Of a stretch of DNA of 36,525 nt, positions 1 through 36,525 are shown one piece after another. The translations under genes were made by a program, and so were the position numbers. The stretch spans positions 1 to 36,525 of IMG/VR virus record IMGVR_UViG_3300009506_000217; one strand, 5' to 3'. The notes beneath the pieces were generated by a model. That model did no database searches and was not told the origin of the DNA. It saw only the letters and a program-made list of their open reading frames with translations. Each line of letters opens with the position of its first letter. Position 1 is the first letter of the stretch. This DNA is from a virus.

Positions 1-58
1 CGATTCCGCCACAAGCCCGACAAGCGTCGGATTTTTCGCGGCAACGGGAACTTGCACA
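1..58. repeat. Terminal overlap of circular assembly (copy 1)
   Basis: Bases 1-58 are identical to 36468-36525. The scaffold reading frame continues correctly across the join when one copy is removed, so this is best read as the overlap of a circular contig (unit about 36,467 bp). A short physical direct terminal repeat is possible but less likely, because the repeat lies inside a coding frame. Confidence 0.9.
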
Positions 59-807
59 AGTCTTCCGGTAAAGTTCCCGTTCGCGTCCCGTTCCGGCGCT
101 TCCTCGATTTGGAAGAGGTATTGTTCGGCTTTTGAGAGCTTTTCTACGTAATCAGGATTAGCCGAAATGAACTTCTCTTCGGCTTCTTCCATTTCTGACG
201 AAACTTTGGCCCTGCGCTCAATCTCTGCTTTCTTGCTTGCTTCGGTTGCCGCCTCATCTACAAGCTCCCGCTTCAAGCTTTCCTTGATGTGGTCCGCTTG
301 GGCGCGTCTGAAAGCGGCCTCCTTAAACTCTCCCGTTTCATCGTCAATGAAATCTTCAGGGTTCGGGCCGTCGTCTTGCGTTGGCTTTTCCCCTTCAGGC
401 TTCGTCTTGACGCCTTGTGTCTCCCTTTCCAGCTGTTCAGCACGTTGACGCCAGTTCAGCGCCTCTGCCTGTAGTTCTGCGCGCTCTTTTGCGCGTTCAA
501 CCATGATCTTGTGTAACTTCTCTTCGGCCCTGCTTCGCTTTTCCGGCTTGTCTTCGGGCTCAGGTTCTCCCGGAGGATCGTCATCGCCCGCTGCGTCATC
601 GTCAGCGTCCGGCGCTGGATCTGAGTCCTCTTCCTTGCCGGTCATCTGACCGCGAAGCTTCGGAGATATACGCGGATCATTGCTGTAATCAACGGATTCA
701 GTCTCGGTGCGCGATGCCGAAGGGTCGCCGCCGTTGTCGGCTGCCGCATTGTTGTCGCCGCCGTTCGCGTCTGTGGCGGGTGCTGCTGTGCTTTCGAACT
801 CTGACAT
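1..807 (-). CDS. Putative scaffolding / capsid assembly protein, N-terminal 269 codons (crosses the join)
   Basis: Starts at ATG 807-805 behind a strong GGGAGGT ribosome site. The frame is open to base 1 and resumes without a break at 36467, ending at 36153: about 373 aa in total. The N-terminus (about 1-80) is acidic, low-complexity and rich in D, A, G, N and P. Residues about 90-130 (KRSRAEEKLHKI onward) and about 165-215 are charged and predicted coiled coil. This composition and the position between portal and coat match phage scaffolding proteins, which direct procapsid assembly and then leave the head. No sequence motif proves it. It lies downstream of a tandem hairpin repeat and upstream of the coat gene. 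Confidence 0.75.
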   Translation of the reverse strand, partial: MSEFESTAAPATDANGGDNNAAADNGGDPSASRTETESVDYSNDPRISPKLRGQMTGKEEDSDPAPDADDDAAGDDDPPGEPEPEDKPEKRSRAEEKLHKIMVERAKERAELQAEALNWRQRAEQLERETQGVKTKPEGEKPTQDDGPNPEDFIDDETGEFKEAAFRRAQADHIKESLKRELVDEAATEASKKAEIERRAKVSSEMEEAEEKFISANPDYVEKLSKAEQYLFQIEEAPERDANGNFTGRLVQVPVAAKNPTLVGLVAES

Positions 808-814
808 ATTACCT

Positions 815-892
815 CCCGCGCCACGATTGCCCCCGGCGCGTCCAGGGTTTTAAATTTGTTCCCGCGCCACGATTGCCCCCGGCGCGTTCAGG
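815..892 (-). repeat. Tandem 32-bp hairpin repeat upstream of the scaffold gene
   Basis: Two 32-bp copies, 815-846 and 861-892, differ at one base and are spaced 46 bp start to start. Each holds an inverted repeat CGCGCC...GGCGCG around a 12-base loop. In the transcript they form two GC-rich hairpins without a U tract; the second abuts the scaffold ribosome site. They may act in mRNA processing, stability or translation control, or be a duplication of the leader. Confidence 0.75.
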
Positions 893-919
893 AGTGTGTC
901 GCAACTGTCGCAGCCTTAA

Positions 920-1594
920 CTATCGGATTGCTTTCATGGTCACGCCGCCCGCCGCCGTGAAAATTATACGAAGGTAGCGAACCGGGAACGCTTGCTGCGC
1001 AGCAAAATTGGCAGTCTTGCCGGTGAAAGTTGCGTGTGTATAAATCGCCGTTCTGTCGATTGAGTACTGAATGCCAAAGGTAGGGCTTCCACTATCAACG
1101 GTTCCGTTTATTGTCATGTTAAAGCTTTTGTCTGGGTTAAACCAAACGGTTTTCCATAACGTGACAGATCCGGCAGCCCAGCCGACTTCAACCGTATTCG
1201 TTGAAATAGTTGCCGACACTGTTATTGATGTAACGGTTAGAAAATATCCTGTTGTTGTAACTGTCGCCCCTGCTGTTGGGCCTGTTAGGGCTTCACTCAA
1301 GGCATCGCCGTTAACATCTGTCCCTATAACTGTGAACGTCTTTGCGCTCTGATCAACTGTATTCAATTCTTTGATTGTTATTAGGTGAGCAAGGCCGTCA
1401 CTGATTACTGTGGCAACGTCTGGAGTCCAAGGTCCGGCCCCAGTGCATTCGGTTGCTGTCGCAATTCCATTGGTATCGGCGGCAACGCTGACAGCTGTTT
1501 GTTCGATGACCTGCTCCAGAGCAAAGGCTTGCCAGCCGCCAAACACAAGCAGTGCGACAAACATGATTCCTAGATGTTTCAATTTCTGATTCAT
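920..1594 (-). CDS. Secreted or virion-associated beta-rich protein with signal peptide
   Basis: A 224-aa protein with a clear N-terminal signal peptide: basic MNQKLKH, a hydrophobic core (LGIMFVALLVFGG) and a probable cleavage after WQAFA. The remainder is rich in T, V, S, G and A with alternating hydrophobic pattern, suggesting beta-sandwich domains; the C-terminal part (PVRYLRIIFTAAGGVTMKAIR) resembles discoidin/F5-8-like or decoration domains only loosely. GAAAGGA precedes the ATG. It lies inside the head-gene cluster between portal and scaffold but is preceded by a terminator, so it may be expressed separately. A signal peptide is unusual for a cytoplasmically assembled capsid part. It could be a surface-exposed exclusion or adhesion factor, or a decoration protein. 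Function unknown. Confidence 0.7.
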   Translation of the reverse strand: MNQKLKHLGIMFVALLVFGGWQAFALEQVIEQTAVSVAADTNGIATATECTGAGPWTPDVATVISDGLAHLITIKELNTVDQSAKTFTVIGTDVNGDALSEALTGPTAGATVTTTGYFLTVTSITVSATISTNTVEVGWAAGSVTLWKTVWFNPDKSFNMTINGTVDSGSPTFGIQYSIDRTAIYTHATFTGKTANFAAQQAFPVRYLRIIFTAAGGVTMKAIR

Positions 1595-1655
1595 TTTTAT
1601 TTCCTTTCAAGTTTTGCGCCTCAATGCGCGTTTGCGATTATGTTTAAGGGCAAAG

Positions 1656-1695
1656 AAAAAGGCAGCAGTAGGTGGTTAGGCACCTAACTGCCGCC
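1656..1695 (-). terminator. Rho-independent terminator, minus strand
   Basis: An imperfect inverted repeat (GGCGGCAGTTAGGT ... ACCTACTGCTGCC on the minus strand) is followed by TTTTTCTTT. It lies between the hypothetical gene at 1705-2112 and the signal-peptide gene at 920-1594. Confidence 0.7.
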
Positions 1696-1704
1696 TTGAT
1701 CTTC

Positions 1705-2112
1705 TTAACCCCGCTTCAACTCGGCCAAGCCGAAACGGAGTCCCTTATTTGATTTTAGAATAATTTTGCTTCCCTGCTTTTTCTCCCTCTCCACCTGCTC
1801 GGAAGTCTTCGCCCAAGTAATCGACCGGCTCAGCTTCCCCAGTCCGTTCTTTCGAATCGGTCCGAATGAAACCAGCGGCTTTCCCTTCCAGGTCCAGCTT
1901 TCCCGGCCGTTTTCCTTGCGGACAAAGCCGATATGCTCCGCAATGATGCTTCGATGCGGCAAATGCTCGCAGCCTTCCCGGTTCTGAATAGCCTCAAGGA
2001 TGACTTCATTCAACTCGTCATTGAGTTTTTGGTAGTCTTCGCGCCTAACGCCGTCGATCAGGTCAACGCCGCCTGGAAGCTGAAGGTTGAATTGTTCCGG
2101 CCTTAAAATCAT
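1705..2112 (-). CDS. Hypothetical protein in the head-gene cluster
   Basis: 135 aa, not recognised. Its ATG overlaps the portal stop codon (ATGA), so it is translationally coupled to the portal. The sequence is charged and soluble (for example LNDELNEVILEAIQNREGCE), with a basic lysine-rich C-terminal 40 residues, and has no membrane segment or signal peptide. It is followed by a terminator at 1656-1695. The position suggests a head accessory protein, but nothing in the sequence shows it. Confidence 0.65.
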   Translation of the reverse strand: MILRPEQFNLQLPGGVDLIDGVRREDYQKLNDELNEVILEAIQNREGCEHLPHRSIIAEHIGFVRKENGRESWTWKGKPLVSFGPIRKNGLGKLSRSITWAKTSEQVEREKKQGSKIILKSNKGLRFGLAELKRG

Positions 2113-3386
2113 TGCCGCCCTCCTCCCATCATTTCCTGAATAGTCTGCGCGGTCATGCTCGCCATGGCCTGTCCGAACTCCTGAGACTGCAAAAGCATCT
2201 GCCCCACGGCTTGCAGCGTCTCGGGGCTCACCGGCCCTTGTAAATGCGCCTCGTCAAGCTTTTTGGCAATCTCCCTGCCTCCGGGCATGTCCATCAAGTC
2301 AAACATGTGCGGCAACAAAATGCGCTGGTCCTCGGGCGGCAGGCTCGGAAGAACAGCTTCAAGAAGCTCTTGCGCCTCGACTCTGCGCGTGGGCATTGCC
2401 CGAACAGTCGTGACTACAATGTCATACGGGCCTTCCTCAAGAGACAGCGCATTAAGCGCATGCGGATTAATCGGGATTTCGGCTTTCTCCGCTGCGGCAA
2501 CGATTGCGTCCTGCTGTCCTGGAAGCTGCTGGTTGCCCAGGCCGATTGTCGTCGGTTTGGCGTCAAAGCCGCCGTCCTCTTCGAGAATTGCCTGAACAAC
2601 TCTTGAGCCGCCGTAGTATTGCGGAATCAACTCTGACAAATCCCGGCCGCAGCATTCAAGGGCAGAATCAAGCGCCTTTGGAATCCAGGCCACAGTTGCT
2701 TGACTTTCCTGCATCCTGAACTGTAACGCCCTGCCGCTCTTCTCGTTGCCTTTTTCGCCTACCTGAGCCTCGGACATTCCGGTCGTGTATCTCATCAAGT
2801 CCATGGCCTGACCGCCCACGGCAAATTGGCCGGCACTCGATACCGGAAAGGCTTCCCACGTCGGCTTCCCGCCGTTGGGCAGGCTTGGGTCAGGGTCATA
2901 CGGGAGAACCGTAATCGACGGGTCGTTTGCCTTGGTCCAGAAACGATCCAGATATTTTGAGATAGTTTTCATTGCCGCCACCCACTTGTTCTTGGGCGCG
3001 CCGATCATGATCTCGGCGGCAGAGGTCATTGAGGCGTTAAGAAGCCGTTGCGAATCCAGCGCGTTGGTGAACAGGCTTTTAATCGTGCGCTTGCCCTCGG
3101 CAATCACCTGCCGGCCATAGACCGGATAAATCGGAAAACGAGGAACGCCCCATTCAATCGGCTTGGTCAAAACCTTGTGTCCGGCAAGCAGAACCATCTT
3201 TACCACGACGTCGTCAACCTCGCGGACTTCCTCGGCCGGGGTCCAGACTTCCATGTCATCGAATGGCGCGGCGGCGTCCTTGATGAGAACCCACTCGACG
3301 CCGTCCTGGTTCTTTTTCTCAAGCACCGGCTTCTCTTCGCCGTCAACCAGGGCCAGCAGAGATTTTTTTCTTTCTTTCCACCCCAC
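2109..3386 (-). CDS. P22-type portal protein, C-terminal part (second frame)
   Basis: 425 codons are open from a GTG at 3386, but homology-like continuity with the 3200-4072 frame indicates a single portal of about 650 aa read through a -1 shift near 3362-3370. Content: LLALVDGEEKPVL, then a region with WTPAEEV, PIYPVYGRQ and KSLFTNALDSQRLLNASMTSAAE, which resembles the P22 gp1 family clip/crown region; the C-terminus is helical and rich in M and Q (about 370-425), as in portal barrels. The portal is the dodecameric head vertex through which DNA is packaged and ejected. No good ribosome site precedes the GTG, so independent initiation is doubtful. It ends by overlapping the next gene (ATGA). 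Confidence 0.8.
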   Translation of the reverse strand: MGWKERKKSLLALVDGEEKPVLEKKNQDGVEWVLIKDAAAPFDDMEVWTPAEEVREVDDVVVKMVLLAGHKVLTKPIEWGVPRFPIYPVYGRQVIAEGKRTIKSLFTNALDSQRLLNASMTSAAEIMIGAPKNKWVAAMKTISKYLDRFWTKANDPSITVLPYDPDPSLPNGGKPTWEAFPVSSAGQFAVGGQAMDLMRYTTGMSEAQVGEKGNEKSGRALQFRMQESQATVAWIPKALDSALECCGRDLSELIPQYYGGSRVVQAILEEDGGFDAKPTTIGLGNQQLPGQQDAIVAAAEKAEIPINPHALNALSLEEGPYDIVVTTVRAMPTRRVEAQELLEAVLPSLPPEDQRILLPHMFDLMDMPGGREIAKKLDEAHLQGPVSPETLQAVGQMLLQSQEFGQAMASMTAQTIQEMMGGGRQ

Positions 3387-4072
3387 CAGAATTCCGCCAG
3401 CACATACTTTTTGACGCTGGTTGAGTCTTCATCCGTTTCAAACCAGTCTTTCAGCTCGTCCGTAATTTCGGAGACGTCAACCAGCGCCTCTTCGCCGTAT
3501 TCGGCAACCAGATCGTCCTTCCCGATCATTTTGCCGACAATGATCCAGTCCGCGTCGGCAGTGTCTTGCCGGTAGCTTCTGGGGTCAATCGTCACAGTGA
3601 AATTGTCGTAAATCGGCTCGATGAATAGCGACTTGCGCATTGTGCGGGCGTTTTCATAGTCCGCAGTCAGACGGAAAAACCCGATCCCGCTAACAGCGCA
3701 ATCAGTGACGGCCTGAATCAGGGCGTTTTGCGACTGAGACTTATACTGAATTGCCCGGATAATCCCTTCCTTGATCCAGGCCTTGAACCGATCCTGTTTG
3801 CCGTCTACAGGCCTCAGCCCGATTGAACGCGGGTCTCCGATTGCCCTGCCGACGAAGTTATCAACAAACCTGTCAATGACGTTAAAGGTATAAGCAGGCC
3901 GATTTTTCCCCCGGCTCTTCTTGGCCTCGTCGCTCCACATATCGTTGCGGCGAAACCTGACGCATTCCCGCATATCGTTGCGAATCTCTTCCCAGCCTCG
4001 GGCGCCGGTTTCCAGGCAGTCTATTGCGCGGGAAAGAATGTCATCGTCGGTATTGAGCGGGGCGAACGGCAT
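3200..4072 (-). CDS. P22-type portal protein, N-terminal part (first frame)
   Basis: Starts at ATG 4072, directly after the small membrane protein gene. About the first 236 codons look like a genuine P22-type portal N-terminus: LETGARGWEEIRNDMRECVRFRRNDMW, YTFNVIDRFVDNFVGR, ADWIIVGKMI and LAEFWWGGKK. After the run GAA AAA AAT the frame turns into low-quality, W/R/S-rich sequence to the stop at 3200, while the correct sequence continues in the -1 frame (2109-3386). The 3200-3362 tail is therefore probably not part of the functional protein. Either ribosomes shift at the A7 run or the sequence lacks one base there. Confidence 0.8.
   Translation of the reverse strand: MPFAPLNTDDDILSRAIDCLETGARGWEEIRNDMRECVRFRRNDMWSDEAKKSRGKNRPAYTFNVIDRFVDNFVGRAIGDPRSIGLRPVDGKQDRFKAWIKEGIIRAIQYKSQSQNALIQAVTDCAVSGIGFFRLTADYENARTMRKSLFIEPIYDNFTVTIDPRSYRQDTADADWIIVGKMIGKDDLVAEYGEEALVDVSEITDELKDWFETDEDSTSVKKYVLAEFWWGGKKEKNLCWPWLTAKRSRCLRKRTRTASSGFSSRTPPRHSMTWKSGPRPRKSARLTTSW
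3362..3370 (-). other. Candidate -1 frameshift site in the portal gene
   Basis: On the minus strand the zero frame reads GAA AAA AAT CTC. A AAA AAT is a canonical -1 slippery heptamer. A -1 slip gives TCT CTG CTG GCC, exactly the frame of the downstream portal half. The alternative is loss of one A from an eight-base run, as mutation or sequencing error. Confidence 0.55.
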
Positions 4073-4231
4073 TTAGTTTTTCTCCATGGCGTCACGAAGG
4101 CCAAACGCGCCCAGAACCGCTGCGATTGCCTGCGGATATTGACCGCTCAACGCCAAAGAAGCGCCCAGAACAATACCGGCCCACTTTGTCTTGCTCATAT
4201 ACCAAGGTTTCTTTTTTTCTACCCGTCCCAT
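4073..4231 (-). CDS. Small membrane protein, holin candidate
   Basis: 52 aa from ATG 4231, preceded by AAAGGGAAAA. The gene overlaps the end of the large terminase by 13 bases, and its stop directly precedes the portal ATG. It has a basic N-terminus (MGRVEKKKPWYMSKTKW), one hydrophobic segment (about 17-43) and a charged tail (LRDAMEKN). The K-PWY-SKT-WAGIV pattern is common in small phage membrane proteins often annotated as holin-like. Holins form inner-membrane lesions that release or activate the endolysin. Placement between terminase and portal is unusual for a holin, so the role is an inference. Confidence 0.65.
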   Translation of the reverse strand: MGRVEKKKPWYMSKTKWAGIVLGASLALSGQYPQAIAAVLGAFGLRDAMEKN

Positions 4232-5616
4232 GGTGTTTTCCCTTTCTTTGCTAAAAGTTTTGCTAATGCTGCTGAATCGTCTTTTTTGTCCGTCAGCCCG
4301 TCCAGATACGTTGCAAGGTACTGCGCAGCCTCCACAACGTGGGAGTACTGGTTTTTGATCGGGTCTTTCCCGTAGCCGCGATTGTCGGGCAATTGGGGGA
4401 ATGAGTAGCCGCCCTCGAGTCCTGACGCCAGACGCGGAGCCCCAGGGCCGTAAATGAGAAACCGCCCGCGCCTTGAAAGTCTTTCTCCCAAAGCATCGCG
4501 CCGAATCTGAAAAGCCTGAACGCCTTTTAACATCTTGACGCCGCATTCGGCGTCAAGGATTTTGGCGTTTGAGGTCAGCCCGCCGTTTGGGTCGGAAAAC
4601 TCCGCGAATGTTGCCGGGTCTCCTACGTCTATGTATTCCGCGTCGGGAAATTCGGCACGGCACCAGGCGGTAAGCTTTTGCCCGAAATCGCGTATTCCCG
4701 CCCGGTCCGTGACAAACTCTTTCGCAATATCCCACCGGCCCGAGGGAGTCAGCCAGCCAACAACGGCGGCAGGCACATTGCCCGACGCATCCCAGCCCCG
4801 CAGAATCTTTTTGCCTGCCGGCCGCTGCAGTGGCGACGTTGTGACGTGATCCGGGCGTGAAAATTCGAACTGATAGACAGCCTTTCCTCTGACGATTACC
4901 GCTCGCTTTCCGTGGACGTATCGCTGTATCAGGTCAGGGCGAGAGGAATACTGCTCCATCAGGTTTTCGTAGTAGCCAGCGGGCAGGTTGTTAGCGTTCT
5001 CCGCGTCGGGCGAAACCCCGGACGGCTGAAGAAACTGAAAATATCCTGCCTTTGGATTCTTCTCGAATTCCTCAACGAGCCAGTGCTCATCGTCAGGCGG
5101 GTTGGATACACACAAAGCCTGTGGGTCCATGTTGATCTTCGACTCTGCCTTGCCTTCGATCTTCGGATAGCGCCCTTTTCTCCCCTGCAAAGCCAGAAAA
5201 ATGTCGTGGACGATCTCCGAAGCCTCGTCGAGAAGGAAATCCGTGATTTCCAGGCTCTTAACCTTGGCCACGTCCTTTGGCCGGTCCAGGCCTGCAAAGA
5301 CAAACTCGTGGTTTTGTGACGGAACGTAGAAGGTCTTTTTTGATTCGTTCCACTCTCCAAGCTTGCCGAACCATTCCATGAATGATTTCCATGTGGTCTG
5401 CTTCAGCGTCTCCCAGGTGTTGCGCACAACCAGCGACCGGCGCGGAAGCTGGTATTCTCTCCAGGAGCGTTGACCGGCGCCCCAAAGCTTCCAGCAACCG
5501 CCGACGCTCTTTCCGCTACCGAACGGCCCTTGCAGATACAAAGCCGATGCGCCCCACGTTTCGAGGAATTTCAACACGGTTGGCGGCGCGACATAATCAA
5601 TCGAGACTTCAGCCAT
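4219..5616 (-). CDS. terL: Terminase large subunit
   Basis: 465 aa from ATG 5616 (a TTG one codon upstream is less likely). This is the ATPase-nuclease motor that cuts and pumps DNA through the portal. Visible motifs: Walker A GPFGSGKS (about 30-37), Walker B FLLDEAS (about 127-133) and a C-terminal RNase H-like nuclease with acidic GWDASGN (about 275), DVGDPAT (about 325) and later VVEAAQYL. Length is normal for the family. It overlaps the end of the small terminase by 8 bases and the start of the small membrane gene, in the usual terS-terL-portal order of a late operon. Confidence 0.95.
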   Translation of the reverse strand: MAEVSIDYVAPPTVLKFLETWGASALYLQGPFGSGKSVGGCWKLWGAGQRSWREYQLPRRSLVVRNTWETLKQTTWKSFMEWFGKLGEWNESKKTFYVPSQNHEFVFAGLDRPKDVAKVKSLEITDFLLDEASEIVHDIFLALQGRKGRYPKIEGKAESKINMDPQALCVSNPPDDEHWLVEEFEKNPKAGYFQFLQPSGVSPDAENANNLPAGYYENLMEQYSSRPDLIQRYVHGKRAVIVRGKAVYQFEFSRPDHVTTSPLQRPAGKKILRGWDASGNVPAAVVGWLTPSGRWDIAKEFVTDRAGIRDFGQKLTAWCRAEFPDAEYIDVGDPATFAEFSDPNGGLTSNAKILDAECGVKMLKGVQAFQIRRDALGERLSRRGRFLIYGPGAPRLASGLEGGYSFPQLPDNRGYGKDPIKNQYSHVVEAAQYLATYLDGLTDKKDDSAALAKLLAKKGKTPWDG

Positions 5617-6037
5617 CAAGCCACCTTTGACCGCCCATATTTATCTGGATGATTGCTATGTTGTCGCCTGCGTTTTCGTAGACTTTTCTCATTTTGTTCG
5701 CCATGTCTGCGGCCTTCAAACGTGCTGTCCAGTCTGGCTCCTCAACTCCGTCAACTGTTTTTGTCGCCGCCAATCCCTCGGCAACGACTTTAGCCACTTT
5801 GAGTGCGGATGCCCCGGCCAGCTCCAGCGCTTCTTCCGTAGTAATTGCAACCGCCCTTGCAACTGCCTCGTCTCTCAGCAGTTCTGAGCCCCGCTTTGCT
5901 GCTGTCCTTCTATTTGTGCAGCTGTATGCCTCTAAATATGCCTCTGTAGCGTTACCCGTCTCGAAGTAGCTCTCGACGAATTGAGCCATATTCCGCGTTA
6001 ATCCTGTTTCTTTATTTCTCGCCGCACTCCCGGCCAT
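5609..6037 (-). CDS. terS: Terminase small subunit
   Basis: 142 aa with ATG at 6037. The N-terminal pattern (LTRNMAQFVESYFETGNATEAYLEAY, then AAKRGSELLRDEAVARAVA) is typical of terminase_2/TerS proteins: a helix-turn-helix-like DNA-recognition domain followed by helices for ring assembly. A central helix runs EEALELAGASALKVAKVVAEGL, and the C-terminal tail is short. TerS recognises the packaging site and hands DNA to TerL. It lies immediately upstream of terL with an 8-base overlap. The pac or cos site is expected near or inside this gene but cannot be located by eye. Confidence 0.88.
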   Translation of the reverse strand: MAGSAARNKETGLTRNMAQFVESYFETGNATEAYLEAYSCTNRRTAAKRGSELLRDEAVARAVAITTEEALELAGASALKVAKVVAEGLAATKTVDGVEEPDWTARLKAADMANKMRKVYENAGDNIAIIQINMGGQRWLDG

Positions 6038-6061
6038 TTATCCCCAACAAATCCCCACTTG

Positions 6062-6457
6062 TTACAGCCCCAACCGAGCCCGAACCAAAAGAACAACCCC
6101 GGCCCCCAGTGCGCTGCCAACGAAAAGCAAAACGCCCCCCACAGCCCATTTCACAGTAGTCTGAATAGCCGTCTGTTTTACCGGCCCCCAGCGTTCAGCC
6201 TCGCGCTTTATTCGTAAATCGTGCGCGTCCTGCCAGTTTTCGATGCGATCCATGCGCCTGGATATGTCCTTGATATCCTTCGCCATGGCAGACACTTCTT
6301 TTTTCACGCCTCCCAGCATGGTCCGTATCTCCTCCAGCCCGTGTTCGATTGTATCTCCCATGCGCAGAGCAATCACCAGCCCCTGGGCGTGATTTTCTGA
6401 CAGCTCTTCGCAAGAGCCGCTTGTTTTGACGATGTATGTATCAGGCGTCGGGGTCAT
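6062..6457 (-). CDS. Coiled-coil membrane protein, XhlA-like
   Basis: 131 aa from ATG 6457, first gene of the late operon. Residues about 30-90 are charged and heptad-like (IEHGLEEIRTMLGGVKKEVSAMAKDIKDISRRMDR in pattern). One strong membrane segment lies near the C-terminus (about 103-125, WAVGGVLLFVGSALGAGVVLLV), followed by RARLGL. A coiled coil followed by one C-terminal helix is the layout of XhlA and hemolysin-type phage membrane proteins, which assist holins; similar proteins also occur as phage exclusion or spanin-like factors. Role inferred from topology only. Confidence 0.6.
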   Translation of the reverse strand: MTPTPDTYIVKTSGSCEELSENHAQGLVIALRMGDTIEHGLEEIRTMLGGVKKEVSAMAKDIKDISRRMDRIENWQDAHDLRIKREAERWGPVKQTAIQTTVKWAVGGVLLFVGSALGAGVVLLVRARLGL

Positions 6458-6603
6458 CTAGTCGGCTCCGGACAAAAAGAAAGGGCTGGTCGACATTGCG
6501 ACGGCCCCATAGCGAGGAGGAAGAGAAAGGCGGGGTCGGCCACCGTGCCGTGCATCGCGTTCCTGGCTGCTTTTCCCGCCTGTTGTAGAGTAATCATGTA
6601 TTT

Positions 6604-6632
6604 AATATACCGTCACGCTCCTTATTTGGCAA
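6604..6632 (-). promoter_or_regulatory. Late operon promoter (minus strand)
   Basis: TTGCCA (6632-6627), 17-base spacer, TATATT (6609-6604). It is well placed to drive the operon starting at 6457 with a leader of about 140 bases. The -35 element is embedded in a TTGGCA-AGAG-TGCCAA palindrome, suggesting repression or activation at this site. Confidence 0.6.
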
Positions 6633-6661
6633 GAGTGCCAATAATATTTGGCAAGAATGGC
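6623..6661. promoter_or_regulatory. Operator-like repeats between the divergent early and late promoters
   Basis: The perfect inverted repeat TTGGCA N4 TGCCAA overlaps the late -35 box. A second near-copy of TATTTGGCAAGA follows about 20 bases on, and GGCTTTTCAGCC-like arms lie beyond it. The whole 6458-6786 gap (about 330 bases without a gene) otherwise holds only the two divergent promoters and AT-rich sequence. Confidence 0.5.
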
Positions 6662-6725
6662 TTATTTTGTGGCTTTTCAGCCAATAAAAAAATACATCTT
6701 TTTTGTGGTGCGCCCCAAAAAGGCC

Positions 6726-6754
6726 TTGACAATCTAGTTTGCGGGGTGTACCAT
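6726..6754 (+). promoter_or_regulatory. Early promoter (plus strand)
   Basis: TTGACA (6726-6731), 17-base spacer, TACCAT (6749-6754). It lies about 35 bases upstream of the ATG at 6787, which is preceded by AAGGAG. It would drive the four small genes to 7978. Confidence 0.55.
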
Positions 6755-6786
6755 TAACTCATCAACAAAACATTAAGGAGTCAAAC

Positions 6787-6939
6787 ATGAACGCACAACA
6801 AATCAAATGGGCTCAAAAACACGATTGGTACATTGATTGTTCGGCAGATAAAGACGCGGTTTTTGTTCGGGGAGAGCCAGGCGAGGGAAATCTTTGGTTT
6901 GACAATTTCTCTCAACTTCGCGCTTGGGCTGGATACTAA
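6787..6939 (+). CDS. Small hypothetical early protein
   Basis: 50 aa. ATG 6787 is chosen because AAGGAG precedes it at good spacing; the frame is open further up but without a ribosome site. The protein is soluble, W- and D-rich (KHDWYIDCSADKDAVFVRG) and ends SQLRAWAGY. No family recognised. As the first gene after an early promoter it may be a host-takeover or regulatory peptide, but nothing in the sequence shows this. Confidence 0.6.
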   Translation: MNAQQIKWAQKHDWYIDCSADKDAVFVRGEPGEGNLWFDNFSQLRAWAGY

Positions 6940-6960
6940 ACACAAACGAAAGGGGATCTC

Positions 6961-7182
6961 ATGGAATTATTTGAACTCGTAGCAGACCGAACCGAACTAG
7001 CAGAAATTGACAAGATGTTAGACGCTGCTGTCGAAAAACGTGGTCAAATCAGAGACGGTGAAATTAAAGTTGACGCGGATGAAACACTTCTTGCTTATGC
7101 ATCAGTCCAGATCCTTTCTGCTGCGCGAGAATTGAAAAGGGCCATAACTGGATGGGATTCTCTTAAGGCTATGTCTAAATAA
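6961..7182 (+). CDS. Small hypothetical early protein
   Basis: 73 aa from ATG 6961, 21 bases after the previous gene, with AAAGGGGAT as ribosome site. It is strongly helical and acidic (FELVADRTELAEIDKMLDAAVEKRG, then QILSAARELKRAI) and probably forms a small helical bundle. Not recognised. The 68-base gap that follows holds two short GC hairpins (CGCCC/GGGCG and GCCC/GGGC) before the next ribosome site. Confidence 0.6.
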   Translation: MELFELVADRTELAEIDKMLDAAVEKRGQIRDGEIKVDADETLLAYASVQILSAARELKRAITGWDSLKAMSK

Positions 7183-7250
7183 CCAAGGCCGAAACGCCCT
7201 CCGGGGCGGCTGACAAATTTAACAGCCCACGCGGGCAGGAAGGCGACAAC

Positions 7251-7709
7251 ATGAACCTGAACACAGAAAAAATCTTTAACAGTGTAGATGAAAATTTAAT
7301 TAAAAACGCAAAAGTCGAGATAGAAGTTGCGAACATAATCAATGAACAAGGATTTTTTAATTCTCGAACGGAAAAAGTCGATTACGATGCTTGCTTCGAT
7401 TTTTTTGAAAGAAAACACAAAGAAGACATTACAATTTATAAACTGCGGAAAGCCAGCGGCTACGATGTAATTGCGCTCTATAAAGGCGTTGCAATGATCG
7501 GCATTGCGGACTTTTCAACGCGCAGGGGCAAGGCGATGGAAAACGGGTTCTCGGAGGTTGAAGACTGGCCGACTTATCAATCCCTTGCGCTTAAAAGAAA
7601 AGTTCTTTGTAATTTAATTAAAGATCCGTTTGACCGACGGACGGGCAATGAATTCAAACCGACAGCAAATAAACTGTGGCAGTTAATAGAAAAATGCTTA
7701 ATGGCTTAA
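7251..7709 (+). CDS. Hypothetical early protein
   Basis: 152 aa from ATG 7251, preceded by AGGAAGG. It is soluble with mixed alpha/beta character; segments of note are DACFDFFERKHKEDITIYKLRKASGYDVIALYKG (described by pattern), IADFSTRRGKAM, and a basic/aromatic C-terminus ending LWQLIEKCLMA. No motif is recognised. It sits between a small helical protein and a ribbon-helix-helix gene in the early left cluster. Confidence 0.6.
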   Translation: MNLNTEKIFNSVDENLIKNAKVEIEVANIINEQGFFNSRTEKVDYDACFDFFERKHKEDITIYKLRKASGYDVIALYKGVAMIGIADFSTRRGKAMENGFSEVEDWPTYQSLALKRKVLCNLIKDPFDRRTGNEFKPTANKLWQLIEKCLMA

Positions 7710-7777
7710 GTCGCGAGCTACCCGGCGGCATGAGAGATCGTGTCGCCGATTGGTCAACGACACAAAGGAGGGACAAT

Positions 7778-7978
7778 TTGAAAAAAAAAATAGGAAGACC
7801 AAAGGGCCAAGTCCAGGGGTCTCGACGATCTGGCGGGCGGTATAATCTCCGCTGGACAGCCGAAGAAGAAAAAATAATACGAGAGGCGGCAAAAAAAAAT
7901 AACGTCTCCGTAAATCAATTCATAGTCGGAGCCGCTGAGTGTGCGGCGTTTCGGCTACATGAACAGTCAAAATCTTAG
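7778..7978 (+). CDS. Ribbon-helix-helix-like DNA-binding protein
   Basis: 66 aa if the TTG at 7778 is used. That start is favoured by AAAGGAGGG six bases upstream; ATG codons at 7694 and 7730 lack such a site. It has a basic N-terminal arm (KKKIGRPKG, RRSGGRYNLRW) followed by TAEEEKIIREAAKKNNVSVNQFIVGAA, which fits a ribbon-helix-helix fold of the Arc/DUF1778 type: a strand, a first helix, then the SVNQFI second helix. Such dimers bind operators and usually repress their own promoter; the repeats at 6623-6661 are plausible targets. It is the last gene before a terminator. Confidence 0.65.
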   Translation: MKKKIGRPKGQVQGSRRSGGRYNLRWTAEEEKIIREAAKKNNVSVNQFIVGAAECAAFRLHEQSKS

Positions 7979-7987
7979 GAGTAACCT

Positions 7988-8019
7988 AAAAGGCCGGGGG
8001 TGCCGGCCTTTCCTTTTTT
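7988..8019 (+). terminator. Rho-independent terminator after the early left cluster
   Basis: AAGGCCGG / CCGGCCTT stem with a five-base loop, followed by TCCTTTTTT on the plus strand. The opposite strand has four Ts, so it may also stop the converging minus-strand operon whose last gene ends at 8019. Confidence 0.85.
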
Positions 8020-8744
8020 CACATCCCCTCGGGAAGCTGCAAATACTCTTTGCCGTCAAGCAGCCTGCCGCCGTTCTTCGGGCCCCACTGCTTGAAGAAG
8101 AACGGAACGCGGGCAGCTTCGCATTGATCTCGCAATAAGCGAACGCAGTGGGGGGAGATAGGCCGCGCGTTTGGTCCGCTTTCGCCTCCGCAAATCACCC
8201 AATCGATACCGTTTAAGCATGCGCTATAAATTGATTCAAGCATCGGCTCAACCGACACAAAAAGCCCTGCTGCTCCATGCCCAATAGTTTTTAATAAAAA
8301 TACTCTGTCATAAAATTTTAATTGGTTCTCGGCTGTCACCCCGAGCCAAACATTTTTCAGCGGCCAGTAAGCCGGCAGCCGGTCCTTGATGTTTTCCGGC
8401 CGCTTTGTCAGCAGCATATACGTCAAGTGTGGTGTGCGGCGCATGATCTCCCACGCCTCATCACGCCACTGGTCGGCGTCCTCGATGAAGAAGTCAGACC
8501 ACGAGCAAACAAAGACGCGGGCCGGGTCTTTCCACTTCATCGGCGCCGTGAATGTTGCCGGTTTCGATCTGACAACGGTTTCCGGATCTTGCCCGAATCG
8601 TTTCTTGTCGCGGTACATGTAGCAATTCACGCATCCAGGCGAGACTTTCCGGCAGCCTTGCCATGGGTTCCAAGTGTGTCCAGGCTTTACTGTGCCATCC
8701 GGCATAACGGTTTCCGTCCATACAATCGTTGTGTTTTTCCCCAT
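8019..8744 (-). CDS. DUF5131 family protein (phage Gp37/Gp68-like)
   Basis: 241 aa from ATG 8744, with GAGGAAACG upstream. It matches the phage Gp37/Gp68 family (DUF5131): TWNPWQGCRKVSPGCVNCYM near residue 25-43, the Cys pattern GC-x6-GC-x2-CY, FVCSWSDFF, MLLTKRPENI, NVWLGVT, FVSVEPML, WVICGGESG and PFFFKQWG. The three-Cys cluster and fold suggest a radical-SAM-like enzyme, but the substrate is not established. It is the last gene of the replication operon, and its stop abuts a terminator. Length is typical and the gene appears intact. Confidence 0.9.
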   Translation of the reverse strand: MGKNTTIVWTETVMPDGTVKPGHTWNPWQGCRKVSPGCVNCYMYRDKKRFGQDPETVVRSKPATFTAPMKWKDPARVFVCSWSDFFIEDADQWRDEAWEIMRRTPHLTYMLLTKRPENIKDRLPAYWPLKNVWLGVTAENQLKFYDRVFLLKTIGHGAAGLFVSVEPMLESIYSACLNGIDWVICGGESGPNARPISPHCVRLLRDQCEAARVPFFFKQWGPKNGGRLLDGKEYLQLPEGM

Positions 8745-8758
8745 TGCTTCGTTTCCTC

Positions 8759-9085
8759 CTAAACAATCTCAATTTCAAACGGATAAAGCGCCTCAACCTG
8801 TTTTTTCTTCAGCTTGAACTCTTTCGTCTCCATCCCCTTAACGTCGACAAAGTGAACGCTTCCGTCCGCGTGGAACTCCTGGAAGTCAACGCGGTATTTG
8901 ACATTGCCCGGAAGGTCGATCGGGACCTGGCGCAGGAAAAAAAGCACTTGTCCAGCCCTCACCCGAATCAAAAGCGCTTGGTAATATCGCGCCTCTTTTT
9001 TCGAATCGAATTTAATCCCGTTCGCCTCGGTTCTTTGCGCGTTGAACTTGTGCCTTGGTTTTCCGTGAAAGGGTCTTCTATTCAC
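8759..9085 (-). CDS. DUF1064 protein, PD-(D/E)XK-type endonuclease candidate
   Basis: 108 aa starting at GTG 9085 behind GGGAGGG. It fits DUF1064, a small phage nuclease-like family: GIKFDSKKEARYYQAL (conserved E), then KYRVDF, FVDVKGMET and a lysine-rich end. The D/E...D...VKG spacing is the PD-(D/E)XK core. Members sit in phage replication modules and are thought to act on branched or replicating DNA. Here it lies between the DnaC-like loader and the DUF5131 gene, with short gaps (12 and 14 bases). Confidence 0.85.
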   Translation of the reverse strand: MNRRPFHGKPRHKFNAQRTEANGIKFDSKKEARYYQALLIRVRAGQVLFFLRQVPIDLPGNVKYRVDFQEFHADGSVHFVDVKGMETKEFKLKKKQVEALYPFEIEIV

Positions 9086-9097
9086 CCTGCCCTCCCT

Positions 9098-9898
9098 TCA
9101 ATGCCGTAAATTTCGGCGATGCGAAGGCGCGTCAATAATCATAATTGCTCCGTTTTCCTTAAATCGGTCAAAAGCGCGTTCGCCTATGGTAGCCTTCAAC
9201 TCCTTGGGTGACAGATTCCCGCATAAAATCGTAGCCTTAAGCGCGTTGTATCTGTCGTTTATGATTTCGGTCATGAACATCTTCTCGGTTTCGCTGCCGT
9301 GCTGTACGCCTACTTCGTCAATCACCAAGATATCCGGCGCCACAAAGGCCTTGAGAACGTCGCTTTCGTTGCGGTCAGGCCTTTTCCACGACTCTTTGAC
9401 GGCCCTGAAGATCTTGATTGCCTCAACAAACAGGCAAGCGCGCCCATTGGCAAGGAAATGGTTTATCAGCCCTGCTGCAATGTGGGTTTTTCCGGTCCCC
9501 GGCGATCCCAGGAGAATCAAGCCCATGGAATCCTCAGCGTTGTGCGCGAAGTCCCAAGCCGCGTCAACCGCCTTGGAAATGCTTTCGTTTTTAACCGTCA
9601 TGCCTGAAAGCGTTTTTCCCTCAAAACGCTTTGGAATGTGGCAGTTTTCTTTAAGCTTCGCTATCAAAGCATCGTTCTTGATTGCGGCCTGCCTTTGTCT
9701 GGATTCCACGAGAACGTCTGCCCCGCGCTCGTTTTCAATTCGGCACTTTTCACAGGAATAGGCGAAAAAGTCCCCTACCCTGACCGAATCTTTTTTCCTA
9801 TTGTGCTTATGGCAAAAACTGTCTTTTTCCATATCCAGATCTCCTGGGCAGTCGGCTTGTTGAAGCAATACAAACATTTTTCTTTCTCTCGCGTTCAT
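9098..9898 (-). CDS. DnaC-like AAA+ helicase loader
   Basis: 266 aa from ATG 9898, which overlaps the initiator stop (ATGA). It has Walker A GSPGTGKT (about 131-138), Walker B ILVIDEVG (about 190-197) and sensor I CGNLSPKEL; the C-terminal RAFDRFKENG and APSHR supply the arginine-finger region. The N-terminus carries C17, C29-H30, C49 and C52, a likely zinc site seen in some phage DnaC-like proteins. It would load the host DnaB helicase onto the origin opened by the upstream O-like initiator, as lambda P or host DnaC does. The phage encodes no recognisable helicase or polymerase, so host replication proteins are required. Confidence 0.92.
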   Translation of the reverse strand: MNARERKMFVLLQQADCPGDLDMEKDSFCHKHNRKKDSVRVGDFFAYSCEKCRIENERGADVLVESRQRQAAIKNDALIAKLKENCHIPKRFEGKTLSGMTVKNESISKAVDAAWDFAHNAEDSMGLILLGSPGTGKTHIAAGLINHFLANGRACLFVEAIKIFRAVKESWKRPDRNESDVLKAFVAPDILVIDEVGVQHGSETEKMFMTEIINDRYNALKATILCGNLSPKELKATIGERAFDRFKENGAIMIIDAPSHRRNLRH

Positions 9899-10764
9899 TG
9901 TTCCCAATCCTCCAAGCCTTCATAATAGTTTTTTGTGTAAAGGCTTTTTTCTTCTGGATCTGGTGCTGGGCTTGCTCGCTGGTACTGTGCCCAAATCTTG
10001 TCAAACTTCTCGCGTAAGTTGCCGGCGCTTTGAACGGTCACGCCCCAGCCTGGAAACTCATTGGCTCGGCTTGTAGGCCGAATGTCGGTTTTCAGAAATT
10101 CAACAAGCGCCGTTATGTCATCCCACGCCCGTTTGTCGCGTTCGTTCATAAGCCGCATTACGTCGGCCCAGGCGGCTATGGCTTTCTCTCTCCGGTCTGG
10201 TTGCAGCTGTCTGTGATTTGGATGAATCTCCAAAACGTGTTCGGCCAACAAAGCGGCCGCTCGAAGTGCGGCCTCGGGGGTTGTTTTTATATCTTTATAT
10301 CTTTCTTTCTTTCTTATAATAGATGCTTGTCCGTTTTCTCTGACGGTTTTGTCAGATTTCTCTGACGGTTTTGTCAGATTTCTCTGACGGTTTGATACTT
10401 TGCGTTTTTTGTCTATCCATAGGGTATAATCTTTTTGAATTTCAAATGTTTTTTCTCGAAACCGTCCGTTTTCTCTGACGGTTTTGTCAGAGAAATCTGA
10501 CAGCTTGATAATTTTCTTAGTAGCCAAGGCATTAATTGCTTCGTGTATTTGCTGACGCTCAAGGCCGGTTCCGGTCGCTCCCTGGACTCCAGTTTTAAAA
10601 TCATTCGTCCTGAGTTCAACGGTCTTCCGACTGAATCCGTACGTTATCCGGATCAGGAATAGAAACACCTGCCACTCGGAACCGCTCATCCGGACTTGGT
10701 ATGCCGCCGACAGCAGTTCGTTAGAAATCCTTGTGAATCCGTCCTCGAGCTGGGGGTTAGCCAT
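9895..10764 (-). CDS. Lambda O-like replication initiator
   Basis: 289 aa from ATG 10764 (GGAAGG seven bases upstream; the frame is open for 15 codons further, through the terminator hairpin). Residues about 1-50 (NPQLEDGFTRISNELLSAA, MSGSEWQVFLFLIRITYGF) match the phage replication protein O N-terminal domain, a winged helix that binds origin iterons. A linker of about 100-160 is S/T/K-rich and encoded by the iterons themselves (SDKTVRENG appears twice). The C-terminal half (AALLAEHV, AWADVMRLMNERD, EFPGW) would contact the loader. It starts the operon O-DnaC-DUF1064-DUF5131. Confidence 0.92.
   Translation of the reverse strand: MANPQLEDGFTRISNELLSAAYQVRMSGSEWQVFLFLIRITYGFSRKTVELRTNDFKTGVQGATGTGLERQQIHEAINALATKKIIKLSDFSDKTVRENGRFREKTFEIQKDYTLWIDKKRKVSNRQRNLTKPSEKSDKTVRENGQASIIRKKERYKDIKTTPEAALRAAALLAEHVLEIHPNHRQLQPDRREKAIAAWADVMRLMNERDKRAWDDITALVEFLKTDIRPTSRANEFPGWGVTVQSAGNLREKFDKIWAQYQRASPAPDPEEKSLYTKNYYEGLEDWEQ
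10283..10503. other. Putative replication origin: iterons and AT-rich element inside the initiator gene
   Basis: Two perfect tandem 22-bp units (10337-10358, 10359-10380) and a partial third (from 10381) share the core TCTGACGGTTTTGTCAGA, itself an inverted repeat (TCTGAC N6 GTCAGA). A fourth copy is at 10472-10491; bases 10329-10356 and 10464-10491 are 28 bp identical. A pyrimidine/AT-rich stretch follows at 10283-10324. Iterons within the initiator gene next to an AT-rich unwinding region is the lambda ori arrangement. Confidence 0.8.
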
Positions 10765-10794
10765 ATGTCCTTCCGGCTTTATTCCAAAAAATAG

Positions 10795-10846
10795 AAAAGC
10801 CCGCCTCAATTGATCGACTGCGAGGACGATCTTGAGACGGGCTTTT
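10795..10846 (-). terminator. Terminator-like hairpin in the replication-operon leader (attenuator candidate)
   Basis: Fifteen-base arms (AAAAGCCCGCCTCAA at 10795-10809; TTGAGACGGGCTTTT at 10832-10846) pair with one mismatch, with T-rich sequence after it on both strands. It lies between the promoter at 10885-10913 and the initiator ATG at 10764, so it would stop the transcript unless bypassed. The loop contains TGCGAGGACG (10819-10828), the exact complement of 10869-10878 at the expected 5' end of the RNA. Confidence 0.75.
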
Positions 10847-10884
10847 CAACTTTTAACGTGTCTTTTTACGTCCTCGCAAATATG

Positions 10885-10913
10885 AATCTACCGCGCCATT
10901 TGCGCAAAGTCAA
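10885..10913 (-). promoter_or_regulatory. Replication operon promoter with palindromic operator
   Basis: Minus strand TTGACT (10913-10908), 17-base spacer, TAGATT (10890-10885). The perfect palindrome TTTGCGCAAA (10899-10908) lies in the spacer. The expected start, near 10878, places a 10-base arm complementary to the attenuator loop at the RNA 5' end. Confidence 0.65.
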
Positions 10914-10953
10914 AGAAAAATTTAGATTGATGGAAAGTTGGCGGGATATGCTC

Positions 10954-10980
10954 AAAAAAAAGCCCAACATGCGTTGGGCT
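10954..10980 (-). terminator. Rho-independent terminator, minus strand
   Basis: AGCCCAAC / GTTGGGCT perfect 8-bp stem with a 4-base loop, followed on the minus strand by seven or more Ts. It ends the transcript of the small gene at 11008-11127. Confidence 0.85.
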
Positions 10981-11007
10981 CCGAAGGTGAAATGATGGAT
11001 AAATGCT

Positions 11008-11127
11008 TTATTTTTTGGGCGAGTCGGCCGATTGGCGCTTTGACTCAATTGCCGCGACGGCCCGCGCTAAAGCACTTGCGCTTTTGTTGAAAACATCTTG
11101 ATTGTACCCTTCCAGTGTCTGATCCAT
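11008..11127 (-). CDS. Small hypothetical protein in the switch region
   Basis: 39 aa from ATG 11127, which has AAAGGAAAG upstream; the longer frame starting at 11199 would run through the promoter and is not favoured. The protein is helical and polar (NKSASALARAVAAIESKRQSADSPKK), with no recognised family. It forms its own unit: a promoter candidate at 11172-11199 and a terminator at 10954-10980. Such a short, separately controlled gene between repressor and replication operon could be a regulator, or the RNA itself may matter. Confidence 0.45.
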   Translation of the reverse strand: MDQTLEGYNQDVFNKSASALARAVAAIESKRQSADSPKK

Positions 11128-11140
11128 GGTAACTTTCCTT

Positions 11141-11199
11141 TGTGCTAAAGTTAATAAAATTACATTATTGAAAATTAGCACAGCATAAAATTTTTGCAA
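11141..11199 (-). promoter_or_regulatory. Promoter and inverted-repeat operator upstream of the small switch gene
   Basis: Minus strand TTGCAA (11199-11194), 16-base spacer, TAATTT (11177-11172). Perfect half-sites TGTGCTAA (11141-11148) and TTAGCACA (11175-11182) are separated by 26 AT-rich bases, one overlapping the -10 box. This looks like a dimer or loop-forming operator. Confidence 0.45.
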
Positions 11200-11220
11200 G
11201 TGATTTTTTTAGTTTGTGCA

Positions 11221-11257
11221 AAAAAAAGTGGCGACCGCCATCCTTGCGAGTCGCCAC
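11221..11257 (-). terminator. Rho-independent terminator after the repressor operon
   Basis: GTGGCGAC (11228-11235) and GTCGCCAC (11250-11257) form a perfect 8-bp stem, followed on the minus strand by at least seven Ts. It closes the repressor and exported-protein operon. Confidence 0.9.
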
Positions 11258-11313
11258 CAATTCCCCCTAGCACAAGGGCTTTGCTTTATATGCTATTCGA
11301 AGGAAAAAAACAA

Positions 11314-11565
11314 CTATTCAAGATTAATTTCCCGAAGTCCACGGTTGCGGAGTGAGGGTGGTTTTTCCGCAGGATCGACGGACACCAGCAAAACAGTGCC
11401 CTGCTCGCCGACTATGCGCCGTAATCGCGCTTCCAGCTCCATCAGGTCGAATGTGCCTTGGTTATGAACGACAATCCGATATTCGGCATTAAAGCTTAAA
11501 TCAGCGTCTTTTGCGAAGGATAAAGAAGTGAACAAAAGAGTGAAAATAATCAATATTTTATACAT
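11314..11565 (-). CDS. Small exported protein co-transcribed with the repressor
   Basis: 83 aa from ATG 11565 with GGAG upstream; the start lies two bases after the repressor stop region. A clear signal peptide (MYKILIIFTLLFTSLSFA, then KDAD) is followed by about 65 mature residues with a betalphabeta-like pattern: AEYRIVVHNQG, LMELEARLRRIVGEQG, TVLLVSVDP. There is no lipobox and no second membrane segment, so the product is likely periplasmic. Genes expressed with the repressor are active in the lysogen or carrier state, so a role in superinfection exclusion or host-envelope conversion is a reasonable inference. No known family is recognised. Confidence 0.75.
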   Translation of the reverse strand: MYKILIIFTLLFTSLSFAKDADLSFNAEYRIVVHNQGTFDLMELEARLRRIVGEQGTVLLVSVDPAEKPPSLRNRGLREINLE

Positions 11566-11566
11566 A

Positions 11567-11968
11567 TTAAACTCCAATCAATCCGATCAAGGTTTCGAGT
11601 TCTTTTTCTATGTCAAGACCCAATTTTGAATGATTATAAAGCATCGAAATCAATTTTGCGTGTTGCTGAAGCTTTAAGGGGAGCCGCTTTTCTTTGACAA
11701 ACATTTCTACCGACAACATTACGCCTGCCAATGCGTCTGAATCAACAACTTCGGGGTTTGTTTCTTTGCCCATTAAGAGCCAGTCCAAAGAAACCCCAGT
11801 CGCCTGACAAATTTTTATTGCTGTTTCCGTCCCCAGGTTAGTTTTACCTGTTTTTACCGCGTGGAGTGTACTCGTAGACATTCCAATCGCTGTTGAAAAT
11901 TTTGTCCAATTCCCAGAATAGTGCTCTTTTGCGAGCATTTTTACCCGTTCTGCTATTTCTTCAAACAT
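11567..11968 (-). CDS. CI-like HTH repressor without peptidase domain
   Basis: 133 aa from ATG 11968, which has AGGAGG upstream. The N-terminal about 65 residues (RVKMLAKEHYSGNWTKFSTAIGMSTSTLHAVKTGKTNLG, ending SLDWLLMGKE) match the bacteriophage CI-type helix-turn-helix domain, with recognition helix near STSTLHAVKTG. The C-terminal about 65 residues are helical (LAGVMLSVEMFVKEKRLPLKLQQHAKLIS in pattern) and probably serve oligomerisation. There is no S24 peptidase fold and no Ala-Gly cleavage site with Ser/Lys dyad, so RecA-stimulated self-cleavage is not expected; induction would need another route. It is divergent from the Cro-position gene at 12112. Confidence 0.88.
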   Translation of the reverse strand: MFEEIAERVKMLAKEHYSGNWTKFSTAIGMSTSTLHAVKTGKTNLGTETAIKICQATGVSLDWLLMGKETNPEVVDSDALAGVMLSVEMFVKEKRLPLKLQQHAKLISMLYNHSKLGLDIEKELETLIGLIGV

Positions 11969-12007
11969 AAAAATTTCCTCCTTTGTAATTTTTTTTGAAC
12001 ATATCTG

Positions 12008-12035
12008 TTGACTTCTGCACAAATGTGGATATAAT
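12008..12035 (+). promoter_or_regulatory. PR-like promoter, plus strand
   Basis: TTGACT (12008-12013), 16-base spacer, TATAAT (12030-12035), between the divergent repressor and Cro-position genes. The spacer contains CACAAATGTG (CACA/TGTG arms); the opposite strand reads TTTGTGCAGA, similar to motifs at 10899 and 11213. A direct repeat of ATCAAA(A)CAA follows at about 12044-12064. Confidence 0.7.
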
Positions 12036-12111
12036 TAATTTATCAAAACAATGGATCAAACAATTTTATTTAGGAATTGGGACGATACCAAACATTTAGA
12101 AAAGGAATCAA

Positions 12112-12411
12112 GTGAAAAAATTACATTTTTCGGGAAATAAGATTCTTGCTCTCCTGGGCTTTGTTGATATGCAGCCGAAGAAAATTGTTAAATTCCTTAA
12201 AAAAGAAAAAAACATCGATTGTAGTATCCATACTGTTTTCCGCGTGATCCATGGTCAATTGACCGGTGGGGGCAAAACTGTAGCCATCCAAGAAGTTATT
12301 GTAAATGCGGTAAATAAAGCGGGGGGGGAAATCATTCAGGTTTTTAAACCTGGAAGAACTCAACGTGCAACCAGGATTTCACAAACCGACCTCTGGCCCC
12401 CAAAGGAATAG
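12112..12411 (+). CDS. Cro-position DNA-binding protein candidate
   Basis: 99 aa starting at GTG 12112 behind AAAGGAA. It is basic, with a possible helix-turn-helix: LLGFVDMQPKKIVKFLKKEK, then CSIHTVFRVIHGQLTGGG, where HTVFRVIHG looks like a recognition helix. The C-terminus is basic and polar (FKPGRTQRATRISQTD). As the first gene of the rightward transcript opposite a CI-like repressor, it is in the position of Cro or another early regulator. The family cannot be named with certainty. Confidence 0.6.
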   Translation: MKKLHFSGNKILALLGFVDMQPKKIVKFLKKEKNIDCSIHTVFRVIHGQLTGGGKTVAIQEVIVNAVNKAGGEIIQVFKPGRTQRATRISQTDLWPPKE

Positions 12412-12466
12412 GTCGCGGATATACGCAAAGAGAGACCCCTTAGCGGGACAAGCAAAGGAGCAAGCC

Positions 12467-12847
12467 ATGTCAAACACTCACCCAGCCGACAAAGCTTTTT
12501 ACAACGCACTTAACGCCCTTCGCGGAAATGTTGAACTCGCCGAAGACGCTTTAACAGAAGCAGAAAAAGCCCTTGGAGCCGCCAGAATCAAGCTGACTAA
12601 AGCCCTGGAAAACGGAACAAGTCACGACGACCGGCTGCGCCTTGAGAAGTTCAATAAAAGAGCACAGTACGACAGCACGGAAAAGCTCTTGACCGACTAC
12701 GCCAGGGGAACCGACGAGCCGTTGTTTGTCGACCAGCTGACTCTGCTGCTTGGCCAACGAGGCGTTTCACTTAAAGCCTTTGAAGCCGATCTCGCCGCAC
12801 TCATCAATAAACACGCATCCAAAACAGAACAAAAAAACGCCGCCTAA
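12467..12847 (+). CDS. Hypothetical helical protein
   Basis: 126 aa from ATG 12467, with AAAGGAG upstream (the frame is open further up but with no ribosome site). It is almost entirely helical and charged: an Ala/Glu/Leu-rich N-terminal half (LNALRGNVELAEDALTEAEKALGAAR) suggests a coiled coil, followed by LTDYARGTDEPLFVDQLTLLLGQRGVSL. Not recognised. It could be a scaffold-like or anti-host early protein; nothing in the sequence decides. Confidence 0.6.
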   Translation: MSNTHPADKAFYNALNALRGNVELAEDALTEAEKALGAARIKLTKALENGTSHDDRLRLEKFNKRAQYDSTEKLLTDYARGTDEPLFVDQLTLLLGQRGVSLKAFEADLAALINKHASKTEQKNAA

Positions 12848-12869
12848 GCGGAGGGGGAAAGGGAAACCC

Positions 12870-13031
12870 ATGAAAAAGCTGTTTAAGGCTGTCAACTGGC
12901 CGGTCGCCCTGCCCTGGATTGTTGCGATTACCCCTTTTGTATTGCTGCTGATAGGCGCCCTTGTCCGAGTAGATCTCGCTGAAAACGGAACCAAGTTTTA
13001 CACGGTTCTAGGAATTGGAATTCAGCCATGA
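12870..13031 (+). CDS. Small single-pass membrane protein
   Basis: 53 aa from ATG 12870 (GGGGGAAAGGGA upstream). It has a basic N-terminus (MKKLFKAVNWP), one hydrophobic segment at about 12-33 (ALPWIVAITPFVLLLIGALV), then a polar tail (RVDLAENGTKFYTVLGIGIQP). It is coupled by ATGA overlap to another tiny membrane gene at 13028. It could be part of a small membrane pair affecting the host envelope, or a holin/antiholin candidate. No family recognised. Confidence 0.55.
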   Translation: MKKLFKAVNWPVALPWIVAITPFVLLLIGALVRVDLAENGTKFYTVLGIGIQP

Positions 13032-13156
13032 AAAACTTCATAAAGAACATTAAAAACCTGTTCTATTTATACATATTTGGCGGCGTAACTTTTGTCGCAA
13101 CCTTGGGCCTTTTCCGCGCCCTGTGCATGATTGTGAACTCAAATGTTCAGCGTTGA
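13028..13156 (+). CDS. Tiny membrane protein
   Basis: 42 aa. Its ATG overlaps the stop of the preceding membrane gene (ATGA), and its end overlaps the next gene by 14 bases, which supports translation. It has a basic start (MKNFIKNIKN) and one hydrophobic stretch (LFYLYIFGGVTFVATLGLF), then RALCMIVNSNVQR. Not recognised. The chained overlaps are the main reason for calling it. Confidence 0.45.
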   Translation: MKNFIKNIKNLFYLYIFGGVTFVATLGLFRALCMIVNSNVQR

Positions 13157-13418
13157 GGAATGGGGCGGTAAACGGGGCGTGAAGCTGGACTTAGCGCAAG
13201 CTGAATTGAGCTTATTTGAAAATGAATATAGGGAAAATCCCGGTATCTGGTGCGATAAAACACAGTGCTGGGATTGCCCTGAACTGTGCATTGCTAAAGA
13301 AGATGAGCCGGACGATGCGCCGTTGAAATTTTGCTCAAAGTATAACAAATACTATCCGGCAACATCAGACCATTGCGCGAAATGCGAGCGGGAAATTGAC
13401 GCCCATGTCTTCGGTTAA
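13143..13418 (+). CDS. Cys-rich putative zinc-binding protein
   Basis: 91 aa from ATG 13143, overlapping the tiny membrane gene. It holds two Cys clusters: CDKTQCWDCPELC (about 37-49) and C-SKY...HCAKCERE (about 64-82). This spacing suggests one or two zinc ribbons or fingers. The N-terminus (MFSVEEWGGKRGVKLDLAQAELSLFENEY) is helical. Family not recognised. It overlaps the next gene by 14 bases, so it sits in a tightly packed early operon. Confidence 0.6.
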   Translation: MFSVEEWGGKRGVKLDLAQAELSLFENEYRENPGIWCDKTQCWDCPELCIAKEDEPDDAPLKFCSKYNKYYPATSDHCAKCEREIDAHVFG

Positions 13419-13662
13419 GCCCATCGTCGACCTGTTGCTTGAAGCTGGATTCGAGCGGCGAGGCCACACGCCATCGAGATATGCGGGCAGCTTCTTGCGA
13501 GGCGGGCGCCACCGTCTTCGGCGCGGAAAGCAATACGTCACAGTGGGGAGGGAAACAGTCTGTTTTTACAAGGTCAGAATGGGCATGGGGACGAATCACC
13601 ACAAACTTAAAACAGACAACATCGAAGGAATTAGGGACTTTTTAGAGAGTTTGCCGTCTTAG
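13405..13662 (+). CDS. Small basic hypothetical protein
   Basis: 85 aa from ATG 13405. Basic: SSVKPIVDLLLEAGFERRG, RGGRHRLRRGKQYVTVGRE, then TDNIEGIRDFLESLPS. The layout (helix, GF, basic strand, strand, helix) is loosely like the small RNA-binding fold of HicA, but the conserved GSH catalytic motif is missing and no HicB partner follows, so that name is not used. Nucleic-acid binding is plausible from charge alone. Confidence 0.5.
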   Translation: MSSVKPIVDLLLEAGFERRGHTPSRYAGSFLRGGRHRLRRGKQYVTVGRETVCFYKVRMGMGTNHHKLKTDNIEGIRDFLESLPS

Positions 13663-13691
13663 AAACAACTTTTATGAGGAAGGGAATAACA

Positions 13692-14954
13692 ATGGCCGAA
13701 GGTATCGTTCTCCCCGCTGAAGAACCAACAGCGCTTGAAGCTCTGAACAGATCAGAAATCGACATCCAAATTACAACCGCGAAAAAATTCCCGAGAGTTT
13801 TAAGCAGGGTTCTTGATGAAGCCAAAAGCCTCGCGACGTTAAATGCTGAAATTGCCGAAAGCATGGGTTATGCCCTAATCAGGGGAAAGGGCTCTGACCG
13901 CAAAGTCATCAAGGGGCCTTCGATTAGATGCGCCGAAATTGTGGGGAGTACATGGGGCAATTTACGGTATGGCTCTCGGGTAATAGAAGTCGGTGCAAAC
14001 TTCGTGACGGCGCAGGGCGTTTGTCATGATCTTGAAAAAAATGTCGCCATAACTTGTGAAGTCCGACGCAGGATTACCACCAAGGAAGGCCGCAGATTTT
14101 CTGACGACATGATTGGTGTGACTTCGAATGCGGCATGCTCGGTTGCCCTTAGAAATGCAATTTTCAAGGTGGTCCCGTTCTCGCTTGTTCAAGACGTTTA
14201 CGATCAGGCTATCAGGGTCGCAACTGGCGGCGCAAGGGGGCTTATCGAACGCCGACAAAGAGCCCTTTCATACTTTACTGAAACGCTTGGGATTGATCTT
14301 CCACGGGTGCTTGCCGCCCTTGATAGGCCCGATATCGATAGCATTACACTCGAAGACCTTTCAATACTTCAAGGACTCAAAACATCCATCAAAGACGGCG
14401 ACACGACGATTGAAGAGGCTTTCCCAGAGCCGCAACGGTTTGCCCCGGTTTCTCAAGGAAACAAGCAACCACAGCCGGATATTCAGCAAGGGCCGAAAAA
14501 CGAAACCCCGCAGACTGAAGAAGCCCAAACTGCCGAGACAAGAGGCCGTCGCCGAATGGTTGGCTGGCCGAACACCGATCTTAAGACGGCAGGGATCTCG
14601 CCCCAATCCATCCAGAAAATAACAGATTGCACCCTGCCGGAACCCGAGAAGTCTGACACAATCAAGGCCTTCTTTGAAACCGCACTACTCCCAGACACAC
14701 AGCACGAGCTTACCTTCTTGAATGAACACGAAGCCGTAAAGCTGTTGAAAATCCTGGAAGCTAAAGAGCCGCAGCAGGAAGGACACATCGCCACGACAAG
14801 CGGCGAACCATTGATCCATTGCGAAGATGGACAGGCCAAAGGCGACGACGTAACCATGGCCTACTGTGAGGACGCCTGCAAGTCACATTGTTCGAACTAC
14901 CACAAGTCTAAAGCGCGGCAGGCTACGCAAAGCCTTTTTGACGGGAATAAATAG
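13692..14954 (+). CDS. Conserved phage protein next to a PD-(D/E)XK nuclease; possible recombination protein
   Basis: 420 aa. ATG 13692 is chosen for AGGAAGGG just upstream; an in-frame ATG at 13674 has no such site. The N-terminal about 190 residues carry blocks I recognise from a widespread phage family: SEIDIQITTAKKFPR, LATLNAEIAESMGYAL, IKGPSIRCAEIVGSTWGNLR, FVTAQGVCHDLEKN, RRRITTKEGRRFSDDMI and ALRNAIFKVVP. The family is usually left unnamed. Its constant association with RecB-like nucleases suggests a single-strand annealing or recombination mediator; this is inference. The middle is P/Q/E-rich, and the C-terminus has a Cys/His cluster (IHCEDG, YCEDACKSHCSNYH) that may bind zinc. It is followed after two bases by the 14957 gene. 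Confidence 0.7.
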   Translation: MAEGIVLPAEEPTALEALNRSEIDIQITTAKKFPRVLSRVLDEAKSLATLNAEIAESMGYALIRGKGSDRKVIKGPSIRCAEIVGSTWGNLRYGSRVIEVGANFVTAQGVCHDLEKNVAITCEVRRRITTKEGRRFSDDMIGVTSNAACSVALRNAIFKVVPFSLVQDVYDQAIRVATGGARGLIERRQRALSYFTETLGIDLPRVLAALDRPDIDSITLEDLSILQGLKTSIKDGDTTIEEAFPEPQRFAPVSQGNKQPQPDIQQGPKNETPQTEEAQTAETRGRRRMVGWPNTDLKTAGISPQSIQKITDCTLPEPEKSDTIKAFFETALLPDTQHELTFLNEHEAVKLLKILEAKEPQQEGHIATTSGEPLIHCEDGQAKGDDVTMAYCEDACKSHCSNYHKSKARQATQSLFDGNK

Positions 14955-14956
14955 CC

Positions 14957-15208
14957 GTGAAAACGATCAAAGCCAATAAAGCGCAAAAACTAAACGGTAA
15001 ACCAGCCGAAAGCATACGAATCGAGCTAGGAGAAGAGTTCCCTACTAATCTCAGCTTAGAAAAAAGCAGGTCTCTGTTTAAAAAACAGGGAGAGCTTTTA
15101 GCGGCATCGCTTTGGATGTCGCTTCCCGGCGGGACAGTCGACGCTTTAATAATTGCGCTTCTTACTCGAAAGCACTCTTCTCTTATCGTGAGGATGCCAG
15201 AGCCATGA
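14957..15208 (+). CDS. Small conserved phage protein
   Basis: 83 aa from GTG 14957, directly after the preceding stop and coupled by ATGA to the nuclease at 15205. The second half contains LAASLWMSLPGGTVDALIIALLTRKHSSLIVR, described here in parts because the LPGGT-D-L--ALL-RK pattern recurs in small phage proteins of early operons. Function not established. Its fixed place between the recombination-type protein and the nuclease suggests the same pathway. Confidence 0.6.
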   Translation: MKTIKANKAQKLNGKPAESIRIELGEEFPTNLSLEKSRSLFKKQGELLAASLWMSLPGGTVDALIIALLTRKHSSLIVRMPEP

Positions 15209-16473
15209 AATTCGACCCCAACAAAATCAAACCAGGGTGGAGCCATTCAAAGCTTGAGACTTACCGCGATTGCCCGCTCAGGTTCGCCCGAAAATATATC
15301 GAGCGCCGGGAAGAACCCACCGGAGACTTGGCGATAATAGGCCGGATAGTGTCCGCTTGCATGGCTGAATTCAGAATCAGGTGGATCGAAGGCGGCGACG
15401 ATGTACGACTCTCCGGGCACCTTGACCGGCTGGCGAAGAGGGAGTTTCTAGCGGTTCCAGACGAGTTAATGGCCAAAGCGATTGAAACGCTTTATGGCGC
15501 CGTAAACCATATGCACGATCTGAAGCCGCAAACATCCCGGATAAAACAATACTGGATCGAGGAAAGGCTGGCCTTTGACAATAAGTGGCAAAGGATCAAA
15601 TTCAGCAAGGCCGATGCTAAATGGTGGGGATCTGCCGCGCAGCGAGAAAAAACGTGGTTCCGTATGGCTGCCGACTTCGCATGGTTGGACGTCGACGGCG
15701 GGCTTCACATCGAAGACGACAAAAGCCTCGGCTTCAAGGATCGAGACACGCAGCAGATTGCCAGCTATGCCTATTGTATGGCCGGAATGCTCGGCATTGA
15801 CAAAGACGCCCCGATTTCGTGCGCCTACAACCTCTTTGGCGCAAAGCGGCAGCAGCCCTTTATCACGACAATGGAAGAACAAAGGGAGTTTCCAGACTGG
15901 CTGCAAAACTCCGTAGACGAAATCATGTCAACGACGAATTTTGAACCGCGCCAGGGCAAGGCCTGCGACTGGTGCGGTTTTGTCGACGAATGCCCGCGCC
16001 ATCAGAAAGTGGCCGGCGAACTCCAAACGGTTGAAAGCTTTGGGGCCTTGGACACGCCCGAGAAACGTGTCGCGGCGGCTCTATGGCTCGACGCTGCCGA
16101 GCGATGCGTCGGACAGGCCAGGAATCATCTGAAAGCCGCAACAAAAGAGCACGGTCCGATCACGCTTGGAACCGGCAAGGTGCTTGTCCTCAACGGAAAC
16201 AGCCGCAAATCAATGCCAGCGGACCTGTTTATAGGCTTGCTTATAGGCGCAGGCATTAACGGCGCCGAGGCGCTAAAGCACATTGGGCTGACAACCAATG
16301 ACGCCGACGACGTTATGCGAAAACTTTATCCGCTTGCCGGTTCTGGCGTGACCAAAGAGGTTAAAGAAGTAAACGCCCAACTGCGCGGCGAAGCGCTGTC
16401 CGCGCTTGATCCATTCTGGGAAGAACGCCACCTTGCCTCAACGCTGGCCTTCCGATCTGAAGACGCAGGGTGA
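15205..16473 (+). CDS. PD-(D/E)XK nuclease, RecB/Cas4-like with Fe-S cluster
   Basis: 422 aa. ATG 15205 overlaps the preceding stop; the upstream frame is open but would duplicate the 14957 gene. N-terminal WSHSKLETYRDCPLRFARKYIE carries the first Cys and Q/R motif. The catalytic core is ADFAWLDVDGGLHIEDDKSL (D then D-D-K, about 152-172) with DRDTQQIASYAYCM behind it. CDWCGFVDECP (about 253-263) completes a four-Cys Fe-S site as in Cas4 and AddB. The C-terminal about 140 residues are helical and family-specific. It is probably an exonuclease producing ends for the protein encoded at 13692. Confidence 0.88.
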   Translation: MKFDPNKIKPGWSHSKLETYRDCPLRFARKYIERREEPTGDLAIIGRIVSACMAEFRIRWIEGGDDVRLSGHLDRLAKREFLAVPDELMAKAIETLYGAVNHMHDLKPQTSRIKQYWIEERLAFDNKWQRIKFSKADAKWWGSAAQREKTWFRMAADFAWLDVDGGLHIEDDKSLGFKDRDTQQIASYAYCMAGMLGIDKDAPISCAYNLFGAKRQQPFITTMEEQREFPDWLQNSVDEIMSTTNFEPRQGKACDWCGFVDECPRHQKVAGELQTVESFGALDTPEKRVAAALWLDAAERCVGQARNHLKAATKEHGPITLGTGKVLVLNGNSRKSMPADLFIGLLIGAGINGAEALKHIGLTTNDADDVMRKLYPLAGSGVTKEVKEVNAQLRGEALSALDPFWEERHLASTLAFRSEDAG

Positions 16474-16476
16474 ACC

Positions 16477-16677
16477 GTGCAAAGAGGCGACAAAGCAAGC
16501 TATTTCATAGCCTATGAAAACGGGAAAACCGAAGAAATACGCGGCAGGGTAAAGAGAATTGACGGCCCGACTGCCTTGCTTGAACTAAAAGACGGCCAGA
16601 CAACGATTGACTTAACGCTTTTGAACAAAATAGGCAGCTATGGAAAACCGAAGCGGCGGGCAATTCGGAGGGGATAA
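16477..16677 (+). CDS. Small hypothetical protein
   Basis: 66 aa from GTG 16477, three bases after the nuclease stop; its own stop overlaps the next ATG (TAATG). It is beta-rich and basic: YFIAYENGKTEEIRGRVKRIDG, ALLELKDGQTTIDLTLLNKI, then KPKRRAIRRG. It resembles a small SH3- or OB-like barrel in pattern. Not recognised; nucleic-acid binding is possible. Confidence 0.55.
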   Translation: MQRGDKASYFIAYENGKTEEIRGRVKRIDGPTALLELKDGQTTIDLTLLNKIGSYGKPKRRAIRRG

Positions 16678-17057
16678 TGTTCATTTACTGCTGCGGCTGC
16701 GGCCTGGATGTTGGTGCCCGGCTCACGGACGGGAGCGAAATCTATCCACACCGGCCTGATCTTGCAAAGCTGCCCTTTTGGAAGTGTGACAACTGCGACA
16801 ACCATGTCGGCTGTCATCACAAAACAGAGGACAGAACGCGGCCGCTCGGAAACATCCCGACGCCTGAGCTCAGAGAGGCGCGAAAACACATCCACCGGGT
16901 GCTTGATCCGCTTTGGGAGTCGGGGAAGATGACGCGCAAAGAAGTATATCAAGGGCTAAGTGAAAAACTCGGCTATGAGTATCACACTGCGGAGATCAGC
17001 AGCGTTGAAGAAGCTCGGAAGGTTTACCGGATCTTGAAGACATTGAGTAGATCTTAA
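16677..17057 (+). CDS. DUF3268 zinc-finger protein
   Basis: 126 aa from ATG 16677. It matches the phage zinc-finger-containing DUF3268 family: IYCCGCG near the N-terminus, DGSEIYPHRPDLAKLPFWKCDNCDNHVGCHH (CxxC and C-HH ligands), RPLGNIPTPELREARK, and DPLWESGKMTRKEVYQGLSEKLG. The zinc ribbon plus helical tail is typical and the length is normal. The family's role is unknown; members lie in phage recombination and replication regions, as here. Confidence 0.88.
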   Translation: MFIYCCGCGLDVGARLTDGSEIYPHRPDLAKLPFWKCDNCDNHVGCHHKTEDRTRPLGNIPTPELREARKHIHRVLDPLWESGKMTRKEVYQGLSEKLGYEYHTAEISSVEEARKVYRILKTLSRS

Positions 17058-17257
17058 ATGGAGTTGCCACGAACAGAGGCGAAAGCGTTTTAATCACAGC
17101 CGAGATCATTCGCGAAACAGATCTGGCGATTCTGATCCACCATAACGGCGAAGAAATATGGTTGCCTAAAAGTCAAATTGACTATGACGGCGACGTAGGC
17201 GACGAAGCGGATATTGAAATCCCTGAATGGCTAGCGGATGAGAAGGGCATAGGCTAA
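17051..17257 (+). CDS. Small conserved phage protein with no canonical start codon
   Basis: The frame open from 17051 to TAA 17257 encodes GESVLITAEIIRETDLAILI, HHNGEEIWLPKSQIDYD and EIPEWLADEKGIG. I recognise this as a small phage protein that normally begins just before the LITAE-IRET block. No ATG, GTG or TTG lies in frame at that point: a GAGG at 17075-17078 is followed by GTT at the place a start is expected. An ATG at 17058 is in another frame and stops after 11 codons. Either a non-standard start is used, or a start or frame mutation inactivated the gene. The stop overlaps the next ATG (TAATG). Confidence 0.6.
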   Translation: MLNGVATNRGESVLITAEIIRETDLAILIHHNGEEIWLPKSQIDYDGDVGDEADIEIPEWLADEKGIG

Positions 17258-17544
17258 TGCCCCAGGCTGAAAGACTGCTGGACATGCAAGCCTTCAAGGA
17301 AGCGGCCAGCATCGGGAGAACAACGGTATTCGCGTGGATGGCCGAGGGCAAACTCAAAGAGGGTCGGGACTTCGTGAACCTGTCGAAGTCAACAAAGCGG
17401 CGAATGCTCCGCTTCCTCTACCCGCAATGTATAAAAACACTGGTGGAAGCCGCCCAGCCCCAAAAAATAGAAAAGAAACCGCCCAGGTCTAAGCCGCGCA
17501 GCAAAAGCGCTGCCGGTGTGAATTTGGCTTGGAGCCCTGAATAG
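17257..17544 (+). CDS. Helix-turn-helix DNA-binding protein, excisionase/MerR-like
   Basis: 95 aa from ATG 17257, overlapping the preceding TAA. FKEAASIGRTTVFAWMAEGKLKEGRDFVNLSK is a winged helix-turn-helix pattern like excisionases and MerR-type adaptors: the SIGRTTVFAWMAEG recognition helix, then a wing GRDFV. The C-terminus is basic and Pro/Lys/Arg-rich (KKPPRSKPRSKSAAG). It may be a transcription regulator or recombination directionality factor, but no integrase is present to be a partner. Confidence 0.7.
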   Translation: MPQAERLLDMQAFKEAASIGRTTVFAWMAEGKLKEGRDFVNLSKSTKRRMLRFLYPQCIKTLVEAAQPQKIEKKPPRSKPRSKSAAGVNLAWSPE

Positions 17545-17560
17545 AGAGGGATTAGGGAAA

Positions 17561-18022
17561 ATGATGTATGAAAAAATGGTTGCAGAAATTTTTGGATCTC
17601 AGACAGATTTAAATCTAGCGTTCTACACGCTCAAAAACGTCAAAGCAGACAGCGAAAAAGGCGAGAATGAAAACGTCTTGTTCAAGCTGGTTTTTGAGCG
17701 CGAAGTTACGGTTTCAGAGGCAGAGGATGTGATGAAGCAGTCTACGCCTATCGTCCGCGAACCGATGAAAATCATTTTCGCAAAAAGTGACGAGAATTTT
17801 CTTCGAACGATTGAAATAGGCGAGCTTGATGCCTTTGCAGCTTCATCGAATAAGGACGCCGCGATCACCTCCAGATTGACCTTTATCACTCAAGCCCATT
17901 TAGATGAATTGCTCGATCTTTTCAGCGATTTTTTACCGATGAGGCTAAGCGAAATGACAATCATGGGCAGGGTGCTTCGGAAACAAGAGGAACTTAGATT
18001 TTCCGATGAAGAAGCGGCTTGA
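17561..18022 (+). CDS. Hypothetical protein
   Basis: 153 aa from ATG 17561 with GATTAGGGA upstream. It is acidic with mixed alpha/beta pattern: LNLAFYTLKNVKADSEKG, FKLVFEREVTVSEAEDVMKQS, EPMKIIFAKSDENFLRTIEIGELDAF, ending VLRKQEELRFSDEEAA. There is no membrane segment. Not recognised. It is followed by an overlapping tiny frame and the HD-domain gene. Confidence 0.6.
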   Translation: MMYEKMVAEIFGSQTDLNLAFYTLKNVKADSEKGENENVLFKLVFEREVTVSEAEDVMKQSTPIVREPMKIIFAKSDENFLRTIEIGELDAFAASSNKDAAITSRLTFITQAHLDELLDLFSDFLPMRLSEMTIMGRVLRKQEELRFSDEEAA

Positions 18023-18071
18023 GCAGATAGCCGCTAAGTCTCTGGATGAAAACCCTATTGTGAGGAATTGA
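18006..18071 (+). CDS. Possible 21-codon linking ORF
   Basis: ATG 18006 to TGA 18071 encodes MKKRLEQIAAKSLDENPIVRN. Its start overlaps the end of the preceding gene and its stop overlaps the next ATG (TGATG), the pattern of coupled genes. No strong ribosome site. It may be a leader that couples translation of the HD protein, a relic of a longer gene, or chance. Confidence 0.25.
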   Translation: MKKRLEQIAAKSLDENPIVRN

Positions 18072-18646
18072 TGAAAAACAAGATTAAAATAATTCTTCCA
18101 TCAATTGGAACGCGCAGTCTCCTATTCGGCGTCCATTGCTGGTTTATCCATCCACTTTTTGTTTTTGTCGCGTGGTGGCAGTTGTACGGCTTTCCCTGGG
18201 ACATACGGTTGTGGATTGCTTTTTTCGTGCATGATTTGGGTTACCTTGGAAAGCCCAACATGGACGGGCCGGAAGGCGAGCGGCACGTTGTTTTTGCTGC
18301 CGAGTGGATGGGTTCGCGGTTCGGGGCTGAGTGGGGCGATTTTTGTCGCCTTCATTCACGCTTTTGGGCCAAGAAGGCGGGGCGGCAGTTTTCGCGGTTG
18401 TGCGTGGCGGATAAGCAAGCGATTGTTTTAACACCTGTCTGGCTTTATTTGCTTCTAGGAAATTTGAGCGGCGAAATCCACGAATACATGGATGGGAAAG
18501 GCGCCAGGACGCCAGCGCAAGGCCGCTCTCAGGTCGCTTGGTTTTTGGCTGTTCGGCGTTATGTCGAGGAATGGGTCAAAACACATAAGGATGGCGCGGA
18601 AGATTCTTGGACTGGTACCAAGCGGGATCTATGTTTGGATGGATAA
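18071..18646 (+). CDS. HD-domain phosphohydrolase-like protein
   Basis: 191 aa from ATG 18071 (GAGG five bases upstream). Hydrophobic, aromatic N-terminal part (FGVHCWFIHPLFVFVAWW), then FFVHDLGYLGKPN with the HD pair at about 54-55, ERHVVFAAEW with a further His, LHSRFWAKKAG with another, and CVADKQAIVL with a following Asp. This H...HD...H...D order is the metal-binding set of HD phosphohydrolases (nucleotidase, dNTPase or phosphodiesterase). Related catalytic-site proteins occur in phages and may act on nucleotides. Substrate unknown; the aromatic stretch may associate with the membrane. Confidence 0.7.
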   Translation: MKNKIKIILPSIGTRSLLFGVHCWFIHPLFVFVAWWQLYGFPWDIRLWIAFFVHDLGYLGKPNMDGPEGERHVVFAAEWMGSRFGAEWGDFCRLHSRFWAKKAGRQFSRLCVADKQAIVLTPVWLYLLLGNLSGEIHEYMDGKGARTPAQGRSQVAWFLAVRRYVEEWVKTHKDGAEDSWTGTKRDLCLDG

Positions 18647-18702
18647 ATCAAGCAGCTTAATTTTTTCAAGTTTGATGAGGGGCGCTTGATCGTTCGTCAG
18701 TG

Positions 18703-18718
18703 TGCGGATTGATCCGCA
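18703..18718. promoter_or_regulatory. Perfect palindrome, operator-like
   Basis: TGCGGAT-TG-ATCCGCA, 7-base arms, in the 213-base gap between the HD gene and the MmcB-like gene. Next to it, 18729-18752 holds a short tandem repeat of CATTTCGAGGGA. No clear promoter is seen by eye. Confidence 0.4.
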
Positions 18719-18758
18719 TAAGTCCCTCATTTCGAGGGACATTTCGAGGGACATTCCC

Positions 18759-18787
18759 AAAAGCCCCAGCGGGCGGTGGGGCCTTTT
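18759..18787 (+). terminator. Rho-independent terminator
   Basis: AAAAGCCCC / GGGGC-C-TTTT stem around a GC-rich loop, ending in TTTT. It separates the early operon (to 18646) from the accessory cassette. Immediately downstream is TTTTAACTAAC...GGAGGGAAC-ATG, which recurs after the next terminator at 21127. Confidence 0.7.
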
Positions 18788-18859
18788 AACTAACTTTATG
18801 CGGGAGGGAACCATGGGCTGGAACTTTAATTAAACTCGACGAAAGTTTAAAGGATTGTT

Positions 18860-19423
18860 ATGAGCGCAATAACTGAAACGCTACAGACCGAATTTTACCG
18901 CTGTTGGTCACAAAGATACGAAGTAATAGCACCAAATATCTTCTGTCGAACACACGAAATGGATCTTGTAGCAATCAGGCGCAGTCGATATTTAGACGAG
19001 ATTGAAATCAAGGTATCAAAGTCTGATTTCAAAGCCGATTTCAAAAAAACTATTAGTGGCGGAAAGTGGCCGCACATTTATGAAAAATTGAAACACGAAG
19101 CCTTGGCGGCAGGGGAATTGCCCTGTAATTACTTTTCATTCCTGATGCCTGAGGCCTTGGCTGAGTCTTGTGAAATCCCAGACTATTGTGGGCTTTACAT
19201 TTATATCGAAAAAGAAAAAGGGCCTATATATATTCGAGAAATAAAGAAAGCCCCGTTGCTGCATAAAAATAAAACTGGAGATACTTTCAAGGCCGACATT
19301 GGCGCAAAAATGATTTTTCGCTATTGGGATATGATGCTGAAAATATATAACGAAACCAGAAAAAAACGCCTTGCTGGAACTTTAATTGAACCTGGGCTGA
19401 GAGGGAAAGATGGGCTTTTTTGA
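18860..19423 (+). CDS. MmcB-like PD-(D/E)XK protein
   Basis: 187 aa from ATG 18860 with AAAGGA upstream. N-terminal half: FCRTHEMDLVAIRRSRYLDEIEIKVSKSDF supplies the E-x-D...E-I-K core of the restriction-endonuclease fold, as in MmcB-related DNA repair proteins, followed by KKTISGGKWPHIYEKLKHEAL and NYFSFLMPEAL. The C-terminal part is specific (EKEKGPIYIREIKKAPLLHK). It probably cuts or binds DNA. The gene is visibly more AT-rich than the genes to 18646. It overlaps the PP-loop gene by 14 bases, so the two are co-translated and probably work together. Confidence 0.8.
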   Translation: MSAITETLQTEFYRCWSQRYEVIAPNIFCRTHEMDLVAIRRSRYLDEIEIKVSKSDFKADFKKTISGGKWPHIYEKLKHEALAAGELPCNYFSFLMPEALAESCEIPDYCGLYIYIEKEKGPIYIREIKKAPLLHKNKTGDTFKADIGAKMIFRYWDMMLKIYNETRKKRLAGTLIEPGLRGKDGLF

Positions 19424-20255
19424 GACGACAGACGAAGAATTTTACCAAGAGATGGTATCTAGGCCCTTGGAAGAAAAAATTAAACAGGCACTAGATTGGA
19501 TTCTTGAATATCAAGATAGTGCCTTAGAATTATCGCCAAAAGGTTATTATGTAGCTTTTTCAGGGGGGAAAGATTCAATTGTATTAGAAAGACTCTTTAG
19601 TATGGCTGGTGTTAAATATCATTCTTGGTACAACAACACAACAATTGATCCACCAGAATTGATTTATTTTATAAAAAAATATTATCCAGAAGTTAAATGG
19701 AACAATCCAGACATGCCATTAATGCAAAGAATGGTCAAAAAAACATGTGGGCCTCCTACGCGATTGGCAAGATGGTGCTGTACGATATATAAAGAACAGG
19801 GAGGACTTGAATATTTTAGGGCTATCGGTGTTCGTGGAGAAGAAAGTACTAGAAGGAAAACTAATTGGACTTTTTTAAATAGTGACAGGAAGACGGGAAA
19901 CCCAATTTTATGCCCTTTGTACTATTGGCGCGAGATAGATATTTGGCAATTTATTTATAAAAACAAGATGCCCTATTGTGAGTTATACGATCAAGGGTTT
20001 AAACGGCTTGGATGTGTTGGCTGCCCTATGGGTGGGCCTAAACAAGTAAAATATGAATTTCAACGCTGGCCTAGATATGAAAAATTATGGAAACGCGCGT
20101 TTGCAGCATATTGGAGTCGATGGAAGGGAACTCTAACACTAAAGGGTGAAAAAAGATGGATAGAAAAGTTTCAATCTGTAGATGAATTATGGGAATGGTG
20201 GATTAGCGGAGGCAATAAAAAAACAGTAGACCCATGTCAACTGTGGCTATGGTGA
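19410..20255 (+). CDS. PAPS-reductase family PP-loop protein
   Basis: 281 aa from ATG 19410 inside the preceding gene. It has a PP-loop SGGKDS (about 51-56) for adenylation, DPPELIYFIKKYYPEVKW, KKTCGPPTRLARWCC (about 113-122), GVRGEES, a WREIDIWQFI block and GCVGCPMGG (about 202-207). The C...CC...CxxC set suits an Fe-S cluster, as in DndC and thiolation-type members rather than classical CysH with its ECGLH tail. Phage members are common and their substrates unknown; nucleic-acid sulfur chemistry is an inference. The gene is strongly AT-rich compared with both flanks, suggesting recent acquisition. Confidence 0.88.
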   Translation: MGFFETTDEEFYQEMVSRPLEEKIKQALDWILEYQDSALELSPKGYYVAFSGGKDSIVLERLFSMAGVKYHSWYNNTTIDPPELIYFIKKYYPEVKWNNPDMPLMQRMVKKTCGPPTRLARWCCTIYKEQGGLEYFRAIGVRGEESTRRKTNWTFLNSDRKTGNPILCPLYYWREIDIWQFIYKNKMPYCELYDQGFKRLGCVGCPMGGPKQVKYEFQRWPRYEKLWKRAFAAYWSRWKGTLTLKGEKRWIEKFQSVDELWEWWISGGNKKTVDPCQLWLW

Positions 20256-20261
20256 TTAAAA

Positions 20262-20492
20262 ATGAAAAAAAAAGCACTCAAAGAGCAGATAGGCGGCGGG
20301 CATTATAAGGACATGGCGATTCAGCCGGTAGAGTATATCTATCGCAACGGTCTGCCCTTCATCGAGGGCGCCGTAGTCAAGTACGTCAGCCGTCACAGAG
20401 AAAAGGGAGGGCGGCAGGATATTGAGAAGGCCATTCACTTTCTTCGGCTGCTGCTGGAGCTGGAATATTCTGAGACTGAAGAGAGCCCATGA
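20262..20492 (+). CDS. DUF3310 protein
   Basis: 76 aa from ATG 20262. It matches the phage DUF3310 family: HYKDMAIQPVEYIYRNGLPFIEGAVVKYVSRHREKGGRQDIEKAIHFL, read here as blocks (HYK, QP-EYI, GAVVKYVSR, KGG-QDIEKA--FL). Members are small phage proteins linked to nucleotide metabolism; the precise activity is not established. It is coupled to the methyltransferase by an ATGA overlap. Confidence 0.9.
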   Translation: MKKKALKEQIGGGHYKDMAIQPVEYIYRNGLPFIEGAVVKYVSRHREKGGRQDIEKAIHFLRLLLELEYSETEESP

Positions 20493-21136
20493 AGCCAAAA
20501 TTGCTCGATCTCTTTTCAGGCGCCGGAGGGGCAGGAATGGGATACCACCGAGCGGGTTTTGAAGTTGTTGGCGTGGATATTGCCAAACAGAAAAACTATC
20601 CGTTCGAATTTCACCAAGCAGACGCGCTTGAGTTCTTGGCTGCTCATGGCTCGGAGTTTAACGCTATCCACGCGAGCCCTCCTTGTCAGGCGTACAGCAT
20701 AACCAGGAAAATTCAGAGTAACGAGCATCCAGAAATGATACCACAGACACGTGCAGCGCTTAAATCGCTTGGCTTGCCATGGATTATGGAGAATGTTCCT
20801 GGATCTCCGCTTATAATTCCACATGAACTCTGCGGCGCAATGTTTGGATTATTCACTTATAGACACAGGCTTTTTGAAACCAGTTTCCCGGCAATCGTGC
20901 CGCATCATCCAGCACATACCGTCTCGCAAACTAAAATGGGAAGGCCCCCGAAGGATGGTGAGTTTATTCATGTTGTAGGAAATTTTTCAGGGATGCAATA
21001 TGCCAAAAAAGCCATGGGTATTGATTGGATGACAAGAAAAGAACTATCCCAAGCAATACCCCCAGCTTTCACAGAATATTTAGGGCGGCAATTAATAAAG
21101 CGGCTTAACGCCGGAAAAGACCGGCTTTTTAACTAA
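20489..21136 (+). CDS. DNA (cytosine-5-)methyltransferase, orphan
   Basis: 215 aa from ATG 20489. Motif I DLFSGAGGAGMG (about 7-18, SAM binding), motif IV SPPCQAYS with catalytic Cys66, motif VI ENV, motif VIII RHRLFE, and motif X near the end (QAIPPAFTEYLGRQL). The space between VIII and X (target recognition region) is very short, so specificity may be minimal or unusual, as in small phage enzymes. No cognate restriction enzyme is adjacent except possibly the MmcB-like protein upstream. Likely role: modifying phage DNA against host restriction. The 3' end overlaps a terminator. Confidence 0.93.
   Translation: MKPKLLDLFSGAGGAGMGYHRAGFEVVGVDIAKQKNYPFEFHQADALEFLAAHGSEFNAIHASPPCQAYSITRKIQSNEHPEMIPQTRAALKSLGLPWIMENVPGSPLIIPHELCGAMFGLFTYRHRLFETSFPAIVPHHPAHTVSQTKMGRPPKDGEFIHVVGNFSGMQYAKKAMGIDWMTRKELSQAIPPAFTEYLGRQLIKRLNAGKDRLFN
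21110..21130 (+). terminator. Rho-independent terminator overlapping the methyltransferase 3' end
   Basis: GCCGG-AAAAGA-CCGGC followed by TTTTT, within the last codons of the methyltransferase. It lies upstream of the M23 gene, which would then need read-through or its own promoter. Confidence 0.8.
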
Positions 21137-21155
21137 CATCTATCCGGAGGGAACG

Positions 21156-21587
21156 ATGATAACAGTCACGCCACCAATTAGGGGGACCGACAAATGGGGA
21201 AACGGTGGTTATCTGGCTTCACGCGGCAGTCGCACACACAAAGGCATTGATTTTGCCTGTTATCCTGGCAGCACAATTTTAGCTGGCTGCGTTGGGAACG
21301 TAACAAAAATAGGCTTCCCATATGATCCAACCGACCCCCAAAAAGGACACTTGAGATATGTTCAAATTAATGACTTGGGGGGGTTTGATGTACGATATTT
21401 TTATATTGAGCCTTGCGTTGAGGTCGGCGTTTTCGTTGTTCCAGGTATGGAAATAGGCAAGTTGCAAGACTTAGGAAAGGTCTATCCTGGAATAACGCCA
21501 CATTTCCACTTTGAAATTAAGAAGGGAGGCAAATTCGTCAATCCTCATCAATATTTTGAAAGGCGGGCAACGGAAACATTGTCATAA
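21156..21587 (+). CDS. M23 family peptidase, endolysin candidate
   Basis: 143 aa from ATG 21156 with GGAGGGAAC upstream. The M23/LytM zinc-endopeptidase motifs are present: HKGID (H28, D32) and HFHFEI near 115-120; GNGGYLASRGSRTHKGIDF and PGSTILAGCVG between them are typical. It would cut peptide cross-links in peptidoglycan. With no signal peptide or anchor, it would need a holin; candidates are the small membrane proteins at 4073, 6062 and 12870. No other lysozyme is seen in the genome, so it is the best endolysin. It sits at the end of the plus-strand genes. Confidence 0.88.
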   Translation: MITVTPPIRGTDKWGNGGYLASRGSRTHKGIDFACYPGSTILAGCVGNVTKIGFPYDPTDPQKGHLRYVQINDLGGFDVRYFYIEPCVEVGVFVVPGMEIGKLQDLGKVYPGITPHFHFEIKKGGKFVNPHQYFERRATETLS

Positions 21588-21758
21588 ATAAAAAGCTGCC
21601 TCGCGCGAATTGACGCGAAGGAACCCGCAAAGACCCATGACCTTAACGGCGCTCCGGTTTCGACTGGGTGGGAGAGTGCTATATGCGCTCAAAGCGTTCG
21701 GGGTGAGAATCATGTGCAAATCTGGCGGCAGGTTGGGAAGCCGGGCAGCTTGTTTTAT
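21588..21758. other. Convergent gap between plus and minus transcripts
   Basis: About 170 bases hold a short TCGCG...CGCGA inverted repeat (about 21600-21618) without a T tract. An ATG-started plus-strand frame at 21637 to 21810 lacks a ribosome site and overlaps the spike gene. No terminator that would stop the converging transcripts is obvious. Confidence 0.4.
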
Positions 21759-23210
21759 TTACGACGTTAAAAGCGTCCCTGACTGCGGCGTTTTGATCCG
21801 AATTGGGTAGCCTTCAGCGCAAACGAATCCATTCGTCCGCGTGGGCTCATAAATAATTATGGTGGCGCTCCAATCCCCTTCCGGCAAGGTGCTTGACAGC
21901 GCCCCGAAATCCAGAAGGATAACGTCGTTGCCGTCCGCGTCGTCATAGGCCAAAGTAAACGCGGCAGCCGTCGTTGCAGAATCAACCTCAACGCCGCCAA
22001 AAATCACGCGGCAGCGCGTCAGGGCCGTCAAGTCTGTGCGCCGCGCTCCATCTTCATAAACCTTAATGCCTATTGCATTTTCTTTGCCTGGATAAATTGT
22101 TTTCATTTCGTCACCTGTTACGCCTTTGCAATAACTGCTCAACGGTAGTGGATAAGAAGTTCCTGAGATGCAGCTGGCGGGCTGCACGGCGCCGGGGATC
22201 GTAAACTGACCGTTTATCGGCTCCCACAATATGCCTGTCAGGTCGGCGCCGACCGAAAAGTCGCCGTTTGCCGGATTGGTAAACTCCGGGTTTGTCGTGT
22301 CCGACGCTTGGCTCCATGGCGGCGAGCCTCCTATATCATTAGCACAATCATAGGCGACGTTTGCAGCGACAAGCGGCGTACTGGCATTTGCATAAATTGC
22401 ATAACAACCCGCGTAGCTGGCGCCCTGGACGATGTTGCCGTAAATTTCATGCGTTGATGCTGCGGCATATATTGCATAAATCGCAGACGCCGGAGCCCCC
22501 GAAAAATATATCGTATTAAATGCAATTGAGTAGTTTGAAGTATTTCCAGAGGCGTAAATTGCTGGGACTGTCGCCCCGCTCGCCATTCGGATAACATTGT
22601 GGGAGAGTGAACAGTATTGCGCATTAATACCATAAGACCCTGGATCTTCTATATAATTCCCGCAGACAAAAACCATACCTCGGGCATAAATACCATGGCT
22701 TCCTGGGCTTATAATTTGATTCTCGCAGCAAACCACATTCGTGGCATATGTTGACCCGTATATCCCCGCCCCCGCCGCATCTTTGATGATGCAGCGCTTA
22801 ATCATGGCATGGCTGCCGGATGTTCCCATTGCAATTCCATGGCTCGGTGCGTTCCGGATTTCTATGCCAAAAATCTTATGCGCCGCCGTGTTTATTGTAT
22901 AGGCCGCGCCGCTGCCCACTCCCGAGAAATCAATTATTGGTATTTGGTCCGTTGGGTTGCCCGATAAATCGCACCCTTGCATGCCACCGGCATATGTATA
23001 ATTGGAGGTCCAGGAGGCAAGGTTCGTTGTGGCGGTAAACGCTGTATTTTCCCTGTCTGTCGGATCAAACACCAACAGCAGGATATCTGCCGCCGCAAGG
23101 CCTTTAGGATTGGCTGCAAGGGCAACGTCGTTGATGTTCCAGCCGGTCGATGGCGTGAGGCCGTCTCCGCTGCCGGCTGATTGATTATAAAGGGCGTAGT
23201 AAAGCGCCAT
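21759..23210 (-). CDS. Parallel beta-helix protein, tailspike/receptor-binding candidate
   Basis: 483 aa from ATG 23210, overlapping the previous stop by one base. Residues about 100-300 contain repeats of the pectate-lyase-like right-handed beta-helix type: GIEIRNAPSHGIAMG, GIYGSTYATNVVCCENQII, GIYARGMVFVCGNYI, GINAQYCSLSHNVI, SIAFNTIYF and EIYGNIVQGA. The C-terminal about 150 residues form a separate beta-rich domain. Such proteins trimerise as spikes that bind or cleave host surface polysaccharide. No enzymatic residues are evident by eye. Last gene of the late operon. Confidence 0.75.
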   Translation of the reverse strand: MALYYALYNQSAGSGDGLTPSTGWNINDVALAANPKGLAAADILLLVFDPTDRENTAFTATTNLASWTSNYTYAGGMQGCDLSGNPTDQIPIIDFSGVGSGAAYTINTAAHKIFGIEIRNAPSHGIAMGTSGSHAMIKRCIIKDAAGAGIYGSTYATNVVCCENQIISPGSHGIYARGMVFVCGNYIEDPGSYGINAQYCSLSHNVIRMASGATVPAIYASGNTSNYSIAFNTIYFSGAPASAIYAIYAAASTHEIYGNIVQGASYAGCYAIYANASTPLVAANVAYDCANDIGGSPPWSQASDTTNPEFTNPANGDFSVGADLTGILWEPINGQFTIPGAVQPASCISGTSYPLPLSSYCKGVTGDEMKTIYPGKENAIGIKVYEDGARRTDLTALTRCRVIFGGVEVDSATTAAAFTLAYDDADGNDVILLDFGALSSTLPEGDWSATIIIYEPTRTNGFVCAEGYPIRIKTPQSGTLLTS

Positions 23211-23752
23211 CAGTCCAACGTCTCCATTGTCTGCGTGGGCTTTCCGGCCCAGGCGTCAGCGCTCCACGTTAAGACTAGATTTTTAACGTCTGCGAATGTC
23301 CCGCCAGGCAGAAAGCTTTGAATCAACCTTTGAAGGCCCATGGACGGCAAGACCATATTAATTCGCCCCGCCCTGTTGGCGTGAATGCCGGTTTTAGCGC
23401 CCCAGGCGGTTTGCTCCAGATTCCAGGTAACTTGATCGATTGCCGGGTTGGCTATAATCAGGTTCACGGCGAAATTCCAGGCCGTGAGCCCGTCTTCACC
23501 GGCTGATTCCAATACTGAGCCCCGGATCTGCTCGGCAATGCCTAAGGGCTCTTTACGCTGCCACACAAAGGCGTCTTGCTTCGCCCAAGCATCGCCGGGG
23601 TTCGTGCGCGTCCTCAGTCCTCGGCAATTGCCCCCGGCCAAGGTCAGCTTGAAGCCGTTGGTCGTGATCCGCGCCAGAACGAAATTGCCGCCCCGGATTT
23701 CAGTGTCGCCTATTAGGCTGATTCCAGGTGGCGAGTCGGGCCTGCCCGGCAA
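23210..23752 (-). CDS. Tail or virion protein before the spike (5' end frame-disrupted)
   Basis: 180 codons from a TTG at 23752 with no ribosome site. The natural start seems to be ATG 23795, which overlaps the stop of the 2024-aa gene (ATGA), but that frame ends at 23700. A +1 shift between about 23755 and 23720, perhaps at GGG or CCC, would join MIQLSGVIESGNYAFAG to ISLIGDTEIRGGNFVLARI. The rest is mixed beta with W- and A-rich repeats (DAWAKQDAFVWQRK, TWNLEQTAWGAK). Family not recognised; the position implies a tail or adaptor part holding the spike. Confidence 0.55.
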   Translation of the reverse strand: MPGRPDSPPGISLIGDTEIRGGNFVLARITTNGFKLTLAGGNCRGLRTRTNPGDAWAKQDAFVWQRKEPLGIAEQIRGSVLESAGEDGLTAWNFAVNLIIANPAIDQVTWNLEQTAWGAKTGIHANRAGRINMVLPSMGLQRLIQSFLPGGTFADVKNLVLTWSADAWAGKPTQTMETLD

Positions 23753-23795
23753 ATGCGTAGTTGCCGCTCTCTATGACTCCGCTTAATTGGATCAT
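23700..23795 (-). pseudogene. Original 5' end of the gene at 23210-23752, out of frame
   Basis: ATG 23795 overlaps the upstream stop (ATGA) and encodes MIQLSGVIESGNYAFAGQAR before ending at TGA 23700. The overlap signal and sensible sequence make it a better start than TTG 23752, which lies in the next frame. Confidence 0.45.
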
Positions 23796-26700
23796 TGCCG
23801 CCACACATACGGACGACGAGGTTTTTTAGGCCGTGGCGTCCATTCTTCTCGAACGTCCTCGCCAGATTCGCGGAGAATAGCTGTCAGGCCGTCGACTTCG
23901 CCCAGCTGATAATCGATCATGAGTCGCAAGGGAATCGGCGCAACGTCCATTGATTCGTCGAATAATACAGTTGGAATGTAGTAGGCAGGGCCTTCCGTTT
24001 CGTTGTATTTACTTGGGGCCGTAAGGTGTCCTGTTCTCCAGGCTTCCTGCCATTTCAGATAGGGCTTGTCCTGCCAGTTGCGGCCGGAAATCAATCGATC
24101 TACTGCGCCCGGAGCCCAAGCGGCCTTATTTCGAAAAAAGCCTAAAGGATCAGTGGCAAGCTTGACCGGATCGTCAAACTGTTGAAGAGGCATAAGCGAT
24201 ACGCGCCCCCCTTGGTGTTTTACGCCAAGGTGTTCATATATTTTACTTATGTCCCACGCGAAAGCCGGAGAATGCAAAACCTTTTTTAGTTTTCCTTCTC
24301 GCTTAACTGTTTTTACCGTCTTCCCGAATCGCTTTTTTGTATCATCCCAGCCGTTCAAGGCAATGTTCGCCAAAATAGTTGCTAGAATTCCATAGGCGAG
24401 GGCGCCGCCTAAAAACTTAAGATAAATCTTGTCCATGCCGTCCATCTTCGGCCCGTCGCCCTTCTTGCCTCCGCGTCCAAAAGTGTTTTGCCCACCTTCG
24501 GCAAGAAGCAACCCCTCACGCAAAATATGGTTTGCCACTCTTTCGATAAGTGGAACTGTCTTAATGTTTGATTCCGTCCAATCCGGAGCCAGGAAAATAA
24601 ATCCACGCTCAAGATCCAGCATGGTTTTGCTTCTGCCTATGCGCCCCCAATGAAGCCCTCCGTAATCGTTGTTTATTAATTGGGCCATGGCTTTTGCTAT
24701 TTCGTCGGCTTCATCGTCCGTGGGCGCCCTGTTGTTTTTCTTTTGGAATTTGTCAACGGCATGTTTGAATTCAAGCGCAAACGACTGCGCTTTCAATCCG
24801 GTCTGAAACCGCAGGAAAAGACTATCAGTGAATTCTTCCATCACCTTTGATGCGGCCGACAATGGTGCTTTCCTAGCAGACATCATCAATTTCCTCTGCC
24901 TGTTAAGCATTGCCTTATCCCATTCAGGGATTTTGAAAAGCGTCAACCCGTTGCGGATTCCAAGCCGGATAATCGGGTCCATGGACATAGCCATTTCATA
25001 GCCTTCTTTTGCCGCCTTCCATGGCGCAATAGGCCCGCCTTTTTCCCATGGTCTGGTTCCCAGCAAATAAGACTTTGCAAGCGCCTTGTGGTGGAAGAAC
25101 GAGCCCGAGAACAGCAAAGACTTGCGATAACTAGACAGCTTGACAATGCCGCCGCCAAGCTTCCAAGCGGCATTCTTGGTCGGATCAAAGAACGCTGACG
25201 GGTCATACATCGCATTGATGTGATCCGCCCAAAGCCGGGGAGCATAAAGCTTTCTTTTTTCAAAAACCGTTATTATGTCCCCATGCTGAGTGATGAAAGT
25301 ATTCTTTGTGCCTATATCCTTATCAGCCAAAAGCTTAACAAGCTGGTCATGCAATGGCTTGTTCACGCTTTCGACATACTCAAGCCCTTTTGGAATTCCG
25401 CGCTGATAAGGCGCTTCAACTCCAGCATAGGAGACCGCCTCCTTAAAGGGCTTTAAATTGATTGAAAACGACGGTACATAGTCATGAAAATTAGGATGAT
25501 GCAGTTCTTTGTAGTCGCCGCCGTGGCTGTCGATCGAGAAAAACGGCCGCCCCTCTGCATCCTTCATTGTCCGGGCAATGCTGATCAATTCGCGGTCGGC
25601 AAGCGTGTTGCCATGCTCTTTGATAAGCTCTGCCTTCGCATTTGACAGCCCGCGGACTCTTGGACGATAGCCAAGGCGCAGACCTTCGAAATAGCTATCG
25701 AATACTCTTTGCTTGGCGTGTTTTGATTTCGTGGCGAACCGCGCCCGGTAACTCTTGCCGCGCTTGCCCTTAGGGTCAATCCAGTATCTCGGAGAATAAT
25801 GCGCTATTACAGAAGAGATCAAACCCGCGTCCATTGCATCGCGTCCGAGCTGCTGCATTTCGGTTTCAATTCGATTTACATATTTTGTAAGCCCAGGGTG
25901 CTTGCCTTCGTGGATTTCAATTCCAAACTCAATCAGCCTGGCCGTGTCCTCATTTTGGGCGCCGCCTTCTTCCCTCAATTCTTTAATAGCCCACCGGGCA
26001 TCTTCGAGGCCGGAAAGCTGTATGCCCTCACGGTGGACCTTTTGTTCCGGATTCAGCGATTCAGAGCGCCTAATTTCCACGGTAATGCGCGCCGCCTCGT
26101 CTGCTGCGTCAACATATCTGGAGGGCTTGCCGGTTCCAGCTGAAGCGAAGCGGAAAGGCGCCGGCCGCTTTTTGTAGAGTGCCCCGACCGCACGGCCAAG
26201 CTCTTCGCGGTCTTTTAGCCTGCCGACCATCGCGGCGTTTTCCGTGAGATCCTGCATCCCAATATGACGGCTTAGAATATCCCGACCAGTTGCCGCCTTG
26301 CCGAGTTCTGTTTTGATGGCTTCGCCGTGGGTGAACTTGTCTAATAGATTGCTGGTAAAGAATCCTTTTTCTGTCGTGTATGCCCTGGTTGTTGCGTCAA
26401 CGATCTTGCCGCGTTCTGTCTGTATCGCGTCCCAAATCCCGCCGAGTCCGCTGCCGAGAACTACGCCGCCGCCACCGCTTTTGGTCCTCGCTTTCCCTTC
26501 GTCTGGCGGCTTGATTTCAATAACGCCAGCTTCTTTTCCAGTTCCCGCTACTTTTTGTGACGCAATGCGTGATTCTTTGGCGCGGAGTTCTGGGTAGTCG
26601 GCTAATACGTTCTCTGGTACTGGTTTGCCTTCGGATAATGCTTTTTCGATTTCAATTTTGTGAGAAGTTTTTCCAACGATCCATTTTTTAGGGATTTCTT

Positions 26701-29700
26701 CTGTTTGAGCGTATCTTTCTTCATTCAAAGATAGATTAGCATCTTCAGGAATACTAATTTTTAAAATATCATCGTTCTTGCCAGCAAACTCTTCAGCCTG
26801 TTGTAGCGTTTCAAATAATGCAACATTTTCTGCATCTGCCGACGCTTCATACCCAGGGTAATCTTCTCCCCATCTAGGAGCAACGTCTTCGCCTAACGCT
26901 TTCCTGGCGTTTAAAGATAAGATATCCCCACCGTCCCATTTCCCCTGAGTTGCATGGTAATATGTTCCTGCTTTTGGTCTTTCTAAAGATCTGTTTTTAA
27001 CTACTTGCCGCCTAACCCCATCTTTTATGAATTCTGTTCGAGTCATCTCCCAAGGCTGTTTTTCTTCTGCCACGACAGTTTCAGCCATTGGCTCAGGAGA
27101 AACCGACAAAACCGCTTCCGACGCTATGCCGAGTTTCGCTTTTGCATTATCGACAGATCGCTGAACAGCTGAAAGCGCCCCAGGAGACATCTTTTTGCCA
27201 ATAGTGTTGCGCCCGCTTTTAAGGATTAATTCGCCTTCCATGATTGCGTTTTTTAGCTGCTGTCTTCTTGCGGCATCTGTTTCTATTTTAACCGGCGCTA
27301 TTTCTTCTTGCATTGGTGCTTGTTCAAAAAGCCCACCCTGCCGCGCCTCAGCCTCCATCTTCTTCTGAAGCGCATCCCCAGGCGTTCCTTGCTCCAGCTT
27401 CCCTCCGAACATCGGAAGATCAGAGACGCCCTTTTGAGGCGGTCTATCGCCCAGGTTTTCGCCGCCTTCGAGCGTCAATTGTATGCCGCCCTGGGAAAGA
27501 GCCTTTTCACGTTCAAGCCGCGCTCTTAACTCGTCAACGCTTTCCGGCTTCTTTCCCCGAACGTGGCTCCCTCGGTCAATTGGTATTTCACCATTAAAAC
27601 CATTGACTCGATGAACGTCGTGATCTTTCAACAGAATGTCGGTTCCGTCCATCTCTGTTGCAATGTGCGGCTCTCCGTTAATCGTCACGCTGTCGCCAAG
27701 TTCAATATCGCTGCCATCAAGGCGCTCTGGAGTGTATTTCAAGATCGTGCGCGTTTCCTCGGCAGCATGTATCACGAACTCGAGTTCGCGCGGGGATAGC
27801 GCCTCGCCGTCATAAGCTTTTCGCAAAGCTTCTTTTGCTTGTTTGCCGGTAAGGTTTTTGTTGGGACGTGATTGGAAATAATCAGGGTATGTAGACTGCA
27901 ACCGCTCTCCGGTTGGATTCCCTTCATCATCCAAGACCTTTGTTCCCCATTCGTGGCCTGATAAATCATGGGGCGAGGGGATAAACTCTCTAAGGGCAGC
28001 AGGAACAGCCCTAAGGTTTTCCTGCTGTGCTTCCATTGGCTTTTCGCCCAACCGCGAAGGCCCTTCAACATAATCGCGCAACTCGGCGGGCGTGAAGTCT
28101 TCAATTGCCGCGTTGACCGCTGGCGAGTCGCCATACTCTTTCGCGGCCCTGGCCTTTGCTTCCGTGAGAAGCTGCTGCCTTTCCTCTTCAGCCGCAGCCT
28201 TAAGTTTTTCAACGGTTTGAAGATAGCCTTCACGCACCCGCGCCCGCGCCGTCGCTGCAGCCCTTTCCGGCGTTCCCTGATCAATAGGAACTGGCGTAAT
28301 GTCCTTTGGTTCAACAGGCGTCCGCGTTGCTGCTTCACTGGTATAAACGCCTTCGCCGACAAGGCCGCTTGGAATCTGACGACCATATGTCGCTCGCGGC
28401 ATCTTGCTTTCAGGGTAAATTGTCGGGGTTTCGCCTGGCGGTCCTGGCAAGCCTTGCGCCGGCTGCAGCCTTGTGGTTGTAAGCGGCGTCCCTTCAGGTA
28501 TGTTTTGCGGCCCTGTGGTTGGTATTAATCGTGGCCCTATTGGCGCCTCTGGCGGCGGTTCAGTTGGCACAAGATCCATTCCGGTTGCTTCGGTTGGTGG
28601 CTCCGCTGGCGGCAATTGGCCTTGTGGCCGCAGGTGGTTTAGATCCTTATAATAGTTTATTTCAGGGATGCGCGGGGACGTGGCACCCTTAACCGCGCCA
28701 AAAGCAAAGCCCGTTCCGGCACCCTGTAAAAAATCCCTTAGATATTGAGACAGGGCTTCTGGATTAGTCAGATATTCAAATCTTTTTTCTTCGGGAAGAA
28801 GGGCAAGCGCATCCCCTGCGCGGTTTGCGACTGAAATTGCCGTTGTTTTTATGCCTAAAGATGTAGATTCTGTTAACGCTGCCTGCAAAATAAACCTTGC
28901 TCTTGATTCCCCATATTTTAAAACAAGATTTTTTCCGGCAGGCGACGAAAGAAGAACCCCGGTAAGGATGCCGATCGCGGGCGCAAGCATTTTGGCTTTT
29001 GTCTCCGTGCCAAGCATGACGCTGGCGCGTGGATCGTCAATCATGCGCATGTACGCGGAGCCACCTTCCGTTGCTGCCAAACCTGGAATCCCGCCCGCAT
29101 CGGCTACCAACAGAGTAGGAAGAAAGCCGGTTACCTCTTCAAGGACTGTCTGCAACGGTTCCTCTTTAAGCTTCCGACCCATTGGCGCGTTTTCCGTTTC
29201 GGAAACCTTTATTTTGCTGGCCGCGTCGCTTAAGTTTCTACTTAACTCGCCAATGGATTTATACCTTTTCCCTCCGGTAGCATCTGAAACTACATCGTCA
29301 AGCCATTTGAAAGCACCAACAAAACCCGCCCCTTTTTGTAGGCTTGCCTTCCCAAACTTCTTTAAAACTCTTGCCGGTGGATAAGCCGACGGCGTTTCCA
29401 TAAATTTGTCGACGGCCGATTTCTCTTCGAAATCTCCATGGCTATAACGTAGTGAGCTGTCTCCAGAATAAAGCTCTGGCGGCGGCCTTGGTGGCGTAGG
29501 CGGTGGGTTGAGGATTTCGTTTATTGCCTGCTTGCCCCTTTCCACGCGCTCAGACAGATCTTGTTTAAATGCTCCAATTGTCCCGCTGCCAAAGGGGGTA
29601 TCTGTGGGCAGAACTCCCGCCATGTCATCGACAAGCCCGCCGACAGCCTCGCCAGCGCGGCGAAGCAGTCCAGGTTTGCCGATCATTTCAGTCCTGAAAT

Positions 29701-29866
29701 TGATCCAGGCTTGCTGCTTTTTCTCACGAGGAAGGGCGTCAAACTCAGGCGATGTAAGTTTCGTCTGAAAGAAATTCCATGCGGCCGTCTCTTGATCTCC
29801 ATAACCAAAATCTGAGGTTTTAAGAGAGTTCTTGAATCCGTCTATTTCGCGCTTGGTGACAGCCAT
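23792..29866 (-). CDS. Very large internal virion / ejection protein (polyvalent type)
   Basis: 2024 aa from ATG 29866, one base after the previous stop. Layout: N-terminal about 1-60 helical (FKNSLKTSDFGYGDQETAAWNFF pattern); hydrophobic segment near 300; a P/T/E-rich linker (about 420-520); a coiled region (about 540-600); a block near 885-915 (AIMEGELILKSGRNTIGKKMSP) typical of phage polyvalent proteins; about 965-1060, YYHATQGKWDGGDIL...ALFETLQQAEEFA...ILKISIPE, which resembles an ADP-ribosyltransferase-like fold; a long helical remainder; and a hydrophobic stretch (about 1815-1835, GALAYGILATILANIAL). Such proteins are packaged in the head and ejected to form a conduit or act in the host. 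Activity unproven. Confidence 0.75.
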   Translation of the reverse strand: MAVTKREIDGFKNSLKTSDFGYGDQETAAWNFFQTKLTSPEFDALPREKKQQAWINFRTEMIGKPGLLRRAGEAVGGLVDDMAGVLPTDTPFGSGTIGAFKQDLSERVERGKQAINEILNPPPTPPRPPPELYSGDSSLRYSHGDFEEKSAVDKFMETPSAYPPARVLKKFGKASLQKGAGFVGAFKWLDDVVSDATGGKRYKSIGELSRNLSDAASKIKVSETENAPMGRKLKEEPLQTVLEEVTGFLPTLLVADAGGIPGLAATEGGSAYMRMIDDPRASVMLGTETKAKMLAPAIGILTGVLLSSPAGKNLVLKYGESRARFILQAALTESTSLGIKTTAISVANRAGDALALLPEEKRFEYLTNPEALSQYLRDFLQGAGTGFAFGAVKGATSPRIPEINYYKDLNHLRPQGQLPPAEPPTEATGMDLVPTEPPPEAPIGPRLIPTTGPQNIPEGTPLTTTRLQPAQGLPGPPGETPTIYPESKMPRATYGRQIPSGLVGEGVYTSEAATRTPVEPKDITPVPIDQGTPERAAATARARVREGYLQTVEKLKAAAEEERQQLLTEAKARAAKEYGDSPAVNAAIEDFTPAELRDYVEGPSRLGEKPMEAQQENLRAVPAALREFIPSPHDLSGHEWGTKVLDDEGNPTGERLQSTYPDYFQSRPNKNLTGKQAKEALRKAYDGEALSPRELEFVIHAAEETRTILKYTPERLDGSDIELGDSVTINGEPHIATEMDGTDILLKDHDVHRVNGFNGEIPIDRGSHVRGKKPESVDELRARLEREKALSQGGIQLTLEGGENLGDRPPQKGVSDLPMFGGKLEQGTPGDALQKKMEAEARQGGLFEQAPMQEEIAPVKIETDAARRQQLKNAIMEGELILKSGRNTIGKKMSPGALSAVQRSVDNAKAKLGIASEAVLSVSPEPMAETVVAEEKQPWEMTRTEFIKDGVRRQVVKNRSLERPKAGTYYHATQGKWDGGDILSLNARKALGEDVAPRWGEDYPGYEASADAENVALFETLQQAEEFAGKNDDILKISIPEDANLSLNEERYAQTEEIPKKWIVGKTSHKIEIEKALSEGKPVPENVLADYPELRAKESRIASQKVAGTGKEAGVIEIKPPDEGKARTKSGGGGVVLGSGLGGIWDAIQTERGKIVDATTRAYTTEKGFFTSNLLDKFTHGEAIKTELGKAATGRDILSRHIGMQDLTENAAMVGRLKDREELGRAVGALYKKRPAPFRFASAGTGKPSRYVDAADEAARITVEIRRSESLNPEQKVHREGIQLSGLEDARWAIKELREEGGAQNEDTARLIEFGIEIHEGKHPGLTKYVNRIETEMQQLGRDAMDAGLISSVIAHYSPRYWIDPKGKRGKSYRARFATKSKHAKQRVFDSYFEGLRLGYRPRVRGLSNAKAELIKEHGNTLADRELISIARTMKDAEGRPFFSIDSHGGDYKELHHPNFHDYVPSFSINLKPFKEAVSYAGVEAPYQRGIPKGLEYVESVNKPLHDQLVKLLADKDIGTKNTFITQHGDIITVFEKRKLYAPRLWADHINAMYDPSAFFDPTKNAAWKLGGGIVKLSSYRKSLLFSGSFFHHKALAKSYLLGTRPWEKGGPIAPWKAAKEGYEMAMSMDPIIRLGIRNGLTLFKIPEWDKAMLNRQRKLMMSARKAPLSAASKVMEEFTDSLFLRFQTGLKAQSFALEFKHAVDKFQKKNNRAPTDDEADEIAKAMAQLINNDYGGLHWGRIGRSKTMLDLERGFIFLAPDWTESNIKTVPLIERVANHILREGLLLAEGGQNTFGRGGKKGDGPKMDGMDKIYLKFLGGALAYGILATILANIALNGWDDTKKRFGKTVKTVKREGKLKKVLHSPAFAWDISKIYEHLGVKHQGGRVSLMPLQQFDDPVKLATDPLGFFRNKAAWAPGAVDRLISGRNWQDKPYLKWQEAWRTGHLTAPSKYNETEGPAYYIPTVLFDESMDVAPIPLRLMIDYQLGEVDGLTAILRESGEDVREEWTPRPKKPRRPYVWRQ

Positions 29867-29867
29867 T

Positions 29868-30986
29868 TTAATACCCTGGCGTGGCGTCTGGGTTCATGTC
29901 GAGCCATTGCATCGCGTCAACCGGCGCTGATTCGCTTTGCGGGTTGAATGAGTCTACAATGCCTTTGATTATTTCAATTTTTCCATCAAGATCTGCGGCT
30001 TGAAAATCCTCCAAATAAACAACATTGCCCAACGCTTCGCGCAATCCTGGCGGCGTCTTTCCTTTCATAACGCCCGATTGAATTAAAATATCCTCCATGG
30101 GCATTTCCGGCATCTTGCCATTTGAAATAGCATCCAGGATGATGCCAAGGTTGATCTCGGCTGTTGACGGCTTACGGGCTTTCTTCGCTGCTGCCGCCCG
30201 TGTTTTTGCGGCAGTCGTCATTGCATCAGCCCGTATATTTGCAATCCTTTCAGCATTTATCCGATCAGACACTTTTGAAACCGCATTAGAAAGACGCTGT
30301 TTCTCGCGTTCTGCAAGTGTGCCTTCCTGAAATGCTGCTAAATCGTCAGCCTTTTGTTGTGCAAGCTTAAGATCTTCTTCCCTTTTTAGCTGATCCTCGT
30401 AAAGCTTTGCCCATCCATACTTATTTTTTTCTTCAGAGGCTTTTTGACTCGTGAAATAATTCAACTGCTGTGGCGGCGAGAACTGCGACATAAGCGCCCG
30501 CTTTTGCTTCTGTTCGCGATTAAAGTCGCCTGTTGCCTTGGTGTCGTTTTCCCAGCCCTCAAGCGCAAGCCTGCTTCTGATGTCCCTAAATTGATTAGCC
30601 TTGTCGCCTGTCAAGGCCGTAGGCCATCCGCCTTCAGGTCCGGTTACGCTGCCAAGCTCAGGGAAAGGCCTATCAGGATAAAGCTGTTTAGCAAACGCGG
30701 CAGACTGGCGCTTGCCCACCTTGTCGGCAAAAAGCCCAACATCGGTCTGGAATCCCTCGTCTCGCCGGACTCCATGATGAGCGTATAATTTGCTCAATCT
30801 GTTCGCGTAGTCGTCGGGCGTCATCGGTTCGTCGGTGGATAGACTCTTGTCCGCAATCTCCCGCAGGCTTTCTACATCCTTCCCAAGCTGCTCGCGGGAC
30901 CTTTTGGCCGACATCTGACCGAAATACGCGCCCAGCATGGCCCCAAAATTGCGCCCGACATCACGTCTTAGTTGATAGTTTGGCAC
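29868..30986 (-). CDS. Internal virion protein candidate, helical
   Basis: 372 aa from ATG 30986. It is mostly helical and charged: Gly/Ala-rich start (GRNFGAMLGAYFGQM), then a long coiled region about 185-275 (EDQLKREEDLKLAQQKADDL, AEREKQRLSNAVSKVSDRI) ending in an Ala/Lys stretch (TAAKTRAAAAKKARK). It is adjacent to the 2024-aa protein with a one-base gap, so it is probably co-assembled as an ejection (gp7/gp20-like) component. There is no sequence motif to confirm this. Confidence 0.6.
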   Translation of the reverse strand: MPNYQLRRDVGRNFGAMLGAYFGQMSAKRSREQLGKDVESLREIADKSLSTDEPMTPDDYANRLSKLYAHHGVRRDEGFQTDVGLFADKVGKRQSAAFAKQLYPDRPFPELGSVTGPEGGWPTALTGDKANQFRDIRSRLALEGWENDTKATGDFNREQKQKRALMSQFSPPQQLNYFTSQKASEEKNKYGWAKLYEDQLKREEDLKLAQQKADDLAAFQEGTLAEREKQRLSNAVSKVSDRINAERIANIRADAMTTAAKTRAAAAKKARKPSTAEINLGIILDAISNGKMPEMPMEDILIQSGVMKGKTPPGLREALGNVVYLEDFQAADLDGKIEIIKGIVDSFNPQSESAPVDAMQWLDMNPDATPGY

Positions 30987-30998
30987 TGTGCGCTCCTA

Positions 30999-31409
30999 TC
31001 AGCCTGAAAGGCTCTGCATAATTCCGGCTCCGGCCGCAGCCTCGCCTGTTGTTGTATCAATCCCAGCCGCCTGTGCTTTTCTTGTATATGCAAGTTCGGC
31101 CATTCTCCGCGCCCATTCGTCGGCCTGTTCGGCTAATGACAGCCATCCTCGATTTTTAGCCCGCATTTCAGCTTGCGCCGCTGCGGCCCCACCATATCCA
31201 GCGCCCAAGGCCTGTGTCCGCGCAAGCGCCCCCCATTTTTCAAGCTGTGAATTCCCTTGAAGGTTGAATTGATTGAATAAAGCGAAGTCTTCAAGGTTCG
31301 ACGCAATTGACGGCGGATCAGTCGAATATTTATCTGAATATCGCTCTTTTGTAACGGTCAGACTTAAAGGATTGACGTTATATCCTCCGACATTTACAGA
31401 CCCGAACAT
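30999..31409 (-). CDS. Small Gly/Ala-rich virion protein
   Basis: 136 aa from ATG 31409, two bases after the preceding stop. The N-terminus is N/S/Y-rich (MFGSVNVGGYNVNPLSLTV), followed by an Ala-rich helix (ALGAGYGGAAAAQAEMRAKN) and RMAELAYTRKAQAAG. The style is like its neighbours at 31412 and 29868. It is probably an internal head or ejection protein, judged from composition and place only. Confidence 0.55.
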   Translation of the reverse strand: MFGSVNVGGYNVNPLSLTVTKERYSDKYSTDPPSIASNLEDFALFNQFNLQGNSQLEKWGALARTQALGAGYGGAAAAQAEMRAKNRGWLSLAEQADEWARRMAELAYTRKAQAAGIDTTTGEAAAGAGIMQSLSG

Positions 31410-31411
31410 GG

Positions 31412-31933
31412 CTATTGCCTTTCATATTCTTGGCCGAAAGCGGTAACTGCTCCGGCAACGTCGGTTAATGGGCTTCCAAATCCTGGATATTGATACATCC
31501 GTACTTTGGCGCCCTTGGTTGCTAGATTCTGGGCAGCGTATCGGCTCAATGCTCCCATGTCGGCCGAGGTTTGCCCCTGCGCCATCAGGTCGAGCCAGCT
31601 TCCGCGCCTGGCCCTATCAACGGCGCCTGAACGTATGCCGCCAGTTCTATAGGCGTTTGTCCTGCCAGCTTCTTCTACCTGGCGTTGCATGGCATTCGAT
31701 TGCTCGCGGTTCATTCCTGCAAGTCTTTGCGAATATTCCCCACCTGGTGCGTATGATTGGATTAACTTTGCCCTGACGGGAGAATACAGGCTTACAAGGT
31801 ATTTATATTCTTGTAAGAGCTCGTCTTTTGCTCGCTCTTTTTTCCAATTTTCCTGCATTGCTCCAGCGCCGCCAAGTGCCGCGCCAAAAAGCATTGTGCC
31901 GATGCCAACTCCACCGCCGCCTTCTCCAGCCAT
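31412..31933 (-). CDS. Gly-rich internal virion protein candidate
   Basis: 173 aa from ATG 31933. N-terminal glycine-rich hydrophobic stretch (GEGGGGVGIGTMLFGAALGGAGA), then a polar helix (ENWKKERAKDELLQEYKYLV), a Met/Gln/Arg-rich middle and YQYPGFGSPLTDVAGAVTAFGQEYERQ at the end. A hydrophobic Gly-rich start followed by an amphipathic helix is common in ejection proteins that enter the host envelope. Inference from composition and neighbourhood. Confidence 0.6.
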   Translation of the reverse strand: MAGEGGGGVGIGTMLFGAALGGAGAMQENWKKERAKDELLQEYKYLVSLYSPVRAKLIQSYAPGGEYSQRLAGMNREQSNAMQRQVEEAGRTNAYRTGGIRSGAVDRARRGSWLDLMAQGQTSADMGALSRYAAQNLATKGAKVRMYQYPGFGSPLTDVAGAVTAFGQEYERQ

Positions 31934-31936
31934 GAT

Positions 31937-32152
31937 CTACCTCGGCTCCAGTCTCTGAGTAACAGAGACAATCTTGTCCCGCAGCTGGTTGAACTTTGCC
32001 ACGAGATTGTTAAATTCTGCTGCCGTCGGCGTGGAAGTAACGCCGCTTGCCTTCGGAACCTTCTTCACTTCAGAAAGCTTGTCGTGAAGGTTCCGAAGTT
32101 CAGGAATAACCCTCTTCTCATCGCCAGGAGGCGAAAACGGCGCCTTAGCCAT
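31937..32152 (-). CDS. Small coiled-coil virion protein
   Basis: 71 aa from ATG 32152 (a TTG three codons upstream is less likely). It overlaps the end of the previous gene by 8 bases. The sequence is short and helical (VIPELRNLHDKLSEVKK, then AAEFNNLVAKFNQLRDKIVSVTQRL), a likely trimeric or dimeric coiled coil. In P22-like order a tail needle (gp26) follows gp10, but this is far shorter than a needle, so the name is not used. Confidence 0.55.
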   Translation of the reverse strand: MAKAPFSPPGDEKRVIPELRNLHDKLSEVKKVPKASGVTSTPTAAEFNNLVAKFNQLRDKIVSVTQRLEPR

Positions 32153-34019
32153 TGGGCACAACCTCCCTTATCTCGGTATCCGTTGCGGATCCGGATCCGG
32201 AAAAACGAAAAGTCCACTTCTTTGCAATCAGCGACGGCAACAGCATTCTTTTTTCCATGTCTGCTGCAACCTGATCCGTGTAGGCTGTGTTGTCGTCAGC
32301 GGTCAACGTGATCGTGATTGAACCGTCAACGTCAAGCAGCATGGTTTCGGGCGTTTCATCATACAGTCCGCCGCCTTCCTCCTTAAAGGCAACGGCCCAC
32401 GAAACCGCCGTTGCATCGTCGGTTGCAAGCTGCTTGTAGCTGCTGTCGCTGAGTTTGACCACTAACACTTTGTCCGTGGGGTCGAAGCGGGCAGCATTCA
32501 CCGCGAGAGAGAAATAACGCTCAAACCATTCATCCAGCGTGAAGTCATAGCAAAGCGCCCGGAAAACGCTTCCCGCCTGCGTGGTTGGATCAAACACATA
32601 AAGAGTGCTTGCGCTCACGCCCAGCACAACATTAGCGCCGTTGGCCTGCGTGATGCTTCTTAGCCACGTTTGATTGACGCCCCGCGTAAGGTCGCGCCAC
32701 TGCCCTCCGCCGAACGAATAAACGCCCGGTTCTTTTGTGTCCCACACATAAGCAAAGGTTGCGCCAGGACTTGCAACAACGGCCTTGTGACTCGGGACGC
32801 TGGCGGTAATGCCTGTTTCCCGGAAATAGTGGTTCGGATAGTCGCCGACCAGCAGCTTTAGGCCCGCGTCCGTGTAGACTTCCAGGTAATCGTCTCTTGA
32901 GACAATCGCCTGAATGGTTGCCCCAGCGTCAAGACGGCGGTCTTTTACGAAATAACGATATTGCAGCGGCTCTGATGGGTAAATGTAGCGGTCCTGGACA
33001 ACGAAAAGACAACCCCGGTGTTCTGTCATGAGGGAACAGGTAAGGCCTGAGATGTGGGAAAGGGTTTCGACTAGTCCTAAATCATCAACAGGGCCGGGAT
33101 AAGCGGTTAACAGTTGCGTTTGGTCTGCGAAAGTATATGGGAAATACTCCATTTCACGGGTTGCAAGACTGGCCGATATGGATACGCTCACAAATGGGGT
33201 TGCGCCATATGTGACGATTTCTCGCCAAGTACCATCAGTGTCGAGTGCATAGACGACTAATAAATAAGCATCTGTCGGCGTTGAAGAATAATTAATATTT
33301 AATGTCGGCTCAATCCCTGTTACTGCCGATGGAGCCGATGTTGACGTAACGCTTCCCCCAGTCCAGGATAGGGTTTCACCGTTTTGAAATGCCGTCGCCC
33401 CAGATGCTTGCTCAATAACAATGCTTGTGCCGTCGACAAATAGCCGTAGATTGCCGGTTGCGCCGCTTGTACCCCCTGTCACAGTGTCATCGTAAGATGG
33501 GGCAGTCCCAGTTATTGAACCAATGGTCATATATTTCCAATTCGACACTGAAATCGTAAAGGTGTCGCTAGGCTGAAACACTGTTGGGGCTAATGTGTTT
33601 GCGGTCCTCCATGACATGCTGAATGTCATGGAATCTCCATCCTGCAACCAATAATCCGATGATGGGGGGGATGCGGTTGTAACCGATGAGTTTAAGGTTA
33701 AAGTCGGAGCGGTCAGCGTATTATCAAGCGTCAAATCCTCTTCATAAGTCCCGCCAGAATTCCGAAGCTCGGCAGTCCCGCCAGCAAGCGGAACGTGGGC
33801 AAGCAACGTGCCGTAGTCCTCGCCAAAATCCACCTGCTGCACGCTCTTGCTCGTCAAGTTGGTGTAGATAAACCCCTCGAACCCGGTAGACGGCGCCGTG
33901 AAAGACTCATCGGCGTTTCTCGGCTTCAACACGCCAGACTCATAGGTCATTTGCGTGAATTCCGAATGAACGCCTTCGGGAAGCCTGCGCGGATTTATGT
34001 CGGTGTTCAAACCCTTCAT
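32145..34019 (-). CDS. P22 gp10-like tail hub / head-completion protein
   Basis: 624 aa from ATG 34019. It begins MKGLNTDINPRRLPEGVHSEF, typical of phage tail-hub/DNA-stabilisation proteins that read their own sequence into a beta-propeller. The propeller part is about 280-620 (LTAYPGPVDDLG, GLTCSLMTEHRGCLFVVQDRYIY, YVWDTKEPGVYSFGGGQWRDLTRG). An inserted domain at about 95-270 is T/S/G-rich with GTSGATGNLRLFVDG and IVIEQASGATAFQNGETLSW, a repeat seen in adhesion-like virion domains. It follows the gp4-like adaptor, as in P22. It would plug the portal and carry tail parts; identity is moderately certain. Confidence 0.65.
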   Translation of the reverse strand: MKGLNTDINPRRLPEGVHSEFTQMTYESGVLKPRNADESFTAPSTGFEGFIYTNLTSKSVQQVDFGEDYGTLLAHVPLAGGTAELRNSGGTYEEDLTLDNTLTAPTLTLNSSVTTASPPSSDYWLQDGDSMTFSMSWRTANTLAPTVFQPSDTFTISVSNWKYMTIGSITGTAPSYDDTVTGGTSGATGNLRLFVDGTSIVIEQASGATAFQNGETLSWTGGSVTSTSAPSAVTGIEPTLNINYSSTPTDAYLLVVYALDTDGTWREIVTYGATPFVSVSISASLATREMEYFPYTFADQTQLLTAYPGPVDDLGLVETLSHISGLTCSLMTEHRGCLFVVQDRYIYPSEPLQYRYFVKDRRLDAGATIQAIVSRDDYLEVYTDAGLKLLVGDYPNHYFRETGITASVPSHKAVVASPGATFAYVWDTKEPGVYSFGGGQWRDLTRGVNQTWLRSITQANGANVVLGVSASTLYVFDPTTQAGSVFRALCYDFTLDEWFERYFSLAVNAARFDPTDKVLVVKLSDSSYKQLATDDATAVSWAVAFKEEGGGLYDETPETMLLDVDGSITITLTADDNTAYTDQVAADMEKRMLLPSLIAKKWTFRFSGSGSATDTEIREVVPNG

Positions 34020-34022
34020 AAT

Positions 34023-34451
34023 TTAAACCTCGTTGCGCAAATTGGTTCTCGGAACGCCGTCGCCGGCTGCTTCAATTGGATCAAAAGCCAAGCTGTTGAA
34101 CTCAGCGTTCCAGATGGCTAAATCCATTTGCGCCTTTGCCTGCTGGTCGGGCAATTTCGATTCCTTCCTGACCATCCACTTAGCAAAGGCTTTCAACGCC
34201 TCGCCGAACCTGACGGGAATATTGGTGCTGGTCAGGCATGGCCGCGGCACCCAGAAATATTCAATGTAAAGATTGTTCGCCGCGTCCTCATCATTGGTCA
34301 CGTTGCCGTCGCCAGGAAGAAAGTATTTCTTTGTCCCAGCATCATCGGCGCACCAATATTCATCGCTTTCTATGGTTTCGCCGATGGCTTCGGTGAACAC
34401 GGTCCCGGCAAACGTCAACGCGGTTCCGGCTGTGTCCGGAGGGCAGACCAA
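34023..34451 (-). CDS. gp4-like head-tail adaptor, C-terminal part (second frame)
   Basis: 142 codons from a TTG at 34451, but the frame is open from 34556 and reads ERKARAYIGADWRTTAGTPS, GYIPNRLGVRLVCPPDTAGT, AFTEAIGET and EYFWVPRPCLT, then FGEALKAFAKWMVRKE. It directly continues the protein at 34415-34804, and the gene should be one product of about 250 aa. Adaptors of this sort bind under the portal and close the head. The disrupting change lies between about 34556 and 34520, best at the CCC run, where one extra C gives a smooth ELDPDERKARAY reading. Confidence 0.65.
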   Translation of the reverse strand: MVCPPDTAGTALTFAGTVFTEAIGETIESDEYWCADDAGTKKYFLPGDGNVTNDEDAANNLYIEYFWVPRPCLTSTNIPVRFGEALKAFAKWMVRKESKLPDQQAKAQMDLAIWNAEFNSLAFDPIEAAGDGVPRTNLRNEV

Positions 34452-34804
34452 ACGAACGCCAAGCCTGTTAGGAATGTAGCCGCTCGGCGTCCCTGCCGTT
34501 GTCCTCCAGTCGGCGCCGATATAAGCCCGCGCCTTTCGTTCATCGGGTCCAGCTCTTCATTGTCGAGATAGACCTTGTGAATCCCTTGCACTTCCGCATA
34601 ACACTGGTAGACAGGCTGGCCGACTACCGGGATAAGGATCTCCGTACGCCGAAACGCCCGGGCAACGGCAAGCTTTTGAATGGCGGCGTCGAAATGGTTC
34701 AAAATCTTCGCCACCGGCATTCTTGCGCCGTTAGGGTCGTTTGTTTCCGCCAGAATTTCAGCGGCAAGGGCGCTGGCTGTTTTCCCTTTGGTGATTGTTC
34801 CCAT
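34415..34804 (-). CDS. gp4-like head-tail adaptor, N-terminal part (first frame)
   Basis: 129 codons from ATG 34804. Residues 1-85 look real: ALAAEILAETNDPNGARMPV, AKILNHFDAAIQKLAVARAF, TEILIPVVGQPVYQCY and VQGIHKVYLDNEELDP. These match the start of head-tail adaptors in which a DPNG-type turn precedes a helical repeat. After PMNERRG the frame becomes basic and irregular (GGQRQGRRAATFLTG) to the stop at 34415, while the adaptor sequence resumes in the -1 frame. No standard slippery heptamer is present, so mutation or sequencing error is more likely than programmed shifting. Confidence 0.65.
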   Translation of the reverse strand: MGTITKGKTASALAAEILAETNDPNGARMPVAKILNHFDAAIQKLAVARAFRRTEILIPVVGQPVYQCYAEVQGIHKVYLDNEELDPMNERRGLISAPTGGQRQGRRAATFLTGLAFVWSALRTQPEPR

Positions 34805-34822
34805 TTCGAACGCTTCCTTTCT

Positions 34823-35197
34823 TTATGCAGCCGCGTAGCTCATTGCGGTTTCGTAGCCGTTTTCCTTGTCGAGGATGATGGCCGCGAGGCCGTCTTTGGT
34901 GGCGTTTGCCGGTGGCGCTTCCAGTTCAAATGCGTCAATGACTTCGAGCATCTGTTCTTTTTTCAGGGCTTTGCAGAGGTTTGCAAGCCGCTCTTCGGCT
35001 GTTGCCGCCGGGGCTGTCTGCGCCGCCTTCTTTTCATTGTTGTCCGGCAGTGCCGCGCCTGCTGTGAATGCTTCAATCTCTTCCGGAGTACAGCGCCGGA
35101 TTTCAGGGTTCTTTTTCAAGATGTGCGCCACTTCGGAAGGCCTGACGCGCGTAATCCGTCCTGCCGGGTTGATGACTAATGCTGTTCTTTTCTCCAT
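34823..35197 (-). CDS. Hypothetical head-region protein
   Basis: 124 aa from ATG 35197 with AGAGAGAAA upstream. Segments: TALVINPAGRITRVRPSEVAHILKKNP, then EEIEAFTAGAALP, an Ala-rich linker, and EERLANLCKALKKEQMLEVIDAFELEAPPANATKDGLAAIIL. The last part is like the small helical SAP/HeH-type module found at the ends of phage proteins. Position after the coat suggests a head-decoration or assembly accessory role; unproven. It is separated from the coat gene by a hairpin at 35217-35246. Confidence 0.6.
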   Translation of the reverse strand: MEKRTALVINPAGRITRVRPSEVAHILKKNPEIRRCTPEEIEAFTAGAALPDNNEKKAAQTAPAATAEERLANLCKALKKEQMLEVIDAFELEAPPANATKDGLAAIILDKENGYETAMSYAAA

Positions 35198-35216
35198 TTT
35201 CTCTCTCTTGGGAAGA

Positions 35217-35246
35217 GTGCCGACGGGGAAAGATCCCCGCCAGCAC
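35217..35246 (-). repeat. Intercistronic hairpin after the coat gene
   Basis: GTGC-G-CGGGGA / TCCCCG-C-GCAC arms pair with two mismatches around AAGA. There is no T tract, so it is probably not a strong terminator. It may stabilise the coat mRNA or reduce read-through to downstream genes. Confidence 0.5.
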
Positions 35247-35258
35247 GGTTAGAATTGA

Positions 35259-36122
35259 TTAAACTTCGACGGTCACAATGCAAGCGGCGTTGGTGTTCTG
35301 CGTGAAGATCTTTGCGCCATAGACGAAAAGGCCGCGAACGCCGGTTGCGAACGATCCGTCGCGACGGATGCCTTCCATTTCCTTGATCTGCTGAACAAAG
35401 TTGATAGCGTCCTTGTTCCCGCCGACCATGTGATAGGGGTCGCCGTCAGTTCCGGCGCCCTGCATGTTGCCCACATCGACCTGAAGCAGATTCCACCCGG
35501 CCAGCTTGGTAACGGTTCCCGACTTGATGAACTGATCGCCTTTTTCTGTTGCATGGATCAACTCATTAGAGTTTCGAATCATCTCGGTGACGACCGGAGG
35601 AACGCCAAGCCACATCTCGCCGTCAACCCAAGTGTTATCGTCTTCCATGAGCCGCCGCGCCCTGTTTAGAACGGTGTAGACGTTTGAGGCAGTCAGTGCG
35701 CCGCCAGTAATACCGCCGGTAGTCTTGGCGATTACTTCATTGCCGGCTGCCGCGATAATCGAAGCGCCAAGCAAATACTGCTCGACATTTCGCTTGTAGG
35801 CTACGTCAGCCCTTTTCGTGTAGAGCTTGCGAATGTTCGGTCGGGATTGAACCTTGTCGATGTCGGGCACGTTGAAGGCCCAATACTTGTCCTGATCGAG
35901 CGCCATGGACTCGTTGCCTTGGCTCGGGGTCTCATAGGTCACGGTTCCGGAATAGGTGTTGACGGTGATATCGCCGACGACGAACACAATTACGGTGTCG
36001 CCGTCGCTCTTAACGTCTTTCTCGTGTTCCTGGTTCGTGCAACTCACAATCGGGAATTTTTCATCCCAATTTTTCAGGACGTCTTTCGTCCAGATCTCCG
36101 GATTAAAATCTCCAGCTGCCAT
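35259..36122 (-). CDS. Major capsid (coat) protein
   Basis: 287 aa from ATG 36122, preceded by AAGGAAGG. Start: AAGDFNPEIWTKDVLKNWDEKFP. Then DGDTVIVFVVGDITVNTYSG, DKYWAFNVPDIDKVQSRPN, an Ala-rich helix (LLGASIIAAAGNEVIAKTTGG), VYTVLNRARRLMEDDNTWVDGEMWLGVPPVV and a C-terminal beta region (LFVYGAKIF, AACIVTVEV). The pattern of helix, E-loop-like strand and backbone helix with NTWVDGEMW is typical of HK97-fold coats of the P22-coat-like kind. Shorter than P22 coat (430 aa), as in many podoviruses. It lies directly downstream of the scaffold gene. Confidence 0.85.
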   Translation of the reverse strand: MAAGDFNPEIWTKDVLKNWDEKFPIVSCTNQEHEKDVKSDGDTVIVFVVGDITVNTYSGTVTYETPSQGNESMALDQDKYWAFNVPDIDKVQSRPNIRKLYTKRADVAYKRNVEQYLLGASIIAAAGNEVIAKTTGGITGGALTASNVYTVLNRARRLMEDDNTWVDGEMWLGVPPVVTEMIRNSNELIHATEKGDQFIKSGTVTKLAGWNLLQVDVGNMQGAGTDGDPYHMVGGNKDAINFVQQIKEMEGIRRDGSFATGVRGLFVYGAKIFTQNTNAACIVTVEV

Positions 36123-36152
36123 TGTTTAAAATCCTTCCTTGGCCCAGATCCT

Positions 36153-36525
36153 CTACTTTCCGTAGTAAGTTCCGGCCACTATTGATTTATCAATAGCGTC
36201 GCTGTACTTAACAAGCTGGGAGGGAGACATTTTTTTAGCTTGAGATTCGGTTATCGGCCCACTGCCTATAGCCTCGCCGCCACTGCTTCCCTGTGGAGCC
36301 TTGGGCGGCACAGGAGCTTTCTTTTTCTCCGTGGCGCCGTGTGCCTCACGCACAAGCTTTAAGACTTCTCTGACAGTGTGTGTCGAATCTCCATTCACCA
36401 ATTTTTCAAGCCGTTTAGGGTCGTTTTCCGCAAGCTTTGCGATTGCGTACGAGATAGACGGGTCTGCCGATTCCGCCACAAGCCCGACAAGCGTCGGATT
36501 TTTCGCGGCAACGGGAACTTGCACA
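36153..36525 (-). CDS. Putative scaffolding protein, C-terminal part (crosses the join)
   Basis: Continuation of the frame from 807 to 1: after removing the 58-base overlap, codons resume at 36467 and end at TAG 36153, giving 104 further residues. Content: SISYAIAKLAENDPKRLEKL and VREVLKLVREAHGATEKKKA, then a P/G/S-rich linker and a basic helical end (ESQAKKMSPSQLVKYSDAIDK). A compact basic helical C-terminus is the usual coat-binding part of scaffolding proteins. A GTG near 36524 is only an in-frame codon, not a start. Confidence 0.75.
   Translation of the reverse strand, partial: VQVPVAAKNPTLVGLVAESADPSISYAIAKLAENDPKRLEKLVNGDSTHTVREVLKLVREAHGATEKKKAPVPPKAPQGSSGGEAIGSGPITESQAKKMSPSQLVKYSDAIDKSIVAGTYYGK
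36468..36525. repeat. Terminal overlap of circular assembly (copy 2)
   Basis: Identical to bases 1-58; counted once, it closes the genome into a circle. Confidence 0.9.

Follow-up and report, generated by a model that had tools for sequence, protein, structure and literature searches.

Immediately upstream of the replication initiator gene of this virus, a promoter-like site is followed by a terminator-like hairpin (10847-10794, minus strand), after which the gene starts. This raises the question of whether the operon is controlled by an attenuator in its 5' leader RNA, in which the beginning of the transcript pairs with part of the terminator. The window, that is, the whole stretch of DNA that was analysed, is a 36,525-base virus record.

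The Replication Operon and Its Surroundings

The first gene of the operon (9895-10764, minus strand, with its ATG at 10764) is by its sequence a lambda-O-type replication initiator, matching PF04492 (Phage_rep_O) with a Pfam E value of 1.6e-14. A Shine-Dalgarno-like GGAAGGA precedes it at 10768-10774. On the same strand follow a DnaC/IstB-type helicase loader (9098-9907) and a DUF1064 or phage Holliday-junction-resolvase-type nuclease (8759-9085), both assigned by protein similarity, and, after the replication genes, a DUF5131 gene (8019-8744). A repeat search of the initiator gene found iteron-like TCTGACGGTTTTGTCAGA repeats at 10329-10514 (plus strand), present in both orientations, which are a probable replication origin. 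An initiator with an O domain, iterons inside its gene and then a helicase loader make up a lambda-O-type replication module. Elsewhere in the window, an open frame of 2024 amino acids (23792-29866, minus strand) is exceptionally long given the size of the phage.

Upstream of the operon, a leftward set of genes running from about 12,090 includes an HTH regulator (11974-11567, minus strand), and two small open frames separate the regulator from the replication genes. Three successive terminator-like hairpins occur along this stretch on the minus strand. The one farthest upstream (11258-11227) consists of GGTGGCGACT...GGTCGCCACT followed by a T run, the second (10982-10959) ends the unit that is transcribed ahead of the leader, and the third is the hairpin before the initiator. 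An antitermination system acting over these hairpins is possible.

The Predicted Promoter and Its Spacer

An earlier note on this DNA had placed a promoter at 10885-10913, and a site is indeed present there on the minus strand, after the second hairpin. Its hexamers, TTGACT and TAGATT, are separated by 17 nucleotides and match in 9 of 12 positions, so that a sigma-70 promoter is plausible, while the promoter score taken alone is near chance (9 sites found in comparison with 5.4 +/- 2.2 expected in shuffles). The segment designated seqA, or A, begins 7 nucleotides past the -10 hexamer, where the RNA would be expected to start.

The spacer of this promoter contains TGCGCAAATG (10897-10906, minus strand), which has 9 of 10 positions in common with the spacer of the strong rightward promoter at 12008-12035 (plus strand). 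The common form, TGCRCAAATG, was obtained in 75 of 5000 shuffles. In both promoters, TTGACTT(N)TGCRCAAATG spans the -35 hexamer and the spacer. These matches hint weakly at a protein site in the spacer, and a common operator or regulator for both promoters is possible. The motif overlaps the palindrome TTTGCGCAAA (10899-10908), which had been put forward as a protein control point. The palindrome occurs in one exact copy, and its near matches with at most two mismatches are no commoner than expected (33 versus 42). It is not significant alone and was rejected as a regulator site by itself.

Complementarity Between the Predicted RNA Start and the Terminator Loop

The hairpin before the initiator, GAAAAGCCCGTCTCAAGATCG / CGATCAATTGAGGCGGGCTTTTC, has a G+C-rich stem followed directly by a U-rich run (10785-10793, minus strand; TATTTTTTG; tail CTATTTTTTGG), which are the features of an intrinsic (Rho-independent) terminator. 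The folding energy of the leader is -39.3 kcal/mol (z = -5.6), and none of 200 shuffles was equally stable, which bears out the strong terminator proposed ahead of the initiator ATG.

The proposed complementarity between the 5' end of the RNA and the loop of this terminator is also borne out. seqA, the 5'-terminal arm of the predicted RNA (10869-10878, minus strand), reads TGCGAGGACG, and seqB (B), which occupies the terminator's loop and the tip of its stem (10819-10828, minus strand), reads CGTCCTCGCA. The two form an exact inverted repeat of 10 nucleotides, extended by one flanking G-U pair, and the full A and B are found nowhere else in the window. Dinucleotide shuffling of the 38-nucleotide 5' segment produced a 10-nucleotide match in 2 of 40,000 and 1 of 10,000 cases. 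The A:B pair is well supported as real by any test available.

Folding of the Leader

The earlier note regarded the two structures as mutually exclusive. In the window, however, they overlap only at the tip of the stem, where A:B uses just two bases of the 5' strand and competes with a 5-bp tip. When the B bases were forced to remain unpaired, the hairpin kept 15 bp at -22.5 kcal/mol, compared to -29.8 kcal/mol when free. Because these 15 bp survive, formation of A:B does not preclude the terminator here, and the two may coexist as a pseudoknot, which by rough arithmetic would be about equal in stability.

RNA ending at the loop has a folding energy of -21.8 kcal/mol, compared to -9.9 +/- 2.6 kcal/mol in shuffles, none of which (0 of 500) was as stable. 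In folds of the growing transcript, A:B is dominant (-22 kcal/mol) from the synthesis of B until the 3' arm of the terminator emerges, after which the terminator wins at -31 to -39 kcal/mol. The same order, with A:B first and the hairpin later, was obtained for the leaders of three other phages described below (L025, L037 and L086).

A third segment, seqC (C), is at best weak in the window. The candidate, CGAGGACG (10740-10747, minus strand), is complementary to seqB over 8 nucleotides, a match that arose in 104 of 10,000 shuffles. It lies in conserved codons 6-9 of O (L-E-D-G), and the match may be a coincidence because LEDG is conserved among O proteins. seqB also matches the AGGAC of the Shine-Dalgarno region over 5 nucleotides.

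Leaders of Other O Genes

Close relatives of the phage were not found among IMG/VR, INPHARED, PLSDB or GTDB genomes. When relatives of the O, DnaC and terminase proteins were sought in IMG/VR, INPHARED and GTDB, none for O was closer than approximately 25-43%, which precluded a direct covariation test of the window's own leader. Searches of phages, plasmids and the records of relatives with the DNA of the leader gave no useful match, blastn against phages gave none, and Rfam yielded weak chance matches, none at gathering scores, in the window or its relatives. One exact match to the A/B pattern in IMG/VR (L011) was dismissed as chance; it lies inside high-G+C coding sequence and outside any hairpin context.

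Approximately 55 different leaders of O genes, taken from phages and prophages, were compared by layout. In the majority of cases there is no leader, because O directly follows another gene. The same layout with different sequences is nevertheless present in three other phage O-gene leaders. In L025 (IMGVR 3300020005_000011), a promoter with TGTTATAAT is followed by A (GTCCGGTCA) and by a terminator whose stem arms are GCCCCGC/GCGGGGTTTT and whose loop holds B (TGACCGGAC), and then by a frame of 50 amino acids and O. Its A:B match arose in 2 of 10,000 shuffles, and the leader contains no C. A single base separates B from the 3' arm of the L025 terminator; from this geometry, A:B and the terminator should exclude each other there.

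The other two leaders are from phages whose O proteins are 42% identical across 144 residues. In L037 (3300037424_000280), A (AACTCGCTAG, 892) precedes a 16-bp hairpin with B (CTAGCGAGTT, 946), followed by C (AACTCGCTAG, 987) and the ATG at 1001. In L086 (3300002231_000784), A (TACCCCGCAAA, 1394) precedes a 15-bp hairpin with B (TTTGCGGGGTA, 1448), followed by C (AACCCCGCAA, 1489) and the ATG at 1501. In each case C is a third copy in the same sense as A and immediately upstream of the O start codon; the direct copies A and C flank the hairpin (L037, 892-1001; L086, 1394-1501), and C takes the place of the Shine-Dalgarno sequence. Between the two leaders, the stem is paired at 15 of 15 positions with nine two-sided changes and A:B at 10 of 10 with four, while C:B is paired at 10 of 10 positions in L037 and 9 of 10 in L086 with five. 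A, B and C change together and therefore match the prediction of pairing. This covariation comes from a single comparison of two phages, aligned by hand and found after about 50 leaders had been examined. The reappearance of the layout ahead of O genes in other phages, with compensatory changes in the covarying pair, and its presence in L025 support an RNA-level role of A:B.

The pairing may act differently in L037 and L086 than in the window, since the U-rich run there follows A:B and not the hairpin. Because C also covers the ribosome site, translation control may by analogy be weightier in these two phages. The L037 phage additionally carries a terminase-like frame of 872 amino acids (L068, 3329-5947, minus strand) with an insert containing LAEGT and DGDG and ending in VVHN, after which the terminase resumes; judged from its translation, the frame appears to harbour an intein.

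A crude scan for complements of at least 9 nucleotides between loops and flanks was positive in 3 of 47 leaders versus 11 of 504 background tiles, the latter count including the window leader and the iterons, so the enrichment is suggestive only. Counting A-B-C arrangements of 8-mers was discarded as a general test; it is unspecific and scores iteron arrays too.

Comparison With Known Systems

To our knowledge, RNAs that regulate a phage operon through upstream, loop and downstream copies of one pairing sequence are confined to very few systems, namely CI of P4 and C4 of P1 and P7. The inverted-repeat search was also run on the P4 immunity leader as a control, where it recovered TTCACAGG at 8651 and 8384 and CCTGTGAA at 8463; we take the matches at 8651, 8463 and 8384 to be the published seqA, seqB and seqC, respectively. 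A structured RNA whose seqB is complementary to an upstream seqA is present in the window, L025, L037 and L086, as in P4, and L037 and L086 also have the downstream C. In P4, the replication genes are kept off by premature termination, and the CI RNA pairs with the upstream seqA and downstream seqC (PMC4825925). The window likewise has a leader that belongs to a replication operon, here by position only, with premature termination as the expected output. In contrast to P4, the loop that carries B belongs to an intrinsic terminator in the window and L025, A is at or near the RNA start, the distance from A to B in the window is 50 nucleotides rather than about 190, the operon is of the O/DnaC type rather than one for an alpha primase, and C is weak in the window. 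Neither blastn in phages nor Rfam shows a sequence relation. The layout appears to be of the P4 seqA-seqB-seqC kind, and the leader may work like P4 CI or C4; membership of either family is not claimed.

C4, too, is short and structured and has complementary segments in its loops; its target is near a ribosome site, as is C in L037 and L086. Its target, however, is ant, which encodes an antirepressor, rather than replication genes, and the C4 Rfam family had no match in the window or its relatives. The leaders of pT181 and pIP501 resemble the window in that a terminator precedes an initiator gene and an upstream segment pairs with part of it. In pT181, the pre-emptor pairs with the 5' arm of the terminator and decides read-through (PMC5703833). 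In the window, A pairs with the loop and two bases of the stem while the lower 15 bp can still form, so that A does not exclude the terminator as a pre-emptor would. Moreover, a separately transcribed antisense RNA decides the outcome in these plasmids, whereas the window has only weak promoter matches on the plus strand. In lambda and phi80, a small RNA, oop, with its terminator lies immediately upstream of O; oop is antisense to the O operon, while the leader in the window runs sense.

Alternative Explanations

An ordinary promoter followed by a strong, roughly bidirectional insulating terminator, with the A:B match incidental or only stabilising, would agree with the two further terminators just upstream, with a lower stem that A:B leaves untouched and with the rarity of such leaders among O genes. 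It seems unlikely, however: 10 exact nucleotides at the predicted RNA start amount to an event of about 1 in 10,000, and the layout recurs in three more O leaders, with compensatory changes in two. A terminator directly after the operon's own promoter would also be odd unless it were regulatory. A and B might instead be an inverted pair of regulator sites in the DNA, with centres about 50 bp apart and the hairpin a separate terminator. Inverted pairs are frequent among regulator sites, A overlaps the transcription start region and the spacer motif recurs at the rightward promoter. This account is nonetheless very improbable, given that no other full copy of A or B exists in the window, that B lies in a hairpin loop in four phages and that the stem covaries too in L037 and L086.

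A translational switch similar to that of P1 and P7, in which B in the loop binds C, the start region of O, and keeps ribosomes away while A competes with C for B, would explain why C in L037 and L086 matches B directly before the ATG, and the matches of B in the window to O codons 6-9 and the Shine-Dalgarno region could be read in the same way. C4 itself blocks translation around the ribosome site (PMC12197685). For the window this is improbable: its C is short and in codons fixed by the protein, the good terminator tail on the hairpin points to transcription, and L025 has no C. It is more improbable still that the hairpin chiefly terminates an oop-like antisense transcript that leaves the O gene on the plus strand. 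The hairpin is almost symmetrical, phi80 and lambda carry an oop-type RNA at this place, and promoter-like sites occur on the plus strand at 10484-10512 (10 of 12) and 10371-10399. These sites, however, arise from the iteron-like repeats, the plus-strand tail (AACTTTTAAC) makes a poorer terminator than the minus-strand one, and A is left unexplained.

A Possible Attenuator and Its Implications

Overall, we give about even credence to the reading of the 5' leader as an RNA attenuator of the replication operon that uses A:B. Transcription would start at approximately 10881-10877, and A, at the 5' end, would pair with B over 10-11 bp as soon as B has been transcribed. The 3' arm of the terminator would emerge next and either displace A:B at the tip or join it in a pseudoknot. 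Should the terminator prevail soon enough, transcription would stop near 10785-10790 and leave a short RNA of about 90 nucleotides, and O, the loader and the nuclease would not be made. If A:B slows the terminator, the polymerase would read through; both this effect and its direction we infer. The short RNA would expose B in its loop and could capture the A of new transcripts, favouring termination as the P4 CI RNA does, so that the leader RNA may act in trans.

A broader proposal is that several unrelated phages with O-type genes share a leader RNA of the A-B-C type, which in its short, terminated form blocks replication in trans. This would be immunity or copy control of the P4 CI type outside the P4-like satellites, with divergent pairing sequences setting the specificity of immunity. 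We regard this proposal as tentative and somewhat doubtful. If it is true, A-B-C control before lambda-O-type genes that have no leader sequence in common would mean that this type of regulation is more widely spread and diverges readily. It would also provide a search rule that is independent of sequence, namely to look ahead of a replication initiator for a hairpin whose loop is complementary to the 5' end of the same RNA.
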